The translations under genes and the position numbers were made by a program. Positions 1 through 64,000 of a DNA stretch of 64,000 nt are shown here, in pieces. Origin of the DNA: a virus; the IMG/VR virus record IMGVR_UViG_3300025030_000038, positions 62,001 through 126,000 of that record. One strand, 5' to 3'. Below the pieces are notes generated by a model that did not search any database, was not told the origin of the DNA, and was given only the letters and a program-made list of their open reading frames with translations. The stretch's first letter is position 1. Every line of letters begins with the position of its first letter.

Positions 1-77
1 GAGGAACTGGAGGTACTCAAGCGAGGCCCACGTACAACAGTTCTCAATGCCCTAAAAAAAGCGATCTCTGAAAAAAG

Positions 78-363
78 TGGGCACACTGGAACTTGAATCC
101 AGGACCTTCCGCTTATCTTCCTACTCCCAATTTCGTGGGCCGGGGCTCCCCGTTGTAGGCTGGACTATATCTTCACCATCTCAGGTGCCTGGGTATCTAG
201 TCTCTACGGCGCTCTCCCTTTTCGGAAGTTCCCTCGGTATTGTCTCCAGCATGACCCGCTGAGAGTTCCACCGATATCCCCAGATCCACCTACAGGATTC
301 ACGTTCCCCTGTAGGGCTCATACACTAAGGCGGATGCTCTGACCAAAACTGAGCTATGTGCCC
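78..363 (-). tRNA. tRNA-Ile(UAU), split by a group I intron
   Basis: On the minus strand, bases 363 to 327 give a 5' half with acceptor GGGCACA, a D-arm and the first anticodon-stem strand. Bases 116 to 78 give the 3' half with T-loop TTCAAGT and the matching acceptor TGTGCCC. Joining them restores a normal cloverleaf with stem TCCGC/GCGGA and loop CTTATAA, hence anticodon UAU reading AUA. The 210 bases between them carry group I intron core motifs. No CCA is encoded. The isoacceptor depends on the splice sites chosen. Confidence 0.85.
117..326 (-). ncRNA. Group I self-splicing intron in tRNA-Ile
   Basis: The insertion lies in the anticodon loop between U34 and A35. The upstream exon ends in U and the intron ends in G, as group I splicing requires. 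Inside are a P7/P3-like segment GCCGTAGAGACTAGATACCC and the downstream P7 strand GAAGATATAGTCC, both typical of phage and tRNA group I introns. At 210 nt it is close to minimal and has no room for an endonuclease ORF. U34/A35 is also the position of the cyanobacterial tRNA-Leu intron, in a different tRNA. Confidence 0.85.
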
Positions 364-382
364 GAATTAAGCTAAGAAATCG

Positions 383-461
383 CGCTCCGGGTGGGGCTCG
401 AACCCACATATAGAGACCTCTTAGAAGGAGGTTGCCTGACTTCCAATTAGGCTACCGGAGC
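383..461 (-). tRNA. tRNA-Arg(UCU)
   Basis: The minus strand folds as a cloverleaf with acceptor GCTCCGG/CCGGAGC, anticodon stem ACCTC/GAGGT with loop CTTCTAA (anticodon UCU, reading AGA), and T-arm GTGGG-TTCGAGC-CCCAC. The variable loop appears slightly long. It lies 19 bases upstream of the intron-containing tRNA in the same orientation. No CCA is encoded. Confidence 0.9.
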
Positions 462-494
462 AAAGTACTCAGACAGATATTCGTCTGAGCCTAG

Positions 495-561
495 TGCCGG
501 TAGCGGTAACCGAAACCGCGGTGTGCTCCTTATGAGAGAGCAACCCGCCCTGTGTACCGGC
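495..561 (-). tRNA. Short tRNA-Met-like gene (CAU) with reduced D-arm
   Basis: Acceptor GCCGGTA/TACCGGC, anticodon stem GCTCT/GGAGC with loop CTCATAA, and T-arm GCGGT-TTCGGTT-ACCGC are all present. The D-arm is cut to roughly a dozen bases, so the gene is only about 67 nt. CAU could be elongator Met or, with lysidine, Ile. It may be a specialised or decaying tRNA. No CCA is encoded. Confidence 0.6.
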
Positions 562-596
562 ATTCAGCAATGCATCGGTGCACATTCGATTTGAGG

Positions 597-668
597 TACG
601 AGTAGAGAGGTTCGAACTCCCGACGCGCGGGGCGTAGGCCCGCCGCTCTTCCGCTGAGCTATACTCGC
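597..668 (-). tRNA. tRNA-Val(UAC)
   Basis: The minus strand gives acceptor GCGAGTA/TACTCGT with a G-U first pair, D-arm with TAGCTCAG, anticodon stem GCGGG/CCCGC with loop CCTACGC (anticodon UAC), and T-loop TTCGAAC. Only the discriminator base precedes non-CCA sequence, so CCA must be added enzymatically. It is part of the first tRNA cluster. Confidence 0.88.
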
Positions 669-746
669 GTACAAAACCTTGCTGCCCACCGCACGGGTGA
701 GCGGGTCGCACGACGAGACCAGCAGTTGAGGTGTAGTGATTCATGG

Positions 747-818
747 TGCATGCAGAGAGAATCGAACTCTCATTTCGCAGATTAAGAGTCTGGCGACCTG
801 CCGTTGGCCCATGCATGC
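747..818 (-). tRNA. tRNA-Lys(CUU)
   Basis: Acceptor GCATGCA/TGCATGC is fully paired. The anticodon loop CTCTTAA gives CUU reading AAG, and the T-arm is GAGAG-TTCGATT-CTCTC. The outermost anticodon-stem pair is a C-C mismatch. The 3' end reads ACCA, so CCA appears to be encoded, unlike most tRNAs here. It is the promoter-proximal member of the first cluster. Confidence 0.88.
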
Positions 819-995
819 GTGTTTGCTCCCGAGGTTTTCCCTCGGGGCAACGCTTGAGCATGGATGTGGTCAGGTGGTTCATGGGGGTGATCGCAGAGTA
901 TGGTACGGAATCTATAGGCTGTCAATTGCCTGCTTGGTTGTTGTCTCTATCTTACGCTCGTGGGGGCTGGGTTGGGGAGGAAATCGACCAGGGAC
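819..995. other. Non-coding spacer with a small hairpin
   Basis: No convincing gene lies between the tRNA cluster and the next membrane-protein gene. A small hairpin, CCGAGG-TTTTC-CCTCGG, sits near 828-848 just upstream of tRNA-Lys on the minus strand. It may mark transcript processing or termination, but no U-run follows it. Short plus-strand ORFs here are shadows of the tRNA region. Confidence 0.4.
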
Positions 996-1319
996 CTACT
1001 GAAACTGGTGGGCCAACCAACCGAGGAGCAGGCTTAGAGTAGATGTAAAAGCTCCCAGCACAAGGATTTCAATCACCCTCTCGGTGGAACCTCGCTCTCG
1101 CTGCTCTTTGGTGGTATTGGGCGTTGGATGCATCATCCCAGCAAGGAGGAGTATCCCATAGGCTACGGGCATGCTGAGTGGTCTCACCCCAAATTGAGGC
1201 ACCGCAAACCACCCCCACAGGACGGTCATGACCCAACTGTTCCACAGGGCCAGAGGAACCCCAATCACCAACCCTAGGAGGGGTGCCATGCAACCAGATT
1301 CCTTGTCGTCAGAACTCAT
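996..1319 (-). CDS. Small integral membrane protein
   Basis: This 107-residue protein is mostly hydrophobic with three or four predicted membrane segments, at roughly residues 11-30, 30-45, 50-65 and 83-103. Segment order and the phrase LWGWFAVPQFG resemble a small membrane protein family I recall from many tailed phages, whose function is unknown to me. It is the last gene before the tRNA cluster in the leftward direction. Family recognition is from memory; membrane location is read from the sequence. Confidence 0.75.
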   Translation of the reverse strand: MSSDDKESGCMAPLLGLVIGVPLALWNSWVMTVLWGWFAVPQFGVRPLSMPVAYGILLLAGMMHPTPNTTKEQRERGSTERVIEILVLGAFTSTLSLLLGWLAHQFQ

Positions 1320-1343
1320 TGATATCTCCTAAATTGGCGCTCT

Positions 1344-1709
1344 TCACTCTGTCTTTGACCGCTTCCCGGAGACCAAACCTGTTACCTCCAAGTAGTCCGA
1401 GTAACAGTAATCACACATAGCCTTACCATTTATGATGTTTTCATTCCCAGGGGTGCCACCTCGCAGGCCATGACAGACCTCGCAGGCGTCCTGCCTCATC
1501 TCCTGGGACTTTTTCACTCGCTTCGCTGTTAGAGCCGCTTCCAACTGTCCCAGGACCTTGTGTTCCATATCCTGGAGGAGGACCCCAGCTAGGTAGAGGG
1601 CATCATGATCTGGACTTGGCAGGGAATTGACCATCTTCCAGAACTTCTTGGACTTGGGTCCTGAGTAGTGTTTGTGAATCAACACTGGCTTCTTCTTCTT
1701 CTTGGTCAT
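1344..1709 (-). CDS. Lysine-rich protein with treble-clef-like zinc motif
   Basis: The 121-residue product begins MTKKKKKP and is strongly basic at both ends. CxxC pairs at about residues 78-81 (CEVC) and 100-103 (CDYC) could bind one zinc ion. The start is supported by the 4-base overlap with the upstream gene. No family is recognised; a DNA- or RNA-binding role is only a guess from charge and zinc ligands. Confidence 0.7.
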   Translation of the reverse strand: MTKKKKKPVLIHKHYSGPKSKKFWKMVNSLPSPDHDALYLAGVLLQDMEHKVLGQLEAALTAKRVKKSQEMRQDACEVCHGLRGGTPGNENIINGKAMCDYCYSDYLEVTGLVSGKRSKTE

Positions 1710-2218
1710 GGTTCTTGTCCTGTTAGCCCAGGTGAGGGGTCAACTGGCTTCGTTGGTTTCGATGGCTCCCAATCTGGGGCGACCCACACATAGCCCGTCT
1801 TACGGCCGAAGTTGTGGGTGTCTACGCCTTCTTCAGGGAAAAGGTCGCGCTGGAGGAGGAAGCTGTCTCGCTTGGTGGGCCAGGACCCGTTTTCAACCTG
1901 AAACCCGAGAGCACATACCTCCTTGATGGTCTTACCAATCAGGTCTTCAATCTTCATCCCCCGATCTTCACATTGCTCAGCTAGGGTCATCATCCCCGTA
2001 GCCCCGCGAAGGACTAGAATGGCACGAACCCGTCGCTCGATTTCAGCGAACGTCTCCTCGGGAGTTGATGTGGTGGTAATAGAGTCTGTGATTGCCCAGT
2101 CACTTCCGTCAGCTCGGTAGGTCCAATGGTGCGAATGCCGGACGGCTTCCACGGAAGGTCCCCCCTGTGGAAAGAAGGCAACCCAGCAGGTGTCAAGGTC
2201 GTGCCAATTCAGTGCCAT
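1706..2218 (-). CDS. Hypothetical protein (170 aa)
   Basis: The protein is unrecognised and looks soluble, with a proline-rich tail (PSKPTKPVDPSP). The N-terminal half has short beta-like stretches and the middle a charged helix. It overlaps the next gene by four bases (ATGA), indicating translational coupling in a leftward operon of small genes from about 5.6 to 1.0 kb. Confidence 0.7.
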   Translation of the reverse strand: MALNWHDLDTCWVAFFPQGGPSVEAVRHSHHWTYRADGSDWAITDSITTTSTPEETFAEIERRVRAILVLRGATGMMTLAEQCEDRGMKIEDLIGKTIKEVCALGFQVENGSWPTKRDSFLLQRDLFPEEGVDTHNFGRKTGYVWVAPDWEPSKPTKPVDPSPGLTGQEP

Positions 2219-2227
2219 CTCAATCCC

Positions 2228-2599
2228 CTAGTTGCTGTGGTGCTTGCTCTTGGCCTTGCTGGTCGGGGCCTTGTTCCGCGCTTCGCGGCGAAGATGCCAG
2301 GACTTGTGCATTTGCGTCCATCCGGCGACATCCATGAACTCATAGTCATAGCGTTCCCCGACTGGCCGGTACCACCAGCCCCCAGCATCGGTAGCTAGGT
2401 CTCCAAGGAGCTTCATGGCATCTACGAAGTCGGAGTCACAGTCACAATCGGGTCCGTGGTCTTCCTTGTCGGTAGCAATTTCCCACAGGTCGAACTCCGT
2501 AAACCCCTCCTCATCCTCACTCAGGATGAGGACAGCGGTGATGATTTCGTGCTTGAGGAGGCGCTTGGCGTAATCCTGGATCTTCTCTTCGTTGGTCAT
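2228..2599 (-). CDS. Hypothetical acidic protein (123 aa)
   Basis: This is an acidic, soluble protein with a run of Asp and Cys (GPDCDCDSDF) in the middle and a basic tail rich in Lys and Ser. No known domain is evident. The start codon overlaps the stop of the upstream gene by four bases, supporting expression in the same operon. Confidence 0.7.
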   Translation of the reverse strand: MTNEEKIQDYAKRLLKHEIITAVLILSEDEEGFTEFDLWEIATDKEDHGPDCDCDSDFVDAMKLLGDLATDAGGWWYRPVGERYDYEFMDVAGWTQMHKSWHLRREARNKAPTSKAKSKHHSN

Positions 2600-2871
2600 C
2601 TGGTTCCTTTTTGGGCCTCTCGCTCATGGTCCGTCCCGAGTTGAAGTTGGTGCCTCAACTCAATGAATCGCTTGATGGCCAAGGTGGGGTTGTCAAAGAT
2701 CTCTTCAGAGTCTTTCACGAGATGGTCCCCAGTGGCGAACCGCCCATCCTCCAGAGATCGGAGGTAGAGGCATCCCGTCCCACACATCCCAATATCATAC
2801 CCAATGTCCAGCTCAAGTACCCGAGCAAGGGCGGTGACTTCATCTTCATGAGTGACCGGTTTACTTGGCAT
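2596..2871 (-). CDS. Hypothetical protein (91 aa)
   Basis: This small soluble protein contains two cysteines in GMCGTGC and a helical second half. It is unrecognised. It sits between two coupled small genes with four-base spacing on each side, the arrangement typical of this operon, which is the main support for it being real. Confidence 0.65.
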   Translation of the reverse strand: MPSKPVTHEDEVTALARVLELDIGYDIGMCGTGCLYLRSLEDGRFATGDHLVKDSEEIFDNPTLAIKRFIELRHQLQLGTDHEREAQKGTR

Positions 2872-2874
2872 GGA

Positions 2875-3069
2875 TCACCGAGACCGGCATGGCATTGGAC
2901 CATACCCACATGCTTCGCAGTTCACATTGTGGCCCATATCTGCCTGCTGGTTACCGCAATCAGGACATGTAGCCCAGAACTCATTGTTCTCGAAGGTCAC
3001 CCCATCCGGGAGATCCTCGTCACAATCTCGTCCCTGCACGTTGACTACCCGTACCTTGTGCCTTGTCAT
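2875..3069 (-). CDS. Small zinc-ribbon protein (64 aa)
   Basis: Two CxxC knuckles, CPDCGNQ and CEACGYG, about 18 residues apart make a compact zinc ribbon covering the second half. The first half has beta-like segments. Such mini zinc ribbons are common in large phages and usually lack assigned function. A 15-codon frame (MATRNIDIAQKLEPV) ends in ATGA at its start and may be a leader peptide. Confidence 0.7.
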   Translation of the reverse strand: MTRHKVRVVNVQGRDCDEDLPDGVTFENNEFWATCPDCGNQQADMGHNVNCEACGYGPMPCRSR

Positions 3070-3115
3070 ACGGGCTCCAGCTTCTGGGCGATATCAATGT
3101 TGCGCGTAGCCATGG

Positions 3116-3481
3116 CTACTTTACCCTTCTCTTTAGGACTTCTATGGCGCTTTCGATGCCATCTACGCGACCGTGCAGGAACCTCAGGGCATCCTCTCGA
3201 TAGTTGTCCCTGACAGCATCATCCGCTGCATGAACTGCATTGGCCAGGAGTTCCTCCAACTCGGTGATCCCTCCCCGGGAGTCCCACCGGGTCGCTACCT
3301 CATTGAGGAAGGATGAGATCCTCCCTCGTGCATAGAAAGGATCAAGGGCAGTGCCTCTGAGGCGCTCTGCAAGGTCTGGCCGGTGAGCGACCAAAACATT
3401 GAAGTACACTTGCCCGGGGCGTTGCTCTGGATGTGCCTCAGCATAGGCCATTGCGGTGGCAATGTATTCATCGTAGGTCAT
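3116..3481 (-). CDS. Conserved phage-type hypothetical protein (121 aa)
   Basis: The protein is helical and charged. The central phrase RPDLAERLRGTALDPFY resembles small phage proteins I have seen annotated as hypothetical in which an RPDL...RGT...DPF pattern recurs. No catalytic motif is visible. The ATG at 3481 is well placed six bases from the upstream gene. Confidence 0.7.
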   Translation of the reverse strand: MTYDEYIATAMAYAEAHPEQRPGQVYFNVLVAHRPDLAERLRGTALDPFYARGRISSFLNEVATRWDSRGGITELEELLANAVHAADDAVRDNYREDALRFLHGRVDGIESAIEVLKRRVK

Positions 3482-3487
3482 TGGTTG

Positions 3488-3724
3488 TCATTGCTGCAAG
3501 GGGTCAAGTTGCTTGGAAATGTTGCTGAGAAGTTGGATCATGGCACTGAGGTTGGTGGCCCCGTATCCTATGGCGAGGAGCTTGTGGCTCTCCCACGACA
3601 AAGGAATCTCCAGAAAAGCATAGCTGCCCTGACCGGAAGGTAATACCCTCAGCGTGGCATTCCTGTCCAGCTTGCGTCCCAGCCGGACAATCAACTGCTT
3701 GGTTAGGTCAATGCTTCGTGCCAT
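3488..3724 (-). CDS. Hypothetical protein (78 aa)
   Basis: A small basic N-terminal region (MARSIDLTKQLIVRLGRKLDRN) is followed by beta-like segments and a C-terminal helix. Nothing identifies a family. It is spaced nine bases from the small gene upstream and continues the leftward operon. Confidence 0.65.
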   Translation of the reverse strand: MARSIDLTKQLIVRLGRKLDRNATLRVLPSGQGSYAFLEIPLSWESHKLLAIGYGATNLSAMIQLLSNISKQLDPLQQ

Positions 3725-3732
3725 GATGCCCC

Positions 3733-3912
3733 TCAGCCCGTATGGTCCATGCCGTTTGCGATGAGAATGCTTGCAGCCTTTTTGCTGATCTTGATGAGCT
3801 CCTGTGAGCTATCCGCATGCATAACATTCAGGAAGGGGCCCTTGGGCCATCCCGCACCCATGGCAACCTGGATACATTGGGGACGCTTGGTCTTGGTTGG
3901 GATTTTGGTCAT
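3733..3912 (-). CDS. Small basic protein (59 aa)
   Basis: The frame encodes 59 residues starting MTKIPTKTKRPQCIQVAMG and ending NGMDHTG. Its first four bases overlap the stop of the neighbouring gene as ATGA on one side, and nine bases separate it from the next gene on the other. This fits the coupling pattern of the operon. No family is recognised. Confidence 0.65.
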   Translation of the reverse strand: MTKIPTKTKRPQCIQVAMGAGWPKGPFLNVMHADSSQELIKISKKAASILIANGMDHTG

Positions 3913-4397
3913 GGCTTGGTTACACTCTTCTTGGTGAGTTTGGCAGAACCCTCCCTGAACCCATACGCCTTCTCTCCTGAAACAACTCGGCGGATCCAGG
4001 AGGCTGCCACCTTCACAGGTACCACGAAGTCTTCCTTCGGGCGATTCTTGGCAGCTTTGGTGGCTTCCGTCAAAGTGTACCGACCGGCCAGATCAAAGTT
4101 GGTCGTGTACCCAGCGCTATTGGGACGCCACCATCGGACTAGCTCATAGGGCTCTGCCTCATGGGGTCCCTGGTTCATGATGAGATACTCATCAGGGTCG
4201 GCGAGGATATGGGCCAATTCCGCATGAAGCTCCATGATTGCTTCATTGAGGGCTGGGATGTCCCCCAAGTCTTTGGCCTTGGTAGCCTTGACCTCGTATT
4301 GACGCAGTACCTTTGTGACAGCTGATTCAGGGGCCTTGGTCATCATCTGTTGCATCACCGCAATGACCGGTTGGGTATCCTTTTTTCGTTCCGTCAT
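3909..4397 (-). CDS. Hypothetical protein (162 aa)
   Basis: The first 90 residues are predicted helical and charged; the second half is mixed and ends in a basic tail KLTKKSVTKP. No domain is recognised. Both ends overlap neighbours by four bases, so translation is probably coupled to both. Confidence 0.7.
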   Translation of the reverse strand: MTERKKDTQPVIAVMQQMMTKAPESAVTKVLRQYEVKATKAKDLGDIPALNEAIMELHAELAHILADPDEYLIMNQGPHEAEPYELVRWWRPNSAGYTTNFDLAGRYTLTEATKAAKNRPKEDFVVPVKVAASWIRRVVSGEKAYGFREGSAKLTKKSVTKP

Positions 4398-4720
4398 GTT
4401 GGCGGCTTTCGCGTTGAGGCAGGAGATGGTGACTCTTCCTCTTCTGGGGCCAAGATGGCTGGGTAAGCAGTCTTGTGATCCTCGGCCAGCTTCTCTAATT
4501 TGGGTACCAGGACCTTGAGGATTTCCTTCCCAAGGGACTGTAGGGCGATGGCCTCTTCGTGCTTCCCCTGGCGGAACAGGTCTACGGCCTTCGCGTCAAG
4601 ATAGGAGGCAGTTACCTGGACCCCTTGGGCCTGCCCGTCCAGCCAATTCTGGGTGCACAGGTTGTCGTAGGAGTAACGGTGGACAAACTTCTCATCCCTC
4701 AATATCATATCACGGCTCAT
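4394..4720 (-). CDS. Hypothetical helical protein (108 aa)
   Basis: I place the start at ATG 4720 (MSRDMILRDEKFVHRY) because it overlaps the upstream stop by four bases; a longer frame to 4861 exists but would cover the upstream gene. The middle is a tetratricopeptide-like helical hairpin (residues about 35-75), and the end is Pro, Ser and Glu rich. Function unknown. Confidence 0.7.
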   Translation of the reverse strand: MSRDMILRDEKFVHRYSYDNLCTQNWLDGQAQGVQVTASYLDAKAVDLFRQGKHEEAIALQSLGKEILKVLVPKLEKLAEDHKTAYPAILAPEEEESPSPASTRKPPT

Positions 4721-4995
4721 GGGTTGGTTCCCTCGTAACCCACCCGTCCCGTGAGGTCGGGGGACCGATATGGTACTCCAGGTACTTGGCGCTTGAACAG
4801 ACAGGCTCTGTAGCCCTCCTTGACCATCTCCCACCCTTCTGCGCCAAGCTTGTTCAACCACTCCACTGCCAGTGGGTCCGTGATATCACATGTGTAGGTG
4901 CTGGTCATGGTCTTCGCCTTACCGAAAAGGACATCCTCCTGGTAGGTCGTTGTACCCAAGGGCTTTTTTTCTGCCTTGTATTGCCACTGGATCAT
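4717..4995 (-). CDS. DUF4177-like small protein
   Basis: Residues 1-70 follow the pattern of DUF4177-type proteins: an opening WQYKAEKKP strand, a central helix with WLNKLGAEGWEMV, and a closing strand CLFKRQ. These small alpha-beta proteins are widespread and uncharacterised. The C-terminal 20 residues are extra. Assignment is by motif pattern only. Confidence 0.6.
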   Translation of the reverse strand: MIQWQYKAEKKPLGTTTYQEDVLFGKAKTMTSTYTCDITDPLAVEWLNKLGAEGWEMVKEGYRACLFKRQVPGVPYRSPDLTGRVGYEGTNP

Positions 4996-4996
4996 C

Positions 4997-5590
4997 TCAA
5001 ATTACCCCTTTGCTGCCAACCAGGGCTTTGGTAATGCTGCCAGCCAGGGCCCTGACCCTCGCCATGCCCTCGTCATATTCCTGCTCGGCCCGCCTCGCTT
5101 CCTCGTCGGATTCCGAATGGGGAGGCTGTTGCAACCCACCTAGAAGCATGATAGCTTCGTTCAATTGAGCCCGAAGGCGTTGTGCACTCTGTGCAGACTC
5201 CGCCCCGTTCCCCATGAAAAGAATCCGATCGAACAGGGGGCCGCTCGGGGGGAGTGGTGCAGGCTCCGCCTCACGATCACCGGCTGGACAAGGGCACCGG
5301 CCCGAGCCCCGGCCCGAGCCCCTACCAGTGTCCCGTATGCCAGTGCCCCGGCACTCAGGACATTTGGTTTGGCGCATGCTCGGGGGCACTTCGCCATCGA
5401 CACCATAAGTAGCGTTCTCTATCGCGCGTTCGCGTATGTATTCAAGCGGGTGCTTCCCTACACCAGCCCATGCCCCCTGGTGTCGCTCGATGATGTACGT
5501 AAGTTGCTTGATCTTGACCGTCGCCGCCTCCAATGCTGCAAGGTCATCGGCCACGTCACGGACAAATAGCGCGCGTTCTGTGCGGTTCAT
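4997..5590 (-). CDS. Hypothetical protein with DnaJ-type zinc motif
   Basis: The 197-residue product has a helical N-terminus, then CPECRGTGIRDTGRG near residue 77 and CPCPAG near 98, resembling one DnaJ zinc-finger module with CxxCxGxG. A Gly/Arg linker (about residues 87-96) and a helical C-terminus follow. It is the promoter-proximal gene of the 1-5.6 kb run, and no promoter motif of the repeated family is visible upstream. Confidence 0.65.
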   Translation of the reverse strand: MNRTERALFVRDVADDLAALEAATVKIKQLTYIIERHQGAWAGVGKHPLEYIRERAIENATYGVDGEVPPSMRQTKCPECRGTGIRDTGRGSGRGSGRCPCPAGDREAEPAPLPPSGPLFDRILFMGNGAESAQSAQRLRAQLNEAIMLLGGLQQPPHSESDEEARRAEQEYDEGMARVRALAGSITKALVGSKGVI

Positions 5591-5705
5591 GGGGCATCAC
5601 CAATTGTATTGTGCATCTCGTTGGACATGTCCAAGTTACTCCTCGGAGCTAGGAATCGGGCTGAAAAAAGGAACTCTAGATTCTCGATATGTTTCGCTAA
5701 CTTAG

Positions 5706-5791
5706 AGGATGCGGCTCGATTCGAACGAGCGGGAGATTTTACCTCCGGTGGGGTTCAAATCCACTGCCTTAGACCACTCGGCCACGCATCC
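5706..5791 (-). tRNA. tRNA-Ser(UGA)
   Basis: A class II tRNA on the minus strand with acceptor GGATGCG/CGCATCC, anticodon loop TTTGAAC (anticodon UGA, reading UCA), a long variable arm GGAG-GTAAAAT-CTCC, and T-loop TTCGAAT. The long variable arm supports serine identity. The innermost anticodon-stem pair is A-C. Confidence 0.9.
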
Positions 5792-5796
5792 CTAGC

Positions 5797-5883
5797 AGTC
5801 GAGAGAGGATTCGAACCTCCGGTGCCCCTTTCGAGGCACACCGGTTTTCCAAACCGGCCGCATAAACCACTCGCGCACCCGAC
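5797..5883 (-). tRNA. tRNA-Ser(GGA)
   Basis: This class II tRNA has anticodon stem CCGGT/ACCGG with loop TTGGAAA (anticodon GGA, reading UCC/UCU) and a variable arm GTGCC/GGGCAC. The acceptor GTCGGGT pairs with TCTCGAC through one G-U pair and a terminal T-T mismatch. It is five bases from the neighbouring tRNA-Ser and six from the endonuclease gene. Confidence 0.88.
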
Positions 5884-5888
5884 TAGAC

Positions 5889-6608
5889 TTACTTTGATGT
5901 CACTTTCTCATACACTGACGTGAACTTCCTCCCGTGTTTTGAAATTGCGTAGTCCAGATACTCTTGGATGGATCCCTTGTCGATGACTTTTAGGGGTACG
6001 GGGCACTGATCGATCTTGGCTCTCTCCTTCTTGGTCCAAATACCTTTGATCTCAACTAGACTACCCCCCACAATGAAGTCCGGGTAGTACTTATGTGTCC
6101 TACCTTCGTACTCATACTCGTAGCTAACCCTATTCCGTTCGATTGGGACACCATGGTCAATACAGTGGATGACGAACGCCAGCTCCCAACTACTATCACA
6201 CCAATATCCCTTATACCAGCCATTCAGACCATGCCCACTCCCCTGCTTGTACCCGGAAGTCCGTATCTTATCGAACCTCTCCCGATATTCCTGCTTCGTC
6301 TCATCAGATTGGGAAGCCCACCACTTTTTATGGTCTTGTTGGGAGGCACGTTTGGCCAGTATTGCTTTCTTTTCCGCAGCTCCGACTGCCCCGTACATTT
6401 CCTCGTATGTTTTGCCGGTTTGCCAGGGGGTAAACCCTGGGTAGAACCCTCTTCTCCCCCCCTTGTGGGTTGGCTTACCTTTTTTCTTGGTCGAGTCCCT
6501 CTCTCGTTTCCCCGGACAACTGTTTGGGCTTGGGGAACAACACCACTTCCCAGAAGACTTGAATTGAATACTGGCCTCTTGATCACATCCGAATTCACAC
6601 TTTGGCAT
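5889..6608 (-). CDS. Homing-endonuclease-like protein, PD-(D/E)XK type
   Basis: The N-terminus carries a zinc-binding start (CEFGCDQ...CC) and a GKPTHKGG/FTPWQTGKTYEE region resembling nuclease-associated modular domains. The C-terminal half (about residues 130-215) contains SSWELAF, then YEYEGRTHKYYPDFIVGG and LVEIKG, matching the E...D...ExK core of a restriction-fold nuclease. Similar free-standing nucleases occur as mobile genes in phages. It lies between serine tRNA genes, a common homing niche. The family name is an inference. Confidence 0.7.
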   Translation of the reverse strand: MPKCEFGCDQEASIQFKSSGKWCCSPSPNSCPGKRERDSTKKKGKPTHKGGRRGFYPGFTPWQTGKTYEEMYGAVGAAEKKAILAKRASQQDHKKWWASQSDETKQEYRERFDKIRTSGYKQGSGHGLNGWYKGYWCDSSWELAFVIHCIDHGVPIERNRVSYEYEYEGRTHKYYPDFIVGGSLVEIKGIWTKKERAKIDQCPVPLKVIDKGSIQEYLDYAISKHGRKFTSVYEKVTSK

Positions 6609-6661
6609 ACATTGCGTATGCTATAGGCAAACTAGGTTGGTGCTATTGACCAGTCTCTAGA

Positions 6662-6746
6662 AGGCTAAGACAAGATTCGAACTTGCGGCACCCGAAGGTG
6701 CGGCGGCTTTCGAAGCCACTGGGTTAAGCCTCTCCCCCACTTAGCC
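6662..6746 (-). tRNA. tRNA-Ser(CGA)
   Basis: Acceptor GGCTAAG/CTTAGCC, anticodon stem GTGGC/GCCGC with loop TTCGAAA (anticodon CGA, reading UCG), variable arm GCACC-TTC-GGGTGC, and T-arm CAAG-TTCGAAT-CTTG. It is the third serine isoacceptor in the cluster. Confidence 0.9.
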
Positions 6747-6829
6747 GGTCTCTCTATCTTGCAAGCGATCCTTAGGATCGCGAGACTGAGAGACTACTAC
6801 TCCACCACGTAGACGTGTGTCCTACGCAG

Positions 6830-6916
6830 CGGGTCGAGTGGGATTCAAACCCACGGACGCTTTTCAGCGCCTCCACGTTAGCAGTGTGGTGCCTTAGGTC
6901 TCTCGGCCACCGACCC
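6830..6916 (-). tRNA. tRNA-Ser(GCU)
   Basis: Class II tRNA with acceptor GGGTCGG/TCGACCC, anticodon loop CTGCTAA (anticodon GCU, reading AGC/AGU), a long variable arm GGCGCT-GAAA-AGCGTC, and T-arm GTGGG-TTTGAAT-CCCAC. The anticodon stem has an A-C pair next to the loop. With its neighbours it completes decoding of all serine codons. Confidence 0.88.
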
Positions 6917-6979
6917 AGAGTTGTTTCGAGAAGAGTCACGGTGTATATTACCCTGTTAGGAGTCCTGTTGATAGACAAA

Positions 6980-7360
6980 TCAGCGGGGTTGGAAGTTTTC
7001 CTCCAGGGCCACGCGATCCTGCATCATTTTGGTCGTGTACTCCCGCAACTCTGGGGGAGGGGGGGTGGTGACTGTCCAGGCCCAGACCGGACCGATCTTC
7101 CCGTACAGACCCCCGTCGCATCGGCTCAGGTAATCCTGGATGCGTACTTCCATGTCGGGGGATTCCCGAGGTTCCTGGGAGAATGCCTGGACCAGGGTCA
7201 GAGCCTGGACCCACACCCCGTACTCCCAGGACCACTGCAACTCCTCCATCTTGGCATGTTTGTATTTGGAGCGGCTGCCCCGAAGCTTCACCATGATTTC
7301 CGCGGCTTCCGCGGGGTAGTCCCTGAGAACTCGGGCCAAATCAAAATCCAGGAGTTTCAT
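6980..7360 (-). CDS. Hypothetical protein (126 aa)
   Basis: Start chosen at ATG 7360 (MKLLDFDLARVLRDYP), which overlaps the upstream stop by four bases; the longer frame to 7447 would sit inside the upstream gene. The protein is helical and charged with a proline run near the C-terminus. No family recognised. Confidence 0.68.
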   Translation of the reverse strand: MKLLDFDLARVLRDYPAEAAEIMVKLRGSRSKYKHAKMEELQWSWEYGVWVQALTLVQAFSQEPRESPDMEVRIQDYLSRCDGGLYGKIGPVWAWTVTTPPPPELREYTTKMMQDRVALEENFQPR

Positions 7361-7878
7361 TTGCGTGCCTTCACGGCAAGTTTCCGGAGGGCCGTGTAGA
7401 TGTTGGGCTGAAGAATCGAGTGTGGGGCTGATTTTCCAGTCTTCCATCGGGTAACGGTGGGCCGACTGACCCCAACCAGCTTGGCAAAATCAGCATCCGT
7501 GGTCTGGGTGATTTTCAGACCCAGTTGGACCGCAGTTTGGAAGTCGAACCTTGGCAGGTCATATATGGCCACATATATTGCCAGGGTGGGCTTGAGGCTA
7601 AGTGCAAACGTGACCACCATTGCCTCGATGTATTCCTCCAGCTCAATCCGTTCACGGAGGAACCCCAGCACCATCAATGCAGCTGGGGGCACCACCACAC
7701 CACGTTTCCACCGTCTGACATTAGGGAGGCTAGCGTCGAAAACCTTGGCGGCATCCTCATCCTTAAGGCAAAGGAAATCGCAGCCCCGTGTGAAAAGGTC
7801 TGTAAACTCCTCCACGGTTGGGTTATGGAGAGCCCCCAGTAGCAGGTTTCTCTCCCTCAAATGGTTGTCCAGACTCAT
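7357..7878 (-). CDS. Protein with two helix-turn-helix motifs
   Basis: Start set at ATG 7878 (MSLDNHLRERN), eight bases from the upstream gene. Two similar HTH segments are visible: one near residues 40-60 (DEDAAKVFDASLPNVRRWKRG) and one near 135-155 (DADFAKLVGVSRPTVTRWKTG). Both have the Xre/Cro form and both end in a W-K/R basic recognition helix. This suggests a DNA-binding regulator with tandem half-sites, though the target is unknown. Confidence 0.7.
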   Translation of the reverse strand: MSLDNHLRERNLLLGALHNPTVEEFTDLFTRGCDFLCLKDEDAAKVFDASLPNVRRWKRGVVVPPAALMVLGFLRERIELEEYIEAMVVTFALSLKPTLAIYVAIYDLPRFDFQTAVQLGLKITQTTDADFAKLVGVSRPTVTRWKTGKSAPHSILQPNIYTALRKLAVKARK

Positions 7879-7886
7879 ATCCCGAT

Positions 7887-8255
7887 TCACAAGAACACCT
7901 GTGTTTCTGGTTCCGGGGGGTCCGGCGGAATGGGCGGGAGACCCGCGATTTCTCGCATTCGGCCGAGGATCTGGTTGTCCAAGTAGCGGAGTCTTTCCTC
8001 CACAAGGGCATCCATGAGGATGTCGAGCACCCCAGGTATGTACCACTGAAACATGTATCCTGGGTCCGCACTCCAGGTGTAGGCAGTCGCCGTTGTGTAG
8101 TCGAAGTTGGCTGGGATAGCAACATACACTGCCTTGTCAGGAATCCTCGCGTCAACATCGAACCCAAACTCGTAGGCCCTCATCTGGCCCACGGTCCAGC
8201 CTTCAGGGTGGGGCCACCCGTACCACGCTGCCTGGAGTCCAATACTCCACGTCAT
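7887..8255 (-). CDS. Hypothetical protein (122 aa)
   Basis: The protein is rich in aromatic residues (WYGWPHPEGW) in its first 20 positions and ends in a proline-rich tail. A central segment is predicted helical. No known family. Its start overlaps the upstream stop by four bases. Confidence 0.65.
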   Translation of the reverse strand: MTWSIGLQAAWYGWPHPEGWTVGQMRAYEFGFDVDARIPDKAVYVAIPANFDYTTATAYTWSADPGYMFQWYIPGVLDILMDALVEERLRYLDNQILGRMREIAGLPPIPPDPPEPETQVFL

Positions 8256-8482
8256 TGCTTATTATCCACAGGAGGCATGATTTCCCAATCGTCGCACTCA
8301 AGCTCTTTGAGGCTGAATGAGGTGGGGCACCTGACGGTCCCGTTGTACCCCAACCGACCAGCTCGGAAGAACCAGCCATCTGCGTCGTAACCAATATTGT
8401 CATCTTCAACATAATGCCTGCTGGGACGATAAATGGTTTTGCCCGCACGAAGGGCTGGAATGAGATCGTTGATTTTTGCCAT
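8252..8482 (-). CDS. Hypothetical protein (76 aa)
   Basis: The pattern MAKINDLIPALRAGKTIYRPSRHY...FSLKELECDDWEI resembles the small phage proteins that open with a short helix and contain W(R)IR-like aromatic strands, known in annotations only as hypothetical. Placement three bases from the peptidase gene supports co-translation. Confidence 0.65.
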   Translation of the reverse strand: MAKINDLIPALRAGKTIYRPSRHYVEDDNIGYDADGWFFRAGRLGYNGTVRCPTSFSLKELECDDWEIMPPVDNKQ

Positions 8483-8485
8483 TGA

Positions 8486-9229
8486 CTACCTCTCGATCTC
8501 CAACAGAAATGGGGTTGGGTCCAGGAGGACCTTCGGACGCGCCTCTCCCTTACCCCACCACACGGCAGTTTTGGTCTCGGGTCCGTACAGTTCCAGGTGC
8601 AGCATCGTTGTGGGGAGTCCCTTGTCTTCCTTGAGCACCCGGGTTACCCAACCGATGATGTCTCCCGCCCGAACCCTTACTTCTTCCGGGAAGCCTCCCT
8701 TGCCACGTCGGTCGTAGAGATGACACATGTACTGGTTGGGCTTCACCTCACCGTAGAGGACCACTCCGGAGGCTCCCTTGACGAGAACCGCCTGGGTGTC
8801 CTGCCACCAGGGGGAATCGGCTTCCGGGCCTGTGAAGGGCTCTATGGCCACAACCATCCCATCCTCCACCGCATGTACCTCCTGGCCATCTTGGCAGTAC
8901 AGGTCCACACCTGTGTGGGTGTCATACTTACGGGGGGCCCCAAAGGCACCAGGATGGTCCCCCACAGGGATGTCTTGGAGGGGTGTGCCAGGAAGAGGCC
9001 AACACCAGTTCATTTGGGGTGACTCTGCAACCATTTTCCAAGGTGGTTGAACAACCAATATCCGAAATGGGACGTATCCCTCTGGAACCCAGCCTCGATT
9101 CCCTTTTGGACAAGTCGATACCCATCGTCTGGATGGATCTTCAGGAATCTCATCGTCCGAGACCCCCTCCAAAGGATCCGGACTCGGAGTGTCTGTCCAA
9201 ACGAAGAAGGGGTCATCGGAAAAAGACAC
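8486..9229 (-). CDS. M23-like metallopeptidase domain protein
   Basis: A GTG start at 9229 is chosen because it follows the promoter motif; the frame stays open further upstream through the promoter. Residues about 100-235 follow the M23 (lysostaphin-type) fold: THTGVDLYC supplies the H...D zinc ligands, MCHLYD the YxHL position, and MLHLELYG the final motif. The first His of the usual HxH is replaced by Met, so catalysis is doubtful while zinc binding could remain. A cell-wall or structural role is inferred. Confidence 0.7.
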   Translation of the reverse strand: MSFSDDPFFVWTDTPSPDPLEGVSDDEIPEDPSRRWVSTCPKGNRGWVPEGYVPFRILVVQPPWKMVAESPQMNWCWPLPGTPLQDIPVGDHPGAFGAPRKYDTHTGVDLYCQDGQEVHAVEDGMVVAIEPFTGPEADSPWWQDTQAVLVKGASGVVLYGEVKPNQYMCHLYDRRGKGGFPEEVRVRAGDIIGWVTRVLKEDKGLPTTMLHLELYGPETKTAVWWGKGEARPKVLLDPTPFLLEIER

Positions 9230-9240
9230 TGTCCTCAATA

Positions 9241-9278
9241 CCCTATCGGTACGGGAAGGCAACCTTTTAGAGAAATCG
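9241..9278 (-). promoter_or_regulatory. Phage promoter motif P1
   Basis: The minus strand reads CTCTAAAAGG, a 10-base gap, then CGTACCGATAGGG and TATTGAGGAC before the peptidase gene. It partly overlaps the 3' end of the upstream metalloprotease gene. It is one of sixteen copies with the same two blocks and spacing. Confidence 0.8.
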
Positions 9279-9743
9279 GTCCCTGGTCAAGAGGAAATCG
9301 AACAGCATCTGTTCAACCTCGCAGAATTGCTTGCCATGTGGGGAGCCCCCAAGCCACTCCTCATGGTGGATGTGGTGGGCAGTTTCGTGGATGATGGTGA
9401 CGACAGGGGCTTCCTGGGGGGCGTAGATGACCCGTCCTTGATACAGGCCCCCGCACCAGCTTCTATCCAGGCGGCGAACTTCCTTGATGATTTTGGTACC
9501 TACGGCCCGGCAGAGCATTGCAGAGAAGTCCGCGGATTCCTGAAATGAGTGCAGCCGCCAATCCTTACCGAGCTTCCGCCATTTCTTGGTAAACACCACT
9601 TCCAGTGCCCTACAGGCAGCATACTCCTGCTCAACGGCCTCTTGGGCAGCCGTGATCGCCATGTGCCCTGGGGGAAGCTCCCGACGAGCAACCTGTGCCC
9701 ATTCCAGGGGTGACTGAGCTGGTGTTCGGGTGGTGGCCAACAT
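9267..9743 (-). CDS. SprT-like zinc metalloprotease
   Basis: The ATG at 9743 lies one base after the upstream stop. Residues near 125 read IIHETAHHIHH, an HExxH metalloprotease motif, within a basic SprT-like arrangement: helical N-terminus, strand, HExxH helix, then HGKQFCEVEQML downstream. SprT-like domains cleave proteins near DNA or mature structural proteins in other systems. The substrate here is unknown. It is 158 residues, the usual size for a single SprT-like domain. Confidence 0.75.
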   Translation of the reverse strand: MLATTRTPAQSPLEWAQVARRELPPGHMAITAAQEAVEQEYAACRALEVVFTKKWRKLGKDWRLHSFQESADFSAMLCRAVGTKIIKEVRRLDRSWCGGLYQGRVIYAPQEAPVVTIIHETAHHIHHEEWLGGSPHGKQFCEVEQMLFDFLLTRDRFL

Positions 9744-9744
9744 A

Positions 9745-10122
9745 TTACAGGTCGCTTGGTCCAATGCTGGTTGTCGCCAGCCCACAACTACACACGGCTT
9801 CTTGTATGCACAACTTGGTGACCGGGGGATCCCAGATGTCTCGCTTCGGGTAGCCGTTGATCTTCTGCATCCATCCCCGGTAGGTCATCACCAGTCTGCG
9901 GATGACCTCCATGGTGTTGCCCAAGGATCCCGGGTCACAGGCGAGAACCTCAACAACCTCGTAGTCGTCGCTCACGCTACCGGCGAAGAATCCGGCACTT
10001 CCGTTCGTTGTGACGAAGTTCGGGCACACGACCCCGTAGTCCTCCCAGAACATCACCGTGTAGATCCGATCGAACCCCTTTTCCCGGAACCGGAAGACTT
10101 CGATCTCTCTGTCATGCTTCAT
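9745..10122 (-). CDS. Hypothetical protein (125 aa)
   Basis: First gene after promoter P2 with RBS GAGGATGGATAGAC before ATG 10122. The protein has alternating beta-like segments and a C-terminal Cys pair (CSCG). No family recognised. Confidence 0.7.
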   Translation of the reverse strand: MKHDREIEVFRFREKGFDRIYTVMFWEDYGVVCPNFVTTNGSAGFFAGSVSDDYEVVEVLACDPGSLGNTMEVIRRLVMTYRGWMQKINGYPKRDIWDPPVTKLCIQEAVCSCGLATTSIGPSDL

Positions 10123-10140
10123 GTCTATCCATCCTCAATA

Positions 10141-10171
10141 CCCCTATCGGCACGAGAGGGCTACTTTTTAC
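10141..10171 (-). promoter_or_regulatory. Phage promoter motif P2
   Basis: Minus strand: GTAAAAAGTAGCC, then CGTGCCGATAGGGG and TATTGAGGA ahead of the gene starting at 10122. The upstream block overlaps the stop codon of the gene ending at 10168. Confidence 0.8.
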
Positions 10172-10650
10172 GTCTTCACACCCAGCAACCAGAGGTCCGC
10201 GGTCTCCTTGGTTCGGAACATAGCCCACACCCGGCCCGCGTCCACGCACCACCATCCGTCGAGAGCATGCCGACTGTCTCGTGGGTTAGGGATGTATGAC
10301 CTACGAAGGGACGAACACTCCTGAAGCCGGTAGGGGGGAGTTAGGTCATCCCCCAGCTCATGGTTGAAGAACTTTTGGGCGACCGGCTGGAACTTGGGTT
10401 GCCCCACGTACCATGCCTCATAGTCCTGGCTGGTCAGCTTGACCGGGGCCGGGAGAGCAGGACCCGTCCGCATCTCCTTGAGGGCTGCGGGGAGGGCTCC
10501 GAACTCGAACTCCGCCGACCCCATGTAGTCGAACCGAAACACCCCATCAATGAGGCCCCGTGCGGGGGACCGTTCCCCCACAGGACGAAGCTCTACCCGC
10601 TGGACCAGATGCAATCGGCTGATGTCTTCCATGCTCATCGTCCTTTTCAA
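10168..10650 (-). CDS. Conserved phage hypothetical protein with MGSAEFEFGA motif
   Basis: Residues about 36-56 read GVFRFDYMGSAEFEFGALP, a motif I associate with a widespread but uncharacterised family in large phages. The C-terminal part (GWWCVDAGRVWAMFRTKETADLW) is beta rich. The start overlaps the NADAR gene stop by four bases, so the two are co-expressed from P3. Function unknown. Confidence 0.7.
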   Translation of the reverse strand: MKRTMSMEDISRLHLVQRVELRPVGERSPARGLIDGVFRFDYMGSAEFEFGALPAALKEMRTGPALPAPVKLTSQDYEAWYVGQPKFQPVAQKFFNHELGDDLTPPYRLQECSSLRRSYIPNPRDSRHALDGWWCVDAGRVWAMFRTKETADLWLLGVKT

Positions 10651-11282
10651 GAAATCGTCAATAAATCGGTAACGTCTACCACACCACTGGCCGGGTGGGA
10701 ACCGACAAACACCACAGGCTCGATGGGTTTTCCACCGAGCAGGAACCCCGAAATGTTGAGTGGCTGCACCACATTGGGGATCCCACTGGACCGAACGCGA
10801 TCCCTCAGCTGCATGAGAAGCTGTCCCAAGATGTTGACCCCGTTGAGGGCTTCCATTCCGCTGACAGGTTTTGCTCCCCAGAAGGCATCCTTCAATGAAA
10901 ACTCCACGATGTCCATGTTACCTGTGGACTCCAGCAAACCCACGAAAGTGCTGGGGTTCTGCACAAGCTTCACACACAAACACCACATCATGAAAGGCAC
11001 CCGTACATCATCCCAATCCGACCGGGACTGGCCCTCGTTGATGTGAGCCTTGGCACACCACTTGGCAGACATGGGGCTCTTGTGGTCGATGATTTCCTGT
11101 TGGACTTCGGGCAGATGGGGGAACCGCAGGGCCTGATAGAGAGCCTCTGTGGTCCGAATGCTGATCCCATTCACGACCAAGGGATACCCGCCCGCCATGT
11201 TGGACAGACCCCCGAAGGCCTCTTTGGTCTTACGGAAGACAGCACACTGGGAGGGGATGTAGGTGGTGGGTTCCAGGTTCAT
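10647..11282 (-). CDS. NADAR-domain protein (YbiA-like, ADP-ribose N-glycosidase family)
   Basis: The first 150 residues follow the NADAR pattern: AFGGLSNM near residue 19, TTEALYQALRFPH near 45, KSPMSAKWCAK near 70, a DD/FMMW segment, and a closing FWGA motif. NADAR proteins hydrolyse N-glycosidic bonds of riboflavin intermediates or remove ADP-ribose from nucleic acid bases; some act against DarT-type toxins. Here a role against ADP-ribosylating host defence is an inference. The C-terminal 60 residues look unrelated. Confidence 0.85.
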   Translation of the reverse strand: MNLEPTTYIPSQCAVFRKTKEAFGGLSNMAGGYPLVVNGISIRTTEALYQALRFPHLPEVQQEIIDHKSPMSAKWCAKAHINEGQSRSDWDDVRVPFMMWCLCVKLVQNPSTFVGLLESTGNMDIVEFSLKDAFWGAKPVSGMEALNGVNILGQLLMQLRDRVRSSGIPNVVQPLNISGFLLGGKPIEPVVFVGSHPASGVVDVTDLLTIS

Positions 11283-11297
11283 GATCTGTCCTCAATA

Positions 11298-11334
11298 CCT
11301 ATCGGCACGGTGGAACCAATTTTTAGGGGAATCG
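11298..11334 (-). promoter_or_regulatory. Phage promoter motif P3 (divergent partner of P4)
   Basis: Minus strand: CCCTAAAAATTGG, then CGTGCCGATAGG and TATTGAGGACAG before the NADAR start at 11282. It faces away from P4, about 15 bases distant. Confidence 0.82.
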
Positions 11335-11348
11335 GTCCCCGGGGCATT

Positions 11349-11390
11349 TTTCACTAAAAGTTACCCCCCTCCGTGCCGATAGAGGGTAAG
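11349..11390 (+). promoter_or_regulatory. Phage promoter motif P4 (plus strand)
   Basis: Plus strand: CACTAAAAGTTAC, then CGTGCCGATAGAGGG and AAGGAATACGAC before ATG 11400. It is the only copy on the plus strand and sits ahead of the only rightward operon in this region, which shows that the motif is directional. Confidence 0.82.
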
Positions 11391-11399
11391 GAATACGAC

Positions 11400-11681
11400 A
11401 TGAGATCCGCCTTGATCGGCCAAGCTTACTACATCTTCGTTGCCGCCCGACTGGCCCGACGACAGCTGCCAGGGTACTACCTCACTGAAGAGGAGGCGGA
11501 GAGTGTGCGCAGCCGTACCCCCAACGCCTACATTAGCAGTATTCATGTGGTCAGCTACGACAATGGGAGGACCTTCCACCGGATCACCGTTGCGGGGGAG
11601 TCCGAGCAGGCCCTGGTAATCAACCGGGAAACGGCCCCCGTTGTGACTCCCACCTACATCACGCAGGATGGAATCTGGTAA
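11400..11681 (+). CDS. Hypothetical protein (93 aa)
   Basis: Start at ATG 11400 follows AAGGAATACGAC after promoter P4. The protein has a helical start (ALIGQAYYIFVAARLARRQLP), a charged stretch, and a beta-like C-terminus. It is unrecognised and is the first gene of a four-gene rightward operon. Confidence 0.7.
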   Translation: MRSALIGQAYYIFVAARLARRQLPGYYLTEEEAESVRSRTPNAYISSIHVVSYDNGRTFHRITVAGESEQALVINRETAPVVTPTYITQDGIW

Positions 11682-11998
11682 TGGATTGTGGGCTAGACCA
11701 ATCGATCGATGAGGACCGGTGGGTAAAAGAGAACCCAGTGTATTGTCCTGTCCCATGGTGCAACGCCCACAAAATGAGGCGTTTTCGTTGTGGGGATGCT
11801 GAAGGGGACTTCGTGGGCATCCATGTGGCCAGAATGGCCTATGTGGGACGCTTCACTGCCATTGAGAAGCGGCGGGCAAAGGATTTCCGGGAAGGTGGGG
11901 TAACCAATCCCGAGTTGAGTGCTGGGATGGTTCGCATGCTCCAGGACTGGGTCGATGTCGGGTTACTTCCCGGTCGCAAAGGTAGGAGGAAGGTATGA
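11681..11998 (+). CDS. Hypothetical protein (105 aa)
   Basis: It begins on the last base of the preceding stop (TAATG). CPVPWCNAHKMRRFRCG could form part of a zinc site, and the end is basic (GRKGRRKV). A role with nucleic acid is possible but unproven. Confidence 0.65.
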   Translation: MDCGLDQSIDEDRWVKENPVYCPVPWCNAHKMRRFRCGDAEGDFVGIHVARMAYVGRFTAIEKRRAKDFREGGVTNPELSAGMVRMLQDWVDVGLLPGRKGRRKV

Positions 11999-12408
11999 AG
12001 ATCACCGTTGTGGCCCCCAATGAGCCCGACAGACTTGGACCCTCGGTCCCACCTTTTCGATACCATCTGGACGCTGTTGTGGCCTACATGTTGGCACATG
12101 GGCGCCCAAGAATCCGTCTGGTCCAATTCTCTGAGACGGTGTATTGGGCTGTTGAGGGCAGCCATCGGCTTGCCGCTGCCCAGGAACTTGGGCTAATCCC
12201 CGAGTTTGTGGTGATGACCGGAAAATTCCTTACTTCTCAAGAATACGGGAATGACTATAACGCTTGGGGGGAAGACCACTTAGTGACCCCCAAGGAGTTT
12301 ATCTTCAATGTAGGCCGTCCCAGTGGCAGGTCCTACGAATTCGATGCCTCTGTTCTTGTTGCCAGATCCCCAAAGACCTGTAGTGGAGCCGAAGCCCCAT
12401 GCCAGTGA
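11995..12408 (+). CDS. ParB/Srx-like domain protein
   Basis: The 137-residue protein contains AVEGSHRLAAAQELGLIPEF near residue 58, matching the GxHR helix of the ParB/sulfiredoxin fold that binds a nucleotide or DNA. Only this core is clear; no HTH domain follows. It overlaps both neighbours. Such stand-alone ParB-like proteins are frequent in phages, with mostly unknown roles. Confidence 0.7.
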   Translation: MKITVVAPNEPDRLGPSVPPFRYHLDAVVAYMLAHGRPRIRLVQFSETVYWAVEGSHRLAAAQELGLIPEFVVMTGKFLTSQEYGNDYNAWGEDHLVTPKEFIFNVGRPSGRSYEFDASVLVARSPKTCSGAEAPCQ

Positions 12409-13115
12409 AGTGCTACGTCCCTAGCTGTTCCTCACCGGCAGGCCCCGGGATGGGCCCTTGGGTGCCCTTCTGTGCCAAGCACTGGTTCGCCTGCCCCTGG
12501 GAAGTCCGGGAGCCCCTGTTCCGCTTCTACCGGGCACCACCTGCCAGCAAAGAGGATGATTGGGAGAACCCCTTGCAGGATTCTTGGGTGGGTGCAGTAA
12601 TGACTGCCCTTGTTGAGCTTGGCGTCAAGATACGGATCCTTCTATTGGACATCGATGGGGTCCTAAATTCCCACGGACATTGGGCCCGCCGTAGCCCAGA
12701 GCTACGGGCCATTGAAGAAGCCAGCGTGATCCGGGGCGGTACCGACCCAGCCTGTATGGCGCATCTCAATGAGATCGTGTCCAGGACCAGTTGCTTGGTT
12801 GTTCTCAGCAGCACAATCCGAAGGTTCGAGACCTTGGAAGACCTCCAGAGTCACTTCAACCAATATGGGTTCGTGGGGACGTTATTGGACCGCACCCCCT
12901 ACATCAACGAGAGCCGGTGTAGGGGGCGGGAAATTGACATGTGGTTGAAGGCCCATCCCGAGGTGGCATCTTTTGCCATCTTGGACGATGAGGGGGACAT
13001 GGATCCCCACCTGGACAAGTGGGTCAAGACCAGCATGCACAAGGAGGGACTGGAACGGGGGCATATCGAGAGGGTATGTACCCTACTTGGAGTTCCCGCC
13101 GTTCCCGTCAAGTAG
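12399..13115 (+). CDS. HAD-family hydrolase with N-terminal cysteine domain
   Basis: Residues about 78-235 form a HAD domain of the type found with RNA-repair proteins: LLLDIDGVLNS (nucleophile Asp and acid/base Asp), VVLSSTIRRF (motif II Ser), RGREIDMWL, and AILDDEGDM (acidic motif III/IV). The N-terminal 50 residues have clustered Cys and His (CYVPSC, PFCAKHW, CPW) that may bind zinc. A nucleic-acid 5' or 3' phosphatase function is plausible for this family, but the substrate is unknown. Its end overlaps the convergent gene by eight bases. Confidence 0.75.
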   Translation: MPVKCYVPSCSSPAGPGMGPWVPFCAKHWFACPWEVREPLFRFYRAPPASKEDDWENPLQDSWVGAVMTALVELGVKIRILLLDIDGVLNSHGHWARRSPELRAIEEASVIRGGTDPACMAHLNEIVSRTSCLVVLSSTIRRFETLEDLQSHFNQYGFVGTLLDRTPYINESRCRGREIDMWLKAHPEVASFAILDDEGDMDPHLDKWVKTSMHKEGLERGHIERVCTLLGVPAVPVK

Positions 13116-13470
13116 GCCTTAACGCAGGTGGGCGTGGGATGGGATATGAGGGGCGTTCAATAACCCGACAAGGAGCCACGGTCCTTATGGGGGGACCATT
13201 CTCATGTCGCTCAATCTGCTGGCGACCACACCGCAAGCAATAGCTCACGGCCAGGGACTTGATTGGGATGAGCATGACAGTAACTGTGTCCTCGATGCCA
13301 GGGCTATCTTCATTCAGGTGTATCTGAGGCTCGCGCTGTTCCCTCTCCACCGGAGCCACCGTACACAACTGACCTGATTCAACCTTAGGACGCATTGAGT
13401 TCCCGTGTGGCCGGAACTTAACCGTCAGCCCAGCCTTGAGGTCCGCAATGTATAGCGTTGCCCATCCCAT
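13108..13470 (-). CDS. Partial S24/S26-like domain protein
   Basis: Residues 14-40 read TVKFRPHGNSMRPKVESGQ and then LCTVAPV, closely matching the N-terminal half of phage S24 peptidases (GxSM with the nucleophile Ser). The second half does not continue that fold: the GD-V and Lys region is absent, and a CxxC pair (CLRCGRQQ) and proline-rich tail appear instead. It may be a truncated or rebuilt peptidase. It is convergent with the HAD gene. Confidence 0.55.
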   Translation of the reverse strand: MGWATLYIADLKAGLTVKFRPHGNSMRPKVESGQLCTVAPVEREQREPQIHLNEDSPGIEDTVTVMLIPIKSLAVSYCLRCGRQQIERHENGPPIRTVAPCRVIERPSYPIPRPPALRPT

Positions 13471-13473
13471 GGC

Positions 13474-14283
13474 CTATACCCGTACATGGCGATCATTTCG
13501 CCTCCCCACACGTCTAGATTTGATTCCCGGTCTTACCTGGGAGGAGGGGGCCAGTCGCGTCACATATCGAAGCTGATTCTTGTTCTCGGAGACAAACTGA
13601 AACGCATCTGCATAGTGCTCCATTTCCTCGTCTTGTCGGAGTTCCTCGATGGCCCGACGAATCCTGTGTCTAACGAAACCCTGGGAGACGTTCAGCCCAT
13701 GGATGGCATTCAACTGCCGGGCTACCTCTGTCTGGCAGGTTGTCTCATACAATAGAGCCAGAATCCACCCGTCTATTGGGTCCTTGAAAAATCCCCCGAG
13801 CTTTTCCTTGTCCTTCAGAGAAAGTTTGGGGACCTGTATGGCGTACTCAAGTCGTTCAAGTGCCCTAAAGAGTCGGTAATGGATTGAGGGTTGGGAGATG
13901 CCGAAGTATTCGGCCATGGCCGCTTGCTTGACCGGCTGGAAGAAGTACATGTCAATCATCTCCGCCTCATCCTGAGGAATGAGCTTCAGAGCTTTCTTGA
14001 CCTTCTGCCACAGTTCCCGGTCCCCCGTATTGGCCGGTAGGTAACCGGCTTGGGACATGAGGGCTCGAATGATGGGGTTTCCAGGGATCCCGAGGAACTC
14101 CCCCCAATCCTCCCATTGTCCCTTGTATGCCTCCTCTGGTTTGATTGGCATATCCTTTAGGGCACCGGAACGGACAAGACCCTGATAGGTGTTTCGATGG
14201 GATAGCTTGACGGATAGGACAATCCGTTTGGCCTTAGAGTAAGAGATGAACTTCTTTTTTGGCACAGGGGATGTTACCCTCAT
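13474..14283 (-). CDS. Sigma-like HTH protein with integrase-repeat-type N-terminus
   Basis: Residues about 12-65 (ISYSKAKRIVLSVKL... then IPxxP-like spacing and WEDWGEFLG) resemble the integrase repeat unit that often pairs with DNA-binding proteins. Residues about 95-150 resemble sigma region 4: a helical block then MAEYFGISQPSIHYRLFRALERL. A second HTH-like segment lies near 185-215 (TEVARQLN...VRHRIRRAIEEL). The protein could direct transcription from the repeated promoter motif, but this is inference. It lies just upstream of a tRNA cluster on the same strand. Confidence 0.6.
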   Translation of the reverse strand: MRVTSPVPKKKFISYSKAKRIVLSVKLSHRNTYQGLVRSGALKDMPIKPEEAYKGQWEDWGEFLGIPGNPIIRALMSQAGYLPANTGDRELWQKVKKALKLIPQDEAEMIDMYFFQPVKQAAMAEYFGISQPSIHYRLFRALERLEYAIQVPKLSLKDKEKLGGFFKDPIDGWILALLYETTCQTEVARQLNAIHGLNVSQGFVRHRIRRAIEELRQDEEMEHYADAFQFVSENKNQLRYVTRLAPSSQVRPGIKSRRVGRRNDRHVRV

Positions 14284-14286
14284 TTG

Positions 14287-14357
14287 AGCGGCGTGCGAAA
14301 CTCGAATTCGCTTCTCCGGGTTGGAAGCCCGGGGCCCAGCCTATAGACCAACGCCGC
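14287..14357 (-). tRNA. tRNA-Gly(UCC)
   Basis: Acceptor GCGGCGT/ACGCCGC, anticodon stem CCGGG/CCCGG with loop CTTCCAA (anticodon UCC, reading GGA), and T-arm GCGAA-TTCGAGT-TTCGC. It lies three bases downstream of the sigma-like gene's start codon on the minus strand side. No CCA is encoded. Confidence 0.88.
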
Positions 14358-14369
14358 AAGAAAACAGAG

Positions 14370-14441
14370 AGCGGGAGAGGGAGCTCGAATCCCCGACCTG
14401 TGCGATGGCGACGCACCGCTCTACCACTGAGCTACTCCCGC
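14370..14441 (-). tRNA. tRNA-Gly(GCC)
   Basis: Acceptor GCGGGAG/CTCCCGC, anticodon stem GTGCG/CGCAC with loop TCGCCAT (anticodon GCC), and T-arm GGGGA-TTCGAGC-TCCCT. Second member of the Gly/Arg cluster. Confidence 0.9.
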
Positions 14442-14521
14442 ATATTGGTACGCGCGCTCCGCGCTGCGGTACCTTCGGGATGTTGTCGTTCTGTGGTTTT
14501 CATCGTTTCGTCTTTCGTTTG

Positions 14522-14596
14522 CGTGTACGACAGGGATCGAACCTGTGACCTTGGGCTTCGGAGGCCCCTGCTCTAATCCAACTGAGCTACGCACAC
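14522..14596 (-). tRNA. tRNA-Arg(CCG)
   Basis: Acceptor GTGTGCG/CGTACAC with one G-U pair, anticodon loop CTCCGAA (anticodon CCG, reading CGG), and T-arm ACAGG-TTCGATC-CCTGT. The outermost anticodon-stem pair is mismatched (G-A). Confidence 0.87.
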
Positions 14597-14601
14597 ATTG
14601 G

Positions 14602-14674
14602 CGCGTCTGAGAGGACTTGAACCTCTAACACCTGCATTCGTAGTGCAGTGCTCTATCCATTGAGCTACAGACGC
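14602..14674 (-). tRNA. tRNA-Arg(ACG)
   Basis: Acceptor GCGTCTG/CAGACGC, anticodon stem CTGCA/TGCAG with loop CTACGAA (anticodon ACG), and T-arm AGAGG-TTCAAGT-CCTCT. Reading of CGC and CGA would depend on host TadA converting A34 to inosine. Confidence 0.9.
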
Positions 14675-14709
14675 ATGTACAGCTGCGTTTGGGCCAACTA
14701 CCTGTCTGG

Positions 14710-14782
14710 CATCCCTGGCTAGACTCGAACTAGCGTCCTGTCCTTAGGAGGAACCCGCTCTGTCCAGTTGAGCTACAGGGAC
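14710..14782 (-). tRNA. tRNA-Arg(CCU)
   Basis: Acceptor GTCCCTG/CAGGGAT with a G-U end pair, anticodon loop CTCCTAA (anticodon CCU, reading AGG), and T-arm GCTAG-TTCGAGT-CTAGC. It is the promoter-proximal tRNA of this cluster. Confidence 0.88.
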
Positions 14783-14943
14783 GGACAATCAGGTGGTTGG
14801 CCTAATACGCCGTCGTCGCTGCACACGCCCGCAACCTCGCGCCAGCGTTCCGCCGTCACGTCCGTGGGTTGTCGTCTTGGTGTACATCGAGAAGCTCATG
14901 GTGAGTAGTTGAGAGTATAGCTTAGCTATTGCGTTCAGTGGTG

Positions 14944-15582
14944 TCAAGGGTCGGTAGGTTGATTTGTCTTCCGAGACCGATACTTCTCTCGGAGCATAAC
15001 GAGGCGAACGGCCCCCTCTGCGGTATCCGCACAGTCCTCTACACCGGTCTGGATGTGACGGGCCCAGAAATCATTGCAGCACCCGGGGTCACACTTCGAT
15101 ACCTCGAATCCTGGGTGGTCATCCATGACCCGCTGCATCTCAATCTCTTCCAAAGTGGCTTGGTCTTGAGCGGCTGCGGCGTCGGCAATCACCTTCTCTA
15201 GCCGCTGGACTTCCAGGGTTAGGCGGGTGATCTCAGCACGAGCATCCTGAAGTCGTTGTGCGGAACTACTCACATCGTATTGCACTCGTTCTGCGGCCAG
15301 CTCATTCCCAAGTACTGCACGTTGTCGAGCCTCTGCATCTCGTTCCGACGTGCGGGTTTGGACCTCTTCGGTCAGACGAGCAACTTCAGCCTCAGCTTTC
15401 TTGGCACGGGCCACCATCCGTTCAAGCTGACAATGCTCGCACATGATTCGAGCCCCACATTGATCACAGGGGCTACAACAGGCGTGGTCATGCATGATGA
15501 TGCCACCGCTGGGACCACCATGGCAAATACAATGACAGATGGTTGCTTCGGGGTGGCTACATTTGGGCAGGATAAGGTCCAT
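14944..15582 (-). CDS. Coiled-coil protein with N-terminal Cys/His-rich region
   Basis: The first 55 residues hold many Cys and His (CSHPEATICHCICHGG, CCSPCDQCGARIMCEHCQ), likely binding two or more zinc ions. Residues about 55-155 form a long charged coiled coil. The C-terminus has another Cys cluster (CDPGCCNDFW) near 166. The start at ATG 15582 is preferred over a GTG two codons upstream. No family is recognised. Zinc-bound oligomer formation is an inference. Confidence 0.7.
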   Translation of the reverse strand: MDLILPKCSHPEATICHCICHGGPSGGIIMHDHACCSPCDQCGARIMCEHCQLERMVARAKKAEAEVARLTEEVQTRTSERDAEARQRAVLGNELAAERVQYDVSSSAQRLQDARAEITRLTLEVQRLEKVIADAAAAQDQATLEEIEMQRVMDDHPGFEVSKCDPGCCNDFWARHIQTGVEDCADTAEGAVRLVMLREKYRSRKTNQPTDP

Positions 15583-15594
15583 TGCCACAACCCC

Positions 15595-15894
15595 CTATAC
15601 GAACATCGCTAGTGAGTCGTTCCCACTATCGAACCTCACCCCACAGCGAACCAGCGTCAGCACGTCGGCCTCGGTGGCCACTGCCCCCAGGGCATCAATG
15701 TCCACCGCGAGCCAGATTTCGTCATGCTCCGCACAAGGAATCATGTCTTTTGTTCCTGGCACGAGCTGGTCGAGCAATAGGAACGCACACAGGTCTGGGC
15801 GAGTGCTGAGCTTGTTTTCAACATGCTCGAACTTGAACAACTCGTAGTTGTAGTCCTCGTCGCTCAGACGCCGGAACTCGTTTCGGATGTCCAC
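15595..15894 (-). CDS. Hypothetical protein (99 aa)
   Basis: A soluble acidic protein with mixed helix and strand and a hydrophobic centre (LCAFLLLDQLVPG). Its first base is also the last base of the upstream gene's stop (a one-base overlap). Unrecognised. Confidence 0.68.
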   Translation of the reverse strand: MDIRNEFRRLSDEDYNYELFKFEHVENKLSTRPDLCAFLLLDQLVPGTKDMIPCAEHDEIWLAVDIDALGAVATEADVLTLVRCGVRFDSGNDSLAMFV

Positions 15895-16160
15895 TACGCA
15901 CTTACCTGGGCCTGAACTGCCACTCGACGATACACGGGGGTGTTGGCGAGAATGTCATCCTTGCAGACAACATAGATACGGTCTGGCGGGTTGCCCACAA
16001 TCTCTGAGGGGATCTCCTCAGTGCGGATCGCCTTGAAGCGGACGATCCCCTCCGAAGTGATCTGATAGCCCTGTCCGTTGTGGTCGGACACTTCCCAGAT
16101 GGTCTGCTGGGTGTCCTGGTCAAAAGAAGCGCGGAGGAGCTGAAGGTCGTTCTGGTTCAT
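15894..16160 (-). CDS. Hypothetical protein (88 aa)
   Basis: The protein is beta rich with a short helical start (MNQNDLQLLRASF) and ends AVQAQVSA. No domain recognised. It is the first gene after RNA element 1, so its translation could be influenced by that hairpin. Confidence 0.68.
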   Translation of the reverse strand: MNQNDLQLLRASFDQDTQQTIWEVSDHNGQGYQITSEGIVRFKAIRTEEIPSEIVGNPPDRIYVVCKDDILANTPVYRRVAVQAQVSA

Positions 16161-16210
16161 TTTGGGTCGATTCCATTCAATGGGGTTTGAGAGAACATAC
16201 TGAGGAGGGC

Positions 16211-16270
16211 AGGAAGCCTATTTTTTCCAATCCCTCTTGCGAGGGAGTTATTGTAGAAGGAAGGCTTCCT
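16211..16270 (-). ncRNA. Structured RNA element 1
   Basis: Outer arms AGGAAGCC (16211) and GGCTTCCT (16263) are perfectly complementary. Inside, TCCCTC-TTGC-GAGGGA forms a hairpin that on the minus strand has the stable GCAA tetraloop. It lies between the genes starting at 16160 and ending at 16295. A related element is at 16560, so this is a repeated feature. Confidence 0.55.
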
Positions 16271-16294
16271 ATGGCCTCAGCGAGAATTGGTGGG

Positions 16295-16495
16295 CTAGGC
16301 AGCCGTGGGAGCTTCAGGAGCAGCTGCCGGTGCGGCCACTGCGACCTTGAGGTTTGCATACCCCTGGTACTGACTCGTCAGGGCCTGTGTGGCCTGTGCC
16401 TTGGTGGTCTCATCCGTGGATTCAGTTGCGATCTGCTTGAGGGTTGCTTCCAGGTGCTGGATGCGACGGGCCTGATTTACCTTCGATGCACTCAT
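16295..16495 (-). CDS. Small helical protein with Ala/Pro tail (66 aa)
   Basis: Starting at ATG 16495, the product is MSASKVNQARRIQHLEATLKQ..., an amphipathic coiled coil followed by an Ala-Pro-rich tail (AVAAPAAAPEAPTAA). It is flanked on both sides by the structured elements. A longer frame to 16615 would run through element 2 and is rejected. Confidence 0.65.
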   Translation of the reverse strand: MSASKVNQARRIQHLEATLKQIATESTDETTKAQATQALTSQYQGYANLKVAVAAPAAAPEAPTAA

Positions 16496-16559
16496 TGTCT
16501 TGGTACCTTGGGTTAGATGGTCAATTGGTTGCTGGTTACGGGAAAACGTCCGGGATGGC

Positions 16560-16613
16560 GAGGAGGCTAATTTTGCAATTCTCCCTTGCGGGAGATTAGA
16601 AGGAAGCCACCTC
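16560..16613 (-). ncRNA. Structured RNA element 2
   Basis: GAGG-A-GGCT at 16560 pairs with AGCC-A-CCTC ending 16613, with an internal CTCCC-TTGC-GGGAG hairpin (GCAA loop on the minus strand) and a CTAAT/ATTAG pair. Arrangement, spacing and the neighbouring TTAGAAGGA match element 1. It is 65 bases upstream of the gene starting at 16495. Confidence 0.55.
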
Positions 16614-16647
16614 ATGGCCCGGAAACAAACATAGCGCGGAAGGCGTG

Positions 16648-16684
16648 GGGTCTAGTTCGTGAAATGAGTTTAGAAGGAAGACCC
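16648..16684 (-). ncRNA. Structured RNA element 3 (short form)
   Basis: GGGTCT at 16648 pairs with AGACCC at 16679, and TTAGAAGGA precedes the second arm exactly as in element 2. The inner hairpin is missing. It lies just past the stop of the TerD-like gene on the minus strand. Weaker than the other two copies. Confidence 0.4.
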
Positions 16685-16705
16685 TACATGGCCGCGCCGA
16701 TTATC

Positions 16706-18958
16706 TTACGCTGGAATCAACTCCAGGAGGTTGTCTATCGAATAGACCTTCGTGAAGACAGTATCCACTGTGGGCTTCTGCAACCCGATGTACACACTGT
16801 ACACGTCTTTACTCTTGCTGGCGGGTCTCTGGCTGAGCAAATCGACCAGATACTGTACCGTGAGGTACTTTCGGTCTACCATTGCCTTGGCGAGGAGACC
16901 AGCACTGACCCGATTTTGTTCAACCCGATTGAAATTGGCCATCCCCTTCATGTACAGGTGAAGCCACTTCCCGACCCATTCCCCGCGGTCATTGCGCATG
17001 AACACCAGCGGGAGAGCAATCTGTCCCTTGCCACGAAGGTCTGACTTCACGCGAACCGTGCTGGCCTCAAAAGGCTTCCCCTTCTGTTCCTTGGTGCGCT
17101 CCATGAAGCCAAAGAATGCCTCTTCTGCCTCATCATAGCTATTACCCGAGAACACATTGACCTGAGGGACAATGTATTGGCAGTCGGCCTTCTCAAGGTC
17201 CACGTCAATGAACTCTGAAGCTCCATTGGGGGCACTGGTAATGTCCCCGCTATGGGTCATAAACCCTCCGAACCCACCACGGAGGTCGGTCCAGGAGCAC
17301 TGACTCAGGGCCTGGAAACTCTTGTCCAGGGTGAACACGCTCAGATCATAGTCCGTACGCTCGGTAGCTTCCTTCCAGTAGACAAAGAATCGCAGGAGCC
17401 CCCTGGGGACTGGCATCACTGAACCACGGGGCAGGATCCCAAACCCATCGGACTTGTTCTTCTCAGACAGCGGGAGCGCAATTCCGAGAGCTGCGGTCTC
17501 CACAAACAGGCTAGTGACATCCGGGAGACGACGTAGGATCTCCGCGTCAAAAATACGGTTGAATGCCTCCACGGTATCCTGGCTGAGGGGCTGGCGGTCC
17601 TCTGCCTCCACCCAGGCCTTGCCCTTGCTGTTGGTGAAGATACGAACGGTTCCTGCCACAATGCGGTTCTGGAGGTGTTCCCGCACAGACAGGATCACCC
17701 GACCGGAGACCTTCTCGATCACATCCCGGACCTTGAGCAGTAGGTATCCCGTAGGCATGCCTTCATGCGGACCGGACTCCACGTCCGAAGCCACAACCAG
17801 CAATCGATCCAGGTTCCGGAACAGCATCCCGGGAGCCGTTGCCAAAAGGTCAATGGCCCCAAACACATCCTTCTTGGATAGTGCCAGTTCCACTTTGCCA
17901 GCCAGCGAGGCAGCCTTCTTGTCTCCACGGGCCACCGCAAAAACATCCCTACCTGGGCCCTTGAACTCGTGGGGGTGGACTCGTTCCCCAAGGCGCTTCC
18001 ACACCTCGGCATGCTTGTTGACATCGGCAAGCTTCCACTCGGCATTCTGAACCACCTCATCGAGGGCACGCATCAGGTTACGCCGAATGGGGCGGCTCAT
18101 TGACTTGAACTTCGTGGGCTTTTCCAGGGTCTCATCACCCCCAGAGATGATGCAGGCTAGACGGAGGACATCGATCACCGTGTCTACCAAGATGGACTGG
18201 TTGTTCTCAATGCGAGCCTTGTTGATGATGGCCCGGTTCTCACGAATTGGAATGCTAACCGGTTGCTCCTCGTATAGACAGAGCTGTGCCACATCCTTGA
18301 GCAAGGCCCTGTCACCGTCACTCAGGGGCACCTTGGAGCCAGCAAGCATGTGGTACAGGGTAACAGACTCCTCCAACAGGGACCCGCCCAAATGGAGCAC
18401 TGTGAGCTTCCTGACCGAATCTGGGATGAATTCTTCCTGGTTTGCTACCATTTCCTCATAGGAATGGAGGTACCTCCCGTAACCGGGGAGGCTCAAGAGA
18501 TTGACATACTCTTGGTACCCAACAGGGAACTTGGCGGTATGCCCTGCAAACAATGCCTCATAGGAGCGGATGTCTTGGACGCCTAGACCCTTCTGGTTGA
18601 GTCTTGCGTCTACAAGGCAGGCCATCCAAAATTCCTTGGTGTCAGGAACGTTCTCGGGGAAGTTCTTGAAGTAGACGTTGTGTTTGACATGATCCCCAAC
18701 CATCTCCTGAGCAATCGTGAGAAGCTGGGCAGACATCCCCACAACGTCTTCCGTCCGCTGGGACGCAAGGTACGTGAACAAATCTCCGGAAAGCTTGAAG
18801 CCAATGGAGATCAGGGCACAGTCGAGCTGGCGAGTGATGGCTGCCCCCACCAGTTGATTGGTCCCACTTGTGAGGATGGCAAAAGCCGGAACCCGCTTGG
18901 TACGGGTGACAATTGTCTTGAATTGATCAACACCTGACGGTGACTTGGTGGTGGGCAT
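16706..18958 (-). CDS. Large protein with C-terminal TerD-like domain (750 aa)
   Basis: The N-terminal 480 residues are helical and unrecognised. Residues about 540-640 match the TerD/stress-protein beta fold: DYDLSVFTLDK, CSWTDLRGG, MTHSGDITSAPNGASEFIDVDL, and QYIVPQVNVFSGNSY, which contain the conserved S-G-D calcium-type loop. TerD-like domains occur in bacterial tellurium-resistance and phage-defence-associated complexes, often alongside VWA and kinase proteins such as those at 34-36 kb here. The start is the first ATG after a 45-base gap. The link to those genes is inference. Confidence 0.7.
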   Translation of the reverse strand: MPTTKSPSGVDQFKTIVTRTKRVPAFAILTSGTNQLVGAAITRQLDCALISIGFKLSGDLFTYLASQRTEDVVGMSAQLLTIAQEMVGDHVKHNVYFKNFPENVPDTKEFWMACLVDARLNQKGLGVQDIRSYEALFAGHTAKFPVGYQEYVNLLSLPGYGRYLHSYEEMVANQEEFIPDSVRKLTVLHLGGSLLEESVTLYHMLAGSKVPLSDGDRALLKDVAQLCLYEEQPVSIPIRENRAIINKARIENNQSILVDTVIDVLRLACIISGGDETLEKPTKFKSMSRPIRRNLMRALDEVVQNAEWKLADVNKHAEVWKRLGERVHPHEFKGPGRDVFAVARGDKKAASLAGKVELALSKKDVFGAIDLLATAPGMLFRNLDRLLVVASDVESGPHEGMPTGYLLLKVRDVIEKVSGRVILSVREHLQNRIVAGTVRIFTNSKGKAWVEAEDRQPLSQDTVEAFNRIFDAEILRRLPDVTSLFVETAALGIALPLSEKNKSDGFGILPRGSVMPVPRGLLRFFVYWKEATERTDYDLSVFTLDKSFQALSQCSWTDLRGGFGGFMTHSGDITSAPNGASEFIDVDLEKADCQYIVPQVNVFSGNSYDEAEEAFFGFMERTKEQKGKPFEASTVRVKSDLRGKGQIALPLVFMRNDRGEWVGKWLHLYMKGMANFNRVEQNRVSAGLLAKAMVDRKYLTVQYLVDLLSQRPASKSKDVYSVYIGLQKPTVDTVFTKVYSIDNLLELIPA

Positions 18959-19003
18959 GACCTGTTTACACTTTCGGTTGCATCTTGGATGGGAAATCGT
19001 ACC

Positions 19004-19996
19004 CTAGTGAGTTGACTTCACGACCGACCGGATTGCTGCATAGTATTGGCCCAGCATGGTCTTGAACTTACCTGAGGCATCCAACTTGGCCTGGATGGTG
19101 GCGAACATGTTGTCGTAGTTGAAGGCGTAGTCCCGATAGGCAGTCAGGAGGCGCTCCGGCTCCATGGAGTCCTGATCCCTGCCATCCATCACATGAACCC
19201 CCATTCCCTCGGGGACCATCCCTGGAACCCCACCACTAAAGGCATACAGGACAGGGAGTCCACAGCTCAATGCCTGGGGGACCGTCTTGGGAGCAGCATC
19301 CCTGTAAGTCAGGTTGAGGAATCCATGGCACCTATTTAGCCACTCGGCTATGCTCTTGGGGTCTTCGAGATACCCAATAGGGCGCACATTCTTGGGTAGG
19401 TGCCCGAGAACTGTGGGGCAGGTTCCAATGAGCAGGATGTCCACTTCTGGAACCAGTCTGGCAAACCCGAGAACCGAGCCCAGTCGCTTCTCGGAACGTG
19501 CCCAATTCGAGGCACAAGCGGCGAAAGTGAAGCGTCGCTCAAAACGCCTACTCTCCGTATTCTGGTAGTTGAAGACCTTGGGGTCCACCCAATGGTGGAT
19601 GACCTGATGGGACTTCAGGGTCCCAATATGGTTATCTGCGCAGCCATTCAAGTTGCAGCGGCAACTAAAAGTCTCCATGCTGTAGTCGGAGATGAAGATG
19701 ACCTCATCAGACTGTTTGGCAGCTTCCACATAGGGGACATTGCGCTCCCGCAACCCGTCCTGCCAGAACATCCCGTCCATCCGTTTCACACGGGGGGCGT
19801 TTAGCTCAAGGGCATGCTTTGGGTAGATGTCATTGGTGAAGATGACCTGAGCCCTCTTGGGGTCCTCCACCCACATGCAATCGTAGGCATCGGCGTTTTC
19901 CCTCAGGTACCGGACCACGTCATTCTCGATGGGGCCCCCGTTGCCACGGTGCTCGGGACGCTCGGACGAGTTGGAACAATCGTAGATGGTCAACAT
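19004..19996 (-). CDS. GT4-like glycosyltransferase
   Basis: The protein (330 aa) shows a two-domain GT-B layout. The C-terminal domain has FAACASNWARSEKRLGSVLG (residues about 172-192), DILLIGTCP, PIGYLEDPKSIAEWL, and the donor-binding segment NLTYRDAAPKTVPQALSCGLPVLYAFSGG. These correspond to the E-x7-E-like region of family 4 enzymes, although the glutamates are not exactly kept. It may glycosylate a phage or host molecule. It lies four bases after the radical-SAM-like gene. Confidence 0.75.
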   Translation of the reverse strand: MLTIYDCSNSSERPEHRGNGGPIENDVVRYLRENADAYDCMWVEDPKRAQVIFTNDIYPKHALELNAPRVKRMDGMFWQDGLRERNVPYVEAAKQSDEVIFISDYSMETFSCRCNLNGCADNHIGTLKSHQVIHHWVDPKVFNYQNTESRRFERRFTFAACASNWARSEKRLGSVLGFARLVPEVDILLIGTCPTVLGHLPKNVRPIGYLEDPKSIAEWLNRCHGFLNLTYRDAAPKTVPQALSCGLPVLYAFSGGVPGMVPEGMGVHVMDGRDQDSMEPERLLTAYRDYAFNYDNMFATIQAKLDASGKFKTMLGQYYAAIRSVVKSTH

Positions 19997-19999
19997 TGG

Positions 20000-20980
20000 T
20001 CAAACTCCAATTACGGGCAGACGAATCCGCTTGGTGGGTGCCTCAGAGGCAGGGGTTTCCTCATAGTCGGGAGCCATAAGTTCCCTGAACTTGTTGAGAA
20101 AATCAATGCACACATCTAGGCAGTTGCGACTACAGATGGGGTCCGCATGAATGTCATGGCCCTTCAGCCAATTGATGCGTTCCTCCCGCATCTGTGGGCT
20201 CACCCGGCCGATGGGTTCCCCCTGCTCTCGCATGTAGATGACACACGGGAAGTGGAAGGGGCCCGCAACCACACAATCGTCCCAAGCAAGGTGGCAGCGG
20301 TTCGCATCCCCTGCTTGGAGGCCACGGACATTCCGACCCGCCTTGAGGTTGTTGACCCGATACTTGAGAATCGGGTGTGCGTCCAGGATCTCTTCAGGGA
20401 TACCCAACACACCCTCCAGGGTTTCATTAAACTGGGCGGCCGAGATGATTCGGATGTCCGCCACCCCAAGGTTGTGGGCAAACAGAACCGTATCCTTCAG
20501 CTGGGCGAGGTTGTCCTGGTTCAGGACCACCCCCACGGTCACGTAGGTCTTGGAGGACAGGTACCGAATGCTCTCCACGATCCGGTCGAATTTTCCCTTG
20601 ACCCCAGCCATCTTGTCGGCATCTTCAGCGCAACAAGCGTCCAGGGATACCGAGAAGTCATTGGCCCCTGCCGCCAGGAGCTTGTCGTACAGGGACTGCG
20701 GTGCTGACCCGTTCGTGGAGATGGCAATACGTTCCACCCCACGGGCCTTGCAGTAGGCGACCAGTTCTACCAGCCCCTTGTAGACGGTTGGCTCACCACC
20801 CGAGAACCGGACGTTCTTGAGCCCATGGGGCTCCCCTGCCTTGGACTCGATCTGGTCGTAGTTGAAGGATGCCTTGCGGTCACCGTCCACAAATGACGCA
20901 TACACGCCATGTTCGGTGGCCAGGGTGGCAAGAGAATGGGCAAGCAGGTATTCTTGAACGAGCAACTTGGAGGGGTTCAT
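20000..20980 (-). CDS. Radical-SAM-fold protein lacking the CxxxCxxC motif
   Basis: From ATG 20980 (MNPSKLL), residues about 54-200 carry the barrel signatures RFSGGEPTVYKG, IAISTNGSA and FSVSLDACC, and the end has a SPASM-like cysteine set (CHLAWDDC, FPCVIYM, DPICSRNCLDVCIDF). The first 70 residues contain no cysteine, so the [4Fe-4S]-SAM ligands expected there are missing. It may be a degenerate or non-canonical member. Coupled to the glycosyltransferase, so joint action on a glycan or peptide is possible. Confidence 0.72.
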   Translation of the reverse strand: MNPSKLLVQEYLLAHSLATLATEHGVYASFVDGDRKASFNYDQIESKAGEPHGLKNVRFSGGEPTVYKGLVELVAYCKARGVERIAISTNGSAPQSLYDKLLAAGANDFSVSLDACCAEDADKMAGVKGKFDRIVESIRYLSSKTYVTVGVVLNQDNLAQLKDTVLFAHNLGVADIRIISAAQFNETLEGVLGIPEEILDAHPILKYRVNNLKAGRNVRGLQAGDANRCHLAWDDCVVAGPFHFPCVIYMREQGEPIGRVSPQMREERINWLKGHDIHADPICSRNCLDVCIDFLNKFRELMAPDYEETPASEAPTKRIRLPVIGV

Positions 20981-20987
20981 GGTCTTG

Positions 20988-21296
20988 TTACGCCTTGGGG
21001 GAAGGAAGTGAGAATGGCATGTTCTCCTCGTTGTCGTTCTGCTTTGCAATGGCTGCACGCAGTTCGGGCTCGAAGTGGTCCCCCCGCCATGAATTCACCC
21101 CGAAGGCCACCCCTTCCGTGTCCAGGTGATCTACGGCCAGCACCGCACAGCATCCCTGCTCGTCGAAGACCGTGGCGATGAACTCCCGTCCCTCAACATC
21201 CTTCCCGCCCAGGAAGCGCACGGCGTAGAAGGGGGCACCACCAACCCCGTTGCGATGTCTTACGATCTCGTGAACCTTGGCTACAACATTCTTCAT
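20988..21296 (-). CDS. Hypothetical protein (102 aa)
   Basis: The protein has the pattern FYAVRFLGGKD...EFIATVFDEQGCCAVLAVDHLDTEGVAFGVNSWRGD, an alternating beta structure similar to short phage proteins of unknown function. It sits seven bases upstream of the radical-SAM-like gene. Confidence 0.68.
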   Translation of the reverse strand: MKNVVAKVHEIVRHRNGVGGAPFYAVRFLGGKDVEGREFIATVFDEQGCCAVLAVDHLDTEGVAFGVNSWRGDHFEPELRAAIAKQNDNEENMPFSLPSPKA

Positions 21297-21303
21297 GGTT
21301 TCC

Positions 21304-21531
21304 TCACAACGCTTTCGTGACCAGTCCGGCGTGATACATTGTCATGGCTGCATCGAGTGCCTTCCCAGCTGCCTCGTGAGCCGTCATGAGGGAACGGAAC
21401 CGCTCCCGCCTCACATCACTGATCACCATGCCTTCGACGGCATCCTCGGCAATCACGAACGCACACGCCGCAAGCGCCTCACGCGCATCCCGCCACGTCT
21501 TCTTGACCATTTCATACTCGATTTCAGTCAT
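21304..21531 (-). CDS. Hypothetical helical protein (75 aa)
   Basis: A helical protein starting at ATG 21531 (MTEIEYEMVKKTWRDAREALAACAF); a start three codons upstream is possible. No family known. Spacing to the next gene is seven bases. Confidence 0.65.
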   Translation of the reverse strand: MTEIEYEMVKKTWRDAREALAACAFVIAEDAVEGMVISDVRRERFRSLMTAHEAAGKALDAAMTMYHAGLVTKAL

Positions 21532-21570
21532 GGGATTCACCTTCCAGCTTGTTCGGATTCAGCGAGCTTC

Positions 21571-21789
21571 TCACATCTCCCAGGCATGGCCAGGACCCTC
21601 GGCCCAACCGCGATCCTCCAGCGGACAGGGGCCACCCCCAGGAAAGCCATGGCCAGGGGCATCACACATCGAGCAACAGCGCGGCTCTTCGTAGCGTGCC
21701 TCCAGGGCATCCATGACACGATCCACCTCGGGATCCATGCAGCGACCGTCCTGGTGGCCGTAGTCAACCGCTTCTTGAGAGTGAACCAT
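21571..21789 (-). CDS. Small Cys-rich protein (72 aa)
   Basis: The first gene after promoter P5, starting at ATG 21789. It contains CCSMCDAPGHGFPGGGPCP, a zinc-knuckle-like cluster, and a charged helix before it (DPEVDRVMDALEARYEE). Function unknown. The 30-base gap to the next gene is the largest in this operon. Confidence 0.68.
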   Translation of the reverse strand: MVHSQEAVDYGHQDGRCMDPEVDRVMDALEARYEEPRCCSMCDAPGHGFPGGGPCPLEDRGWAEGPGHAWEM

Positions 21790-21808
21790 GGGGAACCTGC
21801 CTTCAATA

Positions 21809-21846
21809 CCCTATCGGCACGAGAACCCAACTTTTTAGGGAAATCG
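21809..21846 (-). promoter_or_regulatory. Phage promoter motif P5
   Basis: Minus strand: CCCTAAAAAGTTGG, then CGTGCCGATAGGG and TATTGAAGG, 20 bases from the start at 21789. Matches the family consensus well, including CGATTTC upstream of the A-run. Confidence 0.85.
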
Positions 21847-21857
21847 GTCAAGGGCCC

Positions 21858-22187
21858 CTACCTAGCCCCCAGTCTATCGAGCCGGGCATGCTCCTGTGAC
21901 ATCGCTTCCCGAAGGGCGTCTGCATATTTATCAAACCTAGCATGCTCAATAAAAGCGGTGACAGGCCTCAGGGACCCAACAGCCCCCTTCCAGCACACAA
22001 GCCACGGGCAACGATTGTCTGCATATCGCTTGCCAGTGTCGGTTCCGTCGAAGGTGATCGAAAAGTCCCCAAAAGCCACACGGCCCCCGTTGCCTATGAC
22101 CATACTTGCGGGGGGTGCTTTTTCCCATACTTCTGGCTGGCAGCAAGGGGCTGCGTACGTGCAGAGGAGCTTGCGTTTGCGACTCAT
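21858..22187 (-). CDS. Hypothetical protein (109 aa)
   Basis: This protein opens with a basic Cys-containing stretch (MSRKRKLLCTYAAPCC), has a beta-rich middle and a helical, charged end (DKYADALREAMSQEHARLD). Not recognised. It overlaps the upstream gene by four bases. Confidence 0.68.
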   Translation of the reverse strand: MSRKRKLLCTYAAPCCQPEVWEKAPPASMVIGNGGRVAFGDFSITFDGTDTGKRYADNRCPWLVCWKGAVGSLRPVTAFIEHARFDKYADALREAMSQEHARLDRLGAR

Positions 22188-22624
22188 GTGGTACCAGCCG
22201 AACCCACACCTGTAGGCTCATCCATCATCGTGAGCGTTGTCCCGCCACTACAGGAAACGACGCACCAGATCCTCCCCTGGGGGGCAGGTTCATGTAGTGC
22301 TCTCGCCACGTTGGGGTTGACCTCCGCAAGGAACCGGGCGCATTCCTGGCGGCTCATGGTCAAGATGAGGGTGGGCCGCTTGCCCCCACGTTCAATTTGG
22401 GCAAGGTCCTGGGGGGCTGATGGCATCTGCTGGGCAGCAACCGCCGCTAAAGCTTGGCCAATCAGATCGTTTGCATCTACGATCAGGACCACGGAATCCG
22501 CAGAGGGCTTCGCTCGAAGCCACCCTAATAACCTCGCCAATTCCTTGTTGTACTTGAACAGGTGAAACCGATCCCGCAAGGAGGAGTCTACACCACCCTG
22601 CCGCCGTCGTTCCTTCCGGTTCAT
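22184..22624 (-). CDS. Hypothetical protein (146 aa)
   Basis: I start it at ATG 22624 (MNRKERRRQGG), which overlaps the upstream stop by four bases; such a basic opening is typical of small phage proteins. The rest is mixed helix and strand with no recognised domain. It ends overlapping the next gene by four bases. Confidence 0.68.
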   Translation of the reverse strand: MNRKERRRQGGVDSSLRDRFHLFKYNKELARLLGWLRAKPSADSVVLIVDANDLIGQALAAVAAQQMPSAPQDLAQIERGGKRPTLILTMSRQECARFLAEVNPNVARALHEPAPQGRIWCVVSCSGGTTLTMMDEPTGVGSAGTT

Positions 22625-22869
22625 GCCCGCACCTGATGGCTTGGCACGACATACGAGGTACCATCCCATTCGCTGTATTCCTCAGCGGCTGCAATCACTC
22701 GCACACATTTGTTGATCGCCCATGCGATGCTCCCCACAGTTTCCTGGTCGCTGCCCTCCCCGAGGGCCGTGCGGCAGATGTGCACCTGTTCGAGGTCGCC
22801 AGCCGTAGTTGCTTCGGTCAAGAGTTGGCGGATTTGGCCGGATGTGACGGTCGCGGTCGTTGTGGTCAT
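22621..22869 (-). CDS. Hypothetical protein (82 aa)
   Basis: Started at ATG 22869 (MTTTTATVTSGQIRQLL), right after promoter P6; longer reading through the promoter is rejected. The protein is mostly helical (QLLTEATTAGDLEQVHICRTALG). Function unknown. Confidence 0.7.
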   Translation of the reverse strand: MTTTTATVTSGQIRQLLTEATTAGDLEQVHICRTALGEGSDQETVGSIAWAINKCVRVIAAAEEYSEWDGTSYVVPSHQVRA

Positions 22870-22883
22870 GTCGTATCCTCTAC

Positions 22884-22922
22884 CCCCTATCGGCACGGCA
22901 AGGCTACTTTTTAGTGAAAACG
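22884..22922 (-). promoter_or_regulatory. Phage promoter motif P6
   Basis: Minus strand: CACTAAAAAGTAGCC, then CGTGCCGATAGGGGG and TAGAGGATACGAC before ATG 22869. The upstream block lies in the last codons of the zinc-protein gene ending at 22904. Confidence 0.83.
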
Positions 22923-23260
22923 GCAGCCTCCACGAACCCACACCCCTCACACTCAACCACAGATGCCCCGTCGAACCGCGGGCTGTTCTGGTAGGGCATC
23001 CTGGCCCGGCTGTCACACTCGGGGCATCGCAGGCACCCGTACTGGTTAGCCTCCAGGTTGTCCATGTCCACCACCCCCGAGTCCCGGGTGACTTGGGGGG
23101 TGACTTGAGGGGTCGCTGCCTCAATGGCACGGACAATTCCCCGACGAAGTCTGCATCCCTGACATGAGGGGTCGTCACCCCCCAGGTGGTAGTCGTAGTG
23201 GCGGTGGAGGCCACACTCAACCAGGGTGTTGGCGATGTCGAATGGGTTGTTGTTAGCCAT
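22904..23260 (-). CDS. Zinc-binding protein with two CxxC sites
   Basis: From ATG 23260 (MANNNPFDIANTLVECG), residues 34-37 give CQGC and the C-terminal half reads CLRCPECDSRARMPY and CEGCGF, a zinc-ribbon core. A Pro-Gln-Val linker separates the halves. The start overlaps the upstream stop by eight bases. No function is known; zinc binding is expected. Confidence 0.7.
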   Translation of the reverse strand: MANNNPFDIANTLVECGLHRHYDYHLGGDDPSCQGCRLRRGIVRAIEAATPQVTPQVTRDSGVVDMDNLEANQYGCLRCPECDSRARMPYQNSPRFDGASVVECEGCGFVEAAVFTKK

Positions 23261-23417
23261 GACTTTGAACTTCGTGGGAGAACTTGGCATCCCCCGGTAG
23301 GATTGGTCGAAGTCTGGCCTCCGTTTCCCAGATATCCCTACAGAAGAACAAGCAGGTCGTGTAGTCCTGGTCCTCGTGGACCACAGGCACCCGACAAAGA
23401 CGTGTTGGTGCTGTCAT
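23253..23417 (-). CDS. Hypothetical protein (54 aa)
   Basis: ATG 23417 (MTAPTRLCRVPVVHE) is preferred because AGAGAG sits about ten bases upstream; an in-frame ATG at 23489 would add 24 residues but overlaps the neighbouring frame. The product is beta rich with CLFFC. Unrecognised. Confidence 0.55.
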   Translation of the reverse strand: MTAPTRLCRVPVVHEDQDYTTCLFFCRDIWETEARLRPILPGDAKFSHEVQSHG

Positions 23418-23425
23418 GTGCTGGG

Positions 23426-23590
23426 TTACTCTCTTGAGGAGTGCAAGTTCGCTTCCTTCCAGGTCCCCCTGTGGCCCAATTCTAGCCATTCGAGGTATGC
23501 CTTGGCCTCATTTTCTCTCAACAGATCTGGAAAATAAGCAATGAAGGCTGCCCCATGGGGAGGTTCATGATGGGATGACCACGATTCCAC
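23426..23590 (-). CDS. Possible small protein (54 aa, GTG start)
   Basis: The frame AAFIAYFPDLLRENEAKAYLEWLELGHRG has natural composition and ends nine bases before the next gene. The only usable start is GTG 23590, with a poor ribosome site, between the tRNA-Glu gene and the next gene. It may be a remnant. Confidence 0.35.
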   Translation of the reverse strand: MESWSSHHEPPHGAAFIAYFPDLLRENEAKAYLEWLELGHRGTWKEANLHSSRE

Positions 23591-23605
23591 TGACTGCAAA
23601 AGACA

Positions 23606-23676
23606 CGTCCCTGGCCAGAATTGAACTGGCATCCGAAGAGTGAGGATCTTCGATCCGACCATTAGAAGACAGGGAC
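23606..23676 (-). tRNA. tRNA-Glu(CUC)
   Basis: Acceptor GTCCCTG/CAGGGAC, anticodon stem GAAGA/TCTTC with loop TCCTCAC (anticodon CUC, reading GAG), and T-arm GCCAG-TTCAATT-CTGGC. First of a cluster of three acidic tRNAs. Confidence 0.88.
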
Positions 23677-23680
23677 CTAG

Positions 23681-23753
23681 CACCCCCAACGGAATTCGAA
23701 TCCGTGTTACCACCGTGACAGGATGGCGTCCTAGACCACTGAACGATAGGGGT
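23681..23753 (-). tRNA. tRNA-Asp(GUC)
   Basis: Acceptor ACCCCTA/TGGGGGT with one G-U pair, anticodon stem CCATC/GGTGG with loop CTGTCAC (anticodon GUC), and T-arm ACGGA-TTCGAAT-TCCGT. Only five bases from the tRNA-Glu. Confidence 0.87.
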
Positions 23754-23771
23754 ATATCACCTTAAAGGTGG

Positions 23772-23848
23772 TGCCTGTGGGGGGATTTGAACCCCAAAAC
23801 CTTTGCAGAGTGAAAATCTGCTGTCCTAACCAACTAGACGACACAGGC
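23772..23848 (-). tRNA. tRNA-Glu(UUC)
   Basis: Acceptor GCCTGTG/CACAGGC, anticodon stem GCAGA/TCTGC with loop TTTTCAC (anticodon UUC, reading GAA), and T-arm TGGGG-TTCAAAT-CCCCC. The 3' end reads ACCA, so CCA is encoded. Confidence 0.9.
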
Positions 23849-23978
23849 AGGCAACGAGACGGAAACCGATATACGCACCTTATGTGCGTTCGGAATCCGA
23901 TTCGCGCTCTCGCTCTGATGTCGTGTAGGAGTTCATGGTCGTAGTCTAGGCGACAGTATAGGGAGGAAAACGAAGCTG

Positions 23979-24272
23979 TCAAGGGGCTGTCAGGGGCCAC
24001 AACACTGGGCTGTGGCGCAAGGCAATGTAATGCCAGTTCTCAAGCCAACTCCGGTGGATAGGGATCCTCGACCGGGTCCAGCCATCCATCACGTACACCC
24101 AAGGTTGCCAAGAATGCCTGCCCTTGGGGAACACCGCCAACATCATCCCGTTCTTGGCACAGTGGGAGTCTTCCAGGGAATCTTTGACGACCTGTCTGGC
24201 CCTCTTGGATGTCCTGACTCGCTTGAAGGTCGGAGATGAGTCCCCGCCGGGATCGAACATGATGAGGTACAT
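23979..24272 (-). CDS. Hypothetical basic protein (97 aa)
   Basis: The N-terminal 40 residues are basic (FKRVRTSKRARQVVKDS), followed by an aromatic region WQPWVYVMDGWTRSRIPIHRSW with beta character. Not recognised. It follows the membrane-anchored gene by one base. Confidence 0.65.
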   Translation of the reverse strand: MYLIMFDPGGDSSPTFKRVRTSKRARQVVKDSLEDSHCAKNGMMLAVFPKGRHSWQPWVYVMDGWTRSRIPIHRSWLENWHYIALRHSPVLWPLTAP

Positions 24273-24273
24273 G

Positions 24274-24663
24274 CTAGGGCTCGATATTGACGGAGGCGTC
24301 TAGATGGGTTGGGGAGGGGATTGTGGGTCTCCGCTGATTGCATGTGGCTAGTCCCATCGCAAGGGGCAACACAATTCCTCCAATGAAGGCCACCCAAATA
24401 CCAACTTTGGTTAGTCTCTTCACACGCTGCCCCAAGGCATCGTTGCTCCGAATGGCCTCTTTGAGAGTTCCTGATAGGTCCAGGAGGCACGCCTGAGTGT
24501 CCTGTAGGACCTGTTTCGTTTCTGTTGCGATTTGTACCTGTGCAGCCAACTTCCCAACCTCTCCAGTCGATAGATTGCCTGCTGCTTGTTTTAGGATCTC
24601 CTCAGGGGAAAGCAGCTTGCCCGATGTGGGGTTGGTGAACTGATCAATAATAGAACGTCCCAT
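24274..24663 (-). CDS. Coiled-coil protein with C-terminal membrane segment
   Basis: Residues about 40-80 form a coiled coil (AAQVQIATETKQVLQDTQAC), and one membrane segment follows at about 87-106 (VGIWVAFIGGIVLPLAMGLA) with a short tail. It resembles t-holin/spanin-like or tail-anchored proteins in layout only. No lysis gene is nearby to support that role. Confidence 0.65.
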   Translation of the reverse strand: MGRSIIDQFTNPTSGKLLSPEEILKQAAGNLSTGEVGKLAAQVQIATETKQVLQDTQACLLDLSGTLKEAIRSNDALGQRVKRLTKVGIWVAFIGGIVLPLAMGLATCNQRRPTIPSPTHLDASVNIEP

Positions 24664-24717
24664 TTGGAATCCGGGGTGTGGGTCGGACCACTAGCTTGGC
24701 TATTAACCCGACAGGGT

Positions 24718-25803
24718 ATGTTCCCACTATACACCCCTGAAGCGTTCCAGGCAGCAAAATCTTTCACCTTACTACCCCTGAAGTGTCAACAGTGCCCCAC
24801 CACCATCTATCGGACCAAGAAGGCTCTTAAGTACGCAATCCTGAAAGGCAAGGAGAAATTCTTTTGCCCCAAGTGCCTTCCCCAATCCCAGGTGTCATCC
24901 ATCGAGGTAGCCTGCCTGACTTGCGGGGTCAAGTTCTTGAAGCGGGCATCCCAATGTAAGAAAACCCCCAATCACTTTTGTAGTCGGTCCTGTGCAGTGA
25001 AGACCAACAATGTCAAGACCCCCAAGAGGAAGGTTGAGGGCTCCTGTCGAACCTGTCAGAAGCCTACACATACCAAAGACCGGTATTGCTCGGATTCCTG
25101 TAAGGAGGTGGCCCGTCAAATCTGGGAGGCGGAACGGGAGCTAGAGTGGCAGAAGCCCCCCGTCAAGGTCAAGGGACCCCGTAAGCCTAGGGCGAGTAGT
25201 GGATACAAGAAGATTGGAAGGTCCCCAGCACAAAAGCGGGAGGACGGGAAGGCAGGGGTTGTGGCCTGGAGGCAACGCACCAAGCTCAAAGCCATTGAGT
25301 ACAAGGGAGGATGCTGCCAAACATGCGGGTACCGGAAATGTGTATGGGCTCTCTCTTTCCACCATGTGGACCCCTCACAGAAGGACTTTGGCATTGGTGG
25401 TCGGAATCTTAAGTCCTGGGCCCGTATTCAGGTGGAGTTGGACAAGTGTGTCCTAATTTGTAGTAACTGTCATGCAGAAGTCCATGATGCCCTGGACAGC
25501 ACCCCTGATGCTAAGGCCCATTGGAGGAAACGCCTCAAGATTAAGGCCATTGAGTACAAAGGAGGTCATTGTTGCCTTTGCGGGTACCACAACTGCAACA
25601 GGGCATTGAGTTTTCACCATTTGGACCCGTCCCAAAAGGACTTCAACATCTCCAGGGTTAGTAGAACCTGGGAAAGCATACAACCGGAGTTGGATAAGTG
25701 TGTCCTACTCTGCATGAACTGCCATGGGGAAGTTCATGCTGGCACTGCTATTTTAGACTCGATGGTAGACCGTACTGGAATCGAACCAGTTTCTACGGGT
25801 TAA
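24718..25803 (+). CDS. Zinc-ribbon protein with tandem HNH domains
   Basis: From ATG 24718 (MFPLYTPEAF), three CxxC zinc modules (residues about 20-60, 65-105 and 115-140) precede two near-identical HNH units. Each reads AIEYKGG-CC-x-CGY, ALSFHHxDPSQKDF and a closing CVLxCxNCHxEVH. A duplicated HNH domain is unusual. The gene is on the opposite strand to its neighbours, and its last 12 codons run into the tRNA-Lys gene, as expected for a mobile endonuclease inserted at a tRNA. Catalytic activity is inferred. Confidence 0.75.
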   Translation: MFPLYTPEAFQAAKSFTLLPLKCQQCPTTIYRTKKALKYAILKGKEKFFCPKCLPQSQVSSIEVACLTCGVKFLKRASQCKKTPNHFCSRSCAVKTNNVKTPKRKVEGSCRTCQKPTHTKDRYCSDSCKEVARQIWEAERELEWQKPPVKVKGPRKPRASSGYKKIGRSPAQKREDGKAGVVAWRQRTKLKAIEYKGGCCQTCGYRKCVWALSFHHVDPSQKDFGIGGRNLKSWARIQVELDKCVLICSNCHAEVHDALDSTPDAKAHWRKRLKIKAIEYKGGHCCLCGYHNCNRALSFHHLDPSQKDFNISRVSRTWESIQPELDKCVLLCMNCHGEVHAGTAILDSMVDRTGIEPVSTG

Positions 25804-25836
25804 AAGCCACGCTGCCCAACCAATAGGCCAACGGTC
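25767..25836 (-). tRNA. tRNA-Lys(UUU), imperfect anticodon stem
   Basis: Acceptor GACCGTT/ACGGTC pairs, the D-arm is GCCT-loop-GGGC, and the T-arm is ACTGG-TTCGATT-CCAGT. The anticodon loop CTTTTAA gives UUU reading AAA. The anticodon stem pairs only with a bulged T (CG-T-GG against CCCG). The HNH gene on the other strand ends within the anticodon loop. It may be functional or a damaged tRNA rebuilt by insertion. Confidence 0.6.
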
Positions 25837-25899
25837 CTCAATTGGAGGCGTCGGCGGGTTTGAGTCGAAGTGAGAAGGAAAACGTCATTTGGACCTCAG

Positions 25900-25973
25900 C
25901 TCCGTGGGCAGGGATCGCACCTGCTCAATAGGCAGTTTAACAAACTGCTGCCGTCCTATTTGGCTACCACGGA
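25900..25973 (-). tRNA. tRNA-Asn(GUU), with altered T-loop
   Basis: Acceptor TCCGTGG/CCACGGA, anticodon stem GCAGT/ACTGC with loop TTGTTAA (anticodon GUU, reading AAC/AAU). The T-loop is TGCGATC instead of TTCGATC, so the usual U55 is G. That change normally weakens D-loop pairing. Otherwise a good cloverleaf. Confidence 0.8.
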
Positions 25974-26285
25974 AAACACGAATGCACGGCTGCCAACGCT
26001 AGGCGTTGGCGTTCCGATTCAGTGTTCCAGGTTTCAAGAGGGCGTACATTGGCTTGGTCTCTGTGGGAGTCTATAGGGGATCTAGTGGGCTGCGATTAGG
26101 CTCCCCAGGTTGGTCAAGCTTACGCCTTCGTTGCCGCTCTGCGATCCGGTTCGTCATTCTTGCAGACGAAAGCTCACGCAGCGGAGCAAGGAATTACCAA
26201 ACTGGGGAACGATTAGAAGGTTGACTCGGAGATGCAGGATTACGTAGGGAGGTACATGAACGACAACAACCCGAGCCAACCTTGG
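25974..26285. other. Non-coding spacer between tRNA genes, with strong hairpin
   Basis: This 312-base stretch has no plausible gene. It has an 8-bp hairpin GCCAACGC-TAG-GCGTTGGC at 25992-26010 and GC-rich partly complementary segments (CGCTCTGCG near 26132 with CGCAGCGGAGC near 26176). No U-run follows, so the hairpin may be structural or a processing site rather than a terminator. Confidence 0.45.
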
Positions 26286-26361
26286 TAACGGGAGCAGGAT
26301 TTGAACCTGCGATCTCCAGCGTATGAAGCTGGCGGGTTGAACCAGACTACCCCATCCCGCA
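26286..26361 (-). tRNA. tRNA-Met(CAU)
   Basis: The anticodon stem CCAGC/GCTGG carries loop TTCATAC (anticodon CAU), and the T-arm is GCAGG-TTCAAAT-CCTGC. Acceptor GCGGGA pairs with TCCCGT, leaving the first pair T-T unpaired. CCA is encoded (TTACCA). The anticodon stem lacks the three G-C pairs of bacterial initiators, so elongator Met is favoured; Ile with lysidine is possible. Confidence 0.82.
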
Positions 26362-26568
26362 ATAAGTCCGGGGATTGTGGCCCTGGTTGGACCCGCAACC
26401 CCGGTCCCAACGATGACTGCCCATCGTTGGACCCCTGCCCGACCTGTAGCCTCCTGTGAAGCTACCTTGAGTAATCAGTTCAAGTGCCGGACCGATCAAT
26501 TCATCTTACGCACCAGGAGAGACTTGTCGAGAAGAAATCTACTGGGGGTGCGATTTGCCCTACTTGCC
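26362..26568. other. Non-coding spacer with inverted repeat
   Basis: No gene is convincing here. GTCC-C-AACGATG at 26404 pairs with CATCGTT-GGAC ending 26432, an 11-bp interrupted stem around ACTGCC, and a weaker GTAGC/GCTAC pair lies at about 26440-26465. On the minus strand it follows the stop of the gene at 26569 and precedes the tRNA, so it may end that transcript. Confidence 0.4.
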
Positions 26569-26778
26569 CTACTTCTTGTACCAAGCGAAGAACCCTGCCC
26601 CTACCCCGAAGAACAGAATGAGAGTCAGGAAGGCGTAAAGGCCATGGTAGTCACAGTCTGTGACCCCGCTTCCGTTGCCCACGGGGTGGCACACCATGGG
26701 CATGTATGCCGCACCACAGAGCCCTGCCACGCAGACCAGCAGGCACAGGCAGAAGATGGCAAACAAAAACTTCAGCAT
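26569..26778 (-). CDS. Small two-pass membrane protein (69 aa)
   Basis: Starting at ATG 26778 (MLKFLFAIF), the protein has two hydrophobic segments: residues 2-23 (LKFLFAIFCLCLLVCVAGLC) and 46-65 (LYAFLTLILFFGVGAGFFAW), joined by a Cys-containing loop. The size and topology allow a holin-like or inner-membrane role, but nothing specific supports one. It lies eight bases after the acetyltransferase gene. Confidence 0.68.
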   Translation of the reverse strand: MLKFLFAIFCLCLLVCVAGLCGAAYMPMVCHPVGNGSGVTDCDYHGLYAFLTLILFFGVGAGFFAWYKK

Positions 26779-26786
26779 GGTTGTTC

Positions 26787-27305
26787 TTACACCCCAAGCC
26801 CGATTTGGGCCAAGCTTTTTTCTCCACAAATCCCACAGGGGCGACGGGCAAGTTTCCCGTTGACGAGACCCACGGCCATGTGGGTGCCCCCACATTCCAG
26901 GCACCCATGGTGTCTCCAGGTCAGGTGCATTTTGTCCTGTACCATGGGATCCGTGAAAAGATGTTCCGATGCCTCATCGTGAACCTCGGCACTCAAGAAT
27001 CCAAAATCCAGCACTGCTCGCCTCAATAAATCACGCCCAATATGTTGGCGACGGTATCTTGGGTCCACGAACACGTGGCAGCACATGTATTGGGCCTTGA
27101 AGTCCCCCTCCTCCGGTGGCTCGAAGGCAAGCAGCCAACCAAGGATCTCGTCCCTGTTCCAATCCCAGCAAATAAGGGCGTACCCAACCTTGGCTTGGGT
27201 GAGCCACTGTCGCATCAAGCTCCCACCGGGATTGGTCAGCGCCTCCAGCCTCTCAAGGAGCGAGGCTGATTCCCGCACCTTGCGGAGTGTGTGGACTTCG
27301 ATCAT
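26787..27305 (-). CDS. GNAT-family N-acetyltransferase with zinc-ribbon tail
   Basis: Residues about 72-95 hold CHVFVDPRYRRQHIGRDLL, the GNAT motif A with the R-x-x-H/G-x-G acetyl-CoA loop. An aromatic motif B-like segment precedes it. The C-terminus adds CLECGG (residues about 136-141) and CGICGE (about 157-162), an unusual zinc ribbon for this family. Substrate unknown. It overlaps the next gene by four bases. Confidence 0.78.
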   Translation of the reverse strand: MIEVHTLRKVRESASLLERLEALTNPGGSLMRQWLTQAKVGYALICWDWNRDEILGWLLAFEPPEEGDFKAQYMCCHVFVDPRYRRQHIGRDLLRRAVLDFGFLSAEVHDEASEHLFTDPMVQDKMHLTWRHHGCLECGGTHMAVGLVNGKLARRPCGICGEKSLAQIGLGV

Positions 27306-27769
27306 CGGGCCTTCTTCAGCCGCTCAATCAGGGCATCAGCCCGAAGTCGCAGTGTCACAGGCAGCCACTTCACGTGTTCCCACTTCATCCAACTGGAAGA
27401 GGTGTTAATGTCCTCCTGAAGCATTTTGGCAGCGGAAGCATATCCTGTCCCATGCTTATCGATTTCCGTCCCAAGGGACTCTACGGTGTCAGTTTCCCAG
27501 GAAGCCCGCGTTTCCGCTGTGACTTCCGTTGTAACTTCCAGGGTGCCCTCGACTGGGACGCACTCCTCATCGAAGCCGTCGAAGCTGAAGTCTTCGTGGT
27601 ACAGGATGGCCTCCGCCGCACCACAGATACTCCCCTCGAAGCCCCCGGTCTCCTTGATGACAACGGAGTTCGGATGCTCCGTCGTGTCAAAGTGGACCTC
27701 AAACGCCCCATCTGATTCGTCAAACTGGACCTTGAGGACATCACCTGGACTGAGCACAATTGTTGGCAT
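27302..27769 (-). CDS. Hypothetical acidic protein (155 aa)
   Basis: Started at ATG 27769 (MPTIVLSPGDVLKVQF); a start two codons upstream is possible. The first 95 residues are acidic and beta rich, resembling a small beta-barrel; the C-terminus is a basic helix. Unrecognised. Confidence 0.65.
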   Translation of the reverse strand: MPTIVLSPGDVLKVQFDESDGAFEVHFDTTEHPNSVVIKETGGFEGSICGAAEAILYHEDFSFDGFDEECVPVEGTLEVTTEVTAETRASWETDTVESLGTEIDKHGTGYASAAKMLQEDINTSSSWMKWEHVKWLPVTLRLRADALIERLKKAR

Positions 27770-27801
27770 GTTCAATATTCTCCTGTGTACCTTGGTTACG
27801 C

Positions 27802-28122
27802 TTACTTGACCCTCATTGCCTTCTCGATCAACACGTCACCGTAGCCTGCTACGGCCAGGGCATCCGACTCATCCCAGGGCAGCTCATAGTACACGGCTTT
27901 GCACTGTTTGCAACCGCGACGCATCCTAGCCCGGTGTGGTACAATGCCCCACAAGCGTTTCCACCAAGACGGTTCGTAAGCCGGTTCATAGGTATCAGAC
28001 GGCCCCTGTGGAACCATCTTCCCCATGCTCAACATCATCGTCGGATCAGCGGTGTAGGTGCCACACTTCCGGCACGGCATCGAGGGTGACCTGTACGGGG
28101 GCAGTGGCTCTTTTGTGTTCAT
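27802..28122 (-). CDS. Zinc-ribbon protein (106 aa)
   Basis: Two Cys pairs, CRKCGTYT (residues about 17-20) and CKQCKAVYY (about 73-76), can make one zinc-ribbon separated by a basic loop with WWKRLWG. It is coupled to the ADP-ribosylglycohydrolase gene by a four-base overlap. Role unknown. Confidence 0.65.
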   Translation of the reverse strand: MNTKEPLPPYRSPSMPCRKCGTYTADPTMMLSMGKMVPQGPSDTYEPAYEPSWWKRLWGIVPHRARMRRGCKQCKAVYYELPWDESDALAVAGYGDVLIEKAMRVK

Positions 28123-29111
28123 CGAGTTGGACCTTTCATAAGTAACTCGTCCATCTGGATCAAGACCTGCCCATCCTTGAGCCCTTCCACCCAGCCAGTA
28201 GGGATAGCCTCCAGGCCCAGATAGGTGCCCAACAGGGCGCCTGTGATGGCTGCCCGGGTGTCCGTGTCCCCCCCACCCCTCACGGCCATCCTAACCCCCT
28301 CAGCGAAGTCATCTTCGTGGGCCATGGCGCAGTAGACCGCTGAAACCACTGTCTGGGCAGCGTTACCCCGTCGACCCAGAAGGCCGATGGCTTCTGGGGT
28401 GGGGGTGTTGAGGTCGAAGAGATCAAAAGCCATTCGGAGTAGCTTGGTGACATTGGTTGAATCGGGGCCCCCGAAACTCCGGCTATCTAGGATGGCCAGT
28501 ACCTCTTGAAGTGTTCCCGCCACAGTCCACCTGTGGGATGAAAGCCCAGCTACCAGCATGGCGATCACCGAACTTGCTGTGATTGCTTCGATGTGGTCAT
28601 GGGTGATCGTGGCGTCCAATCGGGCCACATGGTGCATCACCAGCGGGTTTTCGTTACGGTAGAAGAGCCCAAGGGGGGCTACCCGCATGGCAGTGCCATT
28701 GCCCACAGCGTTGGGGTTGTCGAAGGTCTTGCCTGACCGGTCCCAAGGGACACCATCCCGCACTGCCCGGAGGGCATCGCGTGTGGATCCTCCCATCCCA
28801 CATGGTTCCCCTTGGGCCCATATGAGGTAGCCATTTGCGGCATCCACTGGGTCATACTTGCCACAAGCCATGAGGGATTTGGCCAGTGCCATGGCCATCC
28901 CGGTGTCATCTGTCCAGCACCCTGCTGGGAGACTGGGCATGGGGACCTTACCATCGAGGGTGTGTGTTAGCCGGTCCGGCCAGGACCCAGCCACATAGTT
29001 GCCGTCCCAGGTGGCGAGACGGGGGTCCACTCTGTCGCTGAAGTGCTCGAAGGGCATCCCCAAAGCATCCCCTACCGCGAGTCCGACCATTGTTGCTGGT
29101 GCTGATTTCAT
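28119..29111 (-). CDS. ADP-ribosylglycohydrolase (DraG/ARH family)
   Basis: From ATG 29111 (MKSAPATMVGLAVGDALG), the protein (330 aa, usual size) has the metal-binding motifs GLAVGDALGMPFE near residue 9, GCWTDDTGMAMALAKSL near 55 and GGGDTDTRAAITGALLG near 277. These enzymes remove ADP-ribose from arginine, serine or nucleotides with Mg2+. With the NADAR protein it suggests the phage reverses ADP-ribosylation during infection; that link is inferred. The start overlaps the HNH gene stop by four bases. Confidence 0.88.
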   Translation of the reverse strand: MKSAPATMVGLAVGDALGMPFEHFSDRVDPRLATWDGNYVAGSWPDRLTHTLDGKVPMPSLPAGCWTDDTGMAMALAKSLMACGKYDPVDAANGYLIWAQGEPCGMGGSTRDALRAVRDGVPWDRSGKTFDNPNAVGNGTAMRVAPLGLFYRNENPLVMHHVARLDATITHDHIEAITASSVIAMLVAGLSSHRWTVAGTLQEVLAILDSRSFGGPDSTNVTKLLRMAFDLFDLNTPTPEAIGLLGRRGNAAQTVVSAVYCAMAHEDDFAEGVRMAVRGGGDTDTRAAITGALLGTYLGLEAIPTGWVEGLKDGQVLIQMDELLMKGPTR

Positions 29112-29938
29112 GTTGCCAAGTCCCTCCCCATTCCCCAGAAAATACCAGCGTCCACTGGGAGTCTTCCGCTGGCACTCAATCGTTCCCACATCCTGGCAAC
29201 CATTGCCCGTCCTCGCGTCTTCCCTACCCCACGTCCCCGTTCCAGCACAACCCACCATTGGGCAAGTGGCATGGCGCCCTTCTTCTTGTTGCAGGAGTGG
29301 CACAGGACCATGAAATTCGAGGGGTCATTAGGCCCGCTTTGGCAGCTGGGCACAATGTGGTCAATGGTCAGATCGGAGGGTCTTGTGGGAGACTGTTCCC
29401 CGGTTCTTCCACATGCCTCACACTTGTGCCCCGCACGCCGGACAATGGCTTGCTTTGACCAGCTCTTCCGTATCCCAACACCTTCTCGATAGGGTTTGTA
29501 CCCCCAGGCTCGCACCACATCGAGGTACCTTGAATCCTCCATGGAGATGACATAGGGGGCAAATCCCGTTATGTCATAAACAAAGCGAAGGGGGTCCTCT
29601 CCAATCGTCTCCCGGGTGATGGTTGGGTCCAAGTATTGGTGCTCTCGAATCACATGGACAGCATTAACGATGATCTCACGCCGATAGGGCACCCACGGCT
29701 CCGCATACAGACCCCGTAGGTTCCCGTAAAAGGGGTAGTTGCCCTCTTTGGCCACCCACTGCCCCATGTTGCGCACGATCCGCTTGGCCTCAACATGCTC
29801 GGGGGGCAGCTGATCCGCTGCAACGCGGGCAAGTCGGACCAGGGTGGCGATCTTGTCAATGGTCTCTGGTAGGTCAATCATCGGAGCTGCCCCAGGATAC
29901 GGTACTCCCGCATATCCCGCATAGTTGTACCTCATCAT
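29108..29938 (-). CDS. HNH endonuclease-like protein
   Basis: Residues about 170-225 form an HNH zinc finger: CEACGRTG, then TIDHIVPSCQSG (catalytic His), NDPSNFMVLCHSCNKKKG. The first 160 residues are an extra helical domain without recognised relatives, longer than most free-standing HNH proteins. ATG 29938 or 29935 follows AAGAAG; promoter P7 lies just upstream. Confidence 0.75.
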   Translation of the reverse strand: MMRYNYAGYAGVPYPGAAPMIDLPETIDKIATLVRLARVAADQLPPEHVEAKRIVRNMGQWVAKEGNYPFYGNLRGLYAEPWVPYRREIIVNAVHVIREHQYLDPTITRETIGEDPLRFVYDITGFAPYVISMEDSRYLDVVRAWGYKPYREGVGIRKSWSKQAIVRRAGHKCEACGRTGEQSPTRPSDLTIDHIVPSCQSGPNDPSNFMVLCHSCNKKKGAMPLAQWWVVLERGRGVGKTRGRAMVARMWERLSASGRLPVDAGIFWGMGRDLAT

Positions 29939-30446
29939 ATCTTCTTACCCTTGGACCTCCTCTTACCCTTATCGGTACGGGGGGAGAGGTTTTTAGAGAA
30001 ATCATACATGACCATATGTGACACCACATGGGATGTAACCATCTCCTTGGGTAACGTATAGGATGACAGAATGGAGTGAGAAAACGGTAACCCTCGCTGG
30101 GGGTCTCAATGACCAGCTTGTCTGCCAGGGTCTCAGCTTCGGTGGCCCGCACCGAGTAGAACTCATGGGCACCATAACAGGTCCCAAAGGTATTCCCAGT
30201 CGTGTAGCGGACCGTCACCAAGTAGACGTGCTGGAGACCGAATACCTTCTCGTCCTCTACCTCAAGGCTGTCCGTGAACATGATGTCAGGCTTGGACTTG
30301 TAGAGGTGAAGGACATGCAGGGTGGTGTGGATAGGCTCATGGGAAGACCACCTGTCGTTGGGGTCAAGGACTTCCCCACCTGACTCCGTGGTGTCATACT
30401 CAATGTAGACACGCGGCTTCTCTGGCTCATTGTTGTGTCGCATCAC
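29874..30446 (-). CDS. Hypothetical protein, probable frameshift near its 3' end
   Basis: The first 130 residues read as a natural beta-rich protein, but the uninterrupted frame then runs through promoter P7 and over the next gene's start, with unlikely composition. The +1 frame from about 30070 reads YVTQGDGYIPCGVTYGHV and stops at 30002, just before P7. A frameshift, real or from sequencing, would give a product of about 145 residues. Function unknown. Confidence 0.6.
   Translation of the reverse strand: MMRHNNEPEKPRVYIEYDTTESGGEVLDPNDRWSSHEPIHTTLHVLHLYKSKPDIMFTDSLEVEDEKVFGLQHVYLVTVRYTTGNTFGTCYGAHEFYSVRATEAETLADKLVIETPSEGYRFLTPFCHPIRYPRRWLHPMWCHIWSCMISLKTSPPVPIRVRGGPRVRRYDEVQLCGICGSTVSWGSSDD
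29966..30003 (-). promoter_or_regulatory. Phage promoter motif P7
   Basis: Minus strand: CTCTAAAAACC, then CGTACCGATAAGGG, an A instead of G after GAT, before AAGAGG. It separates the long 30-39 kb operon from the HNH/ADP-ribosylglycohydrolase operon. Confidence 0.82.
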
Positions 30447-30811
30447 GCCACCTCAGGTTCCCGCTTGTATCCATCAGAATCCCGATCAATCAACACGGAT
30501 TGGTCTTCCAGGAAGTTGAGGAAGATCACAACCTCACTCCCCCCGTCCTGCCAATATTCCCCGGCAAGGGAGAACCCAAACCCACGGAAAAAGTGCTCCT
30601 GTCGAAACACGATGAGGGGATTGTCGTCATCCTCACGAACAATGAACCCATGCCTCCGGCCTTCATCCTTATAGGCCCATGGCTTCGTCACTAGATATAC
30701 GGTCCTCCCATAGAAGGGGAATGGGGCAGACCTCTTCTGGCCAAATCTACTGATCTTGTTACCAAGAGTGAAGAGGGCCAAATCAAACAGGACTCGACAG
30801 GACTTCAGCAT
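30443..30811 (-). CDS. Hypothetical protein (122 aa)
   Basis: Start at ATG 30811 (MLKSCRVLFDLALF) is one base after the upstream stop. Beta-rich middle with YGRTVYLVTKPWAYKDE, and HGFIVREDDDNP suggest a small globular fold. Not recognised. It overlaps the next gene by four bases. Confidence 0.68.
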   Translation of the reverse strand: MLKSCRVLFDLALFTLGNKISRFGQKRSAPFPFYGRTVYLVTKPWAYKDEGRRHGFIVREDDDNPLIVFRQEHFFRGFGFSLAGEYWQDGGSEVVIFLNFLEDQSVLIDRDSDGYKREPEVA

Positions 30812-30812
30812 A

Positions 30813-31124
30813 TTAGGGTCTCTGTTGCAGGTGAATGGCAATGGCCAGGGACAGGGCTAGATTCACCCGGCTAGTGGCATCCCCCAATTCCTTGTGGGCC
30901 TTGTCCAATCGCCCCATTAGGTCTTCCAGTTCGGGTGGTCGCTCCAGGGCATCCTCTGACGCCTGGAGAATAGGTGGCATCAACAGGAGAAGATCCTTGA
31001 GTCGCTGTGCGGCATCTCCCACTTCCTGGAAGACGCTCATTTTCTGGCACTTCCCCAAAAGGGCATCACAGCGGATTAGCTGCAAATCCATGTACTCCTG
31101 CACCTTCTGAAGTTTGGTTTTCAT
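30813..31124 (-). CDS. Coiled-coil protein (103 aa)
   Basis: Nearly the whole protein is helical with heptad character (LQKVQEYMDLQLIRCDALLGK, LEDLMGRLDKAHKELGDA). It overlaps the Thg1 gene by four bases, so the two are co-translated, possibly as partners. No known family. Confidence 0.68.
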   Translation of the reverse strand: MKTKLQKVQEYMDLQLIRCDALLGKCQKMSVFQEVGDAAQRLKDLLLLMPPILQASEDALERPPELEDLMGRLDKAHKELGDATSRVNLALSLAIAIHLQQRP

Positions 31125-31969
31125 GGCATTGGCCCCATCATGGTGTTAAACTCCTCCTCGGTGTATGCGGTCCCCCCAAAGAAAAGAGCCTTCACCCGAT
31201 TGGCAACGGTGGCCAGGGGTGGGTAGACAATGGGCTCGATCTTGGACCTAGTGACAGAGAGGCCGGGGTTCTTCCTGGCATTGTGACCGGGGGGCAGGGC
31301 CTCCAAGTCCTCAGCCGTGAACGGTGCAGTCGTGGTGGTACGTCGAATGAACGTCCCCCGCTTGCACTGGGGGGGATACTTGTCCCAGTCAATGCCCCTC
31401 TGGAGGAGCATCTGCTTCTGCTCCAGCCCGTTCAGGCCATGAAGCTCCTTGTGGGAGCACACCGCTTGAGCGGCCATGGAGACGGAGTTCTTGGTGGCAT
31501 CCCACTCCCGCCACATGATGCAGTTAGCTGCCTCTTCGAGGTCGGGCACATTCCAAACCCGACAATCGAACGTGGGCGCCCGACCGACCTTCTTGTTAGG
31601 AAGGTACTTGGGCATCAAGAGATTGAAGTGCACACTCGCAAACGCCGCCAGCGAGGATGTGATCTTCTGGATACGCCCATCGAAGTACAGCTGGCTCTCG
31701 AAGGAGTCAGAGTACAGGACCAGACTGATCTCGTCTGACTGCGTGTAGCCAATACGCGCATTGGACTCCTTGACCAGAAGCTCCGTGACGTTCTGCATGA
31801 GTCCCATGAGACCTGGGTCAAAAGGGCGAATGAGTCCTTTCGTGAAGGTGTGAAAACTCCGACCATCCAGTCGGATCATCGCAGGAAGTCCGGGCATAAG
31901 GCGCCGCTGTGCCTCCACGCCCTCGTAGACCTTCATTCTTGTGCCAAGGACATCTTTGATATCACTCAT
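31121..31969 (-). CDS. tRNA(His) guanylyltransferase (Thg1-like)
   Basis: From ATG 31969 (MSDIKDVLGTRMKVYEG), residues about 32-46 (MIRLDGRSFHTFTKG) and 78-86 (TQSDEISLV) supply the two carboxylates binding Mg2+ in Thg1/TLP enzymes, with FDGRIQKITSSLAAFASVHFN between domains. These enzymes add nucleotides in the 3'-to-5' direction to tRNA 5' ends; bacterial-type relatives repair truncated tRNAs. No tRNA-His is in the window, so repair of phage tRNAs is a reasonable guess. Confidence 0.9.
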   Translation of the reverse strand: MSDIKDVLGTRMKVYEGVEAQRRLMPGLPAMIRLDGRSFHTFTKGLIRPFDPGLMGLMQNVTELLVKESNARIGYTQSDEISLVLYSDSFESQLYFDGRIQKITSSLAAFASVHFNLLMPKYLPNKKVGRAPTFDCRVWNVPDLEEAANCIMWREWDATKNSVSMAAQAVCSHKELHGLNGLEQKQMLLQRGIDWDKYPPQCKRGTFIRRTTTTAPFTAEDLEALPPGHNARKNPGLSVTRSKIEPIVYPPLATVANRVKALFFGGTAYTEEEFNTMMGPMP

Positions 31970-32282
31970 TGAAATCCTCAAATAGGCTGTGTACATACGC
32001 CTTGGGATAATCAATGTGGTTTAGGGACCACCGGGTCAACATCCGCATGGCAGCAGCTACCCCGTCAGTCCACGCCTGGACCTCCGCCTGGGTAAGGGCA
32101 GCAAATGTAACTATTCTCGCCTGGACTTTGGTGCCAAGTATTGTAACCTCAAAATTCCCCTTCACATCCCACCAACTCTGAAGCTCTGAGTCCCAGGTCA
32201 TGTGGAGAGGGAGTGCTGAATAGAGGCCCGACAGGTTCACCCCATTGGCGTAGATATACTTTGGATGCTTGCGCTTTTTCAT
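31962..32282 (-). CDS. Hypothetical protein (106 aa)
   Basis: The protein has a basic start (MKKRKHPKYIY), a beta-like middle (FEVTILGTKVQARIVTFAAL), and a helical end (VQAWTDGVAAAMRML). Not recognised. Its stop overlaps the Thg1 start by eight bases. Confidence 0.66.
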   Translation of the reverse strand: MKKRKHPKYIYANGVNLSGLYSALPLHMTWDSELQSWWDVKGNFEVTILGTKVQARIVTFAALTQAEVQAWTDGVAAAMRMLTRWSLNHIDYPKAYVHSLFEDFNE

Positions 32283-32479
32283 GTAGCCACCATGGGAACG
32301 GGACGGGCAATCTTCACGACTTGAACATTGGCCCCATTGAAGGTCTTGGGAATTGACCCAACTGTGGTTCCACGTTGGACGTATACGAAGTAGACGTCCC
32401 CATACTCATCCTTCCCTATACCAATGCTGGCACCTATTGGAAGCAATGCCTTCAGGGCCTGGATAGCCTCCCGGGTCAT
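32279..32479 (-). CDS. Hypothetical protein (66 aa)
   Basis: Small mixed protein with a helical start (MTREAIQALKALLP) and beta strands (YGDVYFVYVQRG, VQVVKIARPV). Overlaps both neighbours by four bases. Unknown function. Confidence 0.66.
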   Translation of the reverse strand: MTREAIQALKALLPIGASIGIGKDEYGDVYFVYVQRGTTVGSIPKTFNGANVQVVKIARPVPMVAT

Positions 32480-32952
32480 GCTTCTCTTACACTCCCAAGG
32501 GCATCCCTGAGCAACTGAAGTACGAATTTGTTGGGGACAATGTGTGGATTCAACTCATCGAACTCCGCCACGTCCAGGCCAAGCAGGTCCTTGGTGAACT
32601 CTGCCACCGCCCCCGACCGAGCAACCCCACCCAAGCAGTTGACCAGCAACAGGTCTCGCCTGTAGGCGGCATCCTCATGGGCCTTGAGAATGAATCTCAC
32701 GATCAGCTCGGCCTGTTCAGGTTGGAACAGGGCTTTGGCTGGCAGGAAATCGGTGTCGTCCAGGTCCAGGTCATCGAATTGGAGTACTAGGGTATCAGCG
32801 GAGGGCTCGAAGATGGGCTTCTTCCCAACGTCCGTGATCGAAATGATCCAGACCTTCCCGTGGGAACGGGTCAGCACGCCAAGCTCGAACTGGTTTCCGT
32901 CCGCCCACTTCAACATGTGGGCTTCGGGGACTGCTGCGACATGAGAGATCAA
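32476..32952 (-). CDS. PTP-like phosphatase-fold protein 1
   Basis: Residues about 99-115 read LLVNCLGGVARSGAV, a CxxGxxRSG phosphatase P-loop with the invariant Cys and Arg. The remaining pattern (a Asp/Leu-rich segment DDLDLDDTDF before it) is matched by the paralogue at 60627. The usual His before the Cys is Asn. It may remove phosphate from proteins or be a pseudo-enzyme. It belongs to the same operon as the protein kinase at 35446. Confidence 0.75.
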   Translation of the reverse strand: MISHVAAVPEAHMLKWADGNQFELGVLTRSHGKVWIISITDVGKKPIFEPSADTLVLQFDDLDLDDTDFLPAKALFQPEQAELIVRFILKAHEDAAYRRDLLLVNCLGGVARSGAVAEFTKDLLGLDVAEFDELNPHIVPNKFVLQLLRDALGSVREA

Positions 32953-33015
32953 GATTTCTCCCTGAGAAGCTTCGCCTTTTGGGCATGCGCCTTCATGCCT
33001 GAAGTTACGCCCAAG

Positions 33016-33375
33016 CTACTTCTTGGGGACTGGCAAACCAATTCCCGAGCTGAATTCAGCGTAGGGGTCCTTGGGGGCCGATGTGGGCGGGTTTGGCTCA
33101 ATAGTCTGGATAGTCTGGTATCGATTAAGCATGTAGACCTGCAAGATCTTGTTGGAAATGGCCCGGCGATTCGACGAGGTAAACAGGGCCACGAGATGGG
33201 CCACCTCGGCTTCCGACTCATCGTCTGAGCCAAAGTATCGTCGGATTGCATTGCGACGTTCGAGGACAGAGGCGAGTATGGCCCCGAGTTCTGTTTGAAG
33301 ATGGCCAATCTCCTCTACGGGGCCATTGACCGCAGCCAATTCTTGAGACTCGGACAGTTTTGGGTTCTTGGCCAT
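33016..33375 (-). CDS. Hypothetical protein (119 aa)
   Basis: Start chosen at ATG 33375 (MAKNPKLSESQEL). Residues 20-85 are helical, with an Ala/Pro-rich linker and tail. Unrecognised. Longer upstream reading would cover the small gene at 33419. Confidence 0.65.
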   Translation of the reverse strand: MAKNPKLSESQELAAVNGPVEEIGHLQTELGAILASVLERRNAIRRYFGSDDESEAEVAHLVALFTSSNRRAISNKILQVYMLNRYQTIQTIEPNPPTSAPKDPYAEFSSGIGLPVPKK

Positions 33376-33418
33376 GGTGCCCTCAAAGGGATCCAAGTAA
33401 AGGCCCGCTAGCGCCGGG

Positions 33419-33526
33419 CTAGGATTTCTTTGGACAATCCCTCACAGACGCAATGTGGGCAATCGCTAGCTGGCGCTTAGCAGATTCCCGCCCCTTTGGC
33501 CACAGCTCAATGCGGATTACGAGCAT
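33419..33526 (-). CDS. Short conserved phage peptide (35 aa)
   Basis: The frame reads MLVIRIELWPKGRESAKRQL then IAHIASVRDCPKKS. Its first half matches a small beta-protein family common in tailed phages (IRIELWP.G...KR), usually about twice as long. It overlaps the end of the pyruvate-kinase-like gene by ten bases. It may be a shortened relic or a genuine mini-protein. Confidence 0.5.
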   Translation of the reverse strand: MLVIRIELWPKGRESAKRQLAIAHIASVRDCPKKS

Positions 33527-34431
33527 GAGAGAGCCTCAAAGGTGGCCACGGCCCGCCCCAGGGCCTTCCCTTCTTTGCACAGGTCGTCACAGAGCAGGAA
33601 GGACCGGTATCCAATTGACCGGAGCAATCCAATCTCACAGATGTCACTGCATGAGGGAACCGTGTTATTGAACAAGGACAGCATCATCCTGGACCCCACA
33701 AGAGCATCCCGGTCCATTGCTATGATTAGTCGCTGGGCAGCCAGGATATCATGGGGGTGATCAACTTCCACATACAGGTCTCCACGGGCTGCCATCAATC
33801 GGACATTGGGTTGCTTGCAGAAGTCTCTCTGTACAAACTGCAACCCCTTCTTGGACTCTATCTTCAGGATGATCTCGGAGTCCTTGCCCACCAGCTCTTG
33901 GAACTCTTCCAGGTCTCGCTGTTGTTCCACATAGGAGAGGTAGAACTTCCTGTGCCCCATCTTGTAGGCAGCTTGGATCTTCTCCACCTCATCATTCGTA
34001 AAGAGCTTGGAATCCCGGATGGTCAGATGCTCATCTCGGAAGTGGATGGAGTCCCCGGCCTTGACTCGGTACTTGGGGAATCCATCTGCCTTCATGTGGA
34101 GCCGGTTGCCCTCTGTGATCCTCTCCACAGTGGCCCAGTCCTCACCTGCCTTGAAGATGATTGGGTGGGGCAGTGGCAGGTCAATTCGGTGGTTCAGGAC
34201 CAGTTCAAGGTGATCCGCATGGGAGATAGACTCCTCCACCCGAAGCTGGCGCCCCTTGGCGTCAAACCACAGAGGGACTGTAGCTGAAGCGGGGATGGAC
34301 GCCACCTCGGCCTTCAAGTCACAGGCCCGGAAGAACAAACCATTCATTCTTATCCCTTTGAGGAAAGGGTGACTCGCAAATTCAGCGAAGTGTGGATCAC
34401 TGGGAACAGCCGTGATGTGCAAATTCAACAT
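33517..34431 (-). CDS. Pyruvate-kinase-like TIM-barrel protein
   Basis: Residues about 200-290 match the catalytic part of pyruvate kinase: ILKIESKKGLQ (Lys-Ile-Glu), RLMAARGDLYVEV (ARGDL-x-x-E), ILAAQRLIIAMDRDALVGSRMM, then VPSCSDICEIG. Upstream, residues 112-165 correspond to the B-domain region. The protein (304 aa) is shorter than host pyruvate kinase and lacks its C-terminal domain. It may be a phosphoenolpyruvate- or oxaloacetate-acting relative; activity is unproven. Located two genes from a VWA/kinase pair. Confidence 0.75.
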   Translation of the reverse strand: MLNLHITAVPSDPHFAEFASHPFLKGIRMNGLFFRACDLKAEVASIPASATVPLWFDAKGRQLRVEESISHADHLELVLNHRIDLPLPHPIIFKAGEDWATVERITEGNRLHMKADGFPKYRVKAGDSIHFRDEHLTIRDSKLFTNDEVEKIQAAYKMGHRKFYLSYVEQQRDLEEFQELVGKDSEIILKIESKKGLQFVQRDFCKQPNVRLMAARGDLYVEVDHPHDILAAQRLIIAMDRDALVGSRMMLSLFNNTVPSCSDICEIGLLRSIGYRSFLLCDDLCKEGKALGRAVATFEALSCS

Positions 34432-34448
34432 GAGTCCTCAATTAAGCC

Positions 34449-35411
34449 TTAGAGAAGGGGCTTGGAAGGCTTCCCCGCTGGCAGCTTGTGGAATGTGCTC
34501 TTCCCCGAGCCTGCCACCTTGGGGGCGTTCTGGTACAACCCGTTGAGGGAGGTAAGGACCTTGCGAGACTGGTCGGCGGTCTGCCGGTCAGTCAACTCCT
34601 TGGTGAACACATCGGCCTTACCTGAAGTCCAGGCAAGGATTCCAAACAACACATCCACCACCCGCTCAGGCTGATCCAGAGGGATCAGATGCTCCGGGGG
34701 GAGGAGCTTGGTCCAATCGCGCTTGACCCGTGCTGTGGTAGGTGAGTTGACATCATCATGCCCATATGGCTTGTGGATCAGGTAGACATCGTAGACATTA
34801 TTCAGCTCCGCGAACAGAGTCTCCGTGGACTGGTTCTCGATGGTGACCCCGAATGGGGCCAGATGGGAAGCACGCACCTTGTCATAGGGGCTCTCGTCCC
34901 CAATGAATACCAGGACCGGCTTCTGGTCCCTAGCCACCCTGATACCCGCGAGGAAGAAGGCAGCGGCTACCTCATAGCTTTCGCAGGTCTGGCCTCCGCC
35001 ACCCCCCTCAATGACAAGGGATGTCAGGGATTCTTTGGTCTTGTCGAAGGTGGCCTCTGGTGGATAGACCTGGAGTGGGTACTTGTCCCCGTCCACATCC
35101 CCCACGGCTGAGACCAGGAACTTGGCATCCGCTCCAAGGTATGACTTGAGCTCGTGAAGCAAGTATGGCAGCTTCGAGAACATCACCGCGGGCCAAGTCC
35201 CCATCGAGCCGGTGACATCGCACACAACGGCCAGGGTGGGCGTGTCAATGCTGATCTCGGTCTTTGGTACCAGATCCCTGGCTGTGACGCCAGCGGCTAC
35301 GGCCTTACCATAGCTGCGGTCTACCACCGAGGAGGTATATGCCGCTCTGGCATCCTTGAAGTCATGGCTGGGGACCCAGTTGGTGGACGTGTAATCGGCT
35401 GACTCAGACAT
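34449..35411 (-). CDS. VWA-domain protein with MIDAS motif
   Basis: The domain spans about residues 55-270. VVCDVTGSMGTWPA (DxTGS) and VFIGDESPYD are the metal-ion-dependent adhesion site motifs. The N-terminus has a helical prefix, and the C-terminus is Lys/Pro rich. Co-localised with the DnaJ-kinase gene (34 bases away), which recalls the TerY-type VWA plus kinase pairs in bacterial Ter systems. No phosphatase PP2C is present, but PTP-like proteins are. Confidence 0.8.
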   Translation of the reverse strand: MSESADYTSTNWVPSHDFKDARAAYTSSVVDRSYGKAVAAGVTARDLVPKTEISIDTPTLAVVCDVTGSMGTWPAVMFSKLPYLLHELKSYLGADAKFLVSAVGDVDGDKYPLQVYPPEATFDKTKESLTSLVIEGGGGGQTCESYEVAAAFFLAGIRVARDQKPVLVFIGDESPYDKVRASHLAPFGVTIENQSTETLFAELNNVYDVYLIHKPYGHDDVNSPTTARVKRDWTKLLPPEHLIPLDQPERVVDVLFGILAWTSGKADVFTKELTDRQTADQSRKVLTSLNGLYQNAPKVAGSGKSTFHKLPAGKPSKPLL

Positions 35412-35445
35412 TGGTGTGCTCCTTAACTGTAGATACTAGACGCAA

Positions 35446-36474
35446 CTAAAACGTGTCGTAGGGGACCTTGGGGAAGATTTTACCCCGGGTGTTTCGGGTG
35501 CCAAAACACTTGATTCTCAGGTCATGGATCTCCTTCAAGATGTCCATGCTCTGCCAGTTGGGGCGATCGGTAATATTGGGGGCCGTCATCATCCGCAGGA
35601 ACTCGCGGATCCCGACCGGTACATCCGAGGAGCGAAGGGACTCATCCCGCTTGGACATTTTCCCGGTAAAGGCATAGAGCATTGTCATCCCCAGAGAGTA
35701 CAAATCCGTCTCGGGAATCAGGGGTTTACGGTCTGCCTCCAATTGCTCAGGGGGAGAGAAGTGATTGGTGAACCCAATGTTGTGGTCCATCGAGGTTGGC
35801 TTGACCATAGACAGCCCAAAGTCAATCATGACCGCCCCGTGGCTTTCCGGCTGGAGGATCACATTCTGGGGTTTGATGTCCCCATGGACTACCCCATTGG
35901 CATGAAGGTAGCTTAGCCCTGCCATCAATCGCTCGAAGATCCACCCACAGTGCTCGGGGTCAATCTTTCCCAGGTGCTTGACCGCTTGGTCGAGTGTGGG
36001 CCCGGGAACGTAGGACATGATGATTGCCACGGCCCCATCATCGAGCTTTAGGACCTCGCGGATGGCCGGGAATGCGTAGTGCCTGATGTCCCACACGGCA
36101 CCTGCCTCATTGAGCATGACGGATTCATACTCGGGCCCCACACCCAGGCAACACTTCACACACACCAACTTCTGAGTCAGCTGGTGACGGGCCACATAGG
36201 TCCGACCCATTGCCCCCTCAGCCAGGAACTTGAGGATCTCATAGGACCCAATGATCGTCTTCCCCGTGGGGACCGCCCTGCCTGCCTCCCGGTCATACTT
36301 GGCCCGCTTTTTCACGTCGCCAAGAATGTCATGGGCTGCCCCGATCTCCGTGAAGAGCTTCTGGGACCCACCATGGTCAGGGTGGTGCTTGTTGGCCAAT
36401 GCCTTGTAAGCGGCATTGATGACCTCAACCGAGGCCCTTGAGTCAACATTCAAAATGCGGTACAAGTCGGTCAT
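35446..36474 (-). CDS. J-domain fused to Ser/Thr protein kinase
   Basis: Residues 1-62 form a DnaJ J-domain with YRILNVDSRASVEVINAAYK and the HPD motif (HHPDHGG). Residues about 78-330 are a complete protein kinase: ATP-binding LAEGAMGRTYVAR, CVKCC lysine, HGDIKPQN catalytic loop, IDFGLS, then SPPEQ. ATG 36474 (MTDLYRILN) is chosen. The kinase probably acts in signalling with the VWA protein. Fusion to a J-domain suggests Hsp70 recruitment. Substrates unknown. Confidence 0.88.
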   Translation of the reverse strand: MTDLYRILNVDSRASVEVINAAYKALANKHHPDHGGSQKLFTEIGAAHDILGDVKKRAKYDREAGRAVPTGKTIIGSYEILKFLAEGAMGRTYVARHQLTQKLVCVKCCLGVGPEYESVMLNEAGAVWDIRHYAFPAIREVLKLDDGAVAIIMSYVPGPTLDQAVKHLGKIDPEHCGWIFERLMAGLSYLHANGVVHGDIKPQNVILQPESHGAVMIDFGLSMVKPTSMDHNIGFTNHFSPPEQLEADRKPLIPETDLYSLGMTMLYAFTGKMSKRDESLRSSDVPVGIREFLRMMTAPNITDRPNWQSMDILKEIHDLRIKCFGTRNTRGKIFPKVPYDTF

Positions 36475-36510
36475 GTTCAATAGGCCCTTTTGAGCTTTTC
36501 AATTCGAGGG

Positions 36511-36825
36511 CTAGGCCAAACAATCCGTTGTGGCACCAGCTTCACGCCACCTCTTCCGGGCCTGCCTGACAAAGGCCACGATCTTCTTGACCAGTGCCTT
36601 GTCGGCTCCCCAATCCTGAGATTCCCACACTTCCCTGGCATCCTTGAAGGTGGTAAGCTCGATACTGTATTGGATTTCCTTGGCCATTGCCTTGGGGGTG
36701 GTGAGAGCCCCTCCCCCGTCCAGGTAAGAGAAATCCAGCAGGCTCTCCCCCGCTTGGAGGGCCTGCTCGCTGGCCTCATAGGCCAATGACTTGATGGTGA
36801 TGGGTTTCTTGGATGTATTGCTCAT
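36511..36825 (-). CDS. Hypothetical protein (104 aa)
   Basis: Predicted to be helical (residues 12-40 and 65-95) with a basic C-terminal stretch VRQARKRWREA. No family known. It is the gene immediately upstream of the kinase in the operon. Confidence 0.67.
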   Translation of the reverse strand: MSNTSKKPITIKSLAYEASEQALQAGESLLDFSYLDGGGALTTPKAMAKEIQYSIELTTFKDAREVWESQDWGADKALVKKIVAFVRQARKRWREAGATTDCLA

Positions 36826-36842
36826 GTTCCTACTTACGCCTT

Positions 36843-37532
36843 TTAGTCTGAATCTGTCAGGTTGATGCCATCCAGCTGGGCCTTGATTGCATTGAGAACT
36901 CGTTCCATCTTGGCAGCCTTGGTCTCGCTTGCAGCCAACTGTTCGCGCAACTGCCGATTCTTGGCACGGAGCGACACAAGTTCCCTCTGGTCCAAATCGG
37001 CCAGGACCGGGTCAGTGGTTGGGGTCTCGTCCTCACTGTCCCCCTCATGGGTGCAATGTCCAATAAGGCAGTCCTCGAACCTGACCAGCTTCTGAGGGGT
37101 TGGTGGAGGATCGTGGTTGACGTTGCAGCTCTCCAGCAACTTGACCAGCTCCACGCAATCCGCCTTGTAGATGAAGGCCATCCCGGATGCCTCCACATCG
37201 ACTGCTTCCAGCACCTGCTTGAGGGCTAGCGCGTGGAAAAAGGCATTGTCCCCGCGGATGAAGATGCCGGGCCAATCCTGACCAAACTGCATGGTGCCCG
37301 TCTCGGGTCGATTGACCCCCACGCTAAGCTGCACAGACAGTGTTTTCCCCATAGCCCGTTCCCGGGCCACCAGGGCCGCAAGACGACTCGTAAGCTCCGG
37401 GGGAAGCCCATACTCCTTCAGGACCCCCGTGGCAATGTCCTGACGTATCCACAGCTCACATTGGAGTGCGGTTTCCGAAGGCATGGCCTTGGCCATCGCC
37501 TGAACGAGGTCCTCAATTGTGTCTGGTCTCAT
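36843..37532 (-). CDS. Hypothetical protein with C-terminal coiled coil (229 aa)
   Basis: The first 130 residues contain beta strands (TLSVQLSVGVNRPETG) and helix; residues about 190-225 are a coiled coil (LRAKNRQLREQLAASETKA). A Cys/His pair CLIGHCTH is in between. Overlaps the next gene by four bases. Unknown function. Confidence 0.68.
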   Translation of the reverse strand: MRPDTIEDLVQAMAKAMPSETALQCELWIRQDIATGVLKEYGLPPELTSRLAALVARERAMGKTLSVQLSVGVNRPETGTMQFGQDWPGIFIRGDNAFFHALALKQVLEAVDVEASGMAFIYKADCVELVKLLESCNVNHDPPPTPQKLVRFEDCLIGHCTHEGDSEDETPTTDPVLADLDQRELVSLRAKNRQLREQLAASETKAAKMERVLNAIKAQLDGINLTDSD

Positions 37533-37894
37533 CTATCAACTCCTTCAGTGTACACTTGAATTCGTGTCTCCGACGACCCATCCCACTCGAAATGGCGCCC
37601 GTGTCTGGCCAGCACATCACAGATCAACTTGCCGACAGCCTCATCGGTCATGGGATTGGGCCCAAGTGCCCCATAGGACAACATGAGGTATCCACGTTCC
37701 TCACGTCTCTCCTCATCCTGTGCATGGTAGAACACGTATCCCAAGTGCCCCGAGGGCTCATCCTTGTTCTCTTTCGAGATAGCATCCAAGCCACAAGACT
37801 GGCAGCACTGATAGTTCATCCGGGCCATCAAGTAGGTGTCCTCGAAAGCGTCAAATACCATGTCCAAAGGTGCCGGTCGGATATGTTCACTCAC
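37529..37894 (-). CDS. DUF6891-like protein
   Basis: Residues 27-110 match a DUF6891-type pattern: NYQCCQSCGLDAI, GYVFYHAQDEE, GYLMLSYG and LICDVLARHGRHFEWDGSSETRIQV. The CCxxC could bind zinc. The family is widespread in bacteria and uncharacterised. Recognition is from memory. Confidence 0.65.
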   Translation of the reverse strand: MSEHIRPAPLDMVFDAFEDTYLMARMNYQCCQSCGLDAISKENKDEPSGHLGYVFYHAQDEERREERGYLMLSYGALGPNPMTDEAVGKLICDVLARHGRHFEWDGSSETRIQVYTEGVDR

Positions 37895-37907
37895 AGGTCA
37901 TGCTCCT

Positions 37908-38165
37908 CTACCACGGTCTTCCCCCGATGCTGTCTCTTACACCAAGCTTGTAATCTTGAGATGTGCCAATTTCCGGGCAGGCGAGAGGCACGAAGCACCT
38001 GTCATCTTCCACAGCCTCTACCACAACAGTGATGACCTTCAGGCGTCCTGTGCCCTTGCAGGCCAAACAGGTCCTGTACTGGGTGCCATCGTTCATTTCC
38101 ACCGCAAAGGTGCCACGACCAAGGCATTCTGGGCAGGTTAGGGGGATGTTCATTGTCCTAGCCAT
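37908..38165 (-). CDS. Zinc-binding protein with DnaJ-type repeats (85 aa)
   Basis: CPECLGRGTF (residues 11-20) and CLACKGTGRL (33-42) are a pair of CxxCxGxG modules as in DnaJ zinc fingers, giving one zinc site. A further Cys lies in the second half. The first possible start, 38165, overlaps the upstream gene; ATG 38153 is an alternative. Near the J-domain kinase, so a co-chaperone-like role is possible but weak. Confidence 0.65.
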   Translation of the reverse strand: MARTMNIPLTCPECLGRGTFAVEMNDGTQYRTCLACKGTGRLKVITVVVEAVEDDRCFVPLACPEIGTSQDYKLGVRDSIGGRPW

Positions 38166-38724
38166 CCCAAAGTAGGGGTCCCAGTTGGATGTGGTTACAT
38201 TCGTCCATCTTCGGTCTGGTCCCTACCGCCAACATGGATGTGGTGGCATCGAGGGAAACGTAGATGACCTGTGTGGTCCAGTTGGGCTGGACCTGTGAGG
38301 AGTACGCCCCGGGGAATTCCTTGACGAGGTTGATCTTCCGAGTGAAGGCGTTATGCTGCCCCGGATAAGCTGTGAGTGTTACAACAGATTCCGCAATCTC
38401 AGCTTTGAGCCACCCATTCTCAATCATGAACCCCACCCAAAGGGTCTCGATATATTGCCGATCCGCTGTGACCTTGGCGCGAAGTTTTTTCAGGTTGGGC
38501 CCGGAGATATCACCTTCTGCCAGTTCAAAAGTTCGCTGGCCCTTGGCCTCCAGCCAGACCTTGGCTTCGGTCCTCTCCTTTTGGGCCTGCGGGTCCACGG
38601 TCTGAAGGTGCATCCTGGGGTCTTCTCGGGAAAACCACCCCCAGTTATGGTCCGCCACATTACGAAGCACGACCGCCATGGCGGTCTTCTTCTGGAAGCG
38701 GTCGACGACGTTCTTGATGGTCAT
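38158..38724 (-). CDS. Paralogous phage protein A1 (188 aa)
   Basis: This protein shares long blocks with the gene at 53197-53775: VVDRFxxKTAMAVVLRxV, GWFSREDPRMHLQTVD, LTAYPGQHNAF. The two are clearly paralogues in different operons. Beta-rich with an N-terminal helix. No known domain. Retaining two divergent copies suggests separate roles. Confidence 0.72.
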   Translation of the reverse strand: MTIKNVVDRFQKKTAMAVVLRNVADHNWGWFSREDPRMHLQTVDPQAQKERTEAKVWLEAKGQRTFELAEGDISGPNLKKLRAKVTADRQYIETLWVGFMIENGWLKAEIAESVVTLTAYPGQHNAFTRKINLVKEFPGAYSSQVQPNWTTQVIYVSLDATTSMLAVGTRPKMDECNHIQLGPLLWDG

Positions 38725-38733
38725 GCTTGCACC

Positions 38734-39099
38734 TTAGCCCACGCTTTCGAGGAGGTCCAGCATTTCCTTGGTGTCGATCTCACCGTTCCAATGACGCAGC
38801 AGGACATCACGGTTCTTGTTGATGAACGCCACGACCCGCTTGGCAACCTTGCCCGGTAGCTCCCCGAGCACTTTCGGGGGCACCCCGAGCGTTACTGACA
38901 CTGCGTCCGCCAGCCCCTCCCCGGTGATCTTCTCACCAAGGACAACCTTGATCCGTGGGCCATGTTGAAGCTCAGCACCAGCAAATTCCCCAGCGGATAC
39001 CCAGATGATGGCGCCATCGACCCCCGTTGTACGTGAACGTAGGTTCGACATTGCTTCCTTGAGGAAGCGGGCGGCTACGTTGGTGGAGGGGAGAGGCAT
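38734..39099 (-). CDS. Hypothetical protein (121 aa)
   Basis: First gene after promoter P8. Mixed alpha/beta protein with GVDGAIIWVSAGEFAGAELQHGPRIKVVLGEKITGEGLADAVSVTLGV and a helical end. Not recognised. It opens the long operon that ends near 30.0 kb. Confidence 0.68.
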   Translation of the reverse strand: MPLPSTNVAARFLKEAMSNLRSRTTGVDGAIIWVSAGEFAGAELQHGPRIKVVLGEKITGEGLADAVSVTLGVPPKVLGELPGKVAKRVVAFINKNRDVLLRHWNGEIDTKEMLDLLESVG

Positions 39100-39114
39100 T
39101 GGGTTCCTTACACC

Positions 39115-39155
39115 CCCCTATCGGCACGGCGGGAAGGAACTTTTAGTGGAATCGG
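39115..39155 (-). promoter_or_regulatory. Phage promoter motif P8
   Basis: Minus strand: CACTAAAAGTTCC, then CGTGCCGATAGGGGG and TGTAAGGAACCC before the gene starting at 39099. It appears to drive the operon with the VWA, kinase, phosphatase and Thg1 genes (39.1 to 30.0 kb). Confidence 0.83.
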
Positions 39156-39165
39156 TTGGAGGGCC

Positions 39166-39465
39166 TTACAGATCGCAGACCGAGCAGTGGCAGTTGAGGG
39201 CGTGAACCTCCCCAGACCCCCAACACCACTCACATCTTCCCTCATCCCCATCACCACACCCCGAACCACTACATGTAGGGCACGCATCCTTCGGTGGGTT
39301 GTAGTCATCGGGTCGCAGCCTCCCCCGCCAGCCTATGGGGTCCGCTGGTACGCAGACTGACAGGATGGGTCCGAAACGGGTTTCCCCAATCTTCATGGCT
39401 TTGCCGGTCGCAATGAGCTTAGTGGCTACACCAGTGATTGCATCCTTGAATTCGTCATCGGTCAT
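39166..39465 (-). CDS. Zinc-binding protein with CxxCxGxG motif
   Basis: ATG 39465 (MTDDEFKDAITGVATKLIA) is preferred since GAGAG lies eight bases upstream; ATG 39534 is possible. Near the C-terminus CPTCSGSGCGDGDEGRC, CEWCWGSG and CHCSVC form a zinc-rich tail of the DnaJ type. It ends just before promoter P8. Unknown role. Confidence 0.65.
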   Translation of the reverse strand: MTDDEFKDAITGVATKLIATGKAMKIGETRFGPILSVCVPADPIGWRGRLRPDDYNPPKDACPTCSGSGCGDGDEGRCEWCWGSGEVHALNCHCSVCDL

Positions 39466-39674
39466 GTTGTCACTCTCAATTTGTGGTGGGCCTACCCGTA
39501 TGATCATAGGTCTCAATTCCGCTGGATCCACCATCGCCAAACATTCGAAGGGTAGGTCTGGCGGATTAGCGTCATTGACTGGGGTTAAATTGAAACAGGT
39601 CCGCCGGGTGGTTATGCCTATCCGCAGCGATGGCTTGCCAGATCAGGAGAGACAGGTTGTCGGGAGCGTCTCTT

Positions 39675-42600
39675 TCATGACTCTGCCCTTTGTTGCTGGG
39701 TTTGTGCCTCAAGGGGCACCTCCTGGGGTTCCTGGACTTCCGGGTCAGACTCCTGCCCAACATCTACCCGGACCTTCTCGTCCGCCATCTCCGTGACCAT
39801 GGCCATGACCCCACCGGCCTTCTTGAACAAAGGTCCCGTCAATAGATCCAGGGCCCCGTCCCCAAGGTCGGCCATCCCTTCTTCTCGCATTGCTTGGGCA
39901 AGTATGGCTAGCCTGTTGGCTGGGACGTAATTGGGATTCTTGTTGGGGATACCCGACCACAGGTTTTTTCCATCGGTCTCTTCCAAATACTTAGCCTGTG
40001 GAAGAGACCCCAATCCAGCACCCATCAGGATCTTAGTCACCGCAAGTCCTTGTGGGCTAGCTAGAAGTTTCAGGGCCTTACGTCTATTGGCCCCCAAGGT
40101 CTGAGTCAGGAACTCCAGCAGGGGGTCCCGAACCGCTTTGGCCAGTTGACGGCCAGCCACCCGGTATACGGCCCTACTGGCTTCGGTCTTGGCTGTTTGG
40201 GTGACTCTTTGTGCCTTGGTTGGCTTGGCCATTTTCAGGTCCTTTCCCTCATTTGCGAAGCAGGCCCTGAAGTACTCCTCTTGTATCTCGTAGGTATCGT
40301 CTCTACATTTGTGTTGCTGAGGGGGAAGGATGCCCCTCTTATCCAATATCCAGGTTACTAGCTCATAGGGCACGGAGATGCCATCTAACTCCATATTGCG
40401 TGCCTCTAGGTTACCGCCCCCTATTTTACCATCCCCTACCCCTGAGGAGCATCGTTCTCGCGAACAAATCAGATTTTGCCTCAATACATTTTGGATTTGG
40501 ATCAGTTCCGCAACTTTATGGGCTTCAATAGTTGTTGTAGTATCGGGTCTTCCCTCTATTTTTGGGAGACTGCCCAGCACTGCGTAAAAGCGTCTCAGGT
40601 TTGTTAGTCGCTCCTCAGCAAGGGATACCAACAAGGGGTCTGGGTCATTTTCAGGGGTACCCGTCTTCTCCATGTGGGCCTCCAGGACCTTAGCCTTTGG
40701 CATCAGGCCCCTCAAATTGGCGGTCTTGGGGTGGAGATGGTAGAGGCCACAGATGAAGTTGAGGTCCTTTTCCCAACCGGGGGTCAGGTACTGCCCGCAT
40801 TCCTCCTCCATCCAGGCACGAAGGCCCTTGAAATCAACTGCTCCACCGTTCACCCAAGTGGTGGTCTTGGTGGACCACACCTGATAGTAGGGCTCTTTTG
40901 ACCATGGACCCCTGTAGGAAGGGTGGGCAGAACTGTCGAGGGTCCAGCCATGGTCAATCATGTAACGTGCTAGGTTGCGCTTGAAATCCCGTACCGGTGG
41001 TGCCTGTTTGGCCAAATTGGTGGCTCCCCACGAGTCTACCAAGGACCTTACAGCAGCAAGAACACGGTCTCTCGCCTGTAGGTTGATTCTAACGGCGGTT
41101 ATGCCTTTGGTTTTTGGGCCACGCTCACCAAGATAGCTTTCTGATGTAAGGATCGAGCCCTCAAAACCCACCAGGGCCTTCTGGAAGACTTCCAACATTT
41201 GATTCTGTTGGGTTTCATCCAGGTGGTGGAACTCTAGGTTGACGTGGTTCTTCGTACCTGGAGTATCTCGGATATTCATGTTCTTGACCACAGAAATGTC
41301 TGGGGTCAACAATGGTGGAAGTCCTAATTCCGCTCGTTTCCCATTGACAAAGGTATCAAGTCGTTCCCCCAGGTCCCCAGGCAGGTGGGCACTTGTCCAG
41401 GATCCCTCACATGCGAGGTTAATAAGACTCCTTTGGATTTCTTCAAGGCAACCCGTCATGTCCGATGGGTTCGAAGACCGGGCCCGTTGGAGTCCATCAG
41501 CAAGGATATCCAAGGTGTCCTCTTCTAGTTCCAAGTCCCCCAGGACCGATTTGGGGCTGGAACTCAACTCCAGGGTCGAGGCATTACTCATGATGCACTC
41601 ATCCACTCGTTTCCTCAATTCCTCTGGCAGGTCCAGGGCAGCTATATCCCAAGGGATCGTTTTGGTGTCCCCTTTACGGTTAACCTCCCGGTCATTGAGG
41701 ATGCTCTTCACCAGAGACTTTTCGTAGAAAGCATAGTACCCAACACGCTTACGGGATTGTCGATATTTAGCATTCTCAAATTTGGCATTCCCAAAGTGGA
41801 TGAACCCCTCTGGGATGTCAAGTCTCTCATTCTCGGCATCCCCCCGACGGAAGTCAGCAATCTCCCATGCCAGTGCCTCGATGGGGTTGTGGGGTTTTCT
41901 CCTGCTGGCAACAGCCCACTTGTTCAGGCGTCTGCCAAGCATGTCGGCGCCATCCAGGTTGCGGGGGAAGATAGTCTCCCATTTCTCTAGTGTGGGCTCC
42001 CTCACATATTCCTGAAGTACCCCCGCCAATGCATAGAGATCCACCCCCTCAGTAGATAGTTTGAAGTTTTTACGGAGGCCAAGGATCCCCCGGGCCATCT
42101 CCATGTACTGTCGGTCCCCCGGGATGGTTGGCTGTGTCTTGGCCCATGTGATGTAAGCCACGGTGCGGTCAATCAGGTCAACCAGGATGGGGTCCTTAGA
42201 GTTTCCCCAATTAAAGAGATCCCGAATTATCCACCGTGGGTCCTTAGGAGACTTGACAATCGACTCGATCAATTCCAGAACTCCCTTGTGGGTCATCAAG
42301 GTCATGTGTGACAACCACTCACGGGCAAGGGTCATATCATCATAGCCATCTTGGCCATCGCCCTTGTAGGCGGTGCTCTTACTGTCATCTGTCCCAAGCT
42401 CTTTCGCGACAGACTCTCCAATCCGCTTAACATCGGGATCTAGTGCCCTCTCCTTGATCTCATTGGGCTTAGCGGTTTTGGCATCCGCAAGGTGCTCCAC
42501 AGCCGCCGTGAGGTTCGAGAGGGCATCGCGGACTGCGGTCTTGCTCCCCACGTCTGCAAGGTTCTGGCGTGCTTGCTGGGCATGGGCCTTGGCCAGGATG

Positions 42601-43115
42601 ACATTGGACGCCGCTTCCTTTGGGTCTATGATCTTGAGTGAGGACTGTCGGAATTCTACTCGGTGGAAGCCACCACGCTCATCAAACCAGTCACAGGTGG
42701 CGTTTTCCCCGTTAACCGAATGGACGGACATAGAAACCCATGTCTCCTTTGGTAAAACCGGGTTGACCAGCCAAACGGCAGCCCCCGGGGCCAACCCGTA
42801 AGAAGGCTCCTTGTCCCCATCGTCACCGTCACGGTCATATTCCTTCCGGGCCTTGAGCGTCATTGAACTTAGGTCATCGATGTGGACTTGGTCAAAAGAC
42901 AGGCTGTCTCCCAGGGCCAAGCCATCTGCCATCCGACGGAAAACATTGTTCTTCAGGGAGTCCGCACTCCATGGGAGAGCATAATTGGCCACCTTGGGGT
43001 CCCAAAAGTTGTATTCCCATACATCCCCCACGGGATTGATCCGTGCCCGAAGGGTCCAGCCCTTTAAGGCTGCCCATGTGGAGACAGGTGTGGGGACGGG
43101 TGGAACGGGGGTCAC
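39675..43115 (-). CDS. Large hypothetical protein (1146 aa)
   Basis: No family is recognised in this long, mostly helical and basic protein. It starts with GTG right after the dam stop (TAG GTG). The N-terminus is Pro-rich; residues about 110-160 look beta rich; an LLxxLL-type helical part lies in the middle; a basic C-terminal segment contains ANRRKALKLLASPQG. The end is acidic and Gln rich. Size and position next to Dam suggest a virion-injected or DNA-associated role, which is unproven. Confidence 0.7.
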   Translation of the reverse strand: MTPVPPVPTPVSTWAALKGWTLRARINPVGDVWEYNFWDPKVANYALPWSADSLKNNVFRRMADGLALGDSLSFDQVHIDDLSSMTLKARKEYDRDGDDGDKEPSYGLAPGAAVWLVNPVLPKETWVSMSVHSVNGENATCDWFDERGGFHRVEFRQSSLKIIDPKEAASNVILAKAHAQQARQNLADVGSKTAVRDALSNLTAAVEHLADAKTAKPNEIKERALDPDVKRIGESVAKELGTDDSKSTAYKGDGQDGYDDMTLAREWLSHMTLMTHKGVLELIESIVKSPKDPRWIIRDLFNWGNSKDPILVDLIDRTVAYITWAKTQPTIPGDRQYMEMARGILGLRKNFKLSTEGVDLYALAGVLQEYVREPTLEKWETIFPRNLDGADMLGRRLNKWAVASRRKPHNPIEALAWEIADFRRGDAENERLDIPEGFIHFGNAKFENAKYRQSRKRVGYYAFYEKSLVKSILNDREVNRKGDTKTIPWDIAALDLPEELRKRVDECIMSNASTLELSSSPKSVLGDLELEEDTLDILADGLQRARSSNPSDMTGCLEEIQRSLINLACEGSWTSAHLPGDLGERLDTFVNGKRAELGLPPLLTPDISVVKNMNIRDTPGTKNHVNLEFHHLDETQQNQMLEVFQKALVGFEGSILTSESYLGERGPKTKGITAVRINLQARDRVLAAVRSLVDSWGATNLAKQAPPVRDFKRNLARYMIDHGWTLDSSAHPSYRGPWSKEPYYQVWSTKTTTWVNGGAVDFKGLRAWMEEECGQYLTPGWEKDLNFICGLYHLHPKTANLRGLMPKAKVLEAHMEKTGTPENDPDPLLVSLAEERLTNLRRFYAVLGSLPKIEGRPDTTTTIEAHKVAELIQIQNVLRQNLICSRERCSSGVGDGKIGGGNLEARNMELDGISVPYELVTWILDKRGILPPQQHKCRDDTYEIQEEYFRACFANEGKDLKMAKPTKAQRVTQTAKTEASRAVYRVAGRQLAKAVRDPLLEFLTQTLGANRRKALKLLASPQGLAVTKILMGAGLGSLPQAKYLEETDGKNLWSGIPNKNPNYVPANRLAILAQAMREEGMADLGDGALDLLTGPLFKKAGGVMAMVTEMADEKVRVDVGQESDPEVQEPQEVPLEAQTQQQRAES

Positions 43116-44042
43116 CTATGGCTCCTCGTGATTTTTCCCCAGGCTGAAGAAGTCCAGTGCCCCTTGAGGTGGTGGCTCGGGAGCCAAGTTGGAGATGATG
43201 ACCTCCATTTTCTTGTTCTTGCGCCCATGACCCCCTCCGATTCTGTAGCTCCCCCCAACAGGTATGAGGGTGAATTCTTGAAATCGGTCCAGGACCTCTT
43301 GACAATGGGAGTTGGTCAGGATCACATGAATCCCCTGCTCGTGGAGCCGATGGACTTCTCGGTAGAGGACATCCAAGTCCCTGCCCTCAAAACCCCCAGC
43401 ACAATAATCCGTGAACCCCTCAAAATAGGGGGGATCCATAAATACTAGGTCCCCTGGTTGGGCCAGCCCGGTCAAAACCTTCCAATCCTGACAGGTCAAC
43501 TTGACCTGCCCAGACCCAAGGTACTTTGCAACCTTGCGAAGGTTGTCCACATCCAAGGCAACATTTAGTCGATGCCCAAAAGGGACATTGAACTCACCTT
43601 TGGAATTTTCCCTATTGAGCCCGTTGAAACCATGCTGATTAAGGTAGATGAATCTAGCTGCCCTGCCCGCCCTAGTCGTTGGCATATCCGCTCGGACTCT
43701 GTAGTAGTCCGCTTCCCCAACAGCCAAGTCAGCACTAGCTTCCGTAGCAAGGCTCAGGAACTCCTCCTCGCTCAGGCACTCCCCTCCTGGGGCTGTCTTG
43801 GTAGTCAGAGACCCGACTAGTTGGATGACATCCTCACATTCATCCCGGAGGGCCTCGAAAACCTCGATGAGCTTGGGGTTGAAGTCCCCTACCAGTGCCC
43901 TTGGGGGCAACAAGGCCAGCAGGACTGCCCCTCCGCCCAAGAAGGGCTCAATATACGTGCCGTAGGATTCGGGAAGGAGAGGCAGAATTTGAGGGAGCAT
44001 GCGGCGTTTGCCGCCGGGCCATTTGAAGGGGGGTTTGAGCAT
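43116..44042 (-). CDS. dam: Dam-type DNA adenine methyltransferase
   Basis: From ATG 44042, residues 4-12 read PPFKWPGGK (SAM loop), EPFLGGGAVLLAL is motif I, and DLVFMDPPYFEGFTDYC carries the catalytic DPPY. These belong to the D12 class that methylates N6 of adenine in sites such as GATC. Phage Dam protects against restriction or alters replication and packaging control. Length (308 aa) is slightly above typical. Start chosen because it lies 13 bases after the upstream stop. Confidence 0.9.
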   Translation of the reverse strand: MLKPPFKWPGGKRRMLPQILPLLPESYGTYIEPFLGGGAVLLALLPPRALVGDFNPKLIEVFEALRDECEDVIQLVGSLTTKTAPGGECLSEEEFLSLATEASADLAVGEADYYRVRADMPTTRAGRAARFIYLNQHGFNGLNRENSKGEFNVPFGHRLNVALDVDNLRKVAKYLGSGQVKLTCQDWKVLTGLAQPGDLVFMDPPYFEGFTDYCAGGFEGRDLDVLYREVHRLHEQGIHVILTNSHCQEVLDRFQEFTLIPVGGSYRIGGGHGRKNKKMEVIISNLAPEPPPQGALDFFSLGKNHEEP

Positions 44043-44055
44043 TGGTGCAGTTACT

Positions 44056-45060
44056 CTACCGGACTGCCGGGACACCCATCAAACCAGCTCTTTTCCACTG
44101 AAGCCACCCCAAGACTATGTTCTCAGCGATGTTCAATGCCTGCCCATCATACCTGTACATGTCAGAGATGTTGGTGGAATCCCGGGTGAGCCCTTGAGTG
44201 TTATCACCCATCCTCTTGACTGCTTCCTTGGATAGAAAAGCCGTGTGCCCCCTGGTGAGGTACTCTTTGGGGGCGCCACAAATCCTGAGGACATCCATCA
44301 TCGACAGCCCAGTGTTAAGCGGTTGGGGTTCCTGCCTGCGAATGGAAATCACAGGGGCCACCCACAGCTTCTTAAGGGCAGCTAGGGCATCCGTGGCCCT
44401 GGGATAATTGGGCTGGATTGAGAGTGCACAACGGTACCAGACCCCCGCTTCCTCAATCCGGTTCTGTTGCTCCGCAATCCGGCCAAGGTTGAAGGCAGCC
44501 TTGGGCTCTCGGTCACAGTGGAATAAGAATTCCTCAAACCCGTTTTGGGCCCGAAATGGGTACCCCTGGTCATATGCCCCACAAGCTCTGCCCCACCATG
44601 CTTTTGGATTCTCCTCGTTGTGAATGACTTCCCAATTGTGGGGGTCCACCGGGTCTCGGCGGGGTTCTCGTGCCACATCAGGGTAGACAGGCCAGATATC
44701 AACCCTGGTGTAATCCATGAGGATTTCATGGATTACACCAAGGCCCGAGTCATCCATGCTGCGCCAGACAGACTTCCTGGCATCGTTTTCCTTCAGATGG
44801 GGGCCATTCTTGTCGACCCACAGAAGCTGATAGACACCGTTCGGGTATGCCCCGTCCAGAAACAGCAGCGTGAAGAACCTGTTCATGAACAGGACGTGGT
44901 TCAGGTAGTACTGAGGCCCCCGGTCATGGCTGTACCGGTGTCCTGGCTCCTTGGGTTCCCGCCACTCATGACACTTCGAGGACAGCCCAAGAGCCACACG
45001 GGCATCCCGGATCTCTTGGTTCTGCTTGACGATGACTTCGACGGGACGTGTGTCACGCAT
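44056..45060 (-). CDS. TPR-containing protein (334 aa)
   Basis: Residues about 180-240 hold a tetratricopeptide pair: KAAFNLGRIAEQQNRIEEAG and VWYRCALSIQPNYPRATDAL. The first 150 residues are mostly beta and aromatic rich (YYLNHVLFMNRFFTLLFLDGAYPNGVYQLLWVDKNG). The rest is unrecognised. TPRs often hold protein partners together. Start at ATG 45060 is clear. Confidence 0.72.
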   Translation of the reverse strand: MRDTRPVEVIVKQNQEIRDARVALGLSSKCHEWREPKEPGHRYSHDRGPQYYLNHVLFMNRFFTLLFLDGAYPNGVYQLLWVDKNGPHLKENDARKSVWRSMDDSGLGVIHEILMDYTRVDIWPVYPDVAREPRRDPVDPHNWEVIHNEENPKAWWGRACGAYDQGYPFRAQNGFEEFLFHCDREPKAAFNLGRIAEQQNRIEEAGVWYRCALSIQPNYPRATDALAALKKLWVAPVISIRRQEPQPLNTGLSMMDVLRICGAPKEYLTRGHTAFLSKEAVKRMGDNTQGLTRDSTNISDMYRYDGQALNIAENIVLGWLQWKRAGLMGVPAVR

Positions 45061-45094
45061 GTTTCAATCCACTTCCATGGGAAGAATTGTGGTC

Positions 45095-46075
45095 CTAGGC
45101 GGCAGGGGATTCCGGCTGGAAGAAGGCGATCACTTCTGTCCCCAGCTTGGTGAGCTGTCCCTTGGAGATGAGCCGATCCGCTCGCAGGGAGTCCGAGTCC
45201 TTGAGGGTTCCATTCTGGATATGCACCTTGAGGGCCTGAAGAATCCTGAGAGCCAGGGATCGGCGCTGTTCAGCCACCTTCCCGACAGAATGCTCCAGAA
45301 GATTCCTCAGTACCAGCGCAGGGGAATCCTCAGCAAGATCCGCTCCCTTGATCATGGCTCCCAGGAATTGGTAGGTCTGATCTGGGTACTCCTGCATGGC
45401 GAAAACCAGGGAGGCGCCAATTGAGGCAGCCTTCAGCCAACGAGCACTCAGCATCGGAAGGAGCTCCTCAATAGCCCCACTGTTCTTCCCAAAATATGCC
45501 TCTACCTGTTCGGGATCTGACTGTAGGTTTGTTCCTGTCAGCATCAAGTACTCGGAGGTAGCCCAAGACCCAATGCGGGCCAAATCTGGCTTCAAGGTCG
45601 CCGGAATAGATGACCCCCTCCGAAGTGCCTCGCTAACTGAGCGGATCCATCCGCGGTCTAGTGCCCGAATGGCATCATCACTCAGGCCATACACAACCAG
45701 CAAGGAAACGGTCACACCAGACTCAATGATGGCCCAGAGACGATGCTGCCCATCCACAAGATGTCCTCGTGTATCGAAAGCGATACCCTGGGGGGTCAGC
45801 TGCCACTTGTGCTCCCGCATGATGGGGGCATATGCGCTGACCCGGCGCTTGTTCACTCTTCGATTGGTGTTCTCCTGCGAAGCAAGATACACCAGGGCCA
45901 GGGTGGGGGTGATGTGCTCAATCTGCACCACCCATGGGAAAAGGGGGTTGAGGTTGACGGGAATCTTGACAGGCTGGATGTCAGGGTTGGGCTTGTTCAT
46001 CTTCAGCTCTTCCTCGATGGACCCCGCACAGGCATGGCATCCCGAGTCCTTGGTGTCTACGGCATTGCTGCTCAT
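45095..46075 (-). CDS. ParB-like/DGQHR-domain protein
   Basis: ATG 46075 (MSSNAVDTK) has GGAG six bases upstream; the frame is open further to 46261. Residues about 75-150 read NRRVNKRRVSAYAPIMREHKW, TPQGIAFDTRGHLVDGQHRLWAI, and GLSDDAIRALDRGW, which fit the ParB/DGQHR fold seen in phage proteins. A helical region of about 150 residues follows. It may bind or cleave DNA; no activity is established. Confidence 0.72.
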   Translation of the reverse strand: MSSNAVDTKDSGCHACAGSIEEELKMNKPNPDIQPVKIPVNLNPLFPWVVQIEHITPTLALVYLASQENTNRRVNKRRVSAYAPIMREHKWQLTPQGIAFDTRGHLVDGQHRLWAIIESGVTVSLLVVYGLSDDAIRALDRGWIRSVSEALRRGSSIPATLKPDLARIGSWATSEYLMLTGTNLQSDPEQVEAYFGKNSGAIEELLPMLSARWLKAASIGASLVFAMQEYPDQTYQFLGAMIKGADLAEDSPALVLRNLLEHSVGKVAEQRRSLALRILQALKVHIQNGTLKDSDSLRADRLISKGQLTKLGTEVIAFFQPESPAA

Positions 46076-46300
46076 GTTTCGCTCCATGTTGTTGTCTTCG
46101 ATCTTGGCCATTTTCTTGCTCACTTTCGAGTTCATGCGTTTCAAATCATGCCCCACATTGGTGGTGCATCGAATGTAGCTGGTGATACGGGCAGCGACCC
46201 CCAGGGCCCGGAGAAGCTCAACTCCAAGTTGGTGGGCCCCTGTTAGTCGGGAAGGGGTCACGTTGGATTTACACCCGCGGGACCCTTTTGCGAAGGAAAT

Positions 46301-46534
46301 CTACCAACCCCCGATTTCCCACCGAGCATACCCTGCACTCCAAGGCCGGGCGGGGTGGCCCGCCCTTTTGTCCCAGAATCGAGCAGGTAGCTTCACTTGC
46401 AGGGGAACAACCGCAACATGCCAGGGCGTGAAGGGAACAAGGAGGCACCCAATCCGGACCATGGCACCAGCCAGGGGGTCCCCATTGAGGGGGCAGTTAC
46501 AATCCTCTCCCTCATGGTCGTGGCAAACCACCAA
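46301..46534 (-). CDS. Possible zinc-binding protein (77 aa), start uncertain
   Basis: The frame contains CHDHEGEDCNCPLNGD, a Cys/His cluster, then a hydrophobic beta-rich stretch (MVRIGCLLVPFTPWHVAVVPLQ) and a Pro/aromatic C-terminus. Only a TTG start is available, and the frame stays open upstream. Low confidence; it fills the gap between two genes. Confidence 0.4.
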   Translation of the reverse strand: MVVCHDHEGEDCNCPLNGDPLAGAMVRIGCLLVPFTPWHVAVVPLQVKLPARFWDKRAGHPARPWSAGYARWEIGGW

Positions 46535-46571
46535 CTGGTTTGAGGTTCGGGGACAGACCTTCAGGGATACA

Positions 46572-47045
46572 TCATGTTCCTCCGGATTCTTGAATCAGCT
46601 TCGCCAGCTCTTCCCGCTTGCGCGCAATGACCGCTTCGTTGCGCTGCTGGGTGATTATCTCCAGAGACTTGTTCTTGGCAAGCTCCCTTTCCAACTGTTG
46701 GAGTAGGTCCCCCACGGTCTCGTCATCCCCCTCTTCCGGGTCCCTGGCATCCTCGGGGTCCGGAGTACCCCCTGATGTCTCCTGTCTTCCAGGCCCGAGT
46801 TGAAGAGGAGGCCCCCCCTGAGGGGTGGAGCACACCTTGGCCACACCCACCTTCTCAATCTTCCACCAGTCCCAACCTGATGTGGGGCGGTTAGTACAGA
46901 ACTTCGCGGCCCCCGAGGGGGAATCAAACAACTTTCCCAAAACGAGGTATCCCCCCTCCACCACGTCCAGGGTGTAGAGCACCTTCTTGTGGATCTTGGT
47001 GAACTTGGAACCAACTGGGGGGGCGACATGTTCAATCTTGTTCAT
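46572..47045 (-). CDS. Hypothetical protein (157 aa)
   Basis: First gene after promoter P9, starting at ATG 47045 (MNKIEHVAPPVGSKF). Residues 1-75 are beta rich; the rest is a charged coil (ETVGDLLQQLERELAKNKS) with a Pro/Asp linker. Not recognised. Confidence 0.68.
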   Translation of the reverse strand: MNKIEHVAPPVGSKFTKIHKKVLYTLDVVEGGYLVLGKLFDSPSGAAKFCTNRPTSGWDWWKIEKVGVAKVCSTPQGGPPLQLGPGRQETSGGTPDPEDARDPEEGDDETVGDLLQQLERELAKNKSLEIITQQRNEAVIARKREELAKLIQESGGT

Positions 47046-47057
47046 CGGAACCTCTAC

Positions 47058-47096
47058 TCCCTATCGGTACGAGAAGGGGAACTTTTAGCGAATTCA
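47058..47096 (-). promoter_or_regulatory. Phage promoter motif P9
   Basis: Minus strand: CGCTAAAAGTTCCC, then CGTACCGATAGGGAG, 13 bases from the start at 47045. CGAATTC precedes the A-run as in P11, P12 and P14. Confidence 0.84.
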
Positions 47097-47135
47097 GAGG
47101 AGGCTATGTTTTTCTCGTGACCCTACTTCCAGTGG

Positions 47136-47188
47136 GATGCCCGCTTACAGTGGGCCAGAAGCTCGTAGGCCCACTGTAAGCGGGCATC
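47136..47188 (-). ncRNA. 21-bp perfect hairpin downstream of promoter P10 (candidate small RNA)
   Basis: Two 21-base arms starting GATGCCCG at 47136 and ending GGGCATC at 47188 are perfectly complementary around an 11-base loop. It lies about 30 bases downstream of promoter P10, with no good gene before the next promoter P9. A 27-codon frame (MPAYSGPTSFW...) runs through it but has no RBS. It may be a stable small RNA, a strong terminator, or a palindromic insert. Confidence 0.6.
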
Positions 47189-47218
47189 CTCAGGGAAGCT
47201 CAGGTGGGGGCATTCAAA

Positions 47219-47249
47219 TACCTATCGGCACGGTGGGATCAGTTTCTTA
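47219..47249 (-). promoter_or_regulatory. Phage promoter motif P10
   Basis: Minus strand: AAGAAACTGATC, then CGTGCCGATAGG and TATTTGAATG. The downstream block is intact, while the A-run is less regular (AAGAAA). It points away from the gene at 47247 and toward the hairpin at 47136. Confidence 0.7.
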
Positions 47250-48200
47250 CCCACCGTCCAAGGCATCCATTTCGCGCTGGAGCACCGCCCGACGAATCTT
47301 CTTGGCGAGTTCCTCTGGGGAGATACCGGAATCCCTGACGTACATCTCCCTCAGCACCGCACGTTCGGCATGGGCTTCAGCCAGCTCGGACGTATGGGCA
47401 GCCACCTTGGCCTCCAGAATGCGCTGCCGATGCTGGTACTCCACCAGGGACTTCAATCCCTTCGCCAGCTTGGCCTCCAACTTGACGACCTGAAGGTCCT
47501 GCCCCTCAGCCACCCGAACCTTGGTTCCTGCCTTGACCGGTTCAGCCACCAGTGGCACTGCCTGGGTAGGGGTGGACTTCCGGGCCTCACGAACCCGAAC
47601 CAGTGGGGCCTTGTAATCCCTGGCTGGCAACAGGATTTCCCCACTGGCAACCCGAAAGCCCAGCCCGGTCAGTGCCCAAATCTTGCCGTTGCTGACCAGT
47701 ACCATCCGCTGGCGAAGCTCGAAAGCCGAGTTGGTGAGGGCCTGCTTGGCCCGCTTCTTCTCTTCCCCTTCCAAGGTGCCCCCCAAGGCCAGGACCATTG
47801 CCTCCACGACTTCCGCCGCGGGGGCCTTGCCCCCATGGGCCAGAAGGTACTTGAGAATCGGGCTCTTAGCCGTTGTCATCGTAATCAGTGCCATGTTGAT
47901 CGCCTCGTTGATGCTGGGAACTGCCTTGGGTGGTTCAATCTGCCCATTCCATGGATGGGCATCTACCTTGTTGCAATCGGTGAGGATTTCGTGGGTCCGA
48001 CCAGTCAGGTCGTGCTTCCAGGTGCACATGCGGGGAGATGACTCTCCCGACTGGCTACTGCTGCGAATCCACTTGAGAATGTACACCCCATCCTGATACT
48101 TGAGGGCCAGAGCTTCATCGAGAAAAGACAGGTAGAACCGCTTGCCATGGCTCCCCGGCTGGAGGAGGGTGCGATTCAGGTCGTGCTGCCGAGTCATCAT
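47247..48200 (-). CDS. Hypothetical protein with winged-helix-like centre (317 aa)
   Basis: Residues about 115-165 (ILKYLLAHGGKAPAAEVVEAMVLALGG...KKRAKQALTNSAFELRQRMVLVSNGKIWALTGLG) look like a winged-helix domain. A basic linker and a C-terminal coiled coil (residues about 215-280) follow. The N-terminus has beta content with YQDGVYILKW. Start at ATG 48200 overlaps the upstream stop. Possibly DNA binding. Confidence 0.65.
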   Translation of the reverse strand: MMTRQHDLNRTLLQPGSHGKRFYLSFLDEALALKYQDGVYILKWIRSSSQSGESSPRMCTWKHDLTGRTHEILTDCNKVDAHPWNGQIEPPKAVPSINEAINMALITMTTAKSPILKYLLAHGGKAPAAEVVEAMVLALGGTLEGEEKKRAKQALTNSAFELRQRMVLVSNGKIWALTGLGFRVASGEILLPARDYKAPLVRVREARKSTPTQAVPLVAEPVKAGTKVRVAEGQDLQVVKLEAKLAKGLKSLVEYQHRQRILEAKVAAHTSELAEAHAERAVLREMYVRDSGISPEELAKKIRRAVLQREMDALDGG

Positions 48201-48466
48201 CTTCTCCACCAGTGAAAGAGGTACCCACCATTGTTGGCTGCGCTGCTATCCTCACTATTAGACCCCATGGCCCCCATGGCAGGCATCCGGCGGCAACCAT
48301 GGGCATGGTTCCAATTCCATGAGCCCCTCATCTTGGGCTCTGGCTTCATGGTGGTCACCACCTTGACTACCCCTGTTTTCGCGGACTTGTGGCCCATGAC
48401 CCCGCAGGCACACTCGTAAGCGGCCATTTCTCTCGCTGGAGTCCAAGTATGCTCGTGTTCGCTCAT
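48197..48466 (-). CDS. Hypothetical Cys/His-containing protein (89 aa)
   Basis: ATG 48466 lies just after promoter P11. The region HEHTWTPAREMAAYECACGVMGHK resembles a small zinc motif; a Gly/Met-rich low-complexity segment (RMPAMGAMGSN) and a His/Trp tail follow. Unrecognised. Confidence 0.66.
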   Translation of the reverse strand: MSEHEHTWTPAREMAAYECACGVMGHKSAKTGVVKVVTTMKPEPKMRGSWNWNHAHGCRRMPAMGAMGSNSEDSSAANNGGYLFHWWRR

Positions 48467-48482
48467 GTTTGGCTACCTCACA

Positions 48483-48521
48483 ACCCTATCGGCACGGGCG
48501 GCCAAATTTTTAGCGAATTCG
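48483..48521 (-). promoter_or_regulatory. Phage promoter motif P11
   Basis: Minus strand: CGCTAAAAATTTGG, then CGTGCCGATAGGG and TTGTGAGGT before ATG 48466. CGAATTC is upstream. It drives the gene pair ending near 47.2 kb. Confidence 0.84.
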
Positions 48522-48525
48522 ACTG

Positions 48526-48807
48526 CTACCCCTCGAAATAGGCATCCAGTGCCTTGTTGAGCACATGATCCAGTGCCTCGGGCACCGGGATCGAGAACCC
48601 AAGAATCTGAAGGGTCCCATCCGATCGCCGTGCATACGTGCCAGGAGCCTCACCACGACGGGGGGCACGGATCTCCACGTCCCACCCCATTTCATCAAGC
48701 ACCTGCGTCACCCCACTGGCGATGTGCACATCCGTCAGAATGGTCCCATTATCTGCATCAGTTACGATCACATAACAATCGGTGGAATCGTAGACGCCGT
48801 TGATCAT
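48526..48807 (-). CDS. Hypothetical protein (93 aa)
   Basis: Beta-rich start (GVYDSTDCYVIVTDADNGTILTDVHI) with a helical C-terminus (VPEALDHVLNKALDAYFEG). No family. It ends just before promoter P11. Confidence 0.67.
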   Translation of the reverse strand: MINGVYDSTDCYVIVTDADNGTILTDVHIASGVTQVLDEMGWDVEIRAPRRGEAPGTYARRSDGTLQILGFSIPVPEALDHVLNKALDAYFEG

Positions 48808-48818
48808 TTGTAGCCCCC

Positions 48819-49130
48819 TCAGTGGCTGTGGTGCTTGGCCCTAGCTTCGCTTTGGCGGCGAAGCGCCTGAACGGCATTTCGCCGCCGGTAGCAGGTGATC
48901 AGGATTCCCTTGCTCACCACCAGAACCCAATCACGGGCCCCGACAACCATCGGATCCCCCTGGATTTCTGGCGGAAGCTCCCGCTCAACAAGTGCCATGT
49001 GGGTGGCCCCATGGGCACCACGGAACTCCTGCCCATACCAGAAGATCAGATCTCGAATCTCTTCCTTCAAGCCTCGCTGCTGCTGGCGGATATTGGAATG
49101 CTGGGTCAGTTGGTAGGTGTCCCGGTCCAT
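48819..49130 (-). CDS. Hypothetical basic protein, DUF4258-like
   Basis: The pattern YQLTQHSNIRQQQRGLKEEIRDLIFWYGQEF and VLVVSKGILITCYRRR resembles DUF4258-like proteins, where a helix is followed by a strand with a basic end. Some relatives are RNase-type toxins, which is not established here. It ends with a basic/His tail (SEARAKHHSH). Confidence 0.55.
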   Translation of the reverse strand: MDRDTYQLTQHSNIRQQQRGLKEEIRDLIFWYGQEFRGAHGATHMALVERELPPEIQGDPMVVGARDWVLVVSKGILITCYRRRNAVQALRRQSEARAKHHSH

Positions 49131-49162
49131 GATGCTGCCTCCTGGTGTTGATAGCTTACACT

Positions 49163-49200
49163 CCCTATCGGTACGGCGGAGACAAGTTTTAGTGAATTCA
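49163..49200 (-). promoter_or_regulatory. Phage promoter motif P12
   Basis: Minus strand: CACTAAAACTTGTC, then CGTACCGATAGGGAG and TGTAAGC before the gene at 49130. It lies downstream of the methyltransferase-helicase gene. Confidence 0.82.
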
Positions 49201-49225
49201 CCTAAGTGGTTGGAATTCCGATGGA

Positions 49226-52200
49226 TTATGACCCAAGCAAATCCAAGACACCCCCCAAGCTGGCCTTGGGGGATGAAAATCCAGACACGGGCCGGACTCT
49301 TGCTGCCCGTTCCGAGAGCAGGTCGTACAGGTGCTTCCCAACGGAGATTCCCGTGTAGGCGGAACCTTCTGATGCGCCCGCAGCCGCCAGAGCACCCTCA
49401 GGATCCAAACCATCCACGGACATGCTCACAGCAACTTTGGTCATCAGTAGTTCGTGCATCCCTACCTGGGTGTCAACCTCGTAAAGAGGGAAGTAGATAC
49501 GGGTCTCTTTGGTCTGGCCAATCCGATCTACTCTGCCAATTGCCTGCCTCGCCACTATGGCGGCGCAGTTGGGGCCCTCGAAGAATACCTCCGTGGCGAA
49601 CCAAACAAGGTTATTGAGACCAGTCATGATTGCCACTGGATTGGTGAGCATGACCCGGCGACCCTTCCCCACAACCTCCTTGTTGATCCACGCCTCACGC
49701 TTGGCCGTCCCAACCTTGGCCGGATTCAGCACTACGACCTTCTCACCGATCCTGGCCTCAATGAGCCGGGCCAGCCGGGGGAGAAGACTCACATGCCACG
49801 AGAAGACCATCACGTTGCGACCCTCAGCCAACTCGGCTTCGACCTTGTTCAACATCCACTCTTCTTTGGGGAGTAGGGTAGTGCTGGAGAAGGGTTCGGC
49901 TCGATGAACCAGGGACCCACCCACAGACTCGGGGTACCTGATCTCAAAGGCCCCGTCATCACAGTTACCTACATCGTCCGTGCATCGGTCCAAATGCGAG
50001 GGTGCCTCACTCAGCTGGCCAAATAGCTTGCCCGAGAGAACCTCATCAAAGCGGTCTGCCTTGATCGCAGCCAGCAAGTCGGCCAACATGCTTTCATGCC
50101 GTGCCAACTGCTCACTGGTGGGCTGGATCTTCTCGACAATCTCACGGCATACAGGGAGGTTGAGGGCCAAGTCAGTCTTGTGGAGAGTCACCGCAATGGG
50201 CAACAGGTGCTTCAAAATGAGTAGGGGCAGGACCCCGGGCGCATGACCCACGTCCCGCCCACGTTCCTCAATACGGTCCGTCACTGCCCCATAAGCTACA
50301 GGCTTACCCGTATCCATGTCCTTCTGTTCAAGAATCCGCTTCTTGTAGCCATACCGATCCGTGAACAGAGTCCTTTGATCCCGGGCAAACTCCTCTCGAA
50401 AGGCGGGAGAACTCTCCCACAGGGTGTTGAAGAGTGACTCGGCATAGCCGTTCATCACTGAGCCAGTCAACCGAAGCGTGGGAAGGCCAAGGGAGGCTAA
50501 GGCACTGGAAGCAAAGTATTGGGCTGACCCGGCTGAGGAAAAATCCTGATTCTCGTCGATGAACAACATATCGAACAGTTTCGGGTACTTCTTGGCGATG
50601 TGCTTGGCCAGCGGGACCCTCCGCGGTTCCGGAATAGCCTGGAAAAGTACCTCTCCACACACTTCCGACGTTGCCCATGAGGCAGCTGGGGACAGCTGGC
50701 TGATCGCGTCCAGGAAAGACCTGGAGTCCCCAACCGACCGGTCACGGAGCATAACCCCACTCTCACTGAACGCCATGCCGTGGTAAGAATACCAGTTAAG
50801 GTATTCAGTTTTGTTGCACAAGGCATCCTGAATGATGGCCCACTCCTTCCAGGGGTCTTGTGGGCGCCCGTAGGAATACGTGGAGGACTCCTGCTCTTCG
50901 AGCTTGACCGCCTTGAACTCACTAACCATTTCCAACAACTTGGCCGAACCGGGAGCCATGAGCAACAGGAGCCCGCGGGCCGCAGTACGAACTGCCTCCC
51001 CACATTGCCTTTGTTGTGATGTGGAGTCTTCCTCAGGAGAAGTGGATTGAAACGTGTACAGGTACAGGGCCACCTGGGCAATCAGGTCCTGGTCATTGAG
51101 CCCCGCCAGCAGAAGCTGCAACGCCTGAAGGTGCTTGTTGTCCTGGTTACCATACTGATTCCGGGCCGACTTACAGAACATCCCCGCAAGGCTCCAAATT
51201 GCCCCCGTAAGGCGGGGGCTAGACCGCAGGTCCATCTCTGCCTTGGTCTCCATCGCCCCCGTCCTGGGAAGGGCTTCCCAGGCCTGGATGACTTTGCGCA
51301 TGTGTCGGGTCATCGCCAGGGCGTTGGTGCGGGAGTCCCCGGGGAAGCGAGCCATCAACAGGCGCCCAAGGTCCAGCATAATCTGGGCTTCCTCGTTGAG
51401 GGGCATCCGGTGGGTTGCTTCACAGCGAGACCGCTTCTTGGCCAAGTCTTCTTCGGGAAGCTCGGACCCACACTTGGGGCACCACCCGGTGACTCCCTCG
51501 ATGGCATGCCCGAGCTTGGCCGTCTCACGGGACAGGATGGCAATGGCCACCGGAGTAGATGCATCGGCCGAGAACGCCTCGATGGAGGGGATGTCCTTGA
51601 GCACCGTTGCCTTGGCCCATGGGGTCACAGCAGCAATTTGGGTCTGCCAGCTATCAAGCAGGTGCGGGGGGCACAGAATCAGGATGCGCTTGGCCCCAAT
51701 CGAATGAGCCGTGGCGAGAGAAATCGTACTTTTTCCCGACCCAAGCTCGCCCAGTACCAGGGCTGTCTTACCGATGCGCCCACGCTTCTTGGCCTTCAAG
51801 CCTCCCAGGAGCTTGATTGCACTCATTACGCAATGGGCCTGTGCTGGGAACAGGAGCCGTGGGATTACCCGTGTGGCAGTTGGGTCCAGGGGGGTTACCT
51901 CCCCCATGATCGTGAAAGGAAGGGCCATCCTGTGGTCGGGATTGGACGGGTCATGCTGGACCGGGCAGTGATCCAGTAGGGTGTCCAGGAGACTCCGGCT
52001 GTAATGGGCGAGCAAGTCACCTGTGGTAAACTCAGAGATCTCCGTGGCCTTGGAGGTAGCCGCTTCCATCTTCATGGTGTGGTAGCAGCACTGGTTCAAG
52101 TCCAGGACCGACACAACCAGTTTGGGTTGCTGGATTTGGACCAGCCCCGTGACTTCCCCGTCCTTGTTGGTCTTCTCGTCAACCGTACGGAATTCCTTAT

Positions 52201-53197
52201 CAAACACGCCCTTCACAAGAAGCGGGGGGAGCTTCGAGGCAGGGTCATTAGGGACAATTCGGGCCCCGTTGAAGACACCCGCCGCGATCCCGGCGGCAAT
52301 GTGGGCGGGCCTCGGTGGCATAGCAGTTGGGTACGTTCTGGCAATTAACTCCCCGACTTCAGGGATGACCCCGTAGATAGGGAACTGTTTGCCGGACCGG
52401 TCGGACATCGTCCAGGGCTTAAGTTCGGCCATCATGGTAGCCGTGTCGACGGGGCGCATTTCCCAGGTCGTGAAGGCATCCCTAGAATAGTTGACGGTAT
52501 CGTCGGGCAGGGTCCAGAGGGGACGGGGGTTGTCCGTCAAAACAGGGATGGAATCTGCATCATTGGCCCAACCAAGGACTTGGTCTCGTAGACCCGCATC
52601 CGGGGTCATCTGTGTGGGACCCTTGCGACCCACGAGCACTACTTGTTTGTAGGCATCCCAATCCGGTTCCGGGAATCGGAAGCAGTACAGTCTGGAATAT
52701 TCTTGGGCAAGCAGGTCTGCGGATGCCTTCAGGGCGTAGAAGGGGACCACGAAGAACAGTGCCCCATCCTCCATTAGGGTTCCCGTGAACCGTGAGAGAA
52801 ACCGGTGCTCTAGCCGCTTGAACTGGTGGTCGGTATCGTAAGGAGGATTTGCGAACAGAACCTGGATCCCCCGGCTGATTTTGTAGGCGACACGGAAGGC
52901 GTCCCCCTGGAGGGGATGACTCCGCCACCCGGCCCGCTCCCTCACGTTAGTTGTGAGGGCCTCGAACCGCCTCCGCTCCATTTCAACGGTGTGAACGTGG
53001 GAATTCCCATGCTTCCCGGGCATCATGGCTTCCATGAGGGCCAAGACCGCATCCCCCTCACCAGCACACGGGTCCAGGAATTCCACCACACCCTTCATGG
53101 GCGAGCGAGGAGCAGCCACCAATTTGGCTATGTGTGGGACAAGGTGGGGGGGTGTAGGCCAGAAACCGCCTACGGCTACGGAGGCTATGCGTGCCAT
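49226..53197 (-). CDS. DNA methyltransferase-helicase fusion, DarB-like (1323 aa)
   Basis: Residues 12-190 are an N6-adenine methyltransferase: FLDPCAGEGDAV is motif I and ANPPYDTDH is the catalytic NPPY. Residues about 470-1260 form a SF2/SNF2-like helicase with Walker A ELGSGKST (residue 484), a motif II IDENQ (880) instead of DEAH, and motif VI QAIGRVDRIGQ. A CPKCG zinc site lies near 573. This layout matches phage P1 DarB and related injected antirestriction proteins. Blocking host restriction is the best inference; the start is the first ATG. Confidence 0.82.
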   Translation of the reverse strand: MARIASVAVGGFWPTPPHLVPHIAKLVAAPRSPMKGVVEFLDPCAGEGDAVLALMEAMMPGKHGNSHVHTVEMERRRFEALTTNVRERAGWRSHPLQGDAFRVAYKISRGIQVLFANPPYDTDHQFKRLEHRFLSRFTGTLMEDGALFFVVPFYALKASADLLAQEYSRLYCFRFPEPDWDAYKQVVLVGRKGPTQMTPDAGLRDQVLGWANDADSIPVLTDNPRPLWTLPDDTVNYSRDAFTTWEMRPVDTATMMAELKPWTMSDRSGKQFPIYGVIPEVGELIARTYPTAMPPRPAHIAAGIAAGVFNGARIVPNDPASKLPPLLVKGVFDKEFRTVDEKTNKDGEVTGLVQIQQPKLVVSVLDLNQCCYHTMKMEAATSKATEISEFTTGDLLAHYSRSLLDTLLDHCPVQHDPSNPDHRMALPFTIMGEVTPLDPTATRVIPRLLFPAQAHCVMSAIKLLGGLKAKKRGRIGKTALVLGELGSGKSTISLATAHSIGAKRILILCPPHLLDSWQTQIAAVTPWAKATVLKDIPSIEAFSADASTPVAIAILSRETAKLGHAIEGVTGWCPKCGSELPEEDLAKKRSRCEATHRMPLNEEAQIMLDLGRLLMARFPGDSRTNALAMTRHMRKVIQAWEALPRTGAMETKAEMDLRSSPRLTGAIWSLAGMFCKSARNQYGNQDNKHLQALQLLLAGLNDQDLIAQVALYLYTFQSTSPEEDSTSQQRQCGEAVRTAARGLLLLMAPGSAKLLEMVSEFKAVKLEEQESSTYSYGRPQDPWKEWAIIQDALCNKTEYLNWYSYHGMAFSESGVMLRDRSVGDSRSFLDAISQLSPAASWATSEVCGEVLFQAIPEPRRVPLAKHIAKKYPKLFDMLFIDENQDFSSAGSAQYFASSALASLGLPTLRLTGSVMNGYAESLFNTLWESSPAFREEFARDQRTLFTDRYGYKKRILEQKDMDTGKPVAYGAVTDRIEERGRDVGHAPGVLPLLILKHLLPIAVTLHKTDLALNLPVCREIVEKIQPTSEQLARHESMLADLLAAIKADRFDEVLSGKLFGQLSEAPSHLDRCTDDVGNCDDGAFEIRYPESVGGSLVHRAEPFSSTTLLPKEEWMLNKVEAELAEGRNVMVFSWHVSLLPRLARLIEARIGEKVVVLNPAKVGTAKREAWINKEVVGKGRRVMLTNPVAIMTGLNNLVWFATEVFFEGPNCAAIVARQAIGRVDRIGQTKETRIYFPLYEVDTQVGMHELLMTKVAVSMSVDGLDPEGALAAAGASEGSAYTGISVGKHLYDLLSERAARVRPVSGFSSPKASLGGVLDLLGS

Positions 53198-53775
53198 TAG
53201 GAATTCCCCCAGAGGATTGGTCCCAGGTCAAAATGGTCCCGGTGATCCATCTCAGGGTTGGGTCCCACAGCTAAGAGGGAGGTTGTAGGATCGAGGGAGA
53301 CTAGGAGAGTTTGCTCGGCCCAGTTTGGTTGAGTCTGGGGGTCATAGGCCCCAGGGAGCTCTTTGGTCAGGTCGATCCTACGAACGAAAGCATTGTGTTG
53401 CCCAGGGTATGCCGTGAGTGTTACAATGGATCCAGAAACCTCAGCTTTGAGCCATCGGTTCCTAATCATAAACTCCACCCACAGGGCCTCGATGCTCTGG
53501 CGATCTGCCACAACTTTGGCCTGAAGCTTCTTCCGGTCGGGGCCGGAAATGGGGCCTTCGGCCCATTCAAAAGTGCGCTGCCCTTGGGTTTCCAACCACA
53601 CCTTGGCCCGGCCCCTTCCCCCACGGGATTTTTGGTCCACGGTCTGAAGGTGCATCCTGGGGTCTTCCCGAGAGAACCATCCCCAGTCATGGTTGACCAC
53701 GCCACGGAGAACCACAGCCATCGCTGTTTTGTCCCGGAAGCGATCAACGACATTCTTGACGATTTTGCTGGCCAT
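53197..53775 (-). CDS. Paralogous phage protein A2 (192 aa)
   Basis: Homologue of the gene at 38158: the same order of KNVVDRFRDKTAMAVVLRGV, GWFSREDPRMHLQTVD, and LTAYPGQHNAFVRRIDL is visible. It precedes the methyltransferase-helicase gene with a one-base overlap at 53197. Beta-rich and uncharacterised. Confidence 0.72.
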   Translation of the reverse strand: MASKIVKNVVDRFRDKTAMAVVLRGVVNHDWGWFSREDPRMHLQTVDQKSRGGRGRAKVWLETQGQRTFEWAEGPISGPDRKKLQAKVVADRQSIEALWVEFMIRNRWLKAEVSGSIVTLTAYPGQHNAFVRRIDLTKELPGAYDPQTQPNWAEQTLLVSLDPTTSLLAVGPNPEMDHRDHFDLGPILWGNS

Positions 53776-53789
53776 GTCTCTTCCTTACA

Positions 53790-53828
53790 CCTTATCGGTA
53801 CGAGGAAGCGACTTTTAAGGGAAATCGA
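53790..53828 (-). promoter_or_regulatory. Phage promoter motif P13
   Basis: Minus strand: CCCTTAAAAGTCG, then CGTACCGATAAGG and TGTAAGGAAGAG before the gene starting at 53775. It drives the paralogue A2 and methyltransferase-helicase genes. Confidence 0.82.
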
Positions 53829-53843
53829 CGGCTACTTGACCGA

Positions 53844-53942
53844 TTACTTGGCGAACATCTTCAGGAGCTTGACCAGCCCAGCGATCTCTCGCTTGGCTTC
53901 GGCCCTGGGTATGGACAGGCTAAGCTGGACAACCAGCTCCAT
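53844..53942 (-). CDS. Small helical peptide (32 aa)
   Basis: The frame MELVVQLSLSIPRAEAKREI then AGLVKLLKMFAK is preceded by AAGGGG with good spacing, the strongest RBS in the neighbourhood. The second half is an amphipathic basic helix. It lies between promoter P13 and the gene at 53964. A small regulatory or membrane-active peptide is possible. Confidence 0.55.
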   Translation of the reverse strand: MELVVQLSLSIPRAEAKREIAGLVKLLKMFAK

Positions 53943-53963
53943 CTTATCCCCTTGGCTCCACAG

Positions 53964-54518
53964 TCAACGCAGGGGGAGTCCCGTGTTTTCGTTCTTTTCG
54001 TTCTTTTCGTTCTTGCCCGTCAGGCTCAGGGGCTTCGAGGTTTCCTGTTCCGACACTGGGTCCTGGAACGAAACCCAACCGAACTTCTCGGCCAGTTCCT
54101 TCGCGGAGGCCCCGCCTGCCAGGATCTCGATGCAAGCAATTACTTGCTGGTAGGTGAGTTCCCATGCGTTGGGGAGGGGAGGGTTGGGATGGGCCACGAA
54201 CACTCGACCAGGGAACCGGGGTTGGTCGGGGAATGCCTCCCGGACCCGTCCCTGGCTCTCAGGAGCAAACGCGAAGGTGGTCCCATCCATGTTCTTGGAC
54301 GTGAAAACAACGAGTGGGGGATCCTCAATCAGGATACTAGGGGTGTAGTTCCTGATTGTCCCGTCAGGCCACTTTACCTTAACGGTGACCGGGTAGTTCC
54401 CTCCATCCGTGGACCAGGAGACATTCAACGCCTTCCCGATTTCCTTCTCGAAATCATGGTCACCGTATCCTGGCTTGAGCCGGACACACATCCCCAGTCT
54501 GGCATCTTCGTTCTTCAT
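53964..54518 (-). CDS. Hypothetical protein (184 aa)
   Basis: From ATG 54518 (MKNEDARLGMCVRLKPG), the protein has a small beta-barrel-like N-terminus (WSTDGGNYPVTVKVKWPDGTIRNYTP) and a helical region followed by a low-complexity KNEKNEKNEN tail. The tail corresponds to a run of ttcttttcg repeats at 53987-54017. Unrecognised. Confidence 0.66.
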   Translation of the reverse strand: MKNEDARLGMCVRLKPGYGDHDFEKEIGKALNVSWSTDGGNYPVTVKVKWPDGTIRNYTPSILIEDPPLVVFTSKNMDGTTFAFAPESQGRVREAFPDQPRFPGRVFVAHPNPPLPNAWELTYQQVIACIEILAGGASAKELAEKFGWVSFQDPVSEQETSKPLSLTGKNEKNEKNENTGLPLR

Positions 54519-54594
54519 GTTCGTTCCCCCAACCACTCGTTACGCTTCTGTGCCCTGTTTCCCAGTGGTAAAGTGCCCATAGGCCCCCGTGTTC

Positions 54595-55335
54595 ATGGAT
54601 GAAAAGAAATGTTCAACGTGTGGGGACGTAAAACCATTGGGGGAGTTTAACGTCAAGACATCTAGCCACGATGGACATTGTGCCCAATGTAAAGTGTGCC
54701 GGAGCACAGCAAGAAAAGCTTCCTACAAAGCCAACCCGGAGAAGGACAAAGCGAGGAGTAATGCCTACTACAGGAGCAACACCAAGAAGGTCCGGGCTAA
54801 GTGGGCAGCCGACTACAAAGCCAACCCTGAAAAGTTCAAAGCTATAAGTGCTGCCAATTACAGGACCAACCCCGAAAAGATCCGGGCCAGGGTGGCAGCC
54901 TGGGTGGTGGCAAATCCAGAAGTCACAGCAATCGCGCACCAACGCCGTCGGGACCTCGATTCCAAAAATGATGCTGGTATCTCGGATACGGAGATGCGGG
55001 AGACCATTAGGGATGCTAACAACATGGCCCTTGGAATCTGTGCTTATTGCTTCAAGCCCTTTGGTGAAACCGCCAAGAGTAAGCGAACTGTGGATCATGT
55101 CATCCCAAGGACCAAGGGGGGCAGAACGGTTCCAGAGAATGTCGTAATTGCCTGCTTGAGCTGCAACTCCAAGAAGGGCAACCGCTCAACCTTCTCAATG
55201 CTCAATGTCAAGATGCAGCCGGAACCGCAGAGGGAATTACCCCCAGAAACTCCTGAGCGACCATTCATCATCATAAATGGACAGTGGCACCTTGCATCTC
55301 GCTTACCCGACACGGCCAACATGGTAGCCCCATAG
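54595..55335 (+). CDS. HNH homing-endonuclease-like protein with YKANPEK repeats
   Basis: Zinc modules CSTCGD and CAQCKVC (residues 6-37) precede four repeats of a basic helix (YKANPEK, YRSNTKK, YKANPEK, YRTNPEK). Residues about 140-205 are the HNH: CAYCFKPFG, TVDHVIPRTKGG, CLSCNSKKG. It is on the opposite strand and its 3' end overlaps a SpoU-like gene, consistent with insertion by homing. The N-terminal zinc/repeat unit is known from phage free-standing HNH proteins. Confidence 0.75.
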   Translation: MDEKKCSTCGDVKPLGEFNVKTSSHDGHCAQCKVCRSTARKASYKANPEKDKARSNAYYRSNTKKVRAKWAADYKANPEKFKAISAANYRTNPEKIRARVAAWVVANPEVTAIAHQRRRDLDSKNDAGISDTEMRETIRDANNMALGICAYCFKPFGETAKSKRTVDHVIPRTKGGRTVPENVVIACLSCNSKKGNRSTFSMLNVKMQPEPQRELPPETPERPFIIINGQWHLASRLPDTANMVAP

Positions 55336-55415
55336 GCATAGGCAGCCCTGAGGGCGGATCCCACGTTGTGTGGGTTCTTGGCCAAGTGAAGGCCGATGGC
55401 GGAGTAGCCCCTCAT
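55095..55415 (-). pseudogene. Truncated SpoU/TrmH-like RNA methyltransferase gene
   Basis: Residues 1-41 (MRGYSAIGLHLAKNPHNVGS, LRAAYAYGATMLAVSGKRDA) match the N-terminus of SpoU-type 2'-O-methyltransferases. After that the frame becomes antisense to the HNH gene and no longer fits. No remaining part of the enzyme is found downstream (minus). The HNH insertion has apparently replaced the rest. It overlaps the upstream small gene by ATGA. Confidence 0.65.
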
Positions 55416-55531
55416 CCGTGCAATCGGATCAGGGTAAGTTTGCCCCGTGTACCAAAAGTGAAAATGGCAGTCCCCAGCCAGGGCACATTGGCTACCTTCA
55501 GGAATGCCTCAAACATCATTCGGTGCGTCAT
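55412..55531 (-). CDS. Small protein (39 aa)
   Basis: The frame MTHRMMFEAFLKVANVPWLG runs to LTLIRLHG. Its start overlaps the upstream stop and its stop overlaps the SpoU start, both as ATGA. Such double coupling supports it being expressed. Function unknown. Confidence 0.6.
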   Translation of the reverse strand: MTHRMMFEAFLKVANVPWLGTAIFTFGTRGKLTLIRLHG

Positions 55532-55701
55532 GGGGCAATCTCCCAGATGGCCTTCCACCTACTAGCGTTGGTACCGGGGGCATCGAACTGGAGCCCAGTG
55601 GCGAGCCAGAGGTATACCTCCCGGGTGCAGTCCCGGCAGTAACGCTTTGGTTCCTCGGTGGGGTAGTCAACAGTTGAATGAGTGTACGCATTTGTCCTCA
55701 T
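55528..55701 (-). CDS. Small Cys-containing protein (57 aa)
   Basis: The frame reads MRTNAYTHSTVDYPTEEPKR, YCRDCTREVYLWLATG, ending SRWKAIWEIAP. CRDC may contribute to a zinc site. It is coupled to the following 39-residue gene by ATGA. Unrecognised. Confidence 0.6.
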   Translation of the reverse strand: MRTNAYTHSTVDYPTEEPKRYCRDCTREVYLWLATGLQFDAPGTNASRWKAIWEIAP

Positions 55702-56097
55702 TTATGGAAATCGACCTTTGGGGGTCTCGATTTATCCCACCATCACCGGAAAGTGGGGTAATATGATTCAAGCACCAAAGTTTCAGTGGGGGACCTAACT
55801 TGCCCGGACGTTCCGTGGGTAAAACAGGTTGGGTCATAAAAACTCTATTGAAATCAGAGTGTTGGCGATGTTGATTTAGTCGATGCCTCCGGGCCCAGAC
55901 TCTTCGAGATCCCCGTTAGTTGGAGCCAGCACCGTCTGGCCCGAGGCTTACTGTAGGGGTATGGCGCGTAAGCGCCTCACCTGCACAGCGTCAAATCGGT
56001 CCCTATAAGGCTCATCCGAAGGACTTGATCCCAAGGGATAAATGAGTACGTGATCGGAGACGGTCACACCACAGGCACGTCTGACTGTTGTCGTGCA
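55702..56097. ncRNA. Intergenic region with strong RNA hairpins
   Basis: No convincing gene lies in these 396 bases, though a 57-codon frame (MTQPVLPTERPGKLG...) starts at about 55835. GCCTC/GAGGC, GGGC/GCCC and CAGAC/GTCTG form a long interrupted stem at 55885-55947. A GGCGC-GTAA-GCGCC hairpin with a GNRA-type loop lies at 55963-55976. The region could carry a structured regulatory RNA or leader for the genes to the left. Strand of the RNA is not certain. Confidence 0.5.
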
Positions 56098-56286
56098 TCA
56101 GCTCCGAAACCTCCCCCCATTGGCGACCACATGAGCCACGGTCTCCCAAGCCCACTGAAAGTCCCCGGTGGACCCGTCCAGGGCTCGCACAACTGCGAAC
56201 TGGCATTTTGCCCCACAGATACGGGCGGGTCTGCCGTCCAGCGTCACCTTGGTTGCAATCAGGTCATAGCGTTGTTCAATGTTCAT
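56098..56286 (-). CDS. Hypothetical protein (62 aa)
   Basis: The gene follows promoter P14, starting at ATG 56286 (MNIEQRYDLIATKVTLDG). It has beta character with ARICGAKCQFAVVRAL. Not recognised. It is the last gene before the structured region on the left. Confidence 0.68.
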   Translation of the reverse strand: MNIEQRYDLIATKVTLDGRPARICGAKCQFAVVRALDGSTGDFQWAWETVAHVVANGGRFRS

Positions 56287-56301
56287 TTAGTAGCCTCAAC
56301 A

Positions 56302-56339
56302 CCCTATCGGCACAAGCAGGCGATTTTTTAGTGAATTCG
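56302..56339 (-). promoter_or_regulatory. Phage promoter motif P14
   Basis: Minus strand: CACTAAAAAATCGCC, then TGTGCCGATAGGG and TGTTGAGG before ATG 56286. CGAATTC is upstream. One base differs from the family at CGT (TGT). Confidence 0.83.
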
Positions 56340-57179
56340 TCATGCCCCTTGAAAAAAGATGGCTACCTGCTCGGCCAGGAATGTCTCCAGGTCCGTGTGG
56401 TTGGCCTTGAAGGCCAGCGGGGTCCCATACCCCAGGGCATCATCGGTATCGAATTTGAACCGGTGCCCCCCATGGCCCCAGCCCTGACGGTACCCATCCC
56501 CTGGGAGGGATGCAAAACCGTTCGATAGGGCAGCTGCCAGGAGCTGAAGTTGGAAGCGCACATCAGGGATGAGAGGGCTCCGTGTGCGACGGTCCAGGTA
56601 AGCTGTGAACAGGGTGGACAGGGGCAGGAGCCCTTCCAGGATTTGGTCCCGCTTCGCCACAAGGGCCGGTTCCGTCCCCTTCTGGTTCCAATCTTGAGAG
56701 ACACCCAGGGCTGATGGCTTGTAGAAACGACGCACATGGGTGACCGCAGCTTTGGTGTCCAGGTGGGCAGCTTGCTGGTCCAGCCATGCCTGAGGTGGCA
56801 GGACCACGAACCTGACCCCCTTGGGGTCCACCATGCCAGGGTCCATCCGGAATAGGTCAGGTAGGAACGCCGTTACAACTGTGCCTACACTGGTCTTGGT
56901 TGTGGCAAACTGGTACCCAGCGGTCTTGAGCAGCTCGATCTCGGACTCCTTGTGGCCATGTCGGGACAAGGTCTGGGCCTTGCGACCTGACCGAAAATTG
57001 GCCAGGAAGGGACGCATTTCGTCCTCGGTGGTCCCGAACTGTGCCCACACGGGACGGATAGCCTTGGTGTTGGCCTCACCCCCTTCCCACAGGGAGTCAG
57101 CCTGAAGGCTTCCCAACAGCATGGCCGAGAAGGAACGGGACTTTTCGCCAGTTCCGGTAATGATCGTGAGGGTTTGCAC
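56340..57179 (-). CDS. Hypothetical protein (279 aa)
   Basis: The first 70 residues are beta rich with ITGTGEKSRSFSAML; the remainder is helical with KRDQILEGLLPLSTLF. Aspartate-rich motifs near 260 (DTDDALGYG) might bind metal. No family is recognised. The gene starts at ATG 57179 after three bases. Confidence 0.68.
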   Translation of the reverse strand: MQTLTIITGTGEKSRSFSAMLLGSLQADSLWEGGEANTKAIRPVWAQFGTTEDEMRPFLANFRSGRKAQTLSRHGHKESEIELLKTAGYQFATTKTSVGTVVTAFLPDLFRMDPGMVDPKGVRFVVLPPQAWLDQQAAHLDTKAAVTHVRRFYKPSALGVSQDWNQKGTEPALVAKRDQILEGLLPLSTLFTAYLDRRTRSPLIPDVRFQLQLLAAALSNGFASLPGDGYRQGWGHGGHRFKFDTDDALGYGTPLAFKANHTDLETFLAEQVAIFFQGA

Positions 57180-57182
57180 AGC

Positions 57183-57410
57183 CTATCCTTTTACCAGCAG
57201 GAGGTGGGTTTCGATGTAGGCACGGACATCGCTTGGCTTGACCATCCCCTCAGACGTGCCCTTGTGGCGCCCGCGCTCCACATCGGCACCCCCACCTTTT
57301 ACCTCGTTTACGCCAGGGAAGGAGCACTTTCCTTCAGGAGAGCGTATCTTGACCGTGGACGCCCCGATCTGGTACTGCCACGTTGTCTCGTTGATGTGGA
57401 TTTGTCTCAT
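57183..57410 (-). CDS. Hypothetical protein (75 aa)
   Basis: Start at ATG 57410 (MRQIHINETTWQYQIG), with GGAG upstream. The first 40 residues (beta-rich, TVKIRSPEGKCSFPGVNEVKG) and the VKPSDVRAYIETHLL end match a small phage family seen as hypothetical. Role unknown. Confidence 0.7.
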   Translation of the reverse strand: MRQIHINETTWQYQIGASTVKIRSPEGKCSFPGVNEVKGGGADVERGRHKGTSEGMVKPSDVRAYIETHLLLVKG

Positions 57411-57422
57411 CGTGGTCTCCAT

Positions 57423-57623
57423 CTACTTGGCCATCCAAACTCGCCCGGCTTCTGTGACATCATAAAATTCTGGCATTCCGGGAACGGGACGGGCGAGTCC
57501 CTTCTTGGCCAGGGCTCGCACGGTACGCTTCCAGGTGTTGTCGTGGGGGCAGTTTGTGGCACCTTGAGCCAGTTCCCGCAGGGTGCGCTCCTCAACGTAG
57601 CCGAGACGGACGGGGGTGCTCAT
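57423..57623 (-). CDS. Winged-helix DNA-binding-like protein (66 aa)
   Basis: From ATG 57623, residues 8-60 form a compact winged helix: TLRELAQGA, HDNTWKRTVRALAKKGLARPV and FYDVTEAGRVWM. It is the first gene after promoter P15, a natural place for a regulator. DNA target unknown. Confidence 0.68.
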   Translation of the reverse strand: MSTPVRLGYVEERTLRELAQGATNCPHDNTWKRTVRALAKKGLARPVPGMPEFYDVTEAGRVWMAK

Positions 57624-57636
57624 GGTTGGTTCCTTA

Positions 57637-57676
57637 CCCCCTATCGGTACCAGGAGGGAACTTTTTAGCAAAATCG
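57637..57676 (-). promoter_or_regulatory. Phage promoter motif P15
   Basis: Minus strand: TGCTAAAAAGTTCCC, then GGTACCGATAGGGGG and TAAGGAACC before ATG 57623. One base differs from the CGT form. Confidence 0.83.
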
Positions 57677-57677
57677 A

Positions 57678-58304
57678 CTAGGTTCCGGCTGGCAGCCCCA
57701 GGATCTTGGATAAATCAAGTTCGGGCAGTACCTGCTCAAGAGATGCCCCCTTCGTAGAATCCATCCAGTCCCCTAAAGTGTACCATGGGTTTTCCCCGTG
57801 GCCAGGATAACAGGGTGTGGTCAGGTCGCAGTTGTAGGTCTCGATGATATACCTGCACCCAAGGAGCATCCCTGTGGGCATCCCACCACTCATGCAGTCG
57901 TAGTAGTTGTAGGCAACGATCTCGTTGATGATGTTCGTGGGGTTCCTACCCGCCTCGTTGAACAGCTCCATGTCAATCTGGATACGTTGGACAAGTGCCC
58001 AAAGCCCATCGAGGATGTGGGTGATCTTGGGAGCCCCTTCCTCGTCCCAGACACTGCCCATGTAACTAAGGTTCAGGCCCTCCTGGATTTCCCTGGCCAG
58101 CACGGGTCGGCACATCACGAGTTTTGGTTTAGAGGAGAAGTCGCTAAAAACACGGCGGAAAAGGGACGTTAATTCCTTGTTCTCACTGAAAGTTCTCCAG
58201 TTGACTTCCCGTTCAACATGCGTCACATATTCGGCGTTGTTGACCATGGAAGACATCTCCACAATCCAACGCCATTTGCCGGTACTAGCCGCCAGGGTCT
58301 TCAT
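57678..58304 (-). CDS. Hypothetical protein (208 aa)
   Basis: The protein is mostly helical with Trp- and Tyr-rich parts (NYYDCMSGGMPTGMLLGCRYI). No known domain. It overlaps the next gene by four bases. Start at ATG 58304. Confidence 0.68.
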   Translation of the reverse strand: MKTLAASTGKWRWIVEMSSMVNNAEYVTHVEREVNWRTFSENKELTSLFRRVFSDFSSKPKLVMCRPVLAREIQEGLNLSYMGSVWDEEGAPKITHILDGLWALVQRIQIDMELFNEAGRNPTNIINEIVAYNYYDCMSGGMPTGMLLGCRYIIETYNCDLTTPCYPGHGENPWYTLGDWMDSTKGASLEQVLPELDLSKILGLPAGT

Positions 58305-58582
58305 ACTCTTTTCCCCGTCAAAACCTTCAGGGCCATCCGTACTTGATCGCCAAGTGGTGCATGCGCAGTTTGTTTGACTTCGGGGGATGCCAGGGCAGCA
58401 CGAACCTCTTGCTCCTTGAACCCGAGGTTAATCAAGGCATCATGAAGCAAAGAGGGCCTTGGCTCAGGCTTTTTTGCTGTAGCTGCCTTTCGTTGGTCAC
58501 GGAGGTACTCCCGCACCCCAGATCCGATTTGACGAACTCCCTCAACAACCATGCGGGCCGCGATACTACTGAGAGTTGCCAT
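58301..58582 (-). CDS. Protein with RuvA-III/UBA-like helix motif (93 aa)
   Basis: HDALINLGFKEQEVRAALAS (residues about 47-66) looks like a UBA/RuvA C-terminal three-helix motif that binds proteins. The N-terminus is helical with a basic middle part. Assignment is tentative. It overlaps neighbours by four and one bases. Confidence 0.6.
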   Translation of the reverse strand: MATLSSIAARMVVEGVRQIGSGVREYLRDQRKAATAKKPEPRPSLLHDALINLGFKEQEVRAALASPEVKQTAHAPLGDQVRMALKVLTGKRV

Positions 58583-59130
58583 TACTTCCGGGCCTTTTCG
58601 AATGCCTCTTTGGCTCGCTTGAACCGGCTGAGGGCAGCTGCTACGTCACTCTTGTCCGCTTGAGAGTTGGATAGCTTGTCCCATTCGAGGGTGGCGTCCG
58701 CGAAGGCACTGGCCGCGTCAGACAGCTTCTTGACCTGAAGGATCTTCTTGGCCATGAGCTCGTCATCGTTCACGGTTTCGTTCTCGTATTCATCATAGAC
58801 CCGGTTGATCCACACATACTGGCGGGTCTTGTAGTGGTGGACCCCATCAATCCTCACATCAAACCCGGCTGTGCGCAGGATATCCTGGTATCGCTCCAGG
58901 ACTCTACGGGGATGCCCAGCATGGCCCACACACAAGCGACTTCGAGCGGATGTGCACAAGTTGTCGGGCACAAATGCCGGGTCGAACGATGTGGTGATCC
59001 GGAACCCCTCAGCATCGGGAATGAACCGTAGGCGCCCTGTGGTGCGGGACCGATGTGTGGGGCATGCCAGTTCCCCGGCATCCACCAGGGCCTTCTCAAT
59101 ACTTTTCAGCATGAGGTGTTGGGGGGTCAT
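58582..59130 (-). CDS. Hypothetical protein with C-terminal coiled coil (182 aa)
   Basis: Start at ATG 59130 (MTPQHLMLKSIEKALVDAG). The first 115 residues are mixed (RTTGRLRFIPDAEGFRITTSFD) with Cys/His; the rest is coiled coil. Not recognised. Confidence 0.67.
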   Translation of the reverse strand: MTPQHLMLKSIEKALVDAGELACPTHRSRTTGRLRFIPDAEGFRITTSFDPAFVPDNLCTSARSRLCVGHAGHPRRVLERYQDILRTAGFDVRIDGVHHYKTRQYVWINRVYDEYENETVNDDELMAKKILQVKKLSDAASAFADATLEWDKLSNSQADKSDVAAALSRFKRAKEAFEKARK

Positions 59131-59137
59131 GGGTTTG

Positions 59138-59983
59138 TTACACCTGGAGGGCACCTACTAGCTGAGGAAACTGACGTTCGAGGTCCTCAACAATCCTGGC
59201 CCCCTCCAACCGGTTGTGGATGAGGGCACCCTCCACGTAAGCGTTCTGTCGGGCCGTTTGTGCTTCCCAAGTGGCGTCGTCCATGCCGTCATATCGCTTC
59301 CCAAGGTTCCTCTCTTCGGCCTGTTTCCAAGCCCGGGTGGCCCGGTCAGGATCAGGAAGGTCCCGTAGGGTCTTGGCTGCCTCATAGGCAAAACGCAACC
59401 AATCGGGCTGCACATCGTCAGGCACTCGATTGATCAGGGAGGACTCACTCACATGGGTCCAGGATGTCTCATGCTCTGGTTCCTCCATGTAGACCTCCCC
59501 CAGGCTTACCAGGAGGGCAGCACACTGCTTGTACAGCTCCCGTTTGGGGGCCTCCTGGGCTTCACGGGCCACAACTTCGAGGTAGTCCTCGGGGCTAGTG
59601 CATGTGATGCCCCCATCGAGCCAGTCGTAGCCGTTGCCGCCGCTGGAGAAGATGTGGGCAATCACGTCCAGCCGGGTCTTGTAGATAGTGTGCCAATAGG
59701 TGAAGCAGGCGTGTAGGGTGGCCTCCACGCCGGGAGGTTTACTGCCCTGCCCAATGTAGTACTCCACCCACTCGATCGCATGCTTCATGGCAGCCGTTCG
59801 GGTCTTCTGGTACTGGAGACACATATGGACAGTCCCATCCCGTTTCCCGCCGGGATAGTCAACGCCCACCGTGCACTGCCAAATAGACCCAAACTGCCAA
59901 ACTACTGGGTGGAACCGATCCTTATAGGTCCCATGCCAGTAGTCCCCACAGTCCTTGGTCCAGGATGCTCCGTAGCGATTCAT
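59138..59983 (-). CDS. Tandem paralogue B1 (281 aa)
   Basis: Shares with the next gene the pattern CFTYWHTIYKTRLDVIAHIF, GNGYDWLDGG, YLEV-A-REA, RVPDDVQPDWLRFAYEAAKTL and WEAQxA. The pair arose by tandem duplication. The first 90 residues hold an aromatic beta region (WHGTYKDRFHPVVWQFGSIWQCTVG). No family known. Confidence 0.7.
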   Translation of the reverse strand: MNRYGASWTKDCGDYWHGTYKDRFHPVVWQFGSIWQCTVGVDYPGGKRDGTVHMCLQYQKTRTAAMKHAIEWVEYYIGQGSKPPGVEATLHACFTYWHTIYKTRLDVIAHIFSSGGNGYDWLDGGITCTSPEDYLEVVAREAQEAPKRELYKQCAALLVSLGEVYMEEPEHETSWTHVSESSLINRVPDDVQPDWLRFAYEAAKTLRDLPDPDRATRAWKQAEERNLGKRYDGMDDATWEAQTARQNAYVEGALIHNRLEGARIVEDLERQFPQLVGALQV

Positions 59984-60630
59984 GGGTGCCTCAATTGTGG
60001 GAATCGACGTTCGAGATCGGCCACCAACTGTCGACCGAGTTTTCGGTTTTCCTCTACTTCCTTGTCAGCAGCCTTCTGTTTCGCGAGTTCCCGGGCATCC
60101 CAGGTAGCCTTCTTCATTGGACGCTCCCCGAGTATTTCTGCGAGACGTTCATGGGCCAGTCTGAAGCCCGTGCCCTTCGCATGGCGCGGCTTTGGCAAAT
60201 TACAGAGGACATGCGCGGCATCATAGGCAAAAGCCAGCCAGTCGGGACGCACGTTGTCGGGTACGTACATGATATGGGAGTACTTGCTCATCAGGCACAT
60301 ACCCCGCATAGGACCTTTTACGGGACCTTCGGGCAAGGCATCGACTTTGGCATAGTGGGCCAACTTGTCTTTGAGAATTCCTGCAAGTTTGGGATCCTTG
60401 GAATACTCCTCAAGTTCGTCGGCCCTTCGGGCGGGTTCCTCCAAGTATGCGTTGGGCTCACAGTTCACCAGGGCCCCATCGTGCCACACATACCCGTTGC
60501 CATACCCGAAGAAAAGGCTATTGATGACATCCAATCGGGTGCGGTACAGGGTCTTCCAGTGGGAGAAACAATCCCGAAGCGTGGCCTGAACACTTTGGGA
60601 TTCCTTGCGGCGGCTATGCTTGGTACTCAT
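59980..60630 (-). CDS. Tandem paralogue B2 (216 aa)
   Basis: Start at ATG 60630 (MSTKHSRRKESQS) overlapping the upstream stop. It shares CFSHWKTLYRTRLDVINSLF and GNGYVWHDGA, YVPDNVRPDWLAFAYDAAHVL and WDAREL with paralogue B1 but lacks its N-terminal 70 residues. Function unknown. Confidence 0.7.
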   Translation of the reverse strand: MSTKHSRRKESQSVQATLRDCFSHWKTLYRTRLDVINSLFFGYGNGYVWHDGALVNCEPNAYLEEPARRADELEEYSKDPKLAGILKDKLAHYAKVDALPEGPVKGPMRGMCLMSKYSHIMYVPDNVRPDWLAFAYDAAHVLCNLPKPRHAKGTGFRLAHERLAEILGERPMKKATWDARELAKQKAADKEVEENRKLGRQLVADLERRFPQLRHP

Positions 60631-61133
60631 CCTTTCCAGGCCCCCATGAGCAGAGATTTGACGTGCATGTTGGGAATGACACCCTGGTTCATCCGTTTCC
60701 ACTCGTCGTAGTCCTGTCCACATACCGTGCGAGCGAAGTCCGATATGGCCCCCGACCGTGAGATACCCATGTGGCAATTGACCACGAGGAGGTCTTGACT
60801 CTCGGGGCGAGATTCATGGGCGCGACGAATGAAGTCCATGACCTTTTTGGCCATGGTGTCATTGAAGTAGACCAGCTGGGGGTCTCGTGGCAACTGAACC
60901 CCGTTTGGGGTGTACTTGTCCTGGATGTCGTCGAATTGGAGAGCAATACGGTCCTCCAACTCCTCCGTGATCAGGAGCTTGTAGGTGCCATCGCAGACCC
61001 CATTCGTGACCGAGATGATCCAAACCCGGTCGAATTGATGGGCCATCGAGGCAATGCTGTTGGTGGGGTTAACGCCCGCAAGGAAGTCCGCCATCACCGA
61101 GTAGGGTACCGCCCGCGCTGCTACAATCGTCAT
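60627..61133 (-). CDS. PTP-like phosphatase-fold protein 2
   Basis: From ATG 61133 (MTIVAARAVPYS), residues about 115-130 read LLVVNCHMGISRSGAI, a CxxGxxRSG P-loop. The layout matches the paralogue at 32476: an acidic segment, LQFDDIQD-like strand, VMDFIRRAHES before the loop, and a tail ending near IPNMHVKSLLM. Phosphatase activity is possible; the His before the Cys is Asn here too. Confidence 0.75.
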   Translation of the reverse strand: MTIVAARAVPYSVMADFLAGVNPTNSIASMAHQFDRVWIISVTNGVCDGTYKLLITEELEDRIALQFDDIQDKYTPNGVQLPRDPQLVYFNDTMAKKVMDFIRRAHESRPESQDLLVVNCHMGISRSGAISDFARTVCGQDYDEWKRMNQGVIPNMHVKSLLMGAWKG

Positions 61134-61198
61134 GGCATCATCTTCTTGAGGATGTCCCCGAAGTTGGTTTTGAGTGGCTCCCTGGCTTCCTTGGCCAT
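61130..61198 (-). CDS. Possible 22-residue peptide
   Basis: MAKEAREPLKTNFGDILKK then MMP ends in ATGA at the phosphatase start, which matches the coupling style of this genome. The RBS is weak. It might be a leader for the phosphatase gene. Confidence 0.35.
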   Translation of the reverse strand: MAKEAREPLKTNFGDILKKMMP

Positions 61199-61223
61199 TT
61201 TCCGCCAATCACCAGGGAAATGC

Positions 61224-61396
61224 TCAACCTTTCACGGTCAGTCGATTTACGTAGGGTCGGGCCCGCTTCAGCTGGGCAGGGTTCAGGGCTACTTCCGCCC
61301 GGCCATTGTCAAAAACGGCCAGGGCACACCCGGATAGCTCCCGTCCCATTTGCCAGTCAGGGGATGATCTTCGATACGGGAAGGCGAGGTCTTCAT
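61224..61396 (-). pseudogene. Small gene with apparent frameshift
   Basis: From ATG 61396, AGGA lies upstream and the frame begins MKTSPSRIEDHPLTGKW before a stop at 61289. The other frame encodes GRELSGCALAVFDNGRAEV and ALNPAQLKRARPYVNRLTVKG with natural composition, stopping at 61224. A frameshift near 61345 would join them into a single product of about 57 residues. Real frameshifting, damage or error are all possible. Confidence 0.5.
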
Positions 61397-61408
61397 GGTG
61401 TTCCTACA

Positions 61409-61446
61409 CCCTATCGGTACGAGGGGACAACTTTTTAGAGAAATCG
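61409..61446 (-). promoter_or_regulatory. Phage promoter motif P16
   Basis: Minus strand: CTCTAAAAAGTTGTCC, then CGTACCGATAGGG and TGTAGGAACACC before ATG 61396. It drives the leftward operon with the second phosphatase and paralogue pair. The rightward genes after 61.5 kb have no copy of this motif. Confidence 0.84.
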
Positions 61447-61497
61447 TCAGGCCAATAGCGGTAAGGTTGTTACACCCCCAACGAGGAATTTGCCTTC

Positions 61498-61683
61498 ATG
61501 AACGCCACCAACTCCCCCGATGCCCTCCAACAGTACGACATCACTCAAGTTCTGCGTGAGATACTCAAGCATGGGGACTCCCATCCCTCCCAACGGGCGA
61601 TGTTGGAGTTGGTCGATCTCCTTGAACGTGAGCTGGCCCTGAAGGGCTACAAAATCGTACGTGCCCCTGTCACAGAAGCGTAA
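61498..61683 (+). CDS. Hypothetical protein (61 aa)
   Basis: First plus-strand gene of the right-hand operon; ATG 61498. The protein is a charged helix pair (MLELVDLLERELALKGYKI). No family. Confidence 0.66.
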   Translation: MNATNSPDALQQYDITQVLREILKHGDSHPSQRAMLELVDLLERELALKGYKIVRAPVTEA

Positions 61684-61691
61684 GTTGTGGC

Positions 61692-61955
61692 ATGAGCACC
61701 AGTAGGACATCGGTTGGGACCTTGGAGGCCACCTTCTACGAGGAGAGCCCGGGTAGTGGCGTGGCCTGCAAGTGGTCCGTTGAGGCCAAGTATGCTAACT
61801 TGACCATATGTTCGAGAGACTGTGTCTACCTCAGGGTCCAAGACCATTGGGGACAGGTCATTACCAACAAAGCTTCCTGGCCCCCTGGTGTTCAGAAAAT
61901 CGTGACTGTTTTCGAGCAACTTCTAGGGGACTTGGGTCCTGGGGATCGGTTCTAA
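61692..61955 (+). CDS. Hypothetical protein (87 aa)
   Basis: The protein is beta rich with CKWSVEAKYANLTICSRDCVYLRVQ and a short helical end. It starts eight bases after the previous stop. Not recognised. Confidence 0.66.
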   Translation: MSTSRTSVGTLEATFYEESPGSGVACKWSVEAKYANLTICSRDCVYLRVQDHWGQVITNKASWPPGVQKIVTVFEQLLGDLGPGDRF

Positions 61956-61959
61956 GGCC

Positions 61960-62100
61960 ATGCAGGGACTAGACATTTTCGTAACCAACCACCCATGGAT
62001 CACGGCATTTCTGCTGCTTATTCTATATGAGCTGGTGGTTGGGCTGGTTAACCCACGGATCTGCCAACACTGCTATGAAAAGGAAGACGCTGATGAGTAA
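61960..62100 (+). CDS. Small membrane protein (46 aa)
   Basis: The frame MQGLDIFVTNHPWITAFLLL continues ILYELVVGLVNPRICQHCYE. A single membrane helix covers residues about 13-33, and a CQHC tail follows. AAGG lies just upstream. The stop overlaps the next gene by eight bases. A holin-like role is only possible. Confidence 0.6.
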   Translation: MQGLDIFVTNHPWITAFLLLILYELVVGLVNPRICQHCYEKEDADE

Positions 62101-62272
62101 CCACTCGAAACGACACTCCATTTTCTGGGAGGAGCTGCTTATTGCTGCCATCCCGGCTATCTTGAGTCCCTTGGTCCACCATGTTGGGGAAGTGATCCGC
62201 GATTACATCTCGGACAGGCGGGAATCAAAGGAACCCCAGGAACCTACCGATAAACGTGAAGGCAAGCCGTAG
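62093..62272 (+). CDS. Hypothetical small protein (59 aa)
   Basis: Started at ATG 62093 (MSNHSKRHSIFWEELLIAAIP). A hydrophobic helix spans residues about 13-31; the end is charged (RDYISDRRESKEPQEPTDK). It overlaps the upstream membrane protein gene. It may be membrane-associated. Confidence 0.6.
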   Translation: MSNHSKRHSIFWEELLIAAIPAILSPLVHHVGEVIRDYISDRRESKEPQEPTDKREGKP

Positions 62273-62495
62273 GGATTGCACTTGGGTTGCCTTGCCGTAG
62301 GGCTTCCCTGGCATTTTCGCAGAGTGCCCTGGTTCGGCCGCATATCTCGATGGGAGCGCCGTTCGTAGCCGTCGAGGAGGTGCAGTGCCACCACCAGTGG
62401 GCATGTGGCCGCAATACATTTTGAGTGGTCGCCAAGGTGTCCCCTGAGCGTAATAGGGACGTGGCCAGCAAGGTAGCAACCAGGAACTTTCGCAT
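62244..62495 (-). CDS. Secreted or periplasmic small Cys-rich protein (83 aa)
   Basis: From ATG 62495, MRKFLVATLLATSLLRSGDT is a signal peptide with likely cleavage near residue 22. The mature part has four cysteines (HCTSS, IEICGRTRALCENAREAL, ACLHVYR), as expected for disulphides. GGAGG lies about six bases upstream. It is on the opposite strand to its neighbours and its start overlaps the plus-strand start at 62494, so at most one may be used at a time. Confidence 0.5.
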   Translation of the reverse strand: MRKFLVATLLATSLLRSGDTLATTQNVLRPHAHWWWHCTSSTATNGAPIEICGRTRALCENAREALRQGNPSAIPTACLHVYR

Positions 62496-62805
62496 GACGG
62501 ACCTCCAGGAGAGTGATTCCCATAGCCAGTGCACCGCAACCGTGACCCCCCCTGCCCACGAGGTTCCCTTCTCGTTCATGGGTCGGGGGTGGGTGGCGCT
62601 TTTGTGGTGGTGTGACGTGGACCGGGTGTGGGACACCGTGGTCTATGAGGTCCGTCGAAGCCCCAAGGAAGGCCGGGAGCCCGTCATGGAGTGGGTGGCC
62701 TCCGGGGTTAGCTGGAACAGGTTTGTCCCAGTACAGTGGCAGTCTGGCAAATGTGAGAGGGCATTCATCAACAAGATCAGCACTGAAACGAAGAGTTTCA
62801 AGTAA
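62494..62805 (+). CDS. Hypothetical protein (103 aa)
   Basis: From ATG 62494 (MTDLQESDSHSQC), with AGGAA upstream, the protein has Trp-rich beta strands (FMGRGWVALLWWCDVDRVWDTVVYEVRR). Not recognised. Its start overlaps the start of the minus gene at 62495. Confidence 0.6.
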   Translation: MTDLQESDSHSQCTATVTPPAHEVPFSFMGRGWVALLWWCDVDRVWDTVVYEVRRSPKEGREPVMEWVASGVSWNRFVPVQWQSGKCERAFINKISTETKSFK

Positions 62806-62817
62806 GCGCAAGTCCAA

Positions 62818-63126
62818 GTGCTACAGCTGAGAGCTCACTTCAATGGCTCCAAGTGGAGCGTCCAGGCATACGACCTGACGGTGGCCCCAGGGTCAGGCTG
62901 GTACGAAGTGGCTGCCCTCACGAATGAGGAGGATGCTAGGTGGCTCAAAGCTACTCTCATACTACACAAGGTGGACCCAATCGATGCCAGGGCTCATATT
63001 GGATTTGCCCTGACTCAACTGGAGTCCCAGTCCATTGCTGATGGATTCCATTCTGGATTTGCGGCTGGCGTCAAGGCGGAAAAGAAACGCCTTCAAGATT
63101 CCCTGAAGGGTGTAAAAGGGCCATGA
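62818..63126 (+). CDS. Hypothetical protein (102 aa)
   Basis: GTG start at 62818. Beta-rich first half (LRAHFNGSKWSVQAYDLTVAPGSGWYEVAAL) and a helical second half (SIADGFHSGFAAGVKAEKK). It overlaps the next gene by four bases. Unknown. Confidence 0.65.
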   Translation: MLQLRAHFNGSKWSVQAYDLTVAPGSGWYEVAALTNEEDARWLKATLILHKVDPIDARAHIGFALTQLESQSIADGFHSGFAAGVKAEKKRLQDSLKGVKGP

Positions 63127-63500
63127 CAAGTCAGCGCAAGTTGGAGATGATCGCCGCAGGCAAGGAGATGGATGACCAGCATGCCCAGAAGCTTCGGGCC
63201 ATTGTGACGGAGCTGGACCCCATGGGACTCCGTGCAATGGGTGCCCCTGAGGGGGAATATAGCCATGAGATCATGATGCTTGCAGGTTCTGAGTACCGTA
63301 TTCGTTCGGCACTCACGGCGGCCCGATGTCTATGGGAGATATTTGAGTACACCTTTAGTGGTGTCCACAAGCACCATCCCGGCTATTATGCAGCTGCGGG
63401 TCGACAGGTCTATCAGGCGTTTCGGGATTACGATGATGCCCTGGCCAAGCTCATTGGCATGCCAACCCATGAACTTCGGCGGATCGCCAAGAGGATTTGA
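63123..63500 (+). CDS. Hypothetical helical protein (125 aa)
   Basis: Almost all helical (MTSQRKLEMIAAGKEMDDQHAQ; QVYQAFRDYDDALAKLIG). No recognised domain. Its stop overlaps the start of the ATP-grasp gene. Confidence 0.66.
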   Translation: MTSQRKLEMIAAGKEMDDQHAQKLRAIVTELDPMGLRAMGAPEGEYSHEIMMLAGSEYRIRSALTAARCLWEIFEYTFSGVHKHHPGYYAAAGRQVYQAFRDYDDALAKLIGMPTHELRRIAKRI

Positions 63501-64000
63501 TGTCCCCTCCCATGCCTCCAGTCATTTTGTTCCGTCCTGGTTGTGTAGGGGAATCCGAAGGGGAGGAAGAGGCAGCCAACCGATACTTCAAGGTAGTTAC
63601 CAGACGATCCCAGGTGCCTCATAAGGCTACCGTGGTTGGGCGCTATTCAGTCCTCCCCTTCTACAAGGAACTGGAGGAGGATCTGAGAGACGCTGGCTCC
63701 ACCCTTATCAACAGCCACCGGGAGCACAGGTTCGTGGCGGACCTACAGAACTACGTGGGTATCCTGGATGAGTTGACCCCTAAGACGTGGACCCAACTAT
63801 CAGATGTTCCTGACTCTGGGGGCCCGTTTGTAGTCAAGGGGGAAACCAATTCCAGAAAAGACAAATGGTCTACCCATTGTTTCGCGCGCAACAAGACCGA
63901 AGCCATTGAGGTGGCCCAAGTGCTCATGGCGGATGGGCTCATTGGGCAACAGCAGATATACGTCCGTCAATTCGTAGAGCTTGAGACGTTTCTGGTGGAC
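63500..64000 (+). CDS. ATP-grasp (R2K-like) protein, partial
   Basis: Starting at ATG 63500, overlapping the upstream TGA, the frame stays open to the window end. Residues about 47-165 match R2K-type ATP-grasp domains found in phages: VVGRYSVLPFYKELEEDL, STLINSHREHRFVADLQ, GPFVVKGETNSRKDKW, and YVRQFVELETFLVD. These enzymes use ATP to join a carboxylate to an amine; the R2K clade may act on peptides or RNA. The 3' part is outside the window. Confidence 0.72.
   Translation, partial: MSPPMPPVILFRPGCVGESEGEEEAANRYFKVVTRRSQVPHKATVVGRYSVLPFYKELEEDLRDAGSTLINSHREHRFVADLQNYVGILDELTPKTWTQLSDVPDSGGPFVVKGETNSRKDKWSTHCFARNKTEAIEVAQVLMADGLIGQQQIYVRQFVELETFLVD

Follow-up and report, generated by a model that had tools for sequence, protein, structure and literature searches.

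A conserved trio of J-domain kinase, VWA protein and pyruvate-kinase-like enzyme in huge phages: a candidate enzyme-control cassette

Introduction

Why should a phage carry, side by side on one strand, a J-domain protein kinase, a VWA-fold protein and an enzyme that resembles pyruvate kinase (PK)? This question is raised by a 64,000-nucleotide stretch of virus DNA (hereafter the window), which covers positions 62001-126000 in a virus record of 485 kb. The sequence is the same as that of the uncultured phage record LR745208.1, and the 485-kb record carries a TerL-family match. A preliminary description had read these genes, together with a PTP-fold protein and a TerD-like protein elsewhere in the window, as a Ter-type phospho-signalling set. 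In this work, we show that three of the genes belong to a conserved cassette with relatives in bacteria, plasmids and other phages, and that the Ter analogy fails on the points examined. The features concerned are as follows, in window coordinates.

39116..39146, minus strand: phage promoter motif (CTAAAA, about 12 nt, CGTGCCGATAGGG), which heads the cassette-containing transcription unit
35446..36474, minus strand: J-domain/Ser-Thr protein kinase fusion, 342 aa (DnaJ PF00226 1e-14, Pkinase PF00069 7e-29)
34449..35411, minus strand: VWA-fold protein, 320 aa, with a DxTxS MIDAS (phrog_2971 1.6e-29; AlphaFold2 and Foldseek)
33517..34431, minus strand: PK-like enzyme, 304 aa (PF00224 6e-8; structure model; residue table)
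33403..33419, minus strand: terminator-like hairpin separating the PK-like gene from those that follow (pattern scan)
33016..33396, minus strand: 126-aa protein, outside the conserved cassette (relatives absent at other cassette loci)
32476..32952, minus strand: CX5R (PTP-like) protein, 158 aa, outside the conserved cassette (phrog_5614 3.5e-10)
28119..29303, minus strand: ADP-ribosylglycohydrolase (ARG), a possible functional partner only (PF03747 5e-65)

Results

Transcription unit

The cassette genes follow one another in the direction of transcription as J-domain kinase, VWA protein and PK-like enzyme, with 34 nt between the first two and 17 nt between the last two. They lie in a unit headed by CTAAAA, about 12 nt and CGTRCCGATAGGG, and the motif copy concerned, at 39117-39128 on the minus strand, is very likely the promoter that the preliminary description called P8. 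A window scan allowing at most one mismatch found 16 copies of CGTRCCGATAGG against 0.25 expected, nearly all of them on the minus strand and 5' of genes. The next copy, at 29968-29979, heads an HNH gene and the ARG gene. A sigma-70 reading of the promoters was rejected, as the number of matches (4 versus 3.4 by chance) is at chance level.

The claim of one operon from P8 is supported for the three genes by the over-represented motif and the close spacing. It is less secure for the PTP-like gene, which lies past a 120-nt gap, with a hairpin inside, that separates the PK-like gene from the genes of the 126-aa and PTP-like proteins. The number of terminator-like hairpins in the region is not above chance and they are about equally common in shuffled sequence, so this hairpin is weak evidence on its own. 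Gap and hairpin therefore leave co-transcription of the PTP-like gene possible either way.

The three proteins

The DnaJ-kinase fusion was correctly recognized from the outset. Both domains are matched, and the VAIK-type Lys, the HGD Asp, the DFG and the HPD motif of the J domain are all intact. The J domain is N-terminal and the kinase domain runs nearly to the C-terminus; no C-terminal domain (zinc ribbon or OB fold) was found. The phage encodes no Hsp70, which removes a phage-encoded partner for the J domain, and the partner would thus be the DnaK of the host.

PADLOC reports that the kinase domain resembles the defence kinases PD-T4-6 and MADS6. This resemblance is what speaks for a kinase of superinfection exclusion or host takeover, with the VWA and PK-like proteins as its targets or as immunity factors. 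We regard such a role as very unlikely and have rejected the defence-kinase assignment: the scores are generic, any bacterial Ser/Thr kinase scores likewise, and the conservation of three genes together, described below, would be left unexplained.

The VWA protein has no match to Pfam, NCBIfam or PDB sequences, and a Pfam search across 47 VWA relatives returned stray weak matches only. Because these sequence searches are empty, its fold assignment rests on a model. The AlphaFold2 model, built from 47 aligned sequences, has a pLDDT of 85 and matches solved VWA/integrin I domains with a Foldseek probability of 1.00. The MIDAS motif reads DVTGS. Model and motif support the original assignment.

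The name PK-like also proved apt, on grounds of profile, fold and active site. The match to PF00224 is barely past the Pfam cut-off, and 11 of the 12 family members match it. The model (pLDDT 90) finds pyruvate kinases with a Foldseek E-value of 1e-17 and a TMq of 0.67-0.76. It consists of the barrel and a short B domain; the C domain, which is the allosteric domain of pyruvate kinases, is absent, and the best NCBIfam pyruvate kinase score is 41 against a cut-off of 432. Active-site residues are kept throughout the family: R28 of the RxN motif in 11/12 members, and N30, D57 and K59 (DxKG), K190 and E192 (KIE), and G217 and D218 (RGD) in all 12. All 12 likewise carry Ser-Arg where canonical pyruvate kinases have Thr-Gln.

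Because the PEP/Mg2+ site is kept and the C domain lost, the enzyme probably carries out enolpyruvate/phosphoryl chemistry under external control, unlike ordinary regulated glycolysis. Its true substrate may be quite different. A simpler account is plain auxiliary metabolism, in which the enzyme makes pyruvate and ATP, and the kinase and VWA genes share its operon by accident. The PK fold and the retention of most catalytic residues are what this account predicts, but it sits badly with the missing C domain, the invariant Ser-Arg, the conserved order of the three genes and the diverged PurA, an enzyme of different chemistry, that fills the same slot in sister cassettes. We consider it distinctly unlikely.

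Conservation of the trio

A VWA profile retrieved 395 encoded relatives from the viral collection, the best 80 of which were used, and at least 509 from bacterial genomes, where again the best 80 were used. Co-occurrence counts are conditional on the VWA and PK-like genes, because each locus was retrieved with a VWA or a PK-like query. Among the matches listed, kinase, VWA and PK-like genes occur on one strand in the same order at 14 viral loci (the window and 13 others), including contigs of 318, 392 and 436 kb. These loci make up 10 VWA clusters at 70% identity, with the kinase present in all. More generally, of the listed enzyme matches beside a VWA gene, 167/167 lie 3' of it and share its strand.

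The neighbours behave differently. Relatives of the window's PTP-like, Thg1 and 126-aa proteins were found at none of the other cassette loci, and all three were rejected as cassette members. Thus the trio travels together, as the preliminary description would have it, but without the PTP-like protein. That this protein has a PTP fold is plausible: it has a CX5R motif (VNCLGGVARSG) and matches phrog_5614, but Pfam and PDB give no match, and a paralogue at 60630-61208 reaches only 0.01 against Y_phosphatase.

A Ter-type switch

A TerY-P triad, as defined, consists of a TerY-like VWA protein, a PP2C phosphatase and a Ser/Thr kinase with a C-terminal zinc ribbon or OB fold (PMC11090510). Could the locus be a switch of this type, in which the CX5R protein is the phosphatase? 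The unit does contain both a VWA protein and a Ser/Thr kinase whose motifs are intact, and the CX5R gene follows the PK-like gene at a distance of about 0.6 kb. At one other PK-type locus (L026) a dual-specificity phosphatase directly follows the PK-like gene (PF00782 3e-15). However, the window's CX5R protein lacks relatives at the other PK-type loci and lies past the terminator-like hairpin, the constant third gene encodes an enzyme rather than a phosphatase, and the kinase architecture differs. The sole PP2C match of the 485-kb record (PP2C_2, G000:C1:14035-14841) is separated from the cassette by about 80 kb and adjoins a different kinase-like protein.

TerD fares no better. The protein at 16706-18958, described earlier as TerD-like at 16.7 kb, has no Pfam match and belongs with phrog_33734 only, an unknown phage family, and PF02342 has no match anywhere in the 485-kb record, so that identity as a TerD system was rejected. 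Lacking TerD in the genome and PP2C at the locus, and with a kinase of another architecture, the cassette hardly qualifies as a Ter-type signalling set, and it is no TerY-P triad as defined. We judge a Ter-type switch decidedly improbable. Of the broader claim of a phospho-signalling module, the conserved kinase with all its catalytic motifs and the VWA protein survive; the PTP-like protein, outside the unit, and the Ter analogy do not.

The PurA arm

At nearly all remaining loci with enough sequence, among the matches listed, a diverged PurA occupies the enzyme slot, and the gene before that of the VWA protein encodes a J-pseudokinase, a Met-rich protein, or neither. The window trio is one arm of this wider cassette of J-(pseudo)kinase, VWA protein and diverged PurA, usually joined by an NrtR-like NUDIX regulator; the J-(pseudo)kinase-VWA-PurA cassettes are its true relatives. 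The PurA type occurs in bacteria, on plasmids and in many phages, mycobacteriophages accounting for about 190 records. The bacterial copies are of this type, often with a NUDIX gene bearing an NrtR-type DNA-binding domain (NrtR_WHD match). They are spread over Pseudomonadota, Bacillota, Actinomycetota (plasmids), Nitrospirota and others, and are rare (6/399 sampled Pseudomonadota).

Of the cassette PurA sequences, 152/154 retain the GD of GDEGKG, 119/154 have a WQGxxR-like motif and 0/154 have the GRRRR aspartate loop. Since that loop is gone, and since canonical PurA is also present in 12/12 bacterial genomes examined, the enzyme slot holds diverged paralogues and not housekeeping copies. The possibility that these are PurZ of Z-genomes was rejected (NCBIfam PurZ 5e-5 versus PurA 5e-46). 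The whole phage record contains no PurA (PF00709); its third slot is taken by the PK-like enzyme.

The state of the kinase follows the enzyme. Among the loci listed, the kinase Lys, HGD Asp and DxG are all kept in 14/14 PK-type and 0/107 PurA-type loci, a correlation that counts as one evolutionary contrast and not 14, because the PK-type VWAs fall into a single clade (support 96/99; a single change in 99% of bootstraps). The HPD of the J domain is kept in 11/14 PK-type and 99/107 PurA-type loci listed. Three PK-type kinases are without it, one of them (L034) for want of any recognisable J domain; at those loci the chaperone link would thus be dispensable.

ADP-ribose and NAD context

The ARG gene of the window sits in the next promoter unit. 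ARG genes are found in 9/13 PK-type viral records versus 0/20 PurA-type, and at no more than about 4-6 kb from the cassette in several PK-type records; this is weak evidence, because the PK-type phages are related and the distances vary. In bacteria, NAPRT and NAD synthase genes lie near some cassettes (L137, L126). ADP-ribose sensing has been reported for the NrtR-like NUDIX family (PMC9503650). Regulator, neighbouring genes and ARG distribution together suggest NAD/ADP-ribose as a physiological context.

A stronger version of this idea would make the cassette a conflict module, a phage or bacterial response to ADP-ribose/NAD immunity or to ADP-ribosylation. These same observations argue for it, as does a distribution that is patchy in bacteria and borne by plasmids and phages. 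Against it, PK-type phages have no NUDIX regulator beside the cassette, ARG proximity is inconstant among mutually related phages, and the PADLOC matches are generic kinase matches. As the whole explanation we find it unlikely.

Discussion

The reading that we favour, with a confidence a little short of even, is that the trio is the version of a mobile cassette that huge phages carry. The J-domain kinase-fold protein and the VWA protein of this cassette would serve as a pair dedicated to the control or assembly of the enzyme encoded by the third gene. Both proteins would act on this enzyme. In the PurA arm, the pseudokinase may be a scaffold that gathers host Hsp70, via its HPD, and the VWA protein at the enzyme. 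In the PK arm, the live-looking kinase would phosphorylate one of its two cassette partners (VWA protein or PK-like enzyme) or a target in the host, and this phosphorylation would turn the enzyme on or off, with the J domain recruiting an Hsp70, namely host DnaK.

We hypothesize further, although we hold this to be doubtful, that the cassette is a new mobile system, spread on plasmids, in phages and across several bacterial phyla. A chaperone-linked kinase-fold protein together with a VWA protein would run an interchangeable nucleotide- or phosphoryl-transfer enzyme under ADP-ribose/NAD control. Huge phages would then have a phospho-regulated form with a PK-like effector, directed against NAD/ADP-ribose immunity. 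If the NAD/ADP-ribose link is true, the cassette would be a new class in the conflict between phage and host over those metabolites.

In about 190 mycobacteriophage records and in many bacteria, annotation keeps these genes apart or calls them hypothetical; the cassette joins them into a predicted single unit. The swap of enzyme alongside the state of the kinase also makes a prediction, that the huge-phage form uses phosphorylation and the PurA form does not. The open-access papers that we searched do not describe the cassette; subscription papers, chiefly the Ter survey of Anantharaman et al. 2012, were outside our scope, and the novelty of the cassette is provisional.

Comparison with known systems

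With the pyruvate kinases (PF00224) the window enzyme shares the fold and the residues of the PEP/Mg2+ site. Compared with a bacterial pyruvate kinase it is shorter by about 170 residues, it lacks the C domain, and it differs further in the Ser-Arg that stands for Thr-Gln.

Like the TerY-P triad, the window unit pairs VWA protein and Ser/Thr kinase. However, the window unit is without a PP2C, its kinase has an N-terminal J domain and no C-terminal zinc ribbon, and the third gene is a conserved metabolic enzyme.

Some of the logic is shared by the ARG-centred systems, which include a vWA chaperone, a phosphatase and a NUDIX regulator (PMC9503650, section 3.8). The bacterial arm of the cassette likewise has a vWA protein and an ADP-ribose-sensing NUDIX regulator, and the window has ARG, CX5R and VWA genes within about 8 kb. 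That said, the core of the cassette is kinase, VWA and enzyme, ARG is inconstant and in a separate promoter unit, and PurA and PK-like enzymes are unmentioned for the ARG-centred systems (PMC9503650). Despite the common vWA-plus-NUDIX logic, we therefore rejected identity with them.

The bacterial set of NrtR-like NUDIX regulator, J-pseudokinase, VWA protein and PurA has a kinase and a VWA protein homologous to those of the window, in the same order. It differs in having the NUDIX regulator, a pseudokinase, and PurA for the PK-like enzyme. In the cluster C (Bxz1-type) mycobacteriophages, e.g. ET08 gp247-gp248-gp250, the gene of a J-domain kinase-fold protein adjoins that of a homologous VWA protein, followed by a nucleotide-metabolism enzyme; this set has been annotated as separate genes only, a kinase, a hypothetical protein and PurA. 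The ET08-type kinase is without the catalytic Asp and DFG, both of which the window kinase has, and the ET08-type enzyme is a PurA paralogue where that of the window is PK-like.

Promoters and tRNA-related genes in the window

The phage promoter motif, CTAAAA-N12/13-CGTRCCGATAGGG, is strong and repeated, with 16 sites in the window, almost all of them on the minus strand and directly upstream of genes. Examples are found at:

39117-39128
47060-47071
61410-61421

The window also hosts genes related to tRNAs:

31121-32014, tRNA-His guanylyltransferase (Thg1; PF04446, 3.8e-31)
25763-25837, ARAGORN call of a tRNA-like gene whose anticodon has four bases (ttta)

The phage that carries Thg1 has many tRNA genes. 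The tRNA-like gene may be an odd tRNA or a false ARAGORN call.

Possible phospho-signalling genes and cassette variants

Elsewhere in the phage record, outside the window, lies a further gene pair:

G000:C1:14035-16908 (locus L179:5036-7908), PP2C phosphatase (PF13672, 2.8e-10) and its neighbour

This neighbour is a 561-residue protein with a weak kinase match, and a NUDIX protein comes after the two. The phosphatase and its neighbour possibly form a second phospho-signalling pair in this phage. At L026, another phage locus with a pyruvate-kinase-like enzyme, a dual-specificity phosphatase (8210-8647; PF00782, 3e-15) directly follows the enzyme gene.

The J-domain kinase can itself be replaced. 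In Rhizobium, Vibrio and gut phages a Met-rich protein is found in its position, upstream of VWA-PurA:

L008:4615-5406, Met-rich protein
L009:5090-5803, Met-rich protein
L010:5217-5825, Met-rich protein

An intein-like insert splits the VWA gene of Mycobacterium phage ET08 (gp248, L003:7431-9215) immediately ahead of the IGDE motif; the protein has 594 residues, whereas gp263 of phage Momo has 339. Some records name the gene 'HNH endonuclease'. At another locus (L002:11287-16244), an intein-like insert, together with a further ORF, apparently breaks up a DNA polymerase III alpha-like gene.

Finally, the 'serine/threonine kinase' genes of cluster C mycobacteriophages (L003:6322-7389 in ET08, and L015:3721-4794) look like pseudokinases, with HGA where HRD is expected and DWC in the place of DFG.
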